Positions 1-36,757 of a DNA stretch of 36,757 nt are shown one piece after another. The stretch's first letter is position 1; each line of letters starts with the position of its first letter. Source of the stretch: an uncultured Chlorobiaceae bacterium (GTDB taxonomy: Bacteria > Bacteroidota > Chlorobiia > Chlorobiales > Chlorobiaceae); NCBI GenBank assembly GCA_903822595.1, contig CAIJPS010000023.1, positions 1-36,757 on the forward strand, written 5' to 3'. Both the position numbers and the translations under genes were made by a program. The notes under the pieces were generated by a model, which worked only from the letters and a program-made list of their open reading frames with translations, was not told the DNA's origin and made no database searches.

Positions 1-81
1 ATTTTTCAGGATACCGAGCCAACACCACTTCAGACCCGTGCAATGGAACTGATTCGTTTGTACCCAGTAGATGGAAGTTGA
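1..81 (+). CDS. C-terminal end of an unidentified protein (partial, cut by window edge)
   Basis: Frame 1 is open from the first base to a TGA at 79-81 and encodes 26 residues ending in MELIRLYPVDGS. The stretch reads like a real protein tail, amphipathic with a basic/acidic mix, but I do not recognise the family. No start is in the window, so its length is unknown. It is convergent with the minus-strand genes that follow. It could equally be a chance open frame. Confidence 0.3.
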   Translation: MFQDTEPTPLQTRAMELIRLYPVDGS

Positions 82-321
82 TTTCCCTTCCTTTTGATTT
101 TATTGTAATGGTTTATCGTTTTTTTATACAGGGAACTTCGGCTTAATATCAATCACTTATACCGTTATTATATTTTGTTTCGGCGATTTATATTGGGTCA
201 GTATAACTACGCTGATGCCGACTTTTCAATAGAGTTCTGATGTTGGTATGATCTGATGCTGATCACACTTCATATTTTTGTATCTCACAACCCGACACAA
301 CAAGGCAACGATCTACTGCAA
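82..321. other. Stretch without a recognisable gene
   Basis: About 240 AT-rich bases lie between the plus-strand ORF tail and the stop codon of the DUF2442-like gene. I see no convincing ORF, no tRNA-like fold and no strong terminator hairpin with a T-run. It probably holds the 3' ends of two convergent transcripts. Confidence 0.5.
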
Positions 322-597
322 TCAGCATAACGTTTTTACCCGGCTGACAAGCGGAAACGCATCAGGGTTCCGAATTGATTCAATGGAAAGATCAATATCG
401 AGTAATGGCCAATACAAGTGTTCTTGGTGATGGAGTTCAACGTCACATATTTTGCAAACGGGAGCCTCTTTGAACCAGGGAAACTCAGTGTACGGCAAAA
501 AAAGCTCTTCTTCTCCAACAAGAATCCAAAAGCCATAAGGTGAGATATTTGTTACTTCAACGAGGGAAGTGCTGCATCCATGCATTGTGTATGTCAT
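322..597 (-). CDS. DUF2442-like small protein
   Basis: A 91-residue soluble protein that looks like the DUF2442 family: the segments PYGFWILVGEEE, LPYTEFPWF, the HLYWPLLDIDL block and an IESIRNPDAFPL tail follow the family pattern. The molecular function of DUF2442 is not established; members are often found beside DUF4160 proteins, and the pair is usually treated as toxin-antitoxin-like. The ATG at 597 is preceded by GGAG about 7 bases upstream, inside the 3' end of the neighbouring DUF4160 gene, and the two genes overlap by 41 bases, so they are almost certainly co-translated. The family call is by eye; the functional suggestion is inference from gene pairing. Confidence 0.75.
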   Translation of the reverse strand: MTYTMHGCSTSLVEVTNISPYGFWILVGEEELFLPYTEFPWFKEAPVCKICDVELHHQEHLYWPLLDIDLSIESIRNPDAFPLVSRVKTLC

Positions 598-796
598 TGT
601 GGTGCTCCATAATCAAGGAATAGGCTTCAGTTATTTCATGTTGAGAAAGGCCTGTGATTTTGGCCAATTCTATGTGAGGTGTCAGCCAGAATTGCGCCTC
701 ACCATGTTGGTTTTGCACATGGACGTGCATTCTTGGTTCTTCACGAGAGAAAAAATAAAACCTGAAACCGGCTGCACGAAAAATCGTAGGACTCAT
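557..796 (-). CDS. DUF4160-like small protein
   Basis: A 79-residue protein beginning MSPTIFRAAGFRFYFFSREE, typical of DUF4160 (MPTI...GYRFYFYSNE, then a H-V-H-V motif and an EAQFWL segment). I chose the internal ATG at 796 rather than the longer frame running to 937, because the family starts at this motif and the upstream part is not conserved-looking. It overlaps the next gene (DUF2442-like) by 41 bases. Together they form a small two-gene cassette of the toxin-antitoxin-like type; which partner would be toxic cannot be told from the sequence. The cassette is transcribed in the same direction as the cco operon just upstream. Confidence 0.75.
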   Translation of the reverse strand: MSPTIFRAAGFRFYFFSREEPRMHVHVQNQHGEAQFWLTPHIELAKITGLSQHEITEAYSLIMEHHNDIHNAWMQHFPR

Positions 797-841
797 CTTG
801 CTGTTTGTCCCCAAAATGTATGAGCTGACTCTCTTTGTGAT

Positions 842-870
842 ATAATACGCAAATTTCAAATCGTGTGAAA
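842..870 (-). promoter_or_regulatory. Candidate promoter of the DUF4160/DUF2442 pair
   Basis: On the minus strand a TATTAT -10-like box (847-842) lies about 46 bases upstream of the chosen ATG; the -35 region 17 bases further up (TTTCAC) is a poor match. Weak evidence only. Confidence 0.2.
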
Positions 871-899
871 CTGCCTCTCCTTGTTGTGCTACTTTCCCC

Positions 900-1577
900 T
901 CACAACCCCGACACCACAAACCACACTCCTGTCGCAATCATGATGAGGCTGGCCAGACGGTAAAACCATTTCCGTGTATTATTGCTGATGGTGTTAACCA
1001 CCTTTCCGACAAGAATCAGCGCTGGGGCGGTGCCGATGCCGAAGAGCATCATCATCAGGGCGCCTTGCAGCATTCCGGAAAAGGGGTGATGAGCCTCCAT
1101 GGCGGCTCGTGCGGCGGCGAGGAGGGCGGTATAGGTGAGGCCGCAGGGGAGAAAGCCGAGGACGATGCCCATCGGGTAGTATGCGCCGATGGAGCGGGGT
1201 GCCCTGAAGAGCGCCATGATTTTTTGCATGAGTGAGTTGCCGGGGGTGCAGCTCTTTTTTGGAGAGGGAAGTGGCAGCCATTCTGCTGTGGAGAGCCCCA
1301 TGAGGATGATGGAGAGCCCGGCAATGATCATGATGGCCCGCTGGAGCTGCTCGATGGAGGTGGCAAGGACAAGGAATGAGCCTGAGAGGCCGACCATCGC
1401 GCCGAGGATGGTGTAGGTGGTGACTCGTCCGAGGTTGTAGAGCAGGATGTGAAGTATCCCTTTTCTTGTTTCGCCCACCGAGAGTGCGCCGACCACCGGG
1501 CCGCACATGCTGATGCAGTGGCCGAATCCTCCGGCAAGTCCGGAGAGCAGCATGGCGAGAAGTGGAGCAAGGCTCAT
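900..1577 (-). CDS. TauE/SafE (UreH-like) family membrane protein of the cco cluster
   Basis: A 225-residue polytopic membrane protein with about six transmembrane segments in two halves. Near the N terminus it carries the GHCISMCGPVVG motif, characteristic of the sulfite-exporter/UreH-like family (COG2836 type), in which the C-x-x-x-C pair sits in the first helix. In the second half, GIVLGFLPCGLTY contains the matching conserved Cys. Such proteins are common at the end of cbb3 oxidase assembly clusters; a role in copper or thiol handling during oxidase assembly is proposed for several relatives, but the substrate here is unknown. The start overlaps the ccoS stop in an ATGA junction, so it is the last gene of the cco operon. 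Confidence 0.8.
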   Translation of the reverse strand: MSLAPLLAMLLSGLAGGFGHCISMCGPVVGALSVGETRKGILHILLYNLGRVTTYTILGAMVGLSGSFLVLATSIEQLQRAIMIIAGLSIILMGLSTAEWLPLPSPKKSCTPGNSLMQKIMALFRAPRSIGAYYPMGIVLGFLPCGLTYTALLAAARAAMEAHHPFSGMLQGALMMMLFGIGTAPALILVGKVVNTISNNTRKWFYRLASLIMIATGVWFVVSGL

Positions 1578-1765
1578 GGGCTTTTTTTCTTTGAGGGATG
1601 TGCTGGTTTCAAGGGTTTTGCCTGCTCATCATCGTCGTCAAGCATCCGGTATTTTGGTGCTTCGGGGTCGTCGAACTGGCCGCTTTTTACTGCCCAGATA
1701 AAGAGGAACCATGCGGCGATGCCGACAAAAAGACCGATGCCAATCAAAAAAAATGTGGTGTACAT
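1574..1765 (-). CDS. ccoS: cbb3 oxidase assembly protein CcoS
   Basis: A 63-residue protein with one N-terminal transmembrane segment (about residues 4-26) followed by the CcoS signature SGQFDDPEAPKYRMLDDDD: a GQFDD element and the R-M-L-D-D acidic tail. CcoS is required for cofactor insertion into the cbb3 oxidase, acting at the cytoplasmic membrane. It lies 33 bases downstream of ccoI and overlaps the TauE/SafE-like gene by 4 bases. The tail is Lys/Pro-rich. The ORF length is normal for the family. Confidence 0.9.
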   Translation of the reverse strand: MYTTFFLIGIGLFVGIAAWFLFIWAVKSGQFDDPEAPKYRMLDDDDEQAKPLKPAHPSKKKSP

Positions 1766-1798
1766 AGTGGTTACTCAGACAGTTTATTACTCGGGCTA

Positions 1799-4303
1799 TC
1801 ATTCATAATTGTCGTGAATGTTTCGAGAGTGAAATGATGCTCTTGAATTGCTGGACTCTCTTGCCAGATGTTTTTCATGGCGCCCCTGAAGTCGCAGGGA
1901 GTTGCTTACCACAACAAGGGAGCTGGTTACCATGAGCAGAGCGGAGATGATGGGGTGCAGCACCCCCGTCACGGCAAGTGGCAACGCTATAAAATTATAC
2001 GAAAAGGCCCAGACAAGGTTCTGGCGGATGATGGAAAAACATTTGGAGGAGCTTTCCATGAGGGTGTTGATGAGCCGGAGATTATCGTTAAGGATGGCGA
2101 CGCTGGCGCTCTCAAGGGCAATACCTGAAGCGTTGCCGAGGGTGATGCCGATGTCGGCTTCGGTCAGTGCGGGAGCGTCGTTGATGCCGTCGCCGACCAT
2201 CATGACGCACGCTCCCTTTGCTTTCAGGGCTCGGATCACCGCCGCTTTTTCGAGGGGGCCAAGCCCGGCCTGTACGTCAGTGATGCCGCATTTGGCGGCG
2301 ATGTAGTCGGCTACCCCCTGGTTGTCGCCGGTGAGGATTTTCAGCGAAAGCCCTTTTTTGCGGAGCCCTGCTATCAGGGGAAGGGCATCTTCGCGCAGGT
2401 CATCAATTAGCCCGATGATACCGGCAAGCTTGTTGCCGCAGGCGACCATCACGATGGTTTTTCCTTCAGCTTCAAGCGCTGAGGCAGAGCTTTCATGGAG
2501 AGGCTGGAGCTCAATTCCTTCCTCTTCCATGAAGGCTCTCGACCCTGCCCGCCAGAGGGTTCCCTCAATTATCCCTGAAACTCCTCTGCCCGGTATTGCG
2601 CGGAACTGCTCTGTCTTCAGGAGCTCTCCCTGCCATGCAGTTACAATGGCGTAAGCGGTGGGGTGCTCAGAGGAGGCTTCGAGCGATGCGAGATTCTGCA
2701 TGAACGATGGGGTGATGCCGCAGTCGTGCAGGTCGGTCATGGATGGTTTACCGGTGGTGAGGGTGCCGGTTTTGTCGAGCACTACTGTGGTGGTTTTTGA
2801 GACCGTCTCAAAAATATCCCCTCCTTTGACGAGAATGCCTCTTTTTCCGGCATCCGTCGTGCCGACGAGAATGGCCAGCGGGGTCGCCAGACCGAGTGCG
2901 CAGGGGCAGGCGATGACGAGCACGGAGACGGCGTTCATCAGGGCGGTTACCGTGCTGGCGGAGCTGAGTTTCCAGTAGAGAAAGGTGGCAAGGGCGAGGA
3001 TGATGGTTGCAGGCACAAAAAAACCGGCGGTTTTGTCGGCGATTCCCTGAATTGGTGCCTTGCGGGCCTGTGCATCTTCCACCGTGCGGATGATCTGCGC
3101 CAGCAGGGTGTCGCTCGCGTTGCCGGTGACCTTGATACGGAGTCGTCCGTTCATGGAAAAACTGCCTGCAAAAACGTCGCTGCCCGGCTCTTTCAGCACA
3201 GGATTCGACTCGCCGGTCAGCATTGCTTCATTCACTTCGGCTTGACCATCAAGCACCGTGCCGTCAAGCGGTATCCTGTCGCCGGGGATAACCTCTATCC
3301 GTCCCCCGATCTTAACGGCGGTAATGGGCACCATAATTGTCTCTCCGCTGTCGGAGATGAGCAGCGCCTCATGCGGCTGGAGTTCAGCAAGTTCAGCCAT
3401 GGCGTTTCCCGCCTTGAGGCGCGACCCGGCCTCCAGAAACCGGCCGAGAAGAATGAAGGTGATGATCATTGAGGCTGTGTCGAAAAACACTTCACCTCCG
3501 AGTATGATCATGGCAATGCTGTAGCAGTAGGCGGAGAGCGAGCCGAGTGCCACAAGGACATCCATGTTGAGCGTCAGCAGTCTGAGGGAGCGGAACGCAC
3601 TGGAGAGAAAGGGATAGCCCGAGTAAAAGAGTACCGGAGTGGCCAGCGCCCACGAAATAAGCTGGAAGGCGAGCCGGTAACGCTCCTCCATCCCTTCAAA
3701 AAAGCCGGCATAGAGCGCGGCGGTGAAGAGCATGAGCTGCATGGAAAAAAATCCGGCGGTGCCGAAGCGCAGGAGCAGCTCCTGTTTCTCCTGCGCAAAG
3801 AGTTCGGCGCTGCCGTTGTGACGGGAGGGGTGGGGCAGGTAGCCGATGGAGCAAATGGCATTCAGTATGGTGTCGAGAGCGATTTTTTTGGATGCCCAGG
3901 TAATGGTGGCTTTGTGGGTGGCATAGTTGACCCTGACCGATAGGAGCCCCTCCTGTTTCATCAGAAACTTTTCGATGAGCCAGATGCATGAGGCGCACCT
4001 GATGCCCGAGAGTAGCAGCTCAATGCGACTCTCGCTGCCGCTGATGGTTACGGTGTCGTGAAAAGCGGCGGCTTCGAGTTTTACCTGGGTGGCCGGAGGG
4101 CCCGGTTGCCAGTCGCATCGCTGGTTGTAAAAGGCATCCAGCGAGTTGCTGTGAACCAGCTCGTAGACTCCGAGACAGCCGTGGCAACAGAAGTGCCTTG
4201 TTGTACCGTCGATGAGGGCGGTAATGGCTGATGCTTTACTCGTCTCCTGGCTGCAATGGTCGCACAGCATCCTCCCGTGAGACGATGGCTCACTCCCTGA
4301 CAT
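1799..4303 (-). CDS. ccoI: Copper-transporting P1B-type ATPase CcoI/FixI
   Basis: This 834-residue protein pumps copper across the cytoplasmic membrane, supplying the CuB site of the cbb3 oxidase. An N-terminal metal-binding region has Cys pairs (C14/C17 and FCCHGC near 38-43) of the type seen before the HMA domain in FixI proteins. An HMA domain follows with GIRCASCIWLIE (C103, C106). The transmembrane ion-path motif CPCALGLATP, the phosphorylation motif DKTGTLT, TGES in the actuator domain, the HP motif of the N domain (SSEHPTA) and GDGINDAP are all present, so it should be active. It overlaps the preceding gene by 14 bases. The ATG at 4303 keeps the full N-terminal Cys region; an ATG 11 codons later is possible but has no better ribosome site. 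Confidence 0.93.
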   Translation of the reverse strand: MSGSEPSSHGRMLCDHCSQETSKASAITALIDGTTRHFCCHGCLGVYELVHSNSLDAFYNQRCDWQPGPPATQVKLEAAAFHDTVTISGSESRIELLLSGIRCASCIWLIEKFLMKQEGLLSVRVNYATHKATITWASKKIALDTILNAICSIGYLPHPSRHNGSAELFAQEKQELLLRFGTAGFFSMQLMLFTAALYAGFFEGMEERYRLAFQLISWALATPVLFYSGYPFLSSAFRSLRLLTLNMDVLVALGSLSAYCYSIAMIILGGEVFFDTASMIITFILLGRFLEAGSRLKAGNAMAELAELQPHEALLISDSGETIMVPITAVKIGGRIEVIPGDRIPLDGTVLDGQAEVNEAMLTGESNPVLKEPGSDVFAGSFSMNGRLRIKVTGNASDTLLAQIIRTVEDAQARKAPIQGIADKTAGFFVPATIILALATFLYWKLSSASTVTALMNAVSVLVIACPCALGLATPLAILVGTTDAGKRGILVKGGDIFETVSKTTTVVLDKTGTLTTGKPSMTDLHDCGITPSFMQNLASLEASSEHPTAYAIVTAWQGELLKTEQFRAIPGRGVSGIIEGTLWRAGSRAFMEEEGIELQPLHESSASALEAEGKTIVMVACGNKLAGIIGLIDDLREDALPLIAGLRKKGLSLKILTGDNQGVADYIAAKCGITDVQAGLGPLEKAAVIRALKAKGACVMMVGDGINDAPALTEADIGITLGNASGIALESASVAILNDNLRLINTLMESSSKCFSIIRQNLVWAFSYNFIALPLAVTGVLHPIISALLMVTSSLVVVSNSLRLQGRHEKHLARESSNSRASFHSRNIHDNYE

Positions 4304-4715
4304 TGAAGGTAAAGCCCGGATTTTTCAGCTCGTCGGAGAGAATGGTCACCTGCCAGAGCGTGCGGCCACTCATGCAGCGGACAATAATGCCTTTGCCCTC
4401 ATAGCGGCAACCGCTCTTTTTGACAAGGGTGACCTGATTTTTGCCCATCATCATTCCCGGCATTGAAAGGTCGAGGAGCAGCGTATCGGGCAGTTTGTCG
4501 CATGGTGATACCGTCATGCTGAATGTGAGCTCTTTCATTGCGCTGACCGGTTTCGGCTCAATGTTGAGCGTGACCGTGCGGTTGCCTGAAGTGATGGTGC
4601 AGGGGCCCTGGTGGATGTTACACTCGCTCCCTTTGCCGATGAGCGTTGCGGTGAGCATATTGCTGTGGGTCAGTAAAGATGCGAGAAGCGTCAGGGCAAT
4701 GCTCCAGCCCTTCAT
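4290..4715 (-). CDS. Exported Cys/Met-containing protein of the cco operon (FixH/YtkA-like fold possible)
   Basis: I do not recognise a named family with certainty. The 141-residue product begins MKGWSIALTLLASLL, a signal peptide or membrane anchor, followed by a small beta-rich domain with five cysteines (including C-x6-C early and C-x10-C near the end) and a LSMPGMMMGKNQV segment. That Met-rich loop resembles the M-P-x-M-x-M-G motif of FixH/YtkA-like extracytoplasmic domains and could bind copper(I). I chose the ATG at 4715, which overlaps the ccoH stop as ATGA, over the longer start at 4733. Placed between ccoH and ccoI, it is probably an accessory protein of cbb3 oxidase copper-centre assembly; this is inference from position and composition. 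Confidence 0.7.
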   Translation of the reverse strand: MKGWSIALTLLASLLTHSNMLTATLIGKGSECNIHQGPCTITSGNRTVTLNIEPKPVSAMKELTFSMTVSPCDKLPDTLLLDLSMPGMMMGKNQVTLVKKSGCRYEGKGIIVRCMSGRTLWQVTILSDELKNPGFTFNVRE

Positions 4716-5152
4716 TTGACGTCGAAAAACCATTTTTTGCTTATTATGAGTTGTTGTTGCTGCCGCAGGTCAACTCTCGCAAACCACACTCCCTTGAAGG
4801 GAATGGTTGGGGTTGCCTGATAGATTCCCGGAGAGAGTTGATGCATGGTTATGGTGGAGTCGTAACCGGTGGCCGACAGGTTGCCGATGAAGAGGGAGAG
4901 ATTACCATCCTGAAGCGGTTTGCCGTGCGATGTTGCCTTGATACGGATGACGTTGTATCCCTTTTTCAGCGAATCAGGTTTGCTCACACCGATACCGAGC
5001 CTCTCCTCATTGGCTTTTGCCTGAAAATAGCGTGTGCTGTTTTCATAATAGTTGTTGTCCACAAGGCCTTCTGCATCCCTGAATGCCACGTAGATGCCGC
5101 AGCCCATGGCAAAGAAAAAAAGCGGGTACATGATGTAGAAAAAGAGCTTCAT
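4712..5152 (-). CDS. ccoH: FixH family protein CcoH
   Basis: A 146-residue membrane-anchored protein with one N-terminal transmembrane helix (residues 3-24) and the FixH features: LVDNNYYENSTRYFQ after the helix, then a beta-rich periplasmic domain with LFIGNLSATGYDS, an LSPGIYQA turn and the KGVWFARVDL strand. CcoH binds cbb3 oxidase subunits during late assembly. Its ATG overlaps the ccoG stop by 4 bases and its stop overlaps the following gene's start by 4 bases. Length is near the family norm. Sequence conservation in FixH is low, so the call leans on the N-terminal motif and on operon position. Confidence 0.88.
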   Translation of the reverse strand: MKLFFYIMYPLFFFAMGCGIYVAFRDAEGLVDNNYYENSTRYFQAKANEERLGIGVSKPDSLKKGYNVIRIKATSHGKPLQDGNLSLFIGNLSATGYDSTITMHQLSPGIYQATPTIPFKGVWFARVDLRQQQQLIISKKWFFDVK

Positions 5153-6252
5153 AGAAAACCGGTTTCCCTGTTGATTGAAATGCCGTCACCGGAAATTCTG
5201 AGATGGAGATGCTCCATTTTGCCGTTCGATTTTACCAGAATACTTCCATGAATGGCTGAAAATGGCTGCAAACTGAGCGTGTGTTCGCCGATAAGGGTCA
5301 CTTTATCTGAAGAGGAGAGTTCAAGAGCCAGTTTTTTTCCACCGTTGTTATGGATGATGAAAGAGTAACGGTTCAGGCCCAATGGCAGCGGGGCACTGTC
5401 ACGGATAACAAGAAAATCAACCGCTGGTCGGCTCCAGATCAGCAGAACAAGAGTGATGGCTGCTGCGGCTGTTGCGCCACCGAACCAGAATGTTTTCGGG
5501 CGCAGCACCCGCCCTTTGTAGTTCGGGAAGGGAAGCATCCCTCTTTTTGCCGTCATACTCCGGCAGGCATCGATACATTCGGCGCAGGCAATGCAGGCGG
5601 AGCTCAACCCTTTTTTGATGTCGATGCCGACAGGGCAGACCTTGACGCATGCATCGCATCTCATGCAGGTCGCATCCCGTGAAACATCATACTCGATAAC
5701 AAGGGTATCCTTGTCGAAAAGGAGATTCTGCAGCATGGCGTAAGGGCAGATCGATATGCAGAACCCTCTTCCGAGAAAGGCCAGTTCAAGGTAGACCAAC
5801 AGCCATAGAACAAGAAAAAAAGCGGTGATTGTTGGTGCTGCAAACAGGGTACTCAGTGTTTCCAAAGGCGGGATGAAGTACCAGATCATAGTGACTGAAA
5901 CCATGGCAGAGAGAGGGATCAGGGTAAGTTTCTGCAAGGTTTTTCGGTGTTTTTTTCCGGCAACACCTGAGATGCTTTCACTCAGGTCAAGCAGGACGGT
6001 CTGGGGGCAGAACCACCCGCACCAGACCCTTCCGAAGATGATGGTGACAAAGCCGATGAAGAGCAGAAAAAAGAGGGTGGCCGCAAGAATAAGATAAAAT
6101 TCCCGCATCCATAGAACCGATCCAAAAAGATGGAGCTTGAGGGTAGGGATGTCGAACCGGAGTGCACTTTCACCGTTTATGGACAAAAACGGCAGGCCGG
6201 TTACAATGACGGCCTGCAGAATTTCAACGACTCTTCTCTGTTTTCTCCACAC
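5149..6252 (-). CDS. ccoG: cbb3 oxidase accessory ferredoxin-type protein CcoG
   Basis: A 367-residue membrane protein of the CcoG/RdxA/FixG family, thought to reduce copper for delivery to the oxidase. In order: transmembrane segments with the GRVWCGWFCPQTV motif (a paired Cys site), a loop with two ferredoxin-type cluster motifs (C-M-R-C-D-A-C-x3-CP, then C-I-A-C-A-E-C-x3-C), a further membrane helix, and a C-terminal immunoglobulin-like periplasmic domain (RYSFIIHNNGGKKLALEL). The start is a GTG at 6252 with GGAG 9 bases upstream; no ATG is available in this frame because the ccoP stop lies in frame 27 bases before it. The protein is somewhat short at the N terminus compared with proteobacterial CcoG. 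Confidence 0.92.
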   Translation of the reverse strand: MWRKQRRVVEILQAVIVTGLPFLSINGESALRFDIPTLKLHLFGSVLWMREFYLILAATLFFLLFIGFVTIIFGRVWCGWFCPQTVLLDLSESISGVAGKKHRKTLQKLTLIPLSAMVSVTMIWYFIPPLETLSTLFAAPTITAFFLVLWLLVYLELAFLGRGFCISICPYAMLQNLLFDKDTLVIEYDVSRDATCMRCDACVKVCPVGIDIKKGLSSACIACAECIDACRSMTAKRGMLPFPNYKGRVLRPKTFWFGGATAAAAITLVLLIWSRPAVDFLVIRDSAPLPLGLNRYSFIIHNNGGKKLALELSSSDKVTLIGEHTLSLQPFSAIHGSILVKSNGKMEHLHLRISGDGISINRETGFL

Positions 6253-6279
6253 AATGGCATACTCCGGAATTGGTGGAAA

Positions 6280-6741
6280 TTATTTTTTTCTAAGGGTTTC
6301 CAGAAAGGCGATTACCTTGCTGATTTTCTCTGCGCCAATCTGCGGAAGAAACGAGGGCATACCACCGGGGCGACCTTTGGTAATTGTTTCATAGAGATCC
6401 TTTTGGGTCGAGCCGTATTTGAGCTTGGGTGCTGTCAGATTGGGGCCGATTCCTCCGGTTGCATCAGCGTTGTGGCACGGGGCACAGGTGTTTGCAAAGA
6501 TTTCTTTACCCTCATGAATTGCCTCCTTGTCGTTGGAATACTCCTTCATGACAACAGCTTTCCCGGTTTTGGCCGCCGATGCCATCTCCTTGTCAAACTC
6601 TTTATAAAACGACCAGCCGGAAATGGCCGGTGTATAGGAGACGACATAGCCGATCAGAAAAATAATTCCCCCGAAAAAAAAGAGCAGCCACCCTTTGGGG
6701 ATTTTGTTATGGCCATCCTGGGGTTCTTCGGTTTCATACAT
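6280..6741 (-). CDS. ccoP: cbb3 oxidase subunit III, short monohaem CcoP
   Basis: This 153-residue subunit passes electrons from soluble cytochrome c to CcoO/CcoN. The N terminus has the FixP_N-type anchor (IPKGWLLFFFGGIIF and YVVSYTPAISGW), followed by a single cytochrome c domain with C86-A-P-C89-H90 and probable axial Met in RPGGMPSF (Met128). Typical CcoP is about 290-310 residues with two CxxCH sites, so half of the usual protein is absent. The ORF ends cleanly after the first-type domain (IAFLETLRKK), which argues for a genuine short form and not a truncation. AGGAG lies 7 bases before the ATG. It sits between ccoQ and ccoG. Confidence 0.92.
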   Translation of the reverse strand: MYETEEPQDGHNKIPKGWLLFFFGGIIFLIGYVVSYTPAISGWSFYKEFDKEMASAAKTGKAVVMKEYSNDKEAIHEGKEIFANTCAPCHNADATGGIGPNLTAPKLKYGSTQKDLYETITKGRPGGMPSFLPQIGAEKISKVIAFLETLRKK

Positions 6742-6771
6742 AGAACTCTCCTTTTAGCGGATTCTGTTGTT

Positions 6772-6915
6772 TCATTGCTCATCATCAAGCATTCTGCGCT
6801 TTGGCTCCTCAACCTTCTCTTTTCGCCCGGGATTGAAGTAATAAACTATTATGCCTCCCATAACGATGGCCAGAAGCAGGGTAAAGAAGAAGTATGCCAG
6901 ACCGGAAAAGGTCAT
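6772..6915 (-). CDS. ccoQ: cbb3 oxidase subunit CcoQ
   Basis: A 47-codon gene found by reading the gap between ccoO and ccoP. It encodes one transmembrane helix (FFFTLLLAIVMGGIIVYYF) followed by a short charged tail, NPGRKEKVEEPKRRMLDDEQ, which is the CcoQ/FixQ layout. The ATG at 6915 overlaps the ccoO stop as ATGA, and GGAGG lies about 8 bases upstream inside ccoO, so translation is well supported. CcoQ stabilises the association of CcoP with the core. The R-R-M-L-D-D ending resembles that of CcoS in the same operon. Confidence 0.88.
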   Translation of the reverse strand: MTFSGLAYFFFTLLLAIVMGGIIVYYFNPGRKEKVEEPKRRMLDDEQ

Positions 6916-7583
6916 TTTTGGGCCTCCATTTGTTTGACATCCCGTCCCAGTTTCTGCAGGTATGCAATCAGCGCATCCATCTCGGTGAGCTCCTTGCGCA
7001 GTTCCGGTGGTGTTACCTTGTCACGGCTCACTTTTGAGGGATAGGTTTCAGAGGTAACTGTTGCCTGGTATTTGCCAATTTGTTGCTCGACATCGCTTTC
7101 CGAATAGCCATAGCCAAGCGTAGATGTCTTTTTGTAAGAGTAGCTGGTGTCAAGCTTGTTCTTTGCAAGCCAGGCATAAGGCGGCATGTTGGATTTCTCA
7201 AACATCCCTTGCGGGCTCATCAAATGAGTGTAGTGCCAGGAGTCGGGATACTTTCCTCCTACTCTGTTCAAATCCGGACCGGTGCGACGGGACCCCCAGA
7301 GGAAGGGCCTGTCGTAGGCAAACTCTTCCGGTTTTGAGTATTCGCCATACCGAAGCACTTCGGTTCTCAGTGGTCGTACGGTCTGGGTATGGCAATTGTT
7401 GCACCCCTCACGCATGTAAATATCGCGTCCCTCCTGTTCCACCGCTGTATAGGGCTTTATGTATGCGCTGACCGGTTGTGTCGAAGGCATGAAAAGAGGA
7501 ATAAAGACGGTTGCCGTGGTGCCGATCAGGATGACAGCGGCTGAAAGAACAGCAAAAACAACCGGTTTTGAAGTGATCCCCAT
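6912..7583 (-). CDS. ccoO: cbb3 oxidase subunit II CcoO
   Basis: A 223-residue membrane-anchored monohaem cytochrome c. The N-terminal anchor is at residues 8-30. The haem motif is C61-N-N-C64-H65, embedded in the family sequence REGCNNCHTQTVRPLRTEVLRYG, followed by RRTGPDLNRVGGKYPDSWHYTHL and NMPPYAWL, which supplies the axial Met (about M133). These are the core CcoO signatures, all intact. It follows ccoN after 27 bases with AGGAGC before the ATG, and overlaps ccoQ by 4 bases. It receives electrons from CcoP and hands them to the haem b of CcoN. Confidence 0.96.
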   Translation of the reverse strand: MGITSKPVVFAVLSAAVILIGTTATVFIPLFMPSTQPVSAYIKPYTAVEQEGRDIYMREGCNNCHTQTVRPLRTEVLRYGEYSKPEEFAYDRPFLWGSRRTGPDLNRVGGKYPDSWHYTHLMSPQGMFEKSNMPPYAWLAKNKLDTSYSYKKTSTLGYGYSESDVEQQIGKYQATVTSETYPSKVSRDKVTPPELRKELTEMDALIAYLQKLGRDVKQMEAQK

Positions 7584-7610
7584 GATTGCAGCTCCTGTTT
7601 GTTATGTCGA

Positions 7611-9002
7611 TTATGCTTCAGCCCGCTTTGGTTGTTTCCTGACCGTCATGACCAGATTCCAGACAAAAATCAGTATGCCGATAAAGAAGATGAGTCCTGC
7701 CGCAAACCGCAGTTTGTAGAATGGGTAGAGAGATGCGACGGTATCAAGAAAATTGTACATCAGTGAACCGTCGGGGTTGGTAGCTTTCCACATGGCACCC
7801 TGCTGGATGCCTGCGATCCACATGGCAGTGGTCCATATCACCTGGCCGAACAGTGTCAGCCAGAACTGTATGTTGGCAAGCTTGATACTGTAGAGCTCGG
7901 TATTGGTGATATGCGGAATCATGTAGTAGAATGATGCCGCAACGACCATGGTAACCCAACCCATGGTTCCCATGTGCACATGTCCGACAACCCAGTCGGT
8001 ATAGTGAAAGAATGCGCTGAGGGTTCTCAGTCCCTGGAGCGGCCCCTGAATGGTCTGGAGTCCGTAAAAGGTGATGCCAGCAATAAAGAATTTGACGAGA
8101 TAATTGCTGCGCATCTGATCCCAGTTTCCCTGAAGCGTGTAATAACCGTTAACCACCGAACCCCATGATGGGGCAATCAGAAAGATACTGAAAGCCATCG
8201 CAACGGTCTGAATCCATTCCGGCAGGGGGGTCAGCATGAGGTGGTGTGCTCCTGTCCAGAGGTAGGCAAAGTTCAAAGCCCAGAAAGAGACGATGGAGAG
8301 TCGGTGACTGTAAATGGGAAGCCCTGTTGCTTTGGGAAGGAAATAGTAGAACATCGCCAGTATCGGCACCGTAAAGATGAAGCCTACAATGTTGTGGCCA
8401 TACCACCACTCGACATTGGCATCGTTTGCTCCTGCATAAATCGAGTAGGACTTGAAGAGGTTGACGGGAATCTCAAGGTTATTGACGATATAAAGTATGG
8501 CAATGGCAACCGTCATGGCTATGATGTACCACAGGGAGATGTACATCTGCTTTTCCTTGCGTTTGATCAGCGTGCCAAAGACATTGATGGCAAACATGAC
8601 CCACAAAATGACCACGCCGATATCGAGTGGCCATTCAAGTTCTGCATACTCTTTTGTGGTATTCATTCCGGCAAAAAGGCTGATAGCTGCGAGGGCTATT
8701 GCCGTATTGAAGAGGTAGAGATGAGCTTGAGCAAGTCGGGGAAAGGGAATCGCTACCCTGTTCAGGCGTTGCAGCATATAGTATGATGTGGCAAAAATGG
8801 CCGCGAGTGAAAACCCGAGCCCCAGCCCGTTGGTGTGAACGACCCTAAGACGTCCGAAGCTGAGCCATGGAGTAAGATTCAGTACAGGATAGAACATTTC
8901 AAAAGCCATCCAGAGTCCCACTACCAGACCAATAACAAGCCAGAAGAGTGCTGAAAAGGCAAATCCGCGCACTATCCTGTAGTTGTACCCTGCTTCGCTC
9001 AT
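7611..9002 (-). CDS. ccoN: cbb3 oxidase catalytic subunit I CcoN
   Basis: A 463-residue, 12-helix haem-copper oxidase subunit of the C (cbb3) class that reduces oxygen to water. The metal ligands are all visible: H56 (HTNGLGLGF, low-spin haem), H203 (WWYGHNIVGF), H253-H254 (TGAHHLM) for CuB, and H341/H343 (VGHVHMG) for the haems. The cbb3-specific cross-linked Tyr is at about Y247 (FAYLWTG), in helix VII and not helix VI, which separates this class from aa3 oxidases. Length is normal. AGGAGG lies just before the ATG. It is the first gene of a ten-gene operon running leftwards to the TauE/SafE-like gene. Confidence 0.97.
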   Translation of the reverse strand: MSEAGYNYRIVRGFAFSALFWLVIGLVVGLWMAFEMFYPVLNLTPWLSFGRLRVVHTNGLGLGFSLAAIFATSYYMLQRLNRVAIPFPRLAQAHLYLFNTAIALAAISLFAGMNTTKEYAELEWPLDIGVVILWVMFAINVFGTLIKRKEKQMYISLWYIIAMTVAIAILYIVNNLEIPVNLFKSYSIYAGANDANVEWWYGHNIVGFIFTVPILAMFYYFLPKATGLPIYSHRLSIVSFWALNFAYLWTGAHHLMLTPLPEWIQTVAMAFSIFLIAPSWGSVVNGYYTLQGNWDQMRSNYLVKFFIAGITFYGLQTIQGPLQGLRTLSAFFHYTDWVVGHVHMGTMGWVTMVVAASFYYMIPHITNTELYSIKLANIQFWLTLFGQVIWTTAMWIAGIQQGAMWKATNPDGSLMYNFLDTVASLYPFYKLRFAAGLIFFIGILIFVWNLVMTVRKQPKRAEA

Positions 9003-9128
9003 GCCTTCCTCCTGATCATTTTTAAGAAAAATAAACAGAAAATGCAGGACGGCAATTGCAATAAAAAACCGATAAGCCGTCTCTGAATGCTATAGTTGAA
9101 ATATAGTGAAAATCATGTAATCTTGTTT

Positions 9129-9157
9129 CAAATATTATTTACCGACACGATTGTCAA
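9129..9157 (-). promoter_or_regulatory. ccoN: Candidate promoter of the cco operon
   Basis: In the 169-base gap between cydB and ccoN the minus strand has a consensus TTGACA (9157-9152) and an AT-rich -10 region (TAATAT/TATTTG) 14-17 bases further on. It lies about 125 bases upstream of the ccoN ATG. Spacing and -10 match are imperfect. I see no clear FNR-type (TTGAT-N4-ATCAA) box. Confidence 0.25.
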
Positions 9158-9171
9158 TTCTCCATTGTTTC

Positions 9172-10185
9172 TCAGTATTCAAGTTCTGAATCCGCCGTCA
9201 CCCGCTGCCGGAAAACCCAGTAGCTCCACCCCTGGTAGATGAGAATAACCGGAATAAAAATCAGGGCGACCACTGAAACAAGGCCGAGGGAGTAGTCAGA
9301 TGCTGAGCTGTTGTAGATGGTCAGGTTCCATGCCGGGTTGAGGCTTGAAACAAGCAGTCGCGGGTAAAGTCCCATGAAGATGGTTATGGTGGAGAAGGCA
9401 ATGGCGACAGAGGTCATGGCAAAAGCCCAGCCGGCAGCATTTTTTTTCAGCAGAAAGATTACCGAGACGAGGGCCAGCACACTGAAGACCGGAATGATGC
9501 CGGGATTGATGCCGAGGTGGAGGAAGAGGTCAGTTTCAGTCCTGGTAAAGGCCATGAAAAGGATGCAGAGGAGGGTCGCCGGAGCCCAGAGTTTTCTGGC
9601 GAAGCTCATCGCTTTTTCCTGGAGTAAAGCAGTGGTTTTCAGGGCAAGAAAGATGGCTCCGTGGAGTGTGAAGATCAACAATGAGGTGATACCGCAGAGC
9701 AGTGCGTAGGGGTTTACCAGGTTCAGGAGTCCGCCGGTATAGTTCATGGAACCGTCAACGGGTATTCCCCGGATGAAATTGGCGAGGGCAATGCCCCAGA
9801 GCAGTGCAGGAATGAGGCTTCCCCAGAAAATGCTCCAGTCCCAGAAGTTGCGCCATGCCGGCTTGTCGTGTTTGCTGCGGAATTCGAAGGCGACACCACG
9901 AAAAATAAGGGCTGCAATCATGATCACTATTGGCAGATAGAGGGCGCTGAAGAGGGTTGCGTACCAGTCAGGGAATGCCGCAAACATGCCGCTGGCGGCG
10001 GTGATCAGCCACACCTCATTGCCGTCCCAGAAGGGGCCGATAGTGTTGATGACGGTGCGTCGTTCACGGTCGTTGCAGCTCATGAAGGGTAACAGGATTC
10101 CTACACCGAAATCAAACCCTTCGAGTACAAAAAAGCCGATGAAGAGAAATGCGATGAGTATGAACCAGAGTGTTTGCACATCCAT
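9172..10185 (-). CDS. cydB: Cytochrome bd quinol oxidase subunit II
   Basis: A 337-residue membrane protein of the CydB family with about eight to nine helices. It opens with the family pattern LWFILIAFLFIGFFVLEGFDFGVGILLPF and carries DRERRTVINTIGPFWDGNEVWLI, the most conserved CydB block, close to its N terminus. It partners CydA in a quinol-oxidising, oxygen-reducing bd complex; the bd type has no copper and is highly oxygen-affine. Length is typical for the shorter (bacterial, non-enterobacterial) branch. It follows cydA after 100 bases in the same direction. No CydX-like gene is convincingly present. Confidence 0.96.
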   Translation of the reverse strand: MDVQTLWFILIAFLFIGFFVLEGFDFGVGILLPFMSCNDRERRTVINTIGPFWDGNEVWLITAASGMFAAFPDWYATLFSALYLPIVIMIAALIFRGVAFEFRSKHDKPAWRNFWDWSIFWGSLIPALLWGIALANFIRGIPVDGSMNYTGGLLNLVNPYALLCGITSLLIFTLHGAIFLALKTTALLQEKAMSFARKLWAPATLLCILFMAFTRTETDLFLHLGINPGIIPVFSVLALVSVIFLLKKNAAGWAFAMTSVAIAFSTITIFMGLYPRLLVSSLNPAWNLTIYNSSASDYSLGLVSVVALIFIPVILIYQGWSYWVFRQRVTADSELEY

Positions 10186-10285
10186 TGTAATGCTCTCTTT
10201 TACAGGTTTAGTTCAGAGGATGCTCATTTTCAGGGGGTTTGCGCCCTGTACGGCCACTATTTCCTCCCCGAGGAGCAGGTACTGG

Positions 10286-11653
10286 TTATTCAGCACTATT
10301 GATGCTTGCCGATGCATACTTTTTCATCAGAAACAGATCCGTCACGGCAAGTGCGGCATAGAGTGTTATAAAAACTGCAAGTGAAATCATCAGCTCGGTG
10401 CTGCTGACCACCGTTGCGGGTGAAATGCCCTGTTCCGTTTTCAACAGACCAAAAACCAGCCAGGGTTGACGACCCATCTCAGCAAGAATCCACCCCGATG
10501 TGTTGGCTATCCAGGGGAGCGGCATCGACCAGAAGAGCAGCGAACGAACCAGTGGTGAAAAGGTGTAACTCTCCTTGATCACCTTGTAGAGGGCGATCAG
10601 AGAGATGAAGAGCATCAGTGTGCCCCCTCCGACCATGAAGCGGAAGCTCCAGTAGGCGGTGACAATGGAAGGAATGTAGTCACCGGGGCCATAGCGTTTT
10701 TCATACTCTTTTTGCAGGTTCTTGATTCCCCTTACTTCACCCTCAAAGGAGTTGTAGGCAAGAAAGGAGAGGAGTTTCGGTACCCGTATTGAAAATACGT
10801 CCTTGAGCCCTTCTTCATCACCGATGGTGAAGAGGGAGAAGCTTGCGGGGTTTTCACTCTCCCAGAGTGCTTCAGCCGCAGCAACTTTCATGGGCTGGGT
10901 TTTAAGTAAATTCTGCATCTGGGAATGTCCGGCAAGAATCACCAAAATTGTGCCGATAAAGGCAAAAATGGCGCCGAACTTCAGGGATGTTTCAAATGCG
11001 TTTTGCTCTATTGTTCCTTTTCCGAGATGCCATGCACTGATAGCGATTACAAGAAATCCTGCGGTGACAATTCCGCCTGCAAGGACGTGGGGAAACTGTT
11101 GCCAGACATTGTGGTTGAGCAGAAGCGCCATAATATCGACCAGCTCAGGGCGAGTGCCTCCTGTGGCCATTGTATAGCCCGTGGGGGACTGCATAAAGGA
11201 GTTTGCAACCAGAATCCAGAAGGCGGACATGGTAGAGCCAAATGCGACAATCCAGATTGATGCGGCATGGAGTGCTTTGGGAAGCCGATCCCACCCGAAG
11301 ATCCAGAGGCCAAGAAAGGTCGATTCAATAAAAAAGGCAAGAAGTGTCTCTATGGCAATTGGCACGCCAAAAATATCGCCGACAAATCGTGAATATTGCG
11401 ACCAATTCATGCCGAACTGAAATTCCATCACAATGCCGGTAACCACCCCGACAGCAAAGTTGATCAAAAAAAGGGTTCCCCAGAATTTGGTCAGTTGGCG
11501 GTACTTCTCCTTGCCGGTTCTTACATAGGCCGTTTCAAGAATTGCCGTAAAGATGGAGAGTCCGAGCGTTAGCGGGATAAAGAAGAAATGAAAAATCGAG
11601 GTGAAGGCAAACTGAGATCGCGCCAGAAAAAGTGTGTCCATAGAATCGTTCAT
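10286..11653 (-). CDS. cydA: Cytochrome bd quinol oxidase subunit I
   Basis: A 455-residue membrane subunit holding haems b558, b595 and d. Visible are LARSQFAFTSIFHFFFIPLTLG (helix 1 with H22, a haem ligand), FPHVLAGGIVTAGF (second haem-ligand His), the RFMVGGG segment with the Met ligand of b558, and GWILAEMGRQPW from the conserved quinol-site region. The Q-loop is of the short type. AGGGG precedes the ATG. The gene is followed by cydB; transcription should start in the 120 bases between the mtnA terminator and the ATG, where an 11-base palindrome lies. Confidence 0.97.
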   Translation of the reverse strand: MNDSMDTLFLARSQFAFTSIFHFFFIPLTLGLSIFTAILETAYVRTGKEKYRQLTKFWGTLFLINFAVGVVTGIVMEFQFGMNWSQYSRFVGDIFGVPIAIETLLAFFIESTFLGLWIFGWDRLPKALHAASIWIVAFGSTMSAFWILVANSFMQSPTGYTMATGGTRPELVDIMALLLNHNVWQQFPHVLAGGIVTAGFLVIAISAWHLGKGTIEQNAFETSLKFGAIFAFIGTILVILAGHSQMQNLLKTQPMKVAAAEALWESENPASFSLFTIGDEEGLKDVFSIRVPKLLSFLAYNSFEGEVRGIKNLQKEYEKRYGPGDYIPSIVTAYWSFRFMVGGGTLMLFISLIALYKVIKESYTFSPLVRSLLFWSMPLPWIANTSGWILAEMGRQPWLVFGLLKTEQGISPATVVSSTELMISLAVFITLYAALAVTDLFLMKKYASASINSAE

Positions 11654-11679
11654 TATTCGACCCCTTCACGGGTATCATG

Positions 11680-11690
11680 TTGGCAGCCAA
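11680..11690. promoter_or_regulatory. cydA: Palindrome TTGGC-N-GCCAA upstream of cydA
   Basis: A perfect 5+5 base palindrome with one central base lies 27 bases before the cydA start codon, between the terminator of the upstream transcript and the ribosome site. Position suggests an operator or a short 5' UTR stem. I cannot assign a regulator. Confidence 0.3.
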
Positions 11691-11721
11691 CGAAAAAGCT
11701 GGAAGATCGATTTGCAAGCAT

Positions 11722-11760
11722 AAAAAACGCTCACCGGAGCGTTTTGTGTTCACGGTGAGC
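11722..11760 (-). terminator. Terminator after mtnA, with a competing hairpin
   Basis: On the minus strand a perfect 9-bp stem with a 4-base loop (11745-11724) runs straight into TTTTTT, 31 bases past the mtnA stop: a good intrinsic terminator. A second perfect 8-bp inverted repeat (11729-11736 with 11753-11760) uses the same bases as one arm of the terminator, so both stems cannot form together. Confidence 0.75.
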
Positions 11761-11775
11761 ATTTCATCTCTACAG

Positions 11776-12840
11776 TTACTCCTCCATCAATGCAGCAAGT
11801 CCCTTGACATAATCGCCGACAACCGCTTTTTTATCGGTGATGATACCCCTCAATAATTTTCCGGGGGTGACATCAAAGGCGTAATTGAGTACCGGTGTGG
11901 TCGGTGAGGCCACCTGTGTGCCGAAAATGGTTCTCAGCTCATCGGCGTTGCGCTCTTCAATCGTGATGTGCGTGCCGTCCGGAATGGTGATATCAATGGT
12001 TGATACCGGCGCGGCAATGTAGAAGGGCAGGTTGTGGTGCCAGGCGCTGATGGCATGGGCACAGGTGCCGATCTTGTTGGCGGTGTCGCCGTTGGCGGCA
12101 ATCCGGTCGGCGCCGACAATACCGAAATCAATCATCCCGCGCTGCATCAGAAATGCTGATGAAGAGTCGGAGATGGAGACAAAGGGTATGCCATCATGCT
12201 CAAGTTCCCAGGCTGTTAAGCGGAGCCCCTGCAAGAGCGGACGGCTTTCGGAGGTGATGACGCGCTCAATAAGCCCCTCCTGCCAGGCAAGCCTGATGAC
12301 GCCAAGCGCAGAACCGGTGCCACAGCAGGCAAGGGTGCCGGTATTGCAGTGGGTCAGCACGTTGAGTTTGCGTGTTTTCAGGATGTGGGCAAGGTCAATC
12401 TTGATCTGCTCAACACCGTGGCGCGACATGGCATCGCAGTTGGCAATTTCATCAGCATGAATTTTGCGGGCGGCGGCGTTCATTTTTGCAAAAAGTGCCT
12501 CGATAGTGTCGTCTTTAAAGTTTTCAGCATAGACCTTTTTCAGTCGTGCTGCAGCAAAAAAGAGGTTGACTGCGGTCGGGCGTGAAGCCTCAACGTCGGC
12601 GACAAGTGCTGCAAAAAATGGAGGGAACTCCTCTTTGCTGCCTTTGAAACTGTTGATGCCGAGGATGATGGTGTAGGCCGCAGCAACTCCGATCAGGGGT
12701 GCTCCACGGACTGCAAGTGTCTTGATCGCCTCGATGGCCTCCTGGTGGCTTTTGGTTGAGACATACTCTTCCGTGAGCGGCAGATAACGCTGGTCGAGAT
12801 AGCGAAGGGTGTTGTTATTGAACGAGATGGCGTCAATCAT
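11776..12840 (-). CDS. mtnA: S-methyl-5-thioribose-1-phosphate isomerase
   Basis: A 354-residue cytosolic enzyme that isomerises 5-methylthioribose-1-phosphate to the ribulose form in the methionine salvage pathway. Family landmarks are AVRGAPLIGVAAAY near the N terminus, THCNTGTLACCGTGSALGVI with the catalytic Cys, and FGIVGADRIAANGDTANKIGT with the catalytic Asp, ahead of a C-terminal Rossmann-like half. Length fits the family (about 340-370). It starts 15 bases after the phosphorylase gene and shares its transcript, and the transcript ends at the hairpin just downstream. The related eIF2B-alpha-type subunits lack these catalytic residues. Confidence 0.95.
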   Translation of the reverse strand: MIDAISFNNNTLRYLDQRYLPLTEEYVSTKSHQEAIEAIKTLAVRGAPLIGVAAAYTIILGINSFKGSKEEFPPFFAALVADVEASRPTAVNLFFAAARLKKVYAENFKDDTIEALFAKMNAAARKIHADEIANCDAMSRHGVEQIKIDLAHILKTRKLNVLTHCNTGTLACCGTGSALGVIRLAWQEGLIERVITSESRPLLQGLRLTAWELEHDGIPFVSISDSSSAFLMQRGMIDFGIVGADRIAANGDTANKIGTCAHAISAWHHNLPFYIAAPVSTIDITIPDGTHITIEERNADELRTIFGTQVASPTTPVLNYAFDVTPGKLLRGIITDKKAVVGDYVKGLAALMEE

Positions 12841-12855
12841 ACTGGTTTATTGAAA

Positions 12856-13677
12856 TTAGAGGTTTGCAACAATAGCCTTGAAGATGGAGGTCATTTTCGG
12901 TTCGGCATGGTTGGAGACCTCAATGATCTCTTCAATGCTGACAGCTTTGAGGTTATCGGGGAAGCACTCGTCGGTAATGATGGACATGCCGAAGACCTCT
13001 GTTCCCTGGTGGACGGCGGCAATCACTTCGGGGACGGTTGACATGCCGACTACATCGGCGCCAAGAATGCGTAACATGCGGTATTCGGCTCGGGTCTCAA
13101 GGCAGGGGCCTGACAGGGCAACATAGACGCCGCGCTGAACCTTGATTCTCTGATTTAACGCCACCTCTTCAGCAAGCTCAAGTATCCTCGGAGAGTAGGG
13201 TGCGCAGAGGTCAGGAAAGCGTGAACCGATTTCAGGATCATTCGGCCCGATGAGCGGATTGGTGCCGAGCAGGTTGATGTGGTCGTCGATCAGCATGATT
13301 TCACCTTTTCTGTAGGCAGGATTCAGACCGCCGCAAGCGTTGGTGATACCGAGGGTTTTAACACCAAGATACTTCATGACCCGTATCGGAAAGACAATCT
13401 GATGCATGGAGTAGCCTTCGTAAAAATGGAATCGTCCCTGCATGGCCACAACATTTTTGCCGGATAGGGTACCAAAAATCAGTTTGCCGTGGTGGGTCTC
13501 AACCGTGGAGACCGGGAAATTCGGGATATCGCGGTAGTCGAGCGAAAACTCAATATCAATCTCCTTGACAAGAGCACCAAGGCCTGTTCCAAGAACAATA
13601 CCGACCGGATAGTCAGCACCTGTTTTTCTTCTGATAAAGGCGACTGCTTCCTGGATTTTTGCCTGCTGTGAGAACAT
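12856..13677 (-). CDS. Purine nucleoside / methylthioadenosine phosphorylase family enzyme
   Basis: A 273-residue trimeric-type nucleoside phosphorylase (PNP/MTAP family). Motifs in order: GTGLGALV (phosphate loop), VETHHGKLIFG, MQGRFHFYEGY, TLGITNACGGLN (purine site), LSGPCLETRAEYRMLRILGADVVGMS (Glu and Met at the nucleoside site), and SIITDECFPD. In the last motif an Asp stands where 6-oxopurine-specific enzymes usually have Asn; Asp is typical of MTA phosphorylases. With mtnA 15 bases downstream, an MTA-cleaving role feeding MtnA is attractive, though broad purine activity is possible. Family assignment is firm; substrate is inference. Confidence 0.9.
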   Translation of the reverse strand: MFSQQAKIQEAVAFIRRKTGADYPVGIVLGTGLGALVKEIDIEFSLDYRDIPNFPVSTVETHHGKLIFGTLSGKNVVAMQGRFHFYEGYSMHQIVFPIRVMKYLGVKTLGITNACGGLNPAYRKGEIMLIDDHINLLGTNPLIGPNDPEIGSRFPDLCAPYSPRILELAEEVALNQRIKVQRGVYVALSGPCLETRAEYRMLRILGADVVGMSTVPEVIAAVHQGTEVFGMSIITDECFPDNLKAVSIEEIIEVSNHAEPKMTSIFKAIVANL

Positions 13678-13745
13678 GATAGGGTTGTTTACGGGTTATT
13701 TGACAAATGAAAACAAAGAGTGTCTGAGCTGGTCAGGATGCCCCT

Positions 13746-14435
13746 TCAGCGCCAGCCGAAGATTGCCGTACCAACACGGATCATGGTTGCGCCCTCATGA
13801 ATGGCCTCCCTGAAGTCGCCGCTCATGCCCATGGAGAGCTCGGTAAGTTTCGATGGATCCGGAGAAATTGGTTTTAATGTTTCAAGAAGGGTTCGCAGGT
13901 GGCGGAACTCTTCCTGTGCCATGGCCCTGTCGGGTGACGCTATGGTCATCAATCCGCGGAGGGTGATGCCGGGAAGGGTGAAGAGCGCTTCTGCCGACGA
14001 AAGAACTTCGTCGGGTGCCATACCGTACTTGGATGTTTCGCCCGAAGTGTTGACTTCCAGAAGATAGTCGACCTGCAGGTTGTTCTGGATGGCACGTTTT
14101 GAGAGCTCTTCAGCCGTTGAAAGCTTGTCGATACCATGAATGAGGTTTACCTTGCCGATAATCGAGCGTATTTTGTTCGACTGCAGGTGGCCGATAAAGT
14201 GCCATTCGATACCGAGCTCTTCAAGCAGGGGATCTTCATGCTTTTCAAGAAATTCCTGGACGTAGCTCTCTCCAAACTCAATCTGGCCAGCATCGAATGC
14301 CTCCCTGACAAGCGAGGCAGGGTGGGTTTTTGATACGGCGATCAGACGCACTTCGGCTGGATCGCGGCCTGCCTCAATGCAAGCCGCGGTAATTTGCTCC
14401 CGGATCTCCTCTATGTTGGTCGCAATACTCTCCAT
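13746..14435 (-). CDS. YggS/PLPBP family pyridoxal-phosphate homeostasis protein
   Basis: A 229-residue single-domain TIM-barrel protein of the alanine-racemase N-terminal type. The PLP lysine is in LIAVSKTHP (about residue 36), with the family motifs FGESYVQEF, WHFIGHLQSNK, EVNTSGETSKYGM and LSMGMSGDFREAIHEGATMIRVGTAIFG, which forms the phosphate cup. Members buffer PLP and have no defined catalytic reaction. It lies 13 bases downstream of the cyclophilin gene and 68 upstream of the phosphorylase gene, on the same strand. Length is normal. Confidence 0.93.
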   Translation of the reverse strand: MESIATNIEEIREQITAACIEAGRDPAEVRLIAVSKTHPASLVREAFDAGQIEFGESYVQEFLEKHEDPLLEELGIEWHFIGHLQSNKIRSIIGKVNLIHGIDKLSTAEELSKRAIQNNLQVDYLLEVNTSGETSKYGMAPDEVLSSAEALFTLPGITLRGLMTIASPDRAMAQEEFRHLRTLLETLKPISPDPSKLTELSMGMSGDFREAIHEGATMIRVGTAIFGWR

Positions 14436-14448
14436 CTGATTCAGCAGT

Positions 14449-14940
14449 TCAAGACGTTGCGACTGGAATGATAGACTCTATGACGACAGGAACAAGTGGA
14501 TTGTCGTTGGGATCGGTCTTGACGGCAGCGATTTTTTCTACCACATCCATGCCAGCCTCAACAACACCAAAAACGGTATATTGCCCGTCAAGAAATCCAT
14601 TGTCAGAATGATTGATATAGAACTGACTGCCTGAAGAAGCTCTCTGTGGATTGTTATCCCTTGCTGCGGCAAGTGTTCCTTTCTTGTTCGGATGTTTAAT
14701 TTCCGCAGGGATACGGGTTGAGGGTCCTCCGGTTCCATGCAGGGAGCGTTTCTCCTCAAAGCGCGATAAAGGGTCACCGGTCTGGATCATGAATCCTTCG
14801 ATAACCCGGTGAAAGCGGATGCCATCGTAGTAGCTTTCGCCGACAAGTTTGGTGAAGTTATCGCGGTGCAGCGGGGTGTCGTCGTAAAGGCTGATAGTAA
14901 TGTCGCCAAGGCTGGTCTTGATCGTGAACTGTTCGGGCAT
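14449..14940 (-). CDS. Cyclophilin-type peptidyl-prolyl isomerase
   Basis: A 163-residue protein with no signal peptide, so probably cytosolic. It has the bacterial cyclophilin core: FHRVIEGFMIQTGDP with the catalytic Arg and hydrophobic pocket, the GGPSTRIPAEI insert, SSGSQFYINHSDNGFLDGQYTVFGVV and a final VVEKI helix. It catalyses cis-trans isomerisation of X-Pro bonds. Within the pocket, FLDG replaces the human WLDG, as in many bacterial forms. It lies between the TPR gene (33 bases) and the YggS gene (13 bases). Confidence 0.94.
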   Translation of the reverse strand: MPEQFTIKTSLGDITISLYDDTPLHRDNFTKLVGESYYDGIRFHRVIEGFMIQTGDPLSRFEEKRSLHGTGGPSTRIPAEIKHPNKKGTLAAARDNNPQRASSGSQFYINHSDNGFLDGQYTVFGVVEAGMDVVEKIAAVKTDPNDNPLVPVVIESIIPVATS

Positions 14941-14973
14941 GAGAAAATTATTTACGTAACGGTTGGTGGGTTA

Positions 14974-15666
14974 TTAAAGGTTACCGGAAATTTGCCAGAG
15001 TGAGCGTTGTGCGGTGGCTGCTCCTGTTGTGCCGGGATAGTCCGCGATGATTTTTGTATACAGCTCGGCTGCTTTTTTAAGCTCGTTTGTCTGCTGGAAA
15101 CTGTTGGCAGCACGATTGAGATACTGCGCTTTAAGGACGTTGTTTTCAGCCTGTTTTGCCGCTTCCTGATAGCTTTCTGCTGCTTGTACAAACTGATTTT
15201 TACTGACATAACAGTCGCCTGCGCCCGCCAGTGCAGCAGCGGCAAGATCGTTGTTTTTGATGGATACGGTTTTAAAGACCTTCAGGGCAGAGTCAAATTC
15301 GTTGATGGAGTAATATGCATTGGCAAGCAGCAAATTTGCCATATTTCCACTTGGGGTGCCTGCATATTTTCCAGAGTATTCATCAGCAATTTTTTTCAGT
15401 CCGACAATCTTTCCGTCACCATTGATGGCGATATTGGACTCTCCGCGATCAAGAAACGGTGCTATTCTTGAGAGTTGCAGTGCGGCCTCAAGCTCACGTG
15501 TTTGCTGCTGGCGCATCCAGAAGAAGCTCCCGGCTCCGAGGCAGACGAGAAAGATGAGTGCGCCGATAATGGCACTCTTGTACTTAATGGCAATGTAGAG
15601 AAGATTGTCTTCTGTCGATGGTTTTACATTCTGCTGAACGGGAGTTCCGGATTGTATATCATTCAT
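14974..15666 (-). CDS. YfgM-like membrane-anchored TPR protein
   Basis: A 230-residue protein with a short cytosolic N terminus, one transmembrane helix (about residues 32-50, SAIIGALIFLVCLGAGSFFW) and then three to four tetratricopeptide repeats (for example LLLANAYYSINEFDSALKVF, and ALAGAGDCYVSKNQFVQAAE). This layout matches the YfgM/Tpr_21 family, which associates with the Sec machinery and periplasmic chaperones in other bacteria. The neighbouring isomerase gene fits a loose protein-folding theme. The exact role here is inference. Confidence 0.8.
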   Translation of the reverse strand: MNDIQSGTPVQQNVKPSTEDNLLYIAIKYKSAIIGALIFLVCLGAGSFFWMRQQQTRELEAALQLSRIAPFLDRGESNIAINGDGKIVGLKKIADEYSGKYAGTPSGNMANLLLANAYYSINEFDSALKVFKTVSIKNNDLAAAALAGAGDCYVSKNQFVQAAESYQEAAKQAENNVLKAQYLNRAANSFQQTNELKKAAELYTKIIADYPGTTGAATAQRSLWQISGNL

Positions 15667-15784
15667 AGCTTGTCGTTATGGTTGCTGCATCGGTTACGGT
15701 AGGCCCTCAACCTAAGCAAGTTTGCGTGATTTTCAAAATAAGAGTGAAGCAGCAGCCAGCAAGATGCCGTTGCTCCCGATGGTT

Positions 15785-16558
15785 CTATAATGTCGGCAAT
15801 CTAAACAATTCAAAGCTATTCTGTGCAATGCCTTCCGCGGCCTCTTTGAGGGAGATCTCTCTGATGTGGGCTATGGCAGTCGTGACAATGCTGACCCAGG
15901 CTGGTTCATTCCTTTTCCCCCTGTTAGGCACGGGCGCAAGGTAAGGGGCATCGGTCTCCGTGAGGAGATCATCAAGTGCAACAGCTCTGACAACCTCTGG
16001 CAGCAAGGAGCGCTTGTAGGTCACCGTGCCTGGAATAGAGAGCTTGAATCCCTTGCGGATACACTCTTCAGCGATAAGGGTGTCACCCGAAAAGCAGTGC
16101 ATTACGCCATGCATGGATGAATGGCTCTCTTCGGAAAGGATGTGCAGCATATCTTCCCATGCATCGCGGCAATGGATAACGACCGGCATGTCGAGCGAAC
16201 GGGCCATCTTCAGCATCTCACGGAATGCATCCTGCTGAGCAGAGCGGTTATAGCCGGGATAGTGATAGTCAAGCCCGATCTCTCCTATGGCAACCACTTT
16301 TGGCAAGCGGGCAAGAGCGAGCAGCTCCTCAAAAACGCTCTCATCTACAGGGAGTTCAGCTTCATGAGGGTGAAGTCCAACGTTGGCGTAAATAAAGTCG
16401 AAATCGCGGGCAAGTTCAATCGATTTTCTGCTTGTTGGCACATCAATACCAGGATCGATGAGCAGACCGACACCCTCTTCGGTCATGCGTTTTATTACCT
16501 CGTTCCGATCCTCGTCGAACTCAGGGAAGGAGAGGTGGCAGTGGATATCAACGAACAT
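15785..16558 (-). CDS. TatD family metal-dependent hydrolase (DNase)
   Basis: A 257-residue TIM-barrel hydrolase. Metal ligands are visible: [11 protein letters not shown] (H-x-H near the N terminus), [13 protein letters not shown] (Glu), [10 protein letters not shown] (His), [10 protein letters not shown] (His) and [21 protein letters not shown] (Asp). TatD proteins are 3'-5' exonucleases or deoxyribonucleases linked to DNA repair, and some have other substrates. The start overlaps the lspA stop by 11 bases. It is the last gene of the aroE-lspA-tatD run; no convincing terminator is seen in the 118 bases that follow. Confidence 0.93.
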
Positions 16559-17057
16559 CGCTTTTCACTGCCGGGCTTCCTTCAGGGAAGAGCTTGTTAT
16601 GAAAAATAATCAACATACATGCTCCGATGGTGATAGCTGAATCTGCGACATTAAAAATAGGCCATAACGAGACCCAGGTGCCAAAAACATGGCCATGGTA
16701 GAGATCGAAATAGATGAAGTCAACAACCTTGCCGTGTACAATCCTGTCAATCATGTTGCCAATCCCTCCGCCTGTAATGAGGGCAAAGGGGAGAAGAAAA
16801 AGAGTGGTCCGGTTTTTTGAGCGGATGACATAGAAAAGTACGATTGCAGTTATCAACCCGGTCAGGAGAAGAAGCACGGCAGGCGGCGCAAATTCAAGGC
16901 CAAAGGCCACCCCTTTGTTTTCCGCGTATGTGAGGGAGAAAAAATCCGGAATAATGGTCAGGCTTTGGACTCCATCGCGGAGAAAAAAGATAGCAAGTTT
17001 TTTGCTCAACTGGTCAATGGTGATCACCAGCAGGATAAGGGAAAAAAACAATTTCAT
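16548..17057 (-). CDS. lspA: Lipoprotein signal peptidase (signal peptidase II)
   Basis: A 169-residue, four-helix membrane protease that removes signal peptides from prolipoproteins. Conserved regions are seen: [10 protein letters not shown] in helix 1, [12 protein letters not shown] (the N-x-G-x-A-F motif), [10 protein letters not shown] with the first catalytic Asp, GKVVDFIYF, and [11 protein letters not shown] with the second catalytic Asp. All are intact. It follows aroE by 12 bases and overlaps tatD by 11. Length is typical. Confidence 0.95.
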
Positions 17058-17069
17058 GATTCAGCAATA

Positions 17070-17933
17070 TTATCGGGGTTGTTGTCCATGAATTTCTTGC
17101 AGAAGGGCCTCTCTTACAGCAGTTGTTGGCATCTGCATACCGCTCCAGAGGGTGAATGAGCGTTCAGCCTGGCCGATCAGCATCTCAATGCCCGATATGG
17201 TTGTGGCTCCAGCGAGCTGGGCTGCCCGCATGAGCGGAGTATCGAGAGGGTTGTAGACCATATCGTAGACAATCTGGCCAGGGTGGAGCAGCTCCCGGTC
17301 GAGGGGGAGGGGAGAGTCGTTACTGCCTCTGGTGCCGATTGGTGTAGCATTGACAATAACTCGGCACTCCTTTATTTTTGCGGGATCATCCAAACGGACA
17401 ATCGTGACCGGAGCACTTTTGTCATGGCCACTCTCTTCAAGAAGGGAGCTGGCTTTCTGTTGGTCACGAACAAAGAGAAGAATCTCCTTTGGAGCGAAAA
17501 ACCTGTTGAATGCTTCAATTGCTGCCAGTGCTGCTCCGCCTGCTCCGCAAATGGAGACTGCTTTCCCCCTTATGCTCTCCCGATATGGCAGGAGAGGCGC
17601 TGCAAATCCTGCAATATCAGTGTTGTGGCCGATGAGTCTTCCCTGTTCATTGACGATGGTATTGACTGCGTGTATGGAGGCTGCCTCCCCGGAGAGATTG
17701 TCGAGAAAAGGGACTACAGTTTTTTTGTAAGGGATGGTGACATTGAACCCTGCAATTCCGAGTGCTTTGGCGCCGAGAAGAGCGTCATGGATCATGCAGG
17801 GATCGGCAATGTTGAATACGGTATAGTGGTACGAAAGCCCAAGCAACTGACACGCCGTATTATGGATGAGCGGAGAGTATGAATAATCAACGGCACGACC
17901 GATAAGACCGAGGATTTTTGTCGCTTTCGTCAT
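17070..17933 (-). CDS. aroE: Shikimate dehydrogenase
   Basis: A 287-residue NADP-dependent enzyme that reduces 3-dehydroshikimate in aromatic amino acid synthesis. Motifs: [11 protein letters not shown] (shikimate-binding Ser pair), [10 protein letters not shown] with the catalytic Lys, [18 protein letters not shown] with the catalytic Asp, [13 protein letters not shown] (dinucleotide fold), a NATPIG element and a C-terminal [13 protein letters not shown] segment. All catalytic residues are present. Its ATG overlaps the stop of the large TPR gene by 4 bases (ATGA). Confidence 0.95.
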
Positions 17934-19327
17934 GCAATTCCGAGCATCCGTCTGACGGAATCCTGTTGATAGAGCTCCGGAAAGGTGCTCTGAAAAAGCT
18001 CTTTCTTCTCTGGGTCGATTTTGAATGCCTTGCTGAGGGCCTTCAGTGTACTGAGCTTGTCACCCATGGCAAAATAGGCAGCGGCGATTTCAAAGTGAGC
18101 ATCAGCCGAAAGCGGCTGAAGCTTCAGTGACTGCTGCAGTGCATCGATGGATGCATTGATCTGGCCTCCCTCCCTGAGTACGATGGCAAAATCAACCCAT
18201 ATTTGAGGATTTTCCGGATCAAGTGTCATAATCTTCCGGTAGGTCGTGATGGAGTTTTCAAGATTATTGAGATTGTACTCGATCTCCGCTTTCAGCAGAA
18301 GGAACTCGATACTGTCAGGCGTTAATCTCAATGCCTCCTCGGTGGCCACGAATGCCTCTTCATACTCTTCAAGGGCTTCATGGCAACAGGCCAATGCAAA
18401 CCAGGCTTCTCCGAAGTCACTGCTGACTTCGATGCAGCGCCGGTAGCAGATGATGCCTTCGGCGTACTCTTCAAGCTCTTCATAGGCTATGCCAAGATTA
18501 TAAAGGGCGTTGATATCATCAGGATCATACTCCAGTGTTTTCAGATAGCTTTCGGCGGCCTCCTCGATACGTCCGGTAATGGCAAGAACATTAGCTCGGT
18601 TATACCAGGCTGAGCTGAAATCGTCGGAAATGGCGATGGCCATGTCATAACAATCGAGCGCTTCGTCGTAGCGCTTCATTTTGCTTAGTACCAGTCCATT
18701 ATTGTACCACGCATTAATATTGTAAGGGTCGTGATCATGCGTTTTGCGGTAGCAGGAGGTGCTCTCCTCAAGCTTGCCAAGAATATCCTTGCAGTAGGCA
18801 AGTTCATACCATGCATCGGCAAACTCCTTATCCAGCTCCAGAGCGTGTTCAAAGTTCGATTCAGCTTCCACAAACTGTTCAAGCCGTTGCAGGATGATTC
18901 CGCGGTAGTAATGGTACTCCTTTTCTATAGAGGAGTCGACAATCATATCGTCAAGCTCCCTGAGCGCCTCGTCGTGATCACCGGTATTAAACCAGGCAAG
19001 CGCCAGATTCAGGCGCATTTCGCTGTCCATCGGACTGAATACGGCAGCTTTCTGAAAGGCTTCGAGAGCCTCTTCAAAAGAGCCATTCAAGGTCAGGCAG
19101 TTGCCGAGATGAAACCAGGTTTCAGTGTTAAAGGGCGCTATCTCTTCGAGACGACGGGCAACAGCAAGCGCGTCAAGCTGGAACCCCTCTTCGTTATATT
19201 GGATAATTCGGTCGAGAAGATCCTCCGAATCAAACATGGAATCAAGACCATCAAGGTCGGGCCGTTCTTCTCCTGATGCTCCCGTTGGGTAATGGCGATT
19301 ATCGTCGAAAAAATCAGGCACATTCAT
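17930..19327 (-). CDS. Large tetratricopeptide-repeat protein
   Basis: A protein of about 465 residues built almost entirely of tandem 34-residue TPR units (about eleven), such as [40 protein letters not shown] and [20 protein letters not shown]. It is acidic, has no signal peptide or membrane helix, and starts with a low-complexity acidic segment (FFDDNRHY, then an EDLLDRII helix). I placed the start at the ATG at 19327; a TTG two codons earlier is also in frame. A protein-protein scaffold role is likely, but no partner is evident. It is translationally coupled to aroE. Confidence 0.88.
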
Positions 19328-19441
19328 AAGCAAGCGTAAAGAGTTTCTCTATTCATGGGTCATAGCACATACGTACAAATATAACAGAATTTTGTTAAGA
19401 AAAACATTCTGTGGGTTGGCGACAGGTGAGAAGGTAAACAT

Positions 19442-21325
19442 TCAATGCCGGTAAAAACGGTAGATGGCCGTCGCTGCTTTTGCTCCTGCCGTCTCCTTAA
19501 GCTCCTCCAGGGTTGCTTGCGATACACCGCTAACTGATCCGAATCGCTCAAGTAACCGGAATGCGGTTTTGTCACCAATTCCGGTAATAGTTGTGAGTTC
19601 CGTTTGCAAGGTTCTTTCCGATCTCAGTTTCCGGTGATAGGTTATGGCGAAACGGTGAGCCTCATCGCGCAGTTGCTGGAGCAGTTTCAATGCAGGAGAG
19701 GTTTTTGGCAGATTGAAAGGGTCCGGTTCCTGAGGGGTAAAGATCTCCTCAATGCGTTTTGCCAGACCGATAACCGGGATGGAGAGTTCGAGAGCGTTCA
19801 GAGTTTGAAACGCGGTATTGACCTGTCCCTTTCCGCCATCGACCACAATCAGGTCAGGCCAGGGGAGCTTCGACGAAAGCGATCCGCTGTAACGACGTCG
19901 GATAACCTCTTCCATGGCAGCATAGTCGTCCGATCCTTCAAAACTGTTAATTTTAAATTTTCGGTAATCCGCTTTTTTCGGTTTTCCTTTCTCAAAACAG
20001 ACCATTGAACTCACATAGTCGGTGCCTTGAAGATGAGAATTGTCGAAACATTCGATGCGCAGGGGGAGTTTCGGAAGATGCAGCAGCTCTTTGAGAGCAG
20101 TCAGGCCGTAATGCTCACGGGCAGCTTCGCCCCGTTTCTGTTTCTGTATCAGGTACTCTTCAAGATGATGACGGGCATTCTGGCGGCACATTGCAACCAG
20201 GTGAGCTTTTTCACCGATTTGGGGCACCACAAACCGGATGTTTTTTTTCTCCTGGTGCTCCTCTTGTTGTTTTTCCCATATAAAGGCTCTCAGAGTCTCC
20301 TCTTCATCGACACCAATCGGTTCCTGAAGCAGAATTTCATCCGGCACCAGCTCAAGGGTTTCGATATAATATTTTTCCAGCACTCTTGCCTGCAAGCCTG
20401 CGTCGGTTTCCCCTGCGGTATTGTTCATATAGATGCGCTGGGAGCCGAGTAGTTTCCCTTCACGTATTTTGAAGACGACGCCGCAGCCATCCTCCTCTCC
20501 GGTGGCCACAGCAAAAACATCCCTGTCGAGACCATCTCCCGCCACCACCTTTTGTTTTTCCGCATAACGCTTCAGGCTTTCAAGCTGTGTTTTGATCTCT
20601 GCTGCTTGTTCAAACTTCAGTTCTCGTGCAAAAAGCTGCATGGTTTCGGTAAGCGAGCGTATCATGGTGGAGGTTTTTCCTTTCAGTAACCGGGTAATTT
20701 CTCCGATCATGAGCAGATACTCGTTTTCCGGTTGCAGGCCTTCACATGGGCCCTTGCATTTATGAATATGGTAGTCGAGGCAGACCTTGTATTTTTTTTT
20801 TGCAATGTTTTCTTCGCTCAGGCGGTATTTGCAGCTTCGAACCGGAAAAATTGAGCCAACAAGATCAAGAATGGAGTGGAGCTGACGGGATTCCGTATAG
20901 GGACCGAACCATGTAGATCCATCCCTTCTTCGCTGACGGCTGATAAGAATGCGAGGGAAAGGTTCATTGGTAATGACCAGGTAGGGATAGGTTTTGTCGT
21001 CCTTCAGGTTCACGTTGTAGCGTGGTTTCAGCTCCTTGATCATGTTGTTCTCAAGAATAAGTGCTTCGACTTCTGAAGAGGTGATGATGACCTCAAAATC
21101 CTCAATATGATTGACAAGCACCAGTGTTTTTCCAAAGAGCTGCTGGCTGTTTCTGAAATAGGAGCGAACCCTGTTGCGGAGGTTTTTTGCCTTGCCGACA
21201 TAGATCACCCGGCCACTCGCATTCCTGAACTGGTAGACGCCTGGTGAGGCTGGCAGTGTGCTGAGTTTTTCAACGAGAGCTGCTTTTATGTCGATGCGGG
21301 CCGCGAGCTCATCATGGATATCCAT
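19442..21325 (-). CDS. uvrC: Excinuclease ABC subunit C
   Basis: A 627-residue nucleotide-excision-repair nuclease that cuts DNA on both sides of a lesion. Order: N-terminal GIY-YIG nuclease (PASPGVYQFRNASGRVIYVGKAKNLRNRV), Cys-containing linker (CLDYHIHKCKGPC), UVR helix pair (ELKFEQAAEIKTQLESLK), the RNase H-like nuclease domain (IECFDNSHLQGTDYVSSMV with its Asp, and LIVVDGGKGQVNTA), and a C-terminal helix-hairpin-helix pair (ITGIGDKTAFRLLERFGS). All parts are intact and length is typical. It is a single gene with its own gaps on both sides. Confidence 0.97.
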   Translation of the reverse strand: MDIHDELAARIDIKAALVEKLSTLPASPGVYQFRNASGRVIYVGKAKNLRNRVRSYFRNSQQLFGKTLVLVNHIEDFEVIITSSEVEALILENNMIKELKPRYNVNLKDDKTYPYLVITNEPFPRILISRQRRRDGSTWFGPYTESRQLHSILDLVGSIFPVRSCKYRLSEENIAKKKYKVCLDYHIHKCKGPCEGLQPENEYLLMIGEITRLLKGKTSTMIRSLTETMQLFARELKFEQAAEIKTQLESLKRYAEKQKVVAGDGLDRDVFAVATGEEDGCGVVFKIREGKLLGSQRIYMNNTAGETDAGLQARVLEKYYIETLELVPDEILLQEPIGVDEEETLRAFIWEKQQEEHQEKKNIRFVVPQIGEKAHLVAMCRQNARHHLEEYLIQKQKRGEAAREHYGLTALKELLHLPKLPLRIECFDNSHLQGTDYVSSMVCFEKGKPKKADYRKFKINSFEGSDDYAAMEEVIRRRYSGSLSSKLPWPDLIVVDGGKGQVNTAFQTLNALELSIPVIGLAKRIEEIFTPQEPDPFNLPKTSPALKLLQQLRDEAHRFAITYHRKLRSERTLQTELTTITGIGDKTAFRLLERFGSVSGVSQATLEELKETAGAKAATAIYRFYRH

Positions 21326-21354
21326 CGGTTAAAGAGGGTTTGTTTCTGTTTTTC

Positions 21355-21396
21355 AAAAAAAATGGAAAAGCCGCATAAAAGATGCGGCTTTTCCAT
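21355..21396 (-). terminator. Strong intrinsic terminator after the MFS/small-protein pair
   Basis: A perfect 15-bp stem (21362-21376 with 21382-21396) and 5-base loop, read on the minus strand, is followed immediately by eight T. It lies 33 bases past the stop of the 74-residue membrane protein and just before uvrC starts, so it separates the two transcripts. Confidence 0.9.
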
Positions 21397-21429
21397 CAGA
21401 AAAAAGAACAGTGCGAGGTTTTCTGATGT

Positions 21430-21654
21430 CTACTCAAGGACGTCATATTCACCTTTCAGCGCAAACACCCCGAAGGTAATCAAGCTGAAGGCGATAATGG
21501 GCATCAAGACGACAATCACGATTGACCAGAAAATCCAGTTCTCTTCACTGGGTTTTGCGGCGATCTCTTTCATGGCTTGCAAGATCACCAGCGGGATGAT
21601 TCCTACTCCCATGAGTGACCAGAGAATCCCGAAAAGTTTTTTTATTGCTGACAT
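21430..21654 (-). CDS. Small two-helix membrane protein paired with the MFS transporter
   Basis: A 74-residue protein with two hydrophobic helices (about residues 9-28 and 40-66) joined by a short polar loop, AAKPSEENW. The ORF has no signal peptide cleavage motif. It lies 26 bases after the MFS transporter gene and before a strong terminator, so the two form a transcription unit. I believe similar small membrane proteins accompany this type of MFS transporter in Bacteroidota/Chlorobiota (DUF6814-like), but I cannot verify the family. A transporter accessory or stabilising role is inference. Confidence 0.65.
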   Translation of the reverse strand: MSAIKKLFGILWSLMGVGIIPLVILQAMKEIAAKPSEENWIFWSIVIVVLMPIIAFSLITFGVFALKGEYDVLE

Positions 21655-21680
21655 AGTGGATGAAATTAAAAGGTTCTTGG

Positions 21681-23258
21681 TTATTCAACGTCCATGTTGT
21701 TGGTTTTGTTGGAGATGTAGAGCATTCCAATCACAAAGCTGACACTGGCAATCAGTATTGGGTACCAGAGACCAGCAAGCGGATCGGCAGGCGGAAGGCC
21801 TGGCGCCGGACGGGTAGCTTCAACAAGACGGGTTGAAATAAGGGGTACCAAACCGCCGAAAACACCGTTGCCGATATGGTATGGCAATGACATCGAGGTG
21901 TAGCGGATACGGGTCGGGAAAATTTCAACCAGGAACGCAGCAATCGGACCATAGACCATGGTGACGAAAATCACCTGGATAAAGACATAGCCGATCATTT
22001 TGTAGTAAAGGTTCTGAGGAAGGATGACTGCCTTTTTTTTCTCTGGCTTCAGTTTGTCTTTCGCTGCAAGCTCAGCTTTTTTTACCGGATCGAGCGGGAT
22101 GGTTGACTTTACGGTCTCCTTGAAGGTTGTCCCATCGGTAAATGTTTTTTTCGTAACCGTTGTGGTGATTGTATCAGTACCTTTCACCGCCTCTTTCACC
22201 TCAACTTTTGTCTGTTCGACAATCTCGGTTTTCTGCTTGAGATCGGCTTCGTTGTACATCATCGTATAGATAGGTCTGTAAGCAATAACGGCGATAAGCA
22301 TACCGGCCATCATGATGTACTTGCGCCCGATTTTGTCAGAGAGCGCACCAAAGACGATAAAGAAGGGAGTTCCGAGAACCAGTGCGATCAAAATGATCGT
22401 GTTGCTCTGCTCAAATTCAATGTTACATGCATTCTGCAGGAAAGAGAGTGCATAGAACTGACCGGTATACCAGACAACACCCTGACCGGCGGTTGCACCG
22501 AGCAGTGCGATCAGCACCATTTTCAGGTTATCCTTTTTCTTGAAGCTTTCGGCCAGCGGATTTGCTGATGTTTTTCCCTCCTTTTTCATTTTCACAAACA
22601 TCGGAGACTCCGACATTTTGAGGCGGATGAAGATTGAAACTCCAACCAGGAATGCTGAAACAATGAACGGTATGCGCCATCCCCAGTCTTCAAAGACGGG
22701 AACAGTAAGAGTCTGGCGGACAATAAGAATGACTCCAAGCGCAAGAAAGAGACCCAACGTTGCGGTTGTCTGGATAAAGCTGGTCCAGAAGCCCCGCTTC
22801 CCTTCAGGAGAGTGTTCGGCGACATAGGTTGCCGCGCCTCCATACTCACCTCCAAGCGCAAGACCCTGCAGCAACCGGAGGGCAAAGACAATGGCCGGTG
22901 CAAAAAATCCAATGGTCTTATAACCGGGAACAAGACCGATAGCAAACGTCGAACCACCCATGATCACCAGGGTTACAAGGAAGGTGTACTTTCTTCCGAT
23001 AAGATCGCCCAGGCGGCCAAAGAAAAGCGCACCGAAAGGCCTGATAACAAAACCGGCAGCAAAGGTTGCCAGTGTGGCAAGCAGTGCAGCAGTCGGGTTA
23101 TCTTTTGGAAAAAACTGTTCGGAAATAATTTTTGCAAGAGTACCGAAAATATAAAAGTCATACCACTCGATGAGCGTACCGACCGAAGAGGCAGCAATAA
23201 CCCGTCGGGTGCTGGAGACCTCTTCGGTTTGGGAAACGTTTGTGACATTTTGTGCCAT
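21681..23258 (-). CDS. MFS transporter, metabolite:H+ symporter (MHS) type, with periplasmic insert
   Basis: A 525-residue, 12-helix secondary transporter. MHS-type features: ASSVGTLIEWYDFYIFGTLA in helix 1, RPFGALFFGRLGDLIGRKY (motif A), LLQGLALGGEYGGAATYVAEHSP and GFWTSFIQTTATLG. Relatives carry organic acids, osmolytes or other small metabolites with protons. Between helices 9 and 10 (about residues 336-416) there is an unusual Lys/Thr/Glu-rich insert of about 80 residues, predicted periplasmic by the position of the second motif A (GALSDKIGRKY). The substrate cannot be told. The downstream 74-residue membrane protein is probably its partner, and a universal stress gene lies upstream. Confidence 0.88.
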   Translation of the reverse strand: MAQNVTNVSQTEEVSSTRRVIAASSVGTLIEWYDFYIFGTLAKIISEQFFPKDNPTAALLATLATFAAGFVIRPFGALFFGRLGDLIGRKYTFLVTLVIMGGSTFAIGLVPGYKTIGFFAPAIVFALRLLQGLALGGEYGGAATYVAEHSPEGKRGFWTSFIQTTATLGLFLALGVILIVRQTLTVPVFEDWGWRIPFIVSAFLVGVSIFIRLKMSESPMFVKMKKEGKTSANPLAESFKKKDNLKMVLIALLGATAGQGVVWYTGQFYALSFLQNACNIEFEQSNTIILIALVLGTPFFIVFGALSDKIGRKYIMMAGMLIAVIAYRPIYTMMYNEADLKQKTEIVEQTKVEVKEAVKGTDTITTTVTKKTFTDGTTFKETVKSTIPLDPVKKAELAAKDKLKPEKKKAVILPQNLYYKMIGYVFIQVIFVTMVYGPIAAFLVEIFPTRIRYTSMSLPYHIGNGVFGGLVPLISTRLVEATRPAPGLPPADPLAGLWYPILIASVSFVIGMLYISNKTNNMDVE

Positions 23259-23327
23259 AAAAGTTCTTGTTGATTGTTAAAAAAATTGTTTTGATCTCAT
23301 TTTGCGTATGCACGCATTTGCATTTAG

Positions 23328-23765
23328 TTACTGGATAAACTCATGCTCGTTCTCCTTGACGACAAGCACCGGGCATGGGGCGCGCCGTATCACATGTTCA
23401 GCAACGCTGCCAAGGATCATGCGCTTCAGGCCGCGGCGTCCATGTGAACCCATAATGATGATATCGGCTTCCTGCCGTTTGGCATAGTCGAGAATGCACT
23501 CTTCGGCAAATCCCTCATAGATGACATAATCGGCAACAATACCAACCATCTGCTCCTCTTCGATTAATGCAACAAGTTTTTTGTCGGATTCTGCACGTTC
23601 AATTTCAAGACCGTGTGAATAGGTAATGGTAGGGTCGTTCTCAATGACGCCGACCAGAAAGACTTTTCCGTTGGAGAGTCTCGCAAACTCGTTGGCGTAT
23701 TGCAGCGCCTTGCGCGACAGACCAGAAAAATCAACCGGGCAGATGATTTTTTTAATGGTAATCAT
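23328..23765 (-). CDS. Universal stress protein (UspA family)
   Basis: A 145-residue single-domain protein with the Usp fold: ICPVDFSGLSRKALQYANEFA at the N terminus and the ATP-binding signature IIMGSHGRRGLKRMILGSVAEHVIRRAPCPVLVVK (G-x2-G-x9-G-S). The signature suggests the ATP-binding subclass. Cytosolic; usually induced under starvation, redox or energy stress. It precedes the MFS gene by 69 bases on the same strand and may be co-transcribed. Confidence 0.93.
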   Translation of the reverse strand: MITIKKIICPVDFSGLSRKALQYANEFARLSNGKVFLVGVIENDPTITYSHGLEIERAESDKKLVALIEEEQMVGIVADYVIYEGFAEECILDYAKRQEADIIIMGSHGRRGLKRMILGSVAEHVIRRAPCPVLVVKENEHEFIQ

Positions 23766-24072
23766 AGTACCGCTGTTGTGTTTAAGTTATTTAAATAATT
23801 GACTTTATTCGTTTCTTTGCAAAAAGAACAGTAAAACTGATTTACTACGATAACACAAGAAGCCGATCGTTGTACAAGGCGGTTGCTGTATGTCGGGAAC
23901 GATGTAAAGCTAAAGTATTGGCGACCCGATCCGTAGCATTCTGTCTGCTGTTGCCCTTGGCGAGCTTTTTACGGATGGTTTTATCCGAATATCGTGAATT
24001 TTTTTCAACTGACTCACTGTTATTTGTATGAATGCTCTCCTGAAAGAACGGCAATCGGTTAACACAGCAAGT
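23766..24072. other. Intergenic stretch upstream of the universal stress gene
   Basis: About 300 bases between the porin terminator and the universal stress gene. It should hold the promoter of the latter; the 60 bases before its ATG are AT-rich, but I see no strong -35/-10 pair. An 86-codon minus-strand frame runs through it and into the terminator and is not credible as a gene. No RNA gene recognised. Confidence 0.5.
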
Positions 24073-24102
24073 TAAAAAAAAGCCGCAGTTGCCTGCGGCT
24101 TT
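24073..24102 (-). terminator. Intrinsic terminator after the porin gene
   Basis: A GC-rich 10-bp stem (24079-24088 with 24093-24102, loop TTGC), followed on the minus strand by eight T, lies 23 bases past the porin stop codon. Confidence 0.88.
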
Positions 24103-24124
24103 CAATGGACAGAAAGAGTGCGAC

Positions 24125-25264
24125 TTAGAAGGTCACGGTCGCATAGAGTTCACCACGAAGCTGGTCGTTCTTATCCTTTCCGGTTCCGAAATCCTTTTCT
24201 GAAGCGCGGTACCTTATGGTCGGTGTCACGTTAAAGCTGCCGGTCGCTGATTCATGAACCTTAAGGTTGTACTGTGCCCATACAAAGAGGTTGCTATACT
24301 TTGCATCATAATTTGGCGAGGTCTTGTCTGTGGTGCGGTTGTAATCAACCCAGGCAGTAATCGCTCCTGACTCAGCTTTTGCTCTCAAAAGGTAGCCATT
24401 GTAGTCAATATTTGCAGCACTTCCACCGGTGTAGTTTCCTCTGTGGTCTTTACAGATGGTATAGAAGCCGCTGAGGCCGATTTTTGAGGCTCCGGCAGGA
24501 ATCGTGGCATTCGCACCAAAGGTGTTCGGTGAAACATTTGAATAGGTCAAGCCATTCACGTCAGTCAAGGCAATGATTGCCTGTGGTTCAAATTTGATAT
24601 CACCGACATTGGTCTTGTAGGCAACGTGCAGCGCATAGCCGTCGTTGAAGAGTCCATCACCTGTAGCATCGGTCTTGTTGTCTTGGGTGGCATTGTCAAA
24701 AACAACCAGAGTGGTGTTTAATTCGCCATCGCCAAACTTTCCACCATAGTTGAAGCCGAAGACGCGGTCGAAGTTCCACTGGTATACCGGCACGTCAACG
24801 GCATAGATTTTCGATGTTCCGAAGAGACCAGGAACCGGGTAGAGAGTCAAATCAAAAATTGGATTATTGATACTGTTGAGCGGAATACGGCCCATACTGT
24901 AATGACAACATTCGAGTACGCGTCCAAAGATGAAGTTTGAAACCTCAAGATTGTATGCGCCCACGTTATTGTTTTCAACTGTAGACCAGCCTCCGGCAAC
25001 AGGAGCCCCACCAGCAGTCTCTTCGGTTTGTATCAATGTCTTGAAGAAGTAACCACTGCCGAGGTCGGCGGATCCTTTCAGGCGGATCCTGTACTGGAAC
25101 TTGAGATCGTCATTGTTATCGGTAATACTTCCGGCTGGTTTGTTATCGTTGAATTCGCTTCTCAGGCGTACGGCCGCGTCTCCACCGATTTTCAACTCAG
25201 CCGATGCCGGTGATGCGTATGACAAAACTGCAAACATTGCAGCAAGCGATAGCATTTTTTTCAT
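24125..25264 (-). CDS. Porin-like outer-membrane beta-barrel protein
   Basis: A 379-residue exported protein. The signal peptide MKKMLSLAAMFAVLSYASPASA ends in a good cleavage site. The mature part shows alternating polar/hydrophobic strands with aromatic girdles (FQYRIRLKGSADLGSGYFFKT, WVDYNRTT) and ends in an outer-membrane insertion signal, ELYATVTF with terminal Phe. I do not recognise a specific porin family; it resembles the general or alginate/phosphate-type barrels of Chlorobi. GGAG lies 7 bases before the ATG. A C-C pair (LECCHY, about residue 116) is unusual for a barrel. Its own terminator follows. Confidence 0.82.
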   Translation of the reverse strand: MKKMLSLAAMFAVLSYASPASAELKIGGDAAVRLRSEFNDNKPAGSITDNNDDLKFQYRIRLKGSADLGSGYFFKTLIQTEETAGGAPVAGGWSTVENNNVGAYNLEVSNFIFGRVLECCHYSMGRIPLNSINNPIFDLTLYPVPGLFGTSKIYAVDVPVYQWNFDRVFGFNYGGKFGDGELNTTLVVFDNATQDNKTDATGDGLFNDGYALHVAYKTNVGDIKFEPQAIIALTDVNGLTYSNVSPNTFGANATIPAGASKIGLSGFYTICKDHRGNYTGGSAANIDYNGYLLRAKAESGAITAWVDYNRTTDKTSPNYDAKYSNLFVWAQYNLKVHESATGSFNVTPTIRYRASEKDFGTGKDKNDQLRGELYATVTF

Positions 25265-25479
25265 CTCTTTTCTCCGTTAGGTTGTGTGTGTGCGTGATGT
25301 TAAAAGAAAAAAAAGCTCATTACCCCCATGAAAGGGCTAAGAACGGTATCAAAAAGAACTGTTTCTTTTATTTTATGCTTAAATGTAATAAAAATACCAT
25401 GAAACAAACAGAGGTGATTTATTTTGCTCCCGGAATAGATTTTTTTAATTATCACACGTATCCAGCTCCATAATTTCTT

Positions 25480-26361
25480 TCAGAGATCGACAATAACTCC
25501 TATCGTGCTATAACGTTCGGGGCGGTAGAAGTACATGCCGTGGCGGCTTATACCAGAAAAATAGTTGCAGGCTACTCTCACTTTTTCCATTCCTATGCGG
25601 TCAAGACGCATACCAGCCTGCAGGTTCCATGTGCCTCGGTGCCCTTTTGTCTCTTCAGCCGATGGTTGCCAGATCGGCAGCAGTTTGAAGTCGGCAGCGA
25701 GATAGGTACTCCCGGGAGTCGAGAGTTCAATGCCAGCCTGAAACGAGTGTGGATTGATACCATCAGGGATGGTGTGGTAAAGGTACTGGTATCCGGCGTA
25801 GAGCCGATGCTCTGGTGAGCTGAGCGCTACAATGAGGTTGACGAACTCCCGGCTGTAGGTAAAGGGAATCGTCCCATTCCAGTCGGCTTGCTGGAGCCAG
25901 TGATGTTGAGCTGCGTCATAGTGACCATCTTCAAAATGGGCAGAAATATGGCTGACCCTGATTTTACCACTGAATTCGTCAAAAGGAAGTGTTTCGCTGC
26001 TGATTGGGTTGTTCCAGCTTGCATTGATGCCGAAAAGATAATCGATAGCATCAACCGGGAATTTGAAATTGTCGCTTCGGTTCAGAAGAGAGTATGTGGC
26101 AAAATCAACGCCGGCGGCAAATTTCTTGCTGTCGCTCTGGTAAAGATCGGCAGACGATCCGATATCGAGTTGCAGATAGCGGTCGCCAAGCCATGGCATT
26201 ACTGCAATTCTTGGCTCTGTTGGGTCTGCGAGGAGTGGCTTGAAGAGTGTTCTGGTGGACGGGTTCAGCCGAGGTTCTGACTGTGCGCTTTTCACTGAAA
26301 CCAGGATAAGCATCGCTGTCAGAATGAAGATTGCCCTGTAGAGACCGAATCTATTTTTCAT
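25480..26361 (-). CDS. DUF1207-like exported protein, probable outer-membrane barrel
   Basis: A 293-residue protein with an N-terminal signal sequence (FILTAMLILVSVKSAQS). The segment TLFKPLLADPTEPRIAVMPW is the DUF1207 opening block, followed by beta-strand-rich sequence with the barrel-like segments KIRVSHISAHFEDG and LYAGYQYLYHTIPD. The function of DUF1207 is unknown; outer-membrane localisation is likely. It ends in YSTIGVIVDL, with no terminal Phe. It sits 51 bases downstream of pyrB on the same strand, probably by operon read-through without functional relation. Confidence 0.78.
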   Translation of the reverse strand: MKNRFGLYRAIFILTAMLILVSVKSAQSEPRLNPSTRTLFKPLLADPTEPRIAVMPWLGDRYLQLDIGSSADLYQSDSKKFAAGVDFATYSLLNRSDNFKFPVDAIDYLFGINASWNNPISSETLPFDEFSGKIRVSHISAHFEDGHYDAAQHHWLQQADWNGTIPFTYSREFVNLIVALSSPEHRLYAGYQYLYHTIPDGINPHSFQAGIELSTPGSTYLAADFKLLPIWQPSAEETKGHRGTWNLQAGMRLDRIGMEKVRVACNYFSGISRHGMYFYRPERYSTIGVIVDL

Positions 26362-26412
26362 GGCGAAGAGTTGATGTGTTAGCGAGCGATAATCATGGCC
26401 GATAACATTGTA

Positions 26413-27375
26413 TTACCTGGCAAGAAGGGTGTTCAATACTGCCATGCGCACTGCAACGCCATTGGTTACCTGCTCCAGCAGCATGCTTTTTGAATATCCT
26501 GGCGGCTGAATGCGGTCGGCCACATTGTTTGATATTTCGATTTCCCGGTTTATTGGTCCTGGATGAAGCACCAGCAGATGTTTCTGCACCCTTTCAAGGC
26601 GTTCATCGGTAAGGCCGTAATGGACAGAATACTCTTCGAGAGAGGGAAGATAGCCCCCGGTAGCCCTTTCAAGCTGGAGGCGAAGCACGATCGCCGTATC
26701 GGCCCAGGCAATTGCCTGGTCAAGATCGGTGAAGAGAGTGACGCCGAGTCGGTCAGCATCGGGAGGCATGAGGGTTACCGGGCAGCAGAGACCAACCTCT
26801 GCACCTGCGGTGAGGAGACCGTAAATATTTGAACGGGCGACCCTGCTGTGAAGCACATCACCGATAATGATCACTTTGAGCCCTTCAATTTTTCCAAAAT
26901 ATTCGCGGAGTGTGAACATGTCGAGCAGCGCCTGTGTCGGATGCTCATGCGATCCATCACCTGCATTGATAACGTTTTTTGATGTAATCCTTGTTATCAG
27001 ATCTGCGGCTCCTGAAGAGGGGTGGCGCAAAACAAAAGCATCCACCTGCATAGCCTCAAGGTTTTTGATGGTATCGCTCAGGCTTTCTCCTTTGCTGACG
27101 CTGCTTGATGCTGCACTGAAGTTCAGTGTTCCTGCTCCAAGGTGACGTGCGGCTATTTCAAAAGAAAATCGCGTGCGGGTTGAGTTTTCAAAAAAAACCA
27201 ACGCAATGCGTTTTTTGTGAAGAGATGCTTCAAAAGAGGGATCGGCGGTAATCAACTTTTTTTTGAACCCTGCGGCCATATCAAGGAGTTCCGTGATGTC
27301 ACCAGCCGGAACATTGCATAACCCAGTAAGATGCTTCAAATCGGAGCTGTAGTTGTGGCTTTTCAGAAAGATCAT
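26413..27375 (-). CDS. pyrB: Aspartate carbamoyltransferase catalytic subunit
   Basis: A 320-residue enzyme of pyrimidine biosynthesis that condenses carbamoyl phosphate with aspartate. Landmarks: FFENSTRTRFSFEIAARHLG (carbamoyl phosphate loop), SSVSKGESLSDTIKNLEAM (the 80s-loop Ser/Lys), FVLRHPSSGAA, DGSHEHPTQALLDMFTL (active-site His and Gln), IIGDVLHSRVARSN, then HPGPINRE (Pro-Gly near the aspartate site). Complete and of usual length. It is divergent from the hyp cluster, sharing a 167-base intergenic region. No pyrI is present in the window. Confidence 0.96.
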   Translation of the reverse strand: MIFLKSHNYSSDLKHLTGLCNVPAGDITELLDMAAGFKKKLITADPSFEASLHKKRIALVFFENSTRTRFSFEIAARHLGAGTLNFSAASSSVSKGESLSDTIKNLEAMQVDAFVLRHPSSGAADLITRITSKNVINAGDGSHEHPTQALLDMFTLREYFGKIEGLKVIIIGDVLHSRVARSNIYGLLTAGAEVGLCCPVTLMPPDADRLGVTLFTDLDQAIAWADTAIVLRLQLERATGGYLPSLEEYSVHYGLTDERLERVQKHLLVLHPGPINREIEISNNVADRIQPPGYSKSMLLEQVTNGVAVRMAVLNTLLAR

Positions 27376-27437
27376 TTTATCAAAGGTACAAAAAATTCAT
27401 GATCAAAAACTATCCTGCATGCGTTATGAAGAAGAGA

Positions 27438-27465
27438 TTTCTGCTTTGCCGGCATCCTATATTAT
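27438..27465 (+). promoter_or_regulatory. Candidate promoter of the hyp cluster
   Basis: In the region between divergent pyrB and the MOSC-like ORF the plus strand has a TATATTATATT run (27458-27468) usable as a -10 box, with TTTCTG 16 bases upstream as a poor -35. It lies about 80 bases before the first ORF. Low certainty. Confidence 0.25.
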
Positions 27466-27542
27466 ATTCAGGTTACGTTTGCTCCAGTCGTGATGAGAGA
27501 GTCGGAGCAGGAGAAAGCGAGATTTGACTCTGTAAGTTATTC

Positions 27543-27884
27543 ATGAAAGAACGGAGCGGGGATAACTTCAAATCAAAACAGGTTATGGGTTTTGTAGAAG
27601 CGGTCTGTATCAGTACAGAAAAAGGAACGGTAAAAAAAGTTGTCAGTGAGATTATTCTGATGAGGGAGTGGGGAATAGATGGCGATGCTCATGTCGGAGA
27701 GCTTGATCATGGCAAGTTCGCTGAAAATATTGTGATGAGGGGTATCGATCTTTCGGGTCTTATTGTTGTTGACTCCCTGCTGGTTGGCGATGGAGTTCTT
27801 CTTGAGATTACCCGGATCGGCAAGGAGTGTCGTAATTCAGGTTGTGCCATACAGAATGCAACGGGGGAGTGTATCAATGCATGA
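27543..27884 (+). CDS. Shortened MOSC-domain-like protein upstream of hypA
   Basis: The 113-residue ORF reads like a MOSC-domain protein: MGFVEAVCISTEKGTVKK at the start, WGIDGDAHVG, KFAENIVMRGIDL, LEITRIGKECRNSGCAI with the conserved Cys, then ATGEC. MOSC domains are sulfur-carrier modules related to molybdenum-cofactor sulfurase. Compared with small stand-alone MOSC proteins (about 140-160 residues), a block of about 20 residues after GDAH is replaced by a few, and the last 25-30 residues are missing. Its stop overlaps the hypA start by 8 bases. It may be a minimal form, a degenerate gene, or a leader coupling translation to hypA. The start could also be the ATG at 27585. Confidence 0.6.
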   Translation: MKERSGDNFKSKQVMGFVEAVCISTEKGTVKKVVSEIILMREWGIDGDAHVGELDHGKFAENIVMRGIDLSGLIVVDSLLVGDGVLLEITRIGKECRNSGCAIQNATGECINA

Positions 27885-28227
27885 AATGAGTATTGCACTC
27901 TCTATTGTTGAAGCAGTGGAGGAGAGTGCGCGGAAGGAGGGGGCTGGATGGATTTCAGAAATTGAGCTGCTTGTTGGCAAGCTTGCCGGTATTGAGCCGG
28001 AGTCACTGAAATTCTGCTTTTCAGCGGCAGCAAAGGGGACGCTTGCTGAAAATGCGGTGCTTGCCATTGAGGAACCGGAAGGAGTGGGCGAGTGCGGGGA
28101 GTGTGGCATAACCTTTCCCGTCAACTTTTATTATGCAGAATGCCCCGCTTGCCGGTCGCTCAGGGTGAAGATTATCTCCGGTGAGGAATTTTTGATTCAA
28201 TCAATGACCATAGAAGAGGAAAAATAA
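27877..28227 (+). CDS. hypA: Hydrogenase nickel incorporation protein HypA
   Basis: A 116-residue NiFe-hydrogenase maturation protein. It begins MHEMSIALSIVE, where the N-terminal Met-His is the nickel ligand set, and has the zinc site CGECGITF...CPAC (C-x2-C and C-x2-C). HypA hands nickel to the hydrogenase large subunit with HypB. I chose the ATG at 27877 because it gives the invariant MHE start and is preceded by GGGGGAG at a normal distance; longer in-frame extensions are not conserved. It overlaps the MOSC-like ORF by 8 bases and is followed 3 bases later by hypB. Confidence 0.96.
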   Translation: MHEMSIALSIVEAVEESARKEGAGWISEIELLVGKLAGIEPESLKFCFSAAAKGTLAENAVLAIEEPEGVGECGECGITFPVNFYYAECPACRSLRVKIISGEEFLIQSMTIEEEK

Positions 28228-28230
28228 ATA

Positions 28231-29034
28231 ATGTGTGATACCTGCGGTTGTTCAACTGAAGACTGGGCTGTGCTTCGTAAACCCGGCCAGAGTGATTATC
28301 ATGTTCATGTCAACGAGCACGAACACGCTCATGGGGAGCATCATCGCCATGAGCATGGCGATCATCATCATGAGGGCGGAGGCAGGAAGGTTGTGCTTGA
28401 ACAGGATGTGCTTCAGAAAAATAATTTGCTTGCTGAAAGAAACCGGGGATATTTTGAGGCGCGGAAGATCTTTGCGCTTAATTTTCTGAGTTCTCCCGGC
28501 TCGGGAAAGACCTCGCTGCTTGAAAAAATCATTCCCGCCCTGCAGCAACGCTTTCCTGTTGCGGTTATCGAGGGTGACCAGCAGACCACCAATGATGCTG
28601 AGCGGATTCAAGCCCTCGGTGTGCCTGTTATCCAGATCAATACCGGCTCGGGATGCCATCTTGATGCCTTGATGGTCAACCGTGCGGTAAAGGAGCTCGA
28701 TGTAGAGGATAATTCGCTGCTTTGTATTGAAAATGTCGGAAATCTTGTCTGTCCGGCACTCTTTGATCTTGGTGAAGCCCTGAAAGTGGTGATTATCAGT
28801 GTGACGGAGGGAGACGACAAGCCACTGAAGTATCCGACCATGTTCCATGAGGCGGACCTCTGTATTCTCAACAAGATTGATCTTCTGCCATACGTGGAGT
28901 TTGATGCTGCCAAATGCAGGGAGAATGCCATGCGGGTCAACCACCATCTCGAATGGTTTGAGCTCTCTGCCAAAACCGGAGAGGGGCTTGCTGCATTGCA
29001 GGAGTGGCTCGAAGATAAACTGGCACAGCACTGA
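28231..29034 (+). CDS. hypB: Hydrogenase nickel chaperone GTPase HypB
   Basis: A 267-residue SIMIBI-class GTPase. The N terminus has CDTCGC (residues 2-7), the high-affinity nickel site, followed by a His-rich stretch (about residues 25-48, with some 14 His) that can store nickel. G-domain motifs are LSSPGSGKTSLLEK (P-loop), VIEGDQQTTNDAERI, IENVGNLVCPALFDLGE (with the Cys of the metal site) and LNKIDLLPYV (guanine specificity). All are present. GAGGAA precedes the ATG. The stop TGA (29032-29034) overlaps the likely CTG start of hypF. Confidence 0.97.
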   Translation: MCDTCGCSTEDWAVLRKPGQSDYHVHVNEHEHAHGEHHRHEHGDHHHEGGGRKVVLEQDVLQKNNLLAERNRGYFEARKIFALNFLSSPGSGKTSLLEKIIPALQQRFPVAVIEGDQQTTNDAERIQALGVPVIQINTGSGCHLDALMVNRAVKELDVEDNSLLCIENVGNLVCPALFDLGEALKVVIISVTEGDDKPLKYPTMFHEADLCILNKIDLLPYVEFDAAKCRENAMRVNHHLEWFELSAKTGEGLAALQEWLEDKLAQH

Positions 29035-31529
29035 GCACCAGCAATAACAGTCTCGAAGAGCGGAGGCGGCTCCGGGTCAATGGTATCGTGCAAGGCGTCG
29101 GATTCCGTCCCTTTGTTTACCGTCTGGCTGTCAGTTTTGGGCTAAAGGGTTTTATCCGCAATACGGCCTCCGGTGTACTGATTGAGGTGCAGGGTCCGTT
29201 CGCTCTTCTCGAACAGTTTTTGCAGCGTTTGCGGGGCGAGATTCCTCCGCTTGCGCACATTGAAGCCGTCGAAGAGAGCTCAATTGCCTGTGTTGTTGAG
29301 GATCGTTTCGTTATCGGGGATTCGAGTTCCGGTGCCGGAGTCGAAACACTCATTCCGCCCGATATTGCGCTCTGCAGCGACTGTCGCCGCGAGCTTCTGG
29401 ATCCCGCCAATCGCCGGTTTCGTTATCCCTTCATCAACTGTACCAATTGTGGCCCCCGATATACCATCGTCGGGCGTCTCCCCTATGATCGTCCCTTTAC
29501 GTCGATGCATGGTTTTACGATGTGCCGGGAGTGTGAGCAGGAGTACCACGACCCGTTTGACCGACGGTTCCACGCACAGCCCAATGCCTGCCCGCTTTGC
29601 GGCCCCTCGCTTGCCTTGTTTGATGCTTCAGGTGCGCCTCTCCTGGATGATGCCATTGTGGAGCACAACTCTCTTCATGTTGACGGGAGTGTTCATGCGC
29701 AGCCTCAAGCCAGATCGTTATGCAGCCCATCCCTGCCAGGCGATGCTGTCACCGAAGCTGTGGCTCTTCTCAAAAAGGGGCTGATTGTTGCGCTCAAAGG
29801 GCTTGGAGGCTTTCATCTTGCCGTAGATGGTCGAAATGAGCGAGCGGTGCGCCGGTTGCGGGAGAGGAAGGGGCGTGAAGCCAAACCTTTTGCCGTCATG
29901 ATGCGCGATATGGCGCTTGTCCAAAGGTACTGCGAGGTTAGTGAGGGAGAGTGTACCGCATTGAACGCTGCGCAGGCGCCCATAGTGCTTCTCAAAAAGA
30001 AAAAGAGCTGTGCTATAGCCCCATCTGTAGCTCCAGGTAATGATCGGCTTGGCGTCATGCTGCCCTATACACCGCTTCACACCCTGCTTTTCGATGATAC
30101 TCTTGATATTCTGGTGATGACCAGCGCCAATTTCAGCGAGGAGCCGATTGCAAGTGAGAATGAGGAGGCACTCTTGCGGCTCAAGGGCATTGCCGATGCT
30201 TTTCTCGTGCATAACCGCCCCATCTGGCTGAAATGCGATGATTCGGTCACGATCTCTTTATCGGGAACGTTGCGGCAGATCAGGCGAAGCAGGGGATATG
30301 TCCCCGCACCGATTTATTTGCGAGAAGGAGGTGCCACCCTGCTTGGTACAGGAGGTGAGCTGAAAAACACGATCACTCTTCTGAAGGGTAACCATGCGCT
30401 GATGAGCCAGCATATCGGCGACATGAAAAACTTTGAGGCATACCGCCATTTTGAGCAGGTTGTCGCCCATCTGCAGCACCTCTTTCAGGCCACTCCCGAG
30501 CTTCTGGTGCACGACCTGCATCCTGGCTACATGACCACACAGTGGGCCGTGAAGCAGAGTATTGGGCTGCTTGGCGTGCAGCACCATCATGCTCATCTTG
30601 CCTCATGCCTGGCCGAAAACAGGGCGGAGGAGCCTGCCATTGGCCTTATACTCGATGGCACAGGCTACGGAACCGACGGGACGATCTGGGGCGGAGAGCT
30701 GCTGATCGGGGATGCTGCCGGAGCGGAACGCTTTGCCTCGCTTGAGCTTATGCCGCTTCCGGGAGGTGAGACGGCGGTCATGCAGCCCTGGCGGGCCGCA
30801 CTTGGTTATCTTCACCGAAGTTGTCCCGACCTGCCTGACCTGCCCTTTATGAAAGAGCGAGGGATAGCACCGGTGCTTGAGTTGCTCGAAAAGAGGGTCA
30901 ATGTTGTAGAAACCTCAAGCTGCGGCAGGCTCTTTGACGCCGTTGCCGCACTTTGCGGCCTGCGGGGTGAGATCACCTATGAGGGAGAGGCCGCCATAGC
31001 GCTTATGCATGCCGCAAGGGGAAAAATTGGCCTCAAGTCGTTTCGCTGTGAGCTGCAGTATGAGAAAGTGCAAGCTTTTGCGTCGATGCAACCATCAGGA
31101 GGCACCACGGGCACAAAAGACCCTGCAGTGGTTGCAGCAGGGGTAACTATCTTCAACAAGCAGGCCATCTATAAGGAAAAAGGTCGCTGGACTCTGCTGC
31201 TCTCACCACTGATTCAGGATGTAGCCGCTGCCCTGCAACAGGGGATGGCCACCAGTGAAATCAGCCAGAGGTTCCACCGCACCCTTGTAACCAGCTTTCA
31301 CCGGTTAATCGAAAAAGCATCCGGGGCGACCGGCCTGAAAACCGTAGCACTCAGCGGCGGAGTTTTTCAGAATGAGCTCCTCTTTGAAACCCTCGTCAGT
31401 GAGCTGCAAGCCGCAGGCTACAACGTACTGACACACGCCCTTGTGCCCTCCGGCGATGGTGGCCTCTCCCTCGGCCAGGCCGTCATTGGTCGAGAGTACC
31501 TCAAAGGCAACTATTACGGAGTCCAATGA
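29031..31529 (+). CDS. hypF: Carbamoyltransferase HypF (cyanide-ligand synthesis)
   Basis: HypF makes the thiocarbamate on HypE that becomes the CN ligands of the NiFe site. Domains: acylphosphatase (RRRLRVNGIVQGVGFRPFVYRLA), two zinc fingers (CSDC...CTNC and CREC...CPLC), YrdC-like domain (KGLGGFHLAVDG, KGREAKPFAVM), and a Kae1-like domain (HHHAHLASCLAE, LDGTGYGTDGTIWGGE, LSGGVFQNELL). No ATG precedes the acylphosphatase motif; the GTG at 29088 would cut it. The only near-start codon that keeps the full domain is CTG at 29031, within CTGA overlapping the hypB stop, giving 832 residues. That is longer than the usual 750-770; part of the excess is a repeated HAQP-x-A-x2-LC segment after the second zinc finger. 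Confidence 0.93.
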   Translation: MSTSNNSLEERRRLRVNGIVQGVGFRPFVYRLAVSFGLKGFIRNTASGVLIEVQGPFALLEQFLQRLRGEIPPLAHIEAVEESSIACVVEDRFVIGDSSSGAGVETLIPPDIALCSDCRRELLDPANRRFRYPFINCTNCGPRYTIVGRLPYDRPFTSMHGFTMCRECEQEYHDPFDRRFHAQPNACPLCGPSLALFDASGAPLLDDAIVEHNSLHVDGSVHAQPQARSLCSPSLPGDAVTEAVALLKKGLIVALKGLGGFHLAVDGRNERAVRRLRERKGREAKPFAVMMRDMALVQRYCEVSEGECTALNAAQAPIVLLKKKKSCAIAPSVAPGNDRLGVMLPYTPLHTLLFDDTLDILVMTSANFSEEPIASENEEALLRLKGIADAFLVHNRPIWLKCDDSVTISLSGTLRQIRRSRGYVPAPIYLREGGATLLGTGGELKNTITLLKGNHALMSQHIGDMKNFEAYRHFEQVVAHLQHLFQATPELLVHDLHPGYMTTQWAVKQSIGLLGVQHHHAHLASCLAENRAEEPAIGLILDGTGYGTDGTIWGGELLIGDAAGAERFASLELMPLPGGETAVMQPWRAALGYLHRSCPDLPDLPFMKERGIAPVLELLEKRVNVVETSSCGRLFDAVAALCGLRGEITYEGEAAIALMHAARGKIGLKSFRCELQYEKVQAFASMQPSGGTTGTKDPAVVAAGVTIFNKQAIYKEKGRWTLLLSPLIQDVAAALQQGMATSEISQRFHRTLVTSFHRLIEKASGATGLKTVALSGGVFQNELLFETLVSELQAAGYNVLTHALVPSGDGGLSLGQAVIGREYLKGNYYGVQ
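29571..29735 (+). repeat. Internal duplication inside hypF (zinc-finger half repeated)
   Basis: The coding segments 29571-29612 (HAQPNACPLCGPSL) and 29694-29735 (HAQPQARSLCSPSL) match at 10 of 14 residues, 123 bases apart and in the same frame. The second copy has lost the first Cys of the C-x2-C pair. It lies in a stretch of about 30 extra residues between the second zinc finger and the YrdC-like domain. Confidence 0.65.
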
Positions 31530-31610
31530 TTTTTTCTTATAACTCCTCTTGGTCATATAACTGCTATAAGCCCTATATTCCAGCATCTTCCAAAAAAAAC
31601 CACCAACCCA

Positions 31611-31883
31611 ATGTGCCTTGCTATACCAGGAAAACTCGTGGAACTCTCCAATGAAAATGGCCTCAAGATGGGTATTGTTGATGTGAACGGTTCAAAAACA
31701 AGGACCTGCCTTGAATATGTGCCCGACATCAAGCTTGGGCAGTATACCATCGTTCATGCCGGTTTTGCACTGAAAATCATTGACGAAGAGGATGCGGCTG
31801 AAAGCCTGAAGCTCTGGCAGGAGCTTATCGAAAGCGGAGCATTCGAGCCTGATGAGAATCCCCCGACATTCGAATCGCTGTGA
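31611..31883 (+). CDS. hypC: Hydrogenase maturation chaperone HypC
   Basis: A 90-residue chaperone that carries the Fe(CN)2CO unit from HypD to the hydrogenase large subunit. It begins [12 protein letters not shown], in which Cys2 and the PGK turn are diagnostic, and has the strand pattern [38 protein letters not shown]. The start is certain because Cys2 is functional, yet there is no purine-rich ribosome site before it (CCACCAACCCA). It lies 81 bases after hypF and overlaps the hypD start region. The C terminus is slightly extended ([13 protein letters not shown]). Confidence 0.95.
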
Positions 31884-32989
31884 AGCAGACCAGCATGAAA
31901 TATATCGACGAATACCGTGACCCAGAGCTTGCCCGGAAGCTGCTTGAGGAGATCCACCGAAAAGCCACTCGTCACTGGACCATTATGGAGATTTGCGGCG
32001 GCCAGACCCATTCGATTCTGCGTAACGGCATTGATCAATTGCTGCCTGATACCATCGAATTGGTGCATGGCCCCGGTTGCCCGGTCTGTGTGACCCCGCT
32101 TGAATCAATTGAGCGGGCACTCCTTATTGCGGCAAGACAAGAGGTGATCTTTACCAGCTTCGGCGACATGCTGCGTGTGCCCGGCAGTTCAAAAGATCTC
32201 TTCATGGTGCGCAGTGAAGGGGGCGATGTGCGCATTCTCTTTTCACCGCTCGATGCTCTCCAGATCGCCCGCGACAATCCGTCAAAAGAGGTGGTCTTTT
32301 TTGCTGTCGGCTTTGAGACGACGGCACCAGCCAATGCCATGGCGGTCTGGCAGGCAGCACGAGAGGGAATTGAAAACTTCAGCGTTCTGGTCAGCCAGGT
32401 TATGGTGCCGCCAGCCATGCGTGCCATTCTCTCATCACCCGGAAACCGGGTGCAGGGATTTCTTGCGGCGGGTCATGTTTGCGCGGTGATGGGCTATGAG
32501 GAGTATGAGCCGATAGCCCGTGAGTTTCATGTCCCGATTGTTCCGACCGGTTTTGAGCCGGTTGACCTGCTTGCCGGAATTCTGAAAACGGTTGAACTGC
32601 TTGAAGAGGGGCGTGCAGAGGTGGTGAACCGCTACGGAAGGGTGGTGAGCCGTGAAGGGAACCGTGTGGCACAGAAGATTATCCGCCAGGTTTTTGAGGT
32701 AACCGATCGGCAGTGGCGGGGAATCGGCCTTATCCCCGGAAGCGGACTTGCTTTGAGGGAGGCGTATAGCCACTATGACGCCGAAAAAAAGTTTGATGTT
32801 TCGCATATCTGCGCCGCTGAATCACCGCTCTGCATGAGTGGCAGTGTGCTGCAGGGGATTCTGAAGCCCGACGGCTGCCCGGCATTTGCCCGGGAGTGTA
32901 CGCCGGAGCACCCGCTCGGCGCGACCATGGTCTCCTCCGAAGGTGCCTGTGCCGCCTATTACAACTATCACCGAAATTTTTCCCTATGA
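31880..32989 (+). CDS. hypD: Hydrogenase maturation iron-sulfur protein HypD
   Basis: A 369-residue scaffold where the Fe(CN)2CO unit is assembled. Conserved: MKYIDEYRD near the start, [15 protein letters not shown] (the key Cys), [44 protein letters not shown], and the C-terminal 4Fe-4S site with spaced Cys ([30 protein letters not shown]). The frame begins with GTG at 31880, overlapping the hypC stop as GTGA; the ATG at 31895 gives the family-typical MKYIDEYRD start and is an equally good choice. Its stop overlaps hypE by 4 bases. Confidence 0.96.
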
Positions 32990-34029
32990 CTATCGCTCCT
33001 CTCTGCCCGGCCCCGATCCTGCAGCATGAAACCGTTCAACTGGCCCATGGTGCCGGAGGCAGGCTCTCCCAGGCACTCATGCAGCGGGTTTTCATGCCGC
33101 ATATCCATAACTCCTATCTTGACCTGCTCGACGATCAGGCAAAGCTTGAGCTGCCTCCCGGTATGGTGGCCTTTACCACCGACAGCTATGTGGTGAGCCC
33201 GATTTTTTTTCCCGGCGGAAACATCGGTGAGCTTGCTGTCAACGGTACGGTGAACGACCTTGCGGTCGGCGGGGCGAGGCCGCTCTATCTCAGCGCAGGG
33301 TTTATCATCGAAGAGGGATTTTCGCTTGCCGAGCTTGAAACCATTGTGGTCAGCATGGCCGAAGCCGCCCGAAAAGCGGGGGTGATGATTGTTACCGGCG
33401 ACACCAAGGTGGTCGGCAAAGGGCAGTGCGACAAGCTCTTCATCAACACCTCGGGGATTGGCGTGATCAGGGAGGGAGTCAACCTCTCCTGCCGCAATCT
33501 GCAACCGGGGGACAGCATCATTCTTTCAGGTACGGTGGGCGATCACGGCATGGCCATCATGACCTCGCGCGAAGGGCTCTCATTCCAGTCACGCATCACA
33601 AGCGACTGTGCTGCGCTGAGTGGCATGATTGCCGCCATGCTCGACGTGGTGCCCGCAATTCATGCCATGCGCGACCCCACAAGGGGAGGAGTGGCCGCCA
33701 CACTGAATGAACTTGCCGTATCATCTTCAGTTGGTATTGAAATCAATGAGATGACTATACCGGTAAACGCAGATGTGCGCGGTGCCTGCGAACTGCTTGG
33801 TATCGACCCTCTCCATGTGGCCAATGAGGGCAAACTCGTTGTAGCCGTTGCCGCCGCCGATGCCGCAAAAGTTCTGGAGGTAATGCACACCTTCGAGCAT
33901 GGCCGCGATGCCGTCATCATCGGATCGGTGGTTGACCTTCATCCCGGTATGGTGGTGATGCGCACCGCCTTCGGCAGCCAGCGCATCATTGACCTTCCCC
34001 TCGGCGAACAACTGCCAAGGATTTGCTGA
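32986..34029 (+). CDS. hypE: Hydrogenase maturation dehydratase HypE
   Basis: A 347-residue protein of the AIR-synthase/PurM fold that dehydrates the C-terminal thiocarboxamide to thiocyanate. It starts with [20 protein letters not shown], has [37 protein letters not shown] (ATP site), GDTKVVGKG and [18 protein letters not shown], and ends in PRIC: the C-terminal Cys that carries the carbamoyl group is present. The ATG at 32986 overlaps the hypD stop (ATGA), so the longer upstream frame is rejected. No hydrogenase subunits follow; the cluster ends here. Confidence 0.96.
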
Positions 34030-34050
34030 AAAGAGATCAAGAAAGCGGGA

Positions 34051-34090
34051 ACTCCTGAGTGACCCCAAAAGTCAGATGAGTGTTTTTTTT
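34051..34090 (+). terminator. Probable terminator of the hyp cluster
   Basis: About 20 bases after the hypE stop, an interrupted stem (ACTC with GAGT, inner TGAC with GTCA around CCCCAAAA) is followed by eight T at 34083-34090. The stem is weak, but position and T-run fit. Confidence 0.45.
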
Positions 34091-34107
34091 CTGTTTTGTT
34101 GTCTTTG

Positions 34108-34154
34108 CATTTCATACAGTTAATCGGGAAAAAGTTGATTAACTGTATGAAATG
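34108..34154. repeat. Perfect 18-bp inverted repeat downstream of hypE
   Basis: Arms 34108-34125 (CATTTCATACAGTTAATC) and 34137-34154 are exact reverse complements around an 11-base loop. The stem is AT-rich and has no T-run on either 3' side, so it is not a classic terminator. It marks the boundary between the hyp cluster and the decayed accessory region. Confidence 0.85.
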
Positions 34155-34220
34155 TGATCTATCGACCATGAAAATTGAAAACCAGCTTATATCAAGAGTG
34201 ATGGTTAGACTGTCGCAGAA

Positions 34221-34583
34221 CTACGATGATTTCGGTATGATTTCAAACTCTAACTTCGATCGAGAAAAACAGACATCGAATTCCATAAAAAAATTCGTTT
34301 GTCCGAGAATCAGTGGCACATCACTCTTTACCCATGCAAAAACCAGACGTACAGGTTGAAAATCTCCTATTTTTGCTATGGCAGTCAACGGTGTTGCCGG
34401 AAAATTTCCCAGATTGCCTGATAGCCGGATATTTGCTTTTCGGTCATCCCATATTTCCCCAAGCAGAAGACCTGTTTCATACGGAAGCACACTGACCGTT
34501 GCGCCGCTGTCAACCAGGCCGACAACCTCAACCTGCTGATTGTTACAAAAGAGAGCAAATGTCAGACGGGGAAGACTGTCATA
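34221..34583 (-). pseudogene. Retropepsin-like aspartic protease ORF lacking a start codon
   Basis: The open frame encodes 120 residues with the clan AA aspartic protease features: VVGLVDSGATVSVLPYETG (catalytic D-S-G, about residues 25-27), a flap-like NFPATPLTAIAKIG region, and DVPLILGQTNFFMEFDV, the conserved C-terminal LG-x2-FF block. The frame opens right after a TAA and has no ATG, GTG or TTG before the catalytic motif; the nearest ATG (34582-34580) is in another frame and stops after six codons. The protein is thus either started from a rare codon such as CTG at 34565 or inactivated by a small indel near the 5' end. Downstream partner of the 73-residue gene. Confidence 0.6.
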
Positions 34584-34621
34584 TTAATTTTGCGACGGAT
34601 TGCTGACAGAGTATCTGCATT

Positions 34622-34843
34622 TCAAAATGTTTGACTATTCGTATTCGTTATTTCGAGTTTATTCATCAATATCTCTGCCACTCCGAACGTATTGTACGGT
34701 GTTGGCATATCGTAAATTTTGCCCTGTTTAAGCGGAAAAATACTTCCCTCCGCATCAAGCTGTTCCGCTATAATCCGAATCAGTCTGAGTTTGTCAACTA
34801 TCCGTAACTGCTGAACAAACGGAAGAATATCTGTCAAAGTCAT
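34622..34843 (-). CDS. Small protein paired with the retropepsin-like gene, antitoxin-like
   Basis: A 73-residue protein beginning MTLTDILPFVQQLRIVDKLRLIRIIAEQL, an amphipathic helical opening typical of small proteins found upstream of retropepsin-like genes and of short antitoxin-like helical proteins in cyanobacteria and green sulfur bacteria. The rest (PTPYNTFGVAEIL) is short and lacks a DNA-binding motif that I can name. Weak AGAGAAA ribosome site. The aspartic-protease-like frame opens about 40 bases downstream on the same strand. Function unknown; the pairing suggests a two-gene cassette. Confidence 0.6.
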   Translation of the reverse strand: MTLTDILPFVQQLRIVDKLRLIRIIAEQLDAEGSIFPLKQGKIYDMPTPYNTFGVAEILMNKLEITNTNSQTF

Positions 34844-34912
34844 AATTTCATTTCTCTGCTGTTCACTAAAGATGCTGTTTCGAAACGCGTCTTACTAATC
34901 GTTTTATCTCAT

Positions 34913-35044
34913 TTATTTAAAATCAAATATAAGAAAATCTCGCTGTTTCTGCTCCCTTGGCTTGTACAGATCCGCAATAAACTGAAAATAAGGATAGCAA
35001 AAGATCCTCAAACAATTATTCAACAATAATACTTCGTGCTTCAT
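34913..35044 (-). CDS. Possible 43-residue peptide with a near-perfect ribosome site
   Basis: An ATG at 35044 is preceded by AGGAGGTGAA, one of the best ribosome sites in the window, and opens a 43-codon frame (MKHEVLLLNNCLRIF..., ending DFLIFDFK). No similarity recognised. It may be a real small gene, or the surviving start of a gene whose remainder has decayed. Confidence 0.3.
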   Translation of the reverse strand: MKHEVLLLNNCLRIFCYPYFQFIADLYKPREQKQRDFLIFDFK

Positions 35045-35053
35045 TTCACCTCC

Positions 35054-35182
35054 TCACTCCCCCAAAATCACCTTCTGCATCAGCATCTGGTTATTGCTGT
35101 AAAACGGCACATCCGTTGCTCCGAGCACTGAAGGCGGCAGATCCTGCAACTCCTGGAGGGTCTCTTTGAAGAGGGCAAGTAA
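35054..35182 (-). pseudogene. C-terminal fragment of an unidentified protein
   Basis: Forty-two residues (including LQELQDLPPSVLGATDVPFY and MLMQKVILGE) read as coherent protein sequence, but the frame opens after a TAG with no start codon. It looks like the 3' remnant of a larger gene. Family not recognised. It lies between the small ORF and higA on the same strand. Confidence 0.4.
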
Positions 35183-35209
35183 CTATTGATAGTTCATGAA
35201 CACTGATCT

Positions 35210-35530
35210 TTAAAGTACAGACGCCACCTTTGGTGTTACAGGCTTAATCGTGTTTAACAGTTTATCCTCTGATTTTTTTGCATGATAGAGATCCCATCGC
35301 TGTTGGAGATTCATCCAGTAGTCAGCCGACATGCCAAAAAATTTGGCTAACCGTAGTGCTGTTGCCGGTGTCACACCCCGCCGGCCATTAATGATTTCAT
35401 TGACCCGCTGATAAGGAACATGGATAGCGTCAGCTAACTGACGTTGCGTGATTTCCATAGGGTTCAAAAATTCCTCCAGCAGCATTTCTCCGGGATGAGT
35501 CGGTGCCCGATGCGTTGGTATGCGTATCAT
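35210..35530 (-). CDS. higA: HigA-type antitoxin (XRE/HTH)
   Basis: A 106-residue DNA-binding antitoxin. It starts MIRIPTHRAPTHPGEMLLEEFL, the HigA signature (HPGE-x-L), followed by a helix-turn-helix (TQRQLADAIHVPYQRVNEIINGRRGVTPATALRLAKFFG) and YWMNLQQRWDLYHA. I chose the ATG at 35530; the longer frame to 35587 is not conserved. It follows the higB-like frame by 19 bases, the usual toxin-first order of HigBA. The antitoxin is intact even though the toxin frame is broken. Confidence 0.92.
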   Translation of the reverse strand: MIRIPTHRAPTHPGEMLLEEFLNPMEITQRQLADAIHVPYQRVNEIINGRRGVTPATALRLAKFFGMSADYWMNLQQRWDLYHAKKSEDKLLNTIKPVTPKVASVL

Positions 35531-35549
35531 AGTCACTTCTTGTTGGCTT

Positions 35550-35844
35550 TTAATGGTAATCAGTGATTTCAACATCTTCCGGCCCAATAGAAGACCATTG
35601 GAAGCATATTCTGTACTGGTCGTTTAATCGAATACTGAATTGTCCTTTACGATCACCGGACAAGGATTCCAAACGGTTTCCCCGGGGGAATGCGCCACTC
35701 GTCAAGGGTAAGAACAGAATCAAGCTGATCAAGTTTTCTGTACGCCTGTTTCCATAATACTGAAGGACAGATTCTCGCCGCTTTTTTTGTCGGATTTCCG
35801 TTAAAAATATCCTCAGTTGCCTGATTCTTAAAAGAGTGTATCAT
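35550..35844 (-). pseudogene. higB: HigB-type toxin interrupted by a frameshift
   Basis: Two overlapping frames together make one RelE/HigB-like protein: MIHSFKNQATEDIF...QLDSVLTLDEWRIPPG (from 35844), then GNRLESLSGDRKGQFSIRLNDQYRICFQW...VEITDYH (to 35550). The switch falls in a CCCC-GGGGG run at 35680-35688; removing one base joins IPPG to NRLESL in one frame. The HigB core (L-x-G-D-R-x-G-x-[FW]-S-I and the Y-R-I-x-F strand) is all present in the second part. Either the toxin is inactivated, or the run is a sequencing error or a slippage site. Confidence 0.82.
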
Positions 35845-36263
35845 GTTAACACGGCTATCATGCTATTTTGTTCCAAATTACACAAAATCCTGAGATAGTC
35901 AAACGAGAAATAGCCCGTGAGGCATTGCATGACGTCAGAATTCATCGGTAGATTCGGTGGACATCTCCATGTTGTAAACCCAGGTGTGCCGGTTTTCCGA
36001 TGAATCTGGTTTGCAAGAAAACCGCTGAACAGAGCCAGTTGCTGATGGCCGTGCACGACATCCTTCGTATCGTCAAAATCCAGGACAATGACCTCGGGAG
36101 CCTCGACATACGAAGCGAAAAAATGATCCACAAAACCCTCTGCAATCCGATAGAGATTACGACGGGTAATCATGTTTTCCAACCTGCTGAACGTTGGTTG
36201 ATTGGCTAAATCAAGGCCGGTTTCAGGTAAACGAGCTTGATCAGCATGCTGATGATGCCACCA
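35841..36263 (-). mobile_element. Remnant of an IS1380-type transposase
   Basis: The frame from 36263 reads ADQARLPETGLDLANQPTFSRLENMITRRNLYRIAEGF and then EVIVLDFDDTKDVVHGHQQLALFSG: the central DDE region of IS1380 transposases (LPETG, QPT-x-SR-x-EN, and the first catalytic Asp block V-L-D-x-D-D-T). No start codon or N-terminal third is present, and after ALF the sequence no longer follows the family. At most a quarter of the transposase survives. The leftward end borders higB; no terminal inverted repeats could be paired. Confidence 0.75.
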
Positions 36264-36339
36264 TCAAAATCCAGAGCAACTTTTATGACGAATAATTCAG
36301 GATAAATATTTTGAAATATATCTGTACTTTACAGCTTAA

Positions 36340-36545
36340 AAACTTGGCACCAGCTTGCAAAAAGTATTAAAACATGCACTCGATCATGCCAAAATCAAAA
36401 AACCAGTAACGCTTTATTGTTTGCGGCACTCTTATGTAACTCATTTACTGGAAGCAGGAACGGATCTACGTTACATGCAAGAACTATCTATACCCACGTA
36501 TGCGAACAGAGTTTACTGAAAATTTCCAGTCCCGTTGACAATTAG
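36340..36545 (+). pseudogene. C-terminal remnant of a tyrosine recombinase
   Basis: The frame from 36340 encodes LKHALDHAKIKKPVTLYCLRHSYVTHLLEAGTDLRYMQEL, matching the H-x-x-R region of Xer/IntI-type recombinases (the first His is Tyr here). Then the LGH...TTEI block is missing, and the continuation YTHVCEQSLLKISSPVDN, with the catalytic Tyr, follows in another frame at 36489-36545. So about a dozen residues are deleted with a frame change, and everything before the C-terminal part is gone. The SSPVDN ending resembles the RSPLD tail of integron-type integrases. Confidence 0.8.
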
Positions 36546-36555
36546 TAAAAAATAT

Positions 36556-36629
36556 TATGCACCTCAAAGGTATATAAAGCATGCCAGAATAGCTGGCTTT
36601 ATACACCTTTTGGTGGGATATGGTGCATA
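36556..36629. repeat. Large imperfect palindrome after the recombinase remnant
   Basis: Outer arms TATGCACC (36556-36563) and GGTGCATA (36622-36629) are exact. Inside, 36566-36578 plus GCCAG (36583-36587) pair with CTGGC plus TTTATACACCTTT (36593-36610), giving an 18-bp stem with one mismatch, a 4-base bulge (GCAT) and a 5-base loop. The folded structure with extrahelical bases lies 11 bases past the recombinase stop and 56 bases before the next gene. Confidence 0.75.
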
Positions 36630-36684
36630 GATAAAGGAGTTAGCAGCAAGCAAAAAAATAGCACTACTAAGACTACATAAAACT

Positions 36685-36757
36685 ATGAAAAATCCACCTA
36701 AAGTATTTATCTCCTACTCTTGGGATAATGAAGAACATAAAGGTTGGGTTCTTGAAC
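36685..36757 (+). CDS. Start of a TIR/SEFIR-like domain protein (partial, cut by window edge)
   Basis: The ATG at 36685 opens a frame reading MKNPPKVFISYSWDNEEHKGWVLE, then the window ends. The VFISYSWD-x-EEH-x-x-WV pattern is the first strand and helix of bacterial TIR/SEFIR domains, which commonly act as NAD-degrading or signalling modules in anti-phage defence proteins. Only 24 residues are visible, so catalytic Glu, partner domains and length are unknown. There is no good ribosome site next to the ATG. Its position beyond a recombinase remnant and palindrome suggests cargo of an integrated element. Confidence 0.7.
   Translation, partial: MKNPPKVFISYSWDNEEHKGWVLE

Follow-up and report, generated by a model that had tools for sequence, protein, structure and literature searches.

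The linker that joins the zinc-finger region of HypF to its YrdC domain in the window, by which we mean the whole stretch of 36,757 nucleotides of DNA that was analysed, from a green sulfur bacterium, probably holds an old and decayed copy, partial and in frame, of the second half of zinc finger 2, and this copy is best read as tolerated, essentially neutral lengthening of a surface linker. The segment HAQPNACPLCGPSL at 29571-29612 recurs as HAQPQARSLCSPSL at 29694-29735, with an offset of 123 nt or 41 codons, exactly where a preliminary description of the sequence had placed the recurrence. Partial duplication within a gene is a general mechanism, and the window likewise repeats a neighbouring segment of the same gene in frame, but unlike a plain intragenic duplication its copy is strongly decayed and the original endpoints can no longer be drawn.

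The host gene lies in a hyp locus with the order hypB-hypF-hypC-hypD-hypE on the + strand (NCBIfam names):

28231..29034, + strand: hypB, directly upstream of hypF (TIGR00073, 289 bits, cutoff 121)
29031..31529, + strand: hypF, complete (TIGR00143, 777.9 bits, cutoff 466.1; five HypF Pfam domain families)
beginning near 31611, + strand: hypC (TIGR00074, 71 bits)
31880..32989, + strand: hypD (TIGR00075, 480.5 bits)
after hypD, + strand: hypE (TIGR02124, 473.8 bits)

The sequence marks the window HypF as an ordinary [NiFe]-hydrogenase maturation carbamoyltransferase. The Pfam domains PF00708, PF07503 (in two stretches), PF01300, PF17788 and PF22521 were found, and the acylphosphatase, the two HypF zinc fingers, the YrdC and the Kae1-like parts are all present. 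The AlphaFold model, with a mean pLDDT of 90.4, superimposes on the solved HypF 3vth_A with a TMt of 0.95. The protein thus shares with the known HypFs (TIGR00143; PDB 3vth, 3vti, 4g9i and 3tsp) its domains, the eight finger cysteines, the fold and the hyp gene order, and it differs from them by 31 additional residues in the linker from zinc finger 2 to YrdC and by a second loop, at residues 684-715, that is predicted to be disordered. The parts of the protein that bear on the linker are the following:

29373..29450, + strand: zinc finger 1, intact (C115, C118, C137 and C140, numbered from the CTG; columns invariant in 104 sequences)
29523..29600, + strand: zinc finger 2, intact (C165, C168, C187 and C190, numbered from the CTG; columns invariant in 104 sequences)
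29571..29612, + strand: source segment HAQPNACPLCGPSL, the second half of zinc finger 2
29643..29735, + strand: insert of 93 nt or 31 residues relative to L022, which has a 32-residue linker; edges uncertain by a few codons
29652..29738, + strand: predicted disordered stretch, residues 208-236 (AlphaFold pLDDT <50)
29694..29735, + strand: decayed copy HAQPQARSLCSPSL (10/14 aa, 28/42 nt; one cysteine, residue 231)
29766..30287, + strand: YrdC/Sua5 domain after the linker (PF01300, 142 bits; residues 234-407 when numbered from a start at 29067)
31080..31175, + strand: second loop that is expanded and predicted to be disordered (residues 684-715; C-terminal Kae1-like part; pLDDT <50)

The eight finger cysteines, which we take to be the zinc ligands, are all retained in the window and are invariant across an alignment of the window with 103 of 133 reference sequences. 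The preliminary description had the copy losing a zinc ligand; the change from CPLC to RSLC stands, but at most half a finger was copied and the eight finger cysteines are intact. A third zinc finger was also considered and rejected, since the copy has one cysteine in place of two CxxC pairs about 18 residues apart and its region is predicted to be disordered. Residues 208-236 and 684-715, together with residues 1-3, are the only segments of the model with pLDDT <50. Because the insert is predicted to be disordered, a remodelled zinc-finger/YrdC interface, which the preliminary description had raised for modelling, is not indicated. According to a review (PMC12134894), HypF has a tunnel in which carbamate stays shielded until carbamoyl-adenylate forms. 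Nothing in the present data suggests that the insert would contact this tunnel, and the model cannot place a disordered loop. Literature searches found no paper on a HypF insertion in Chlorobium and nothing joining the HypF zinc finger, YrdC and carbamoyl, which is no proof of absence from print.

The likeness between source and copy extends over 10 of 14 residues and 28 of 42 bases, and by codon position it amounts to 9/14 at the first, 14/14 at the second and 5/14 at the third. Among 324,415 ungapped 14-residue self-pairs of the window HypF the source/copy pair is the top scorer (52); the next, shifted versions aside, pairs the two zinc fingers, whose likeness is known (41), and the best such self-pair in 12 other open reading frames of the window scores 47. 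When the insert was shuffled, its score against the rest of HypF was reached in 3 of 40,000 trials, and its score against the zinc-finger half alone in 0 of 2000; at the DNA level, codon-shuffled inserts reached the score in 0 of 1000. A profile of 47 short-linker HypFs matches the copy at 12.7 bits (0/400 shuffles as high). Against this, chance gives the copy a 42-nt match of up to 26/42 at other places in the window, both strands counted. The similarity to a segment of the same protein is above chance, although not by the own-genome search alone, and the HAQP/AQP copy is absent from outgroups (0 of 65 parsed, among the matches listed). We judge the repeat to be real at the protein level, and old, and the in-frame partial duplication that the preliminary description proposed is supported by the shuffles, with the second half of zinc finger 2 as its origin. 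To the eye a complete tandem duplication, in which a GDAVAE flank is repeated, was attractive, but the likeness of the flanks is not significant (GDAVAE-like flank repeat in L001, 210/3000 shuffles as good).

The duplication appears to be old because only 5 of the 14 third codon positions are the same, and this figure, with the heavy synonymous change, led us to reject a recent event. The copy differs from its source at about 7 of 10.5 synonymous sites and at 7 of 31.5 other sites, whereas the orthologous source segments of relatives differ at 6/10.7 (L014), 5/11 (L012), 8/10.7 (L002) and 2/11 (L022) synonymous sites. It matches its own source at 28 of 42 bases, that of L007 at 31 and that of L014 at 29, so that by these comparisons the copy is near saturation at synonymous positions and resembles the source segments of some relatives at least as much as its own. 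Dating by aligned relatives, as the preliminary description advised, thus gives an old rather than a recent event, and 14 codons say old, not how old. The amino-acid-changing differences (7/31.5, set against 7/10.5 synonymous) count against drift, being fewer than pure drift might give; this low share hints at constraint, and it is biased since the segment was chosen for its likeness.

In order to place the insert, linker lengths were surveyed in the family, where 79 of 86 genomes had a HypF match (a very weak one in G018 and in G074) and 70 were read (30 and 40 loci); L152 and L153 gave no usable open frame, the linker of L153 nonetheless reading 33. With eight extra loci added and seven exact duplicates removed there were 69 Chlorobiaceae rows, L041 and L130 having identical protein sequence across the columns used for the tree. 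The linker has 28-33 residues in 47 of these rows, 34-36 in 3 and at least 42 in 19, and it has 63 in the window, so that the claimed lengthening of the linker to YrdC holds; the 'about 30 extra residues' of the preliminary description come to 31 (29643-29735) relative to L022, where 32 linker residues separate CPLC from ALKG. Outside the family, 65 of 72 loci had a parsable linker, these being the closest among the matches listed and not a random sample; it has 32-33 residues in 46 of the 65 and 43-65 residues in 6, again among the matches listed. Most HypFs thus lack the extra segment, as the preliminary description required, and linker lengthening, as far as these alignments reach, happens outside the family too, less often in that sample. 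Two of the outside loci were striking in themselves: L090 has a 65-residue linker with GDPLAGGPLLG-like repeats by eye, and L106 one of 59 residues.

A tree of the 69 rows, built quickly from columns that exclude the linker and without bootstrap, places 18 of the 19 long-linker rows (42-82 residues) in one clade of 27 rows (SH-aLRT 97) that belongs to the window's genus and in which short and long linkers are interleaved. Among the 42 rows outside this clade the only long linker is that of L144, from another genus. Over the 69 rows at least 7 changes between short and long linkers are needed, and well supported branches force 5 of them. A single gain with no later loss was rejected, since L022 and L023, with linkers of 32 residues, sit among L001, L012, L013 and L014, with 63-75, and losses, repeated gains or recombination must therefore be invoked; holding the latter four together is disfavoured (AU p 0.012), the group having been chosen after seeing the tree. 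The insertion that the preliminary description singled out is thus a real insert but not a lone one, the site varying in one clade.

The same rows bear on the start of hypF. The likely start codon is the CTG at 29031, which overlaps the hypB stop TGA (CTGA, within 29031-29036), the first ATG, GTG or TTG being the GTG at 29088. An in-frame NTG overlapping TGA in this way is present in 68 of the 69 rows and is CTG in 49, TTG in 19 and ATG or GTG in none, counts that are not independent since the rows share kinship. Ten of the CTG rows have no in-frame ATG, GTG or TTG ahead of the first acylphosphatase strand motif, and the amino acid of the codon preceding the TGA differs between rows, so the pyrimidine is not explained by it. 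Seven of the 86 family genomes lack a HypF match (G022, G026, G029, G030, G039, G055 and G061), five of them listed as 96-100% complete, and HypF-dependent hydrogenase maturation may be absent from these seven.

What fills the linker differs between lineages. Among the 69 rows the window is the only one with HAQP again in its linker, and AQP recurs there in three (L001, L003 and L005). The linker of L003 carries AQPECSPDYGPAM, whose likeness to the source was equalled in 286 of 40,000 shuffles against its whole host and in 0 of 400 by profile, and that of its relative L005 carries AQPECSPDFGPVM (6/400 by profile, 22/400 shuffles against the whole host). In L002, HDSLEVSFHEDHDGGLQCG can be likened to its own HDPLDRRFHAQPNACAVCG (1418/40,000 shuffles against the whole host, 3/2000 against the zinc-finger segment alone, 6/400 by profile). 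By these scores L002 and L003 would represent two further lineages with weaker echoes of the window's source segment. Neither shuffles nor profile showed a clear resemblance to the source half in L004, L006, L008, L010, L012, L014, L015 and L018 or in near relatives: against the own zinc-finger segment, the shuffles as good per 2000 were 95 for L012, 1629 for L014, 739 for L008, 862 for L018 and 266 for L015, and against the source half 356 for L004, 95 for L006 and 1785 for L010. The profile test, which covered 15 of the 19 long-linker rows (linkers of at least 49), gave weak matches for L008 (9/400) and L015 (11/400), but these lie on the half of the finger that is not the source. That the inserts of L001, L002 and L012 are homologous to one another was entertained and set aside as suggestive only, 66 pairs having been tested (7 and 5 of 1000 shuffles; L001-L015 also 5). 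On sequence comparison, then, the linker varies within one clade and is mostly filled without clear zinc-finger likeness.

Length variation in HypF extends to the second loop. In 16 of 64 rows (five of the 69 were not measurable), all in the same 27-row clade, this loop is expanded, its flanking motifs lying further apart than the 87 residues that are usual. Both loops are long in 11 of the 64 rows, the linker only in 8, the second loop only in 5 and neither in 40. Among nine second loops tested for an internal repeat, L022, L002 and L023 gave 2, 7 and 8 of 200 shuffles as good; that of the window has none (183/200). Relative to the window, HypC has 0-3 gap positions in 8 loci, HypD none and HypE 0-3 in the 6 loci that hold them, and HypB varies by up to 35. 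HypF and HypB are accordingly the ones that vary most among the Hyp proteins compared, as counted from their alignments.

Several other origins of the linker sequence were weighed. The linker could have grown from unrelated sequence, as in sister lineages, the HAQP...LC.PSL match being a coincidence picked by eye, and we consider this unlikely. In a search of the own genome the pair reached E = 0.89 and was outranked by an unrelated place with E = 0.435, the pair is missing from the output of the DNA repeat finder, and most sister inserts are without clear zinc-finger likeness. When a 39-residue piece around the insert was searched against 65 genomes of the genus, 26 matches were listed besides the insert itself. 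Of these, 12 fall on the HypF zinc-finger half, which speaks for the duplication although they are not independent, these HypFs being homologous; the best of those listed lies outside HypF, in G024 (E 0.002, with one internal stop), ahead of any relative's HypF. A coincidence is, however, hard to reconcile with the 3 in 40,000 shuffles against the whole protein, with a score above that of the two true zinc fingers and of any self-pair in the 12 other reading frames, with the shared reading frame of copy and source, or with the weaker matches of L002 and L003 to the same segment. It is improbable that the copy was selected, a half-finger motif in a flexible tether helping HypF to meet HypE or tuning domain movement: HAQP is found in no other linker of the 69 rows, the close relatives L022 and L023 are without the insert, and the insert is predicted to be disordered and has a single cysteine, even though the identity of all 14 second codon positions, the few amino-acid changes for the synonymous divergence and the expansion of two loops in the same clade, with HypC, HypD and HypE almost free of indels in the loci compared, speak for selection. 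The wider form of this idea, in which both HypF loops are hot in one clade of the genus, being repeatedly lengthened and shortened in frame, through partial duplication and other sequence, next to the near indel-free HypC, HypD and HypE, with the loops selected and the HAQP...C.PSL half-finger a functional remnant in the tether, seems to us improbable as well.

Insertion of a dispersed or mobile repeat is very unlikely for the window and is already disfavoured. Palindromic elements of Rickettsia insert in frame in protein genes and likewise lengthen a surface region, and L144 (genome G003, of another genus and listed with 9% contamination) has at the same point of its HypF linker a 58-residue in-frame insert that is a dispersed repeat, its core of about 34-39 bp being shared with 6 other places of the genome, with one match of 89 bp at 76%. 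Unlike the Rickettsia elements, the insert of the window is not convincingly present a second time in its own genome, where the highest-scoring match besides itself is 15 nt (E 1.08), on which ground a dispersed repeat was rejected; no inverted repeat was listed within it, and Rfam gave no match in L001 or L144. An error or chimera of the assembly would be a highly improbable source: the HAQP copy is known from one genome, a draft of 109 contigs, but a misassembled duplicate would be near identical and not 67%, the frame is kept, and sister rows also have long linkers here.

Taken together these data favour the old partial copy, and the preliminary description is confirmed in its observation and partly supported in its interpretation, the partial in-frame duplication being old, decayed and found in one genome. 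In an ancestor that predates the separation from the closest sequenced relatives, slippage or recombination would have placed in the linker a copy of, roughly, the region around (YHDP..RRF)HAQPNACPVCGPSL. As half a finger the copy could not have bound zinc and would have drifted under weak or no selection; in other lineages it would have been lost or replaced, or different sequence would have come to occupy the site. The insert was presumably tolerated because it lies in the flexible surface linker from the zinc-finger region to YrdC; it would merely lengthen this tether, and catalysis should stay unchanged next to an intact core.

No new function of the insert is shown and the view of HypF chemistry is unchanged. 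The window provides a small and clean example of a conserved multi-domain enzyme that tolerates sizeable in-frame insertions at a domain boundary, and the site would be useful for measuring linker tolerance in HypF. At this one linker site related species have no insert, a short one, a long one or a duplicated one, with a dispersed repeat in another genus; this is ordinary biology with a nice comparative series, in which the copy is one of several fillings of a variable linker.
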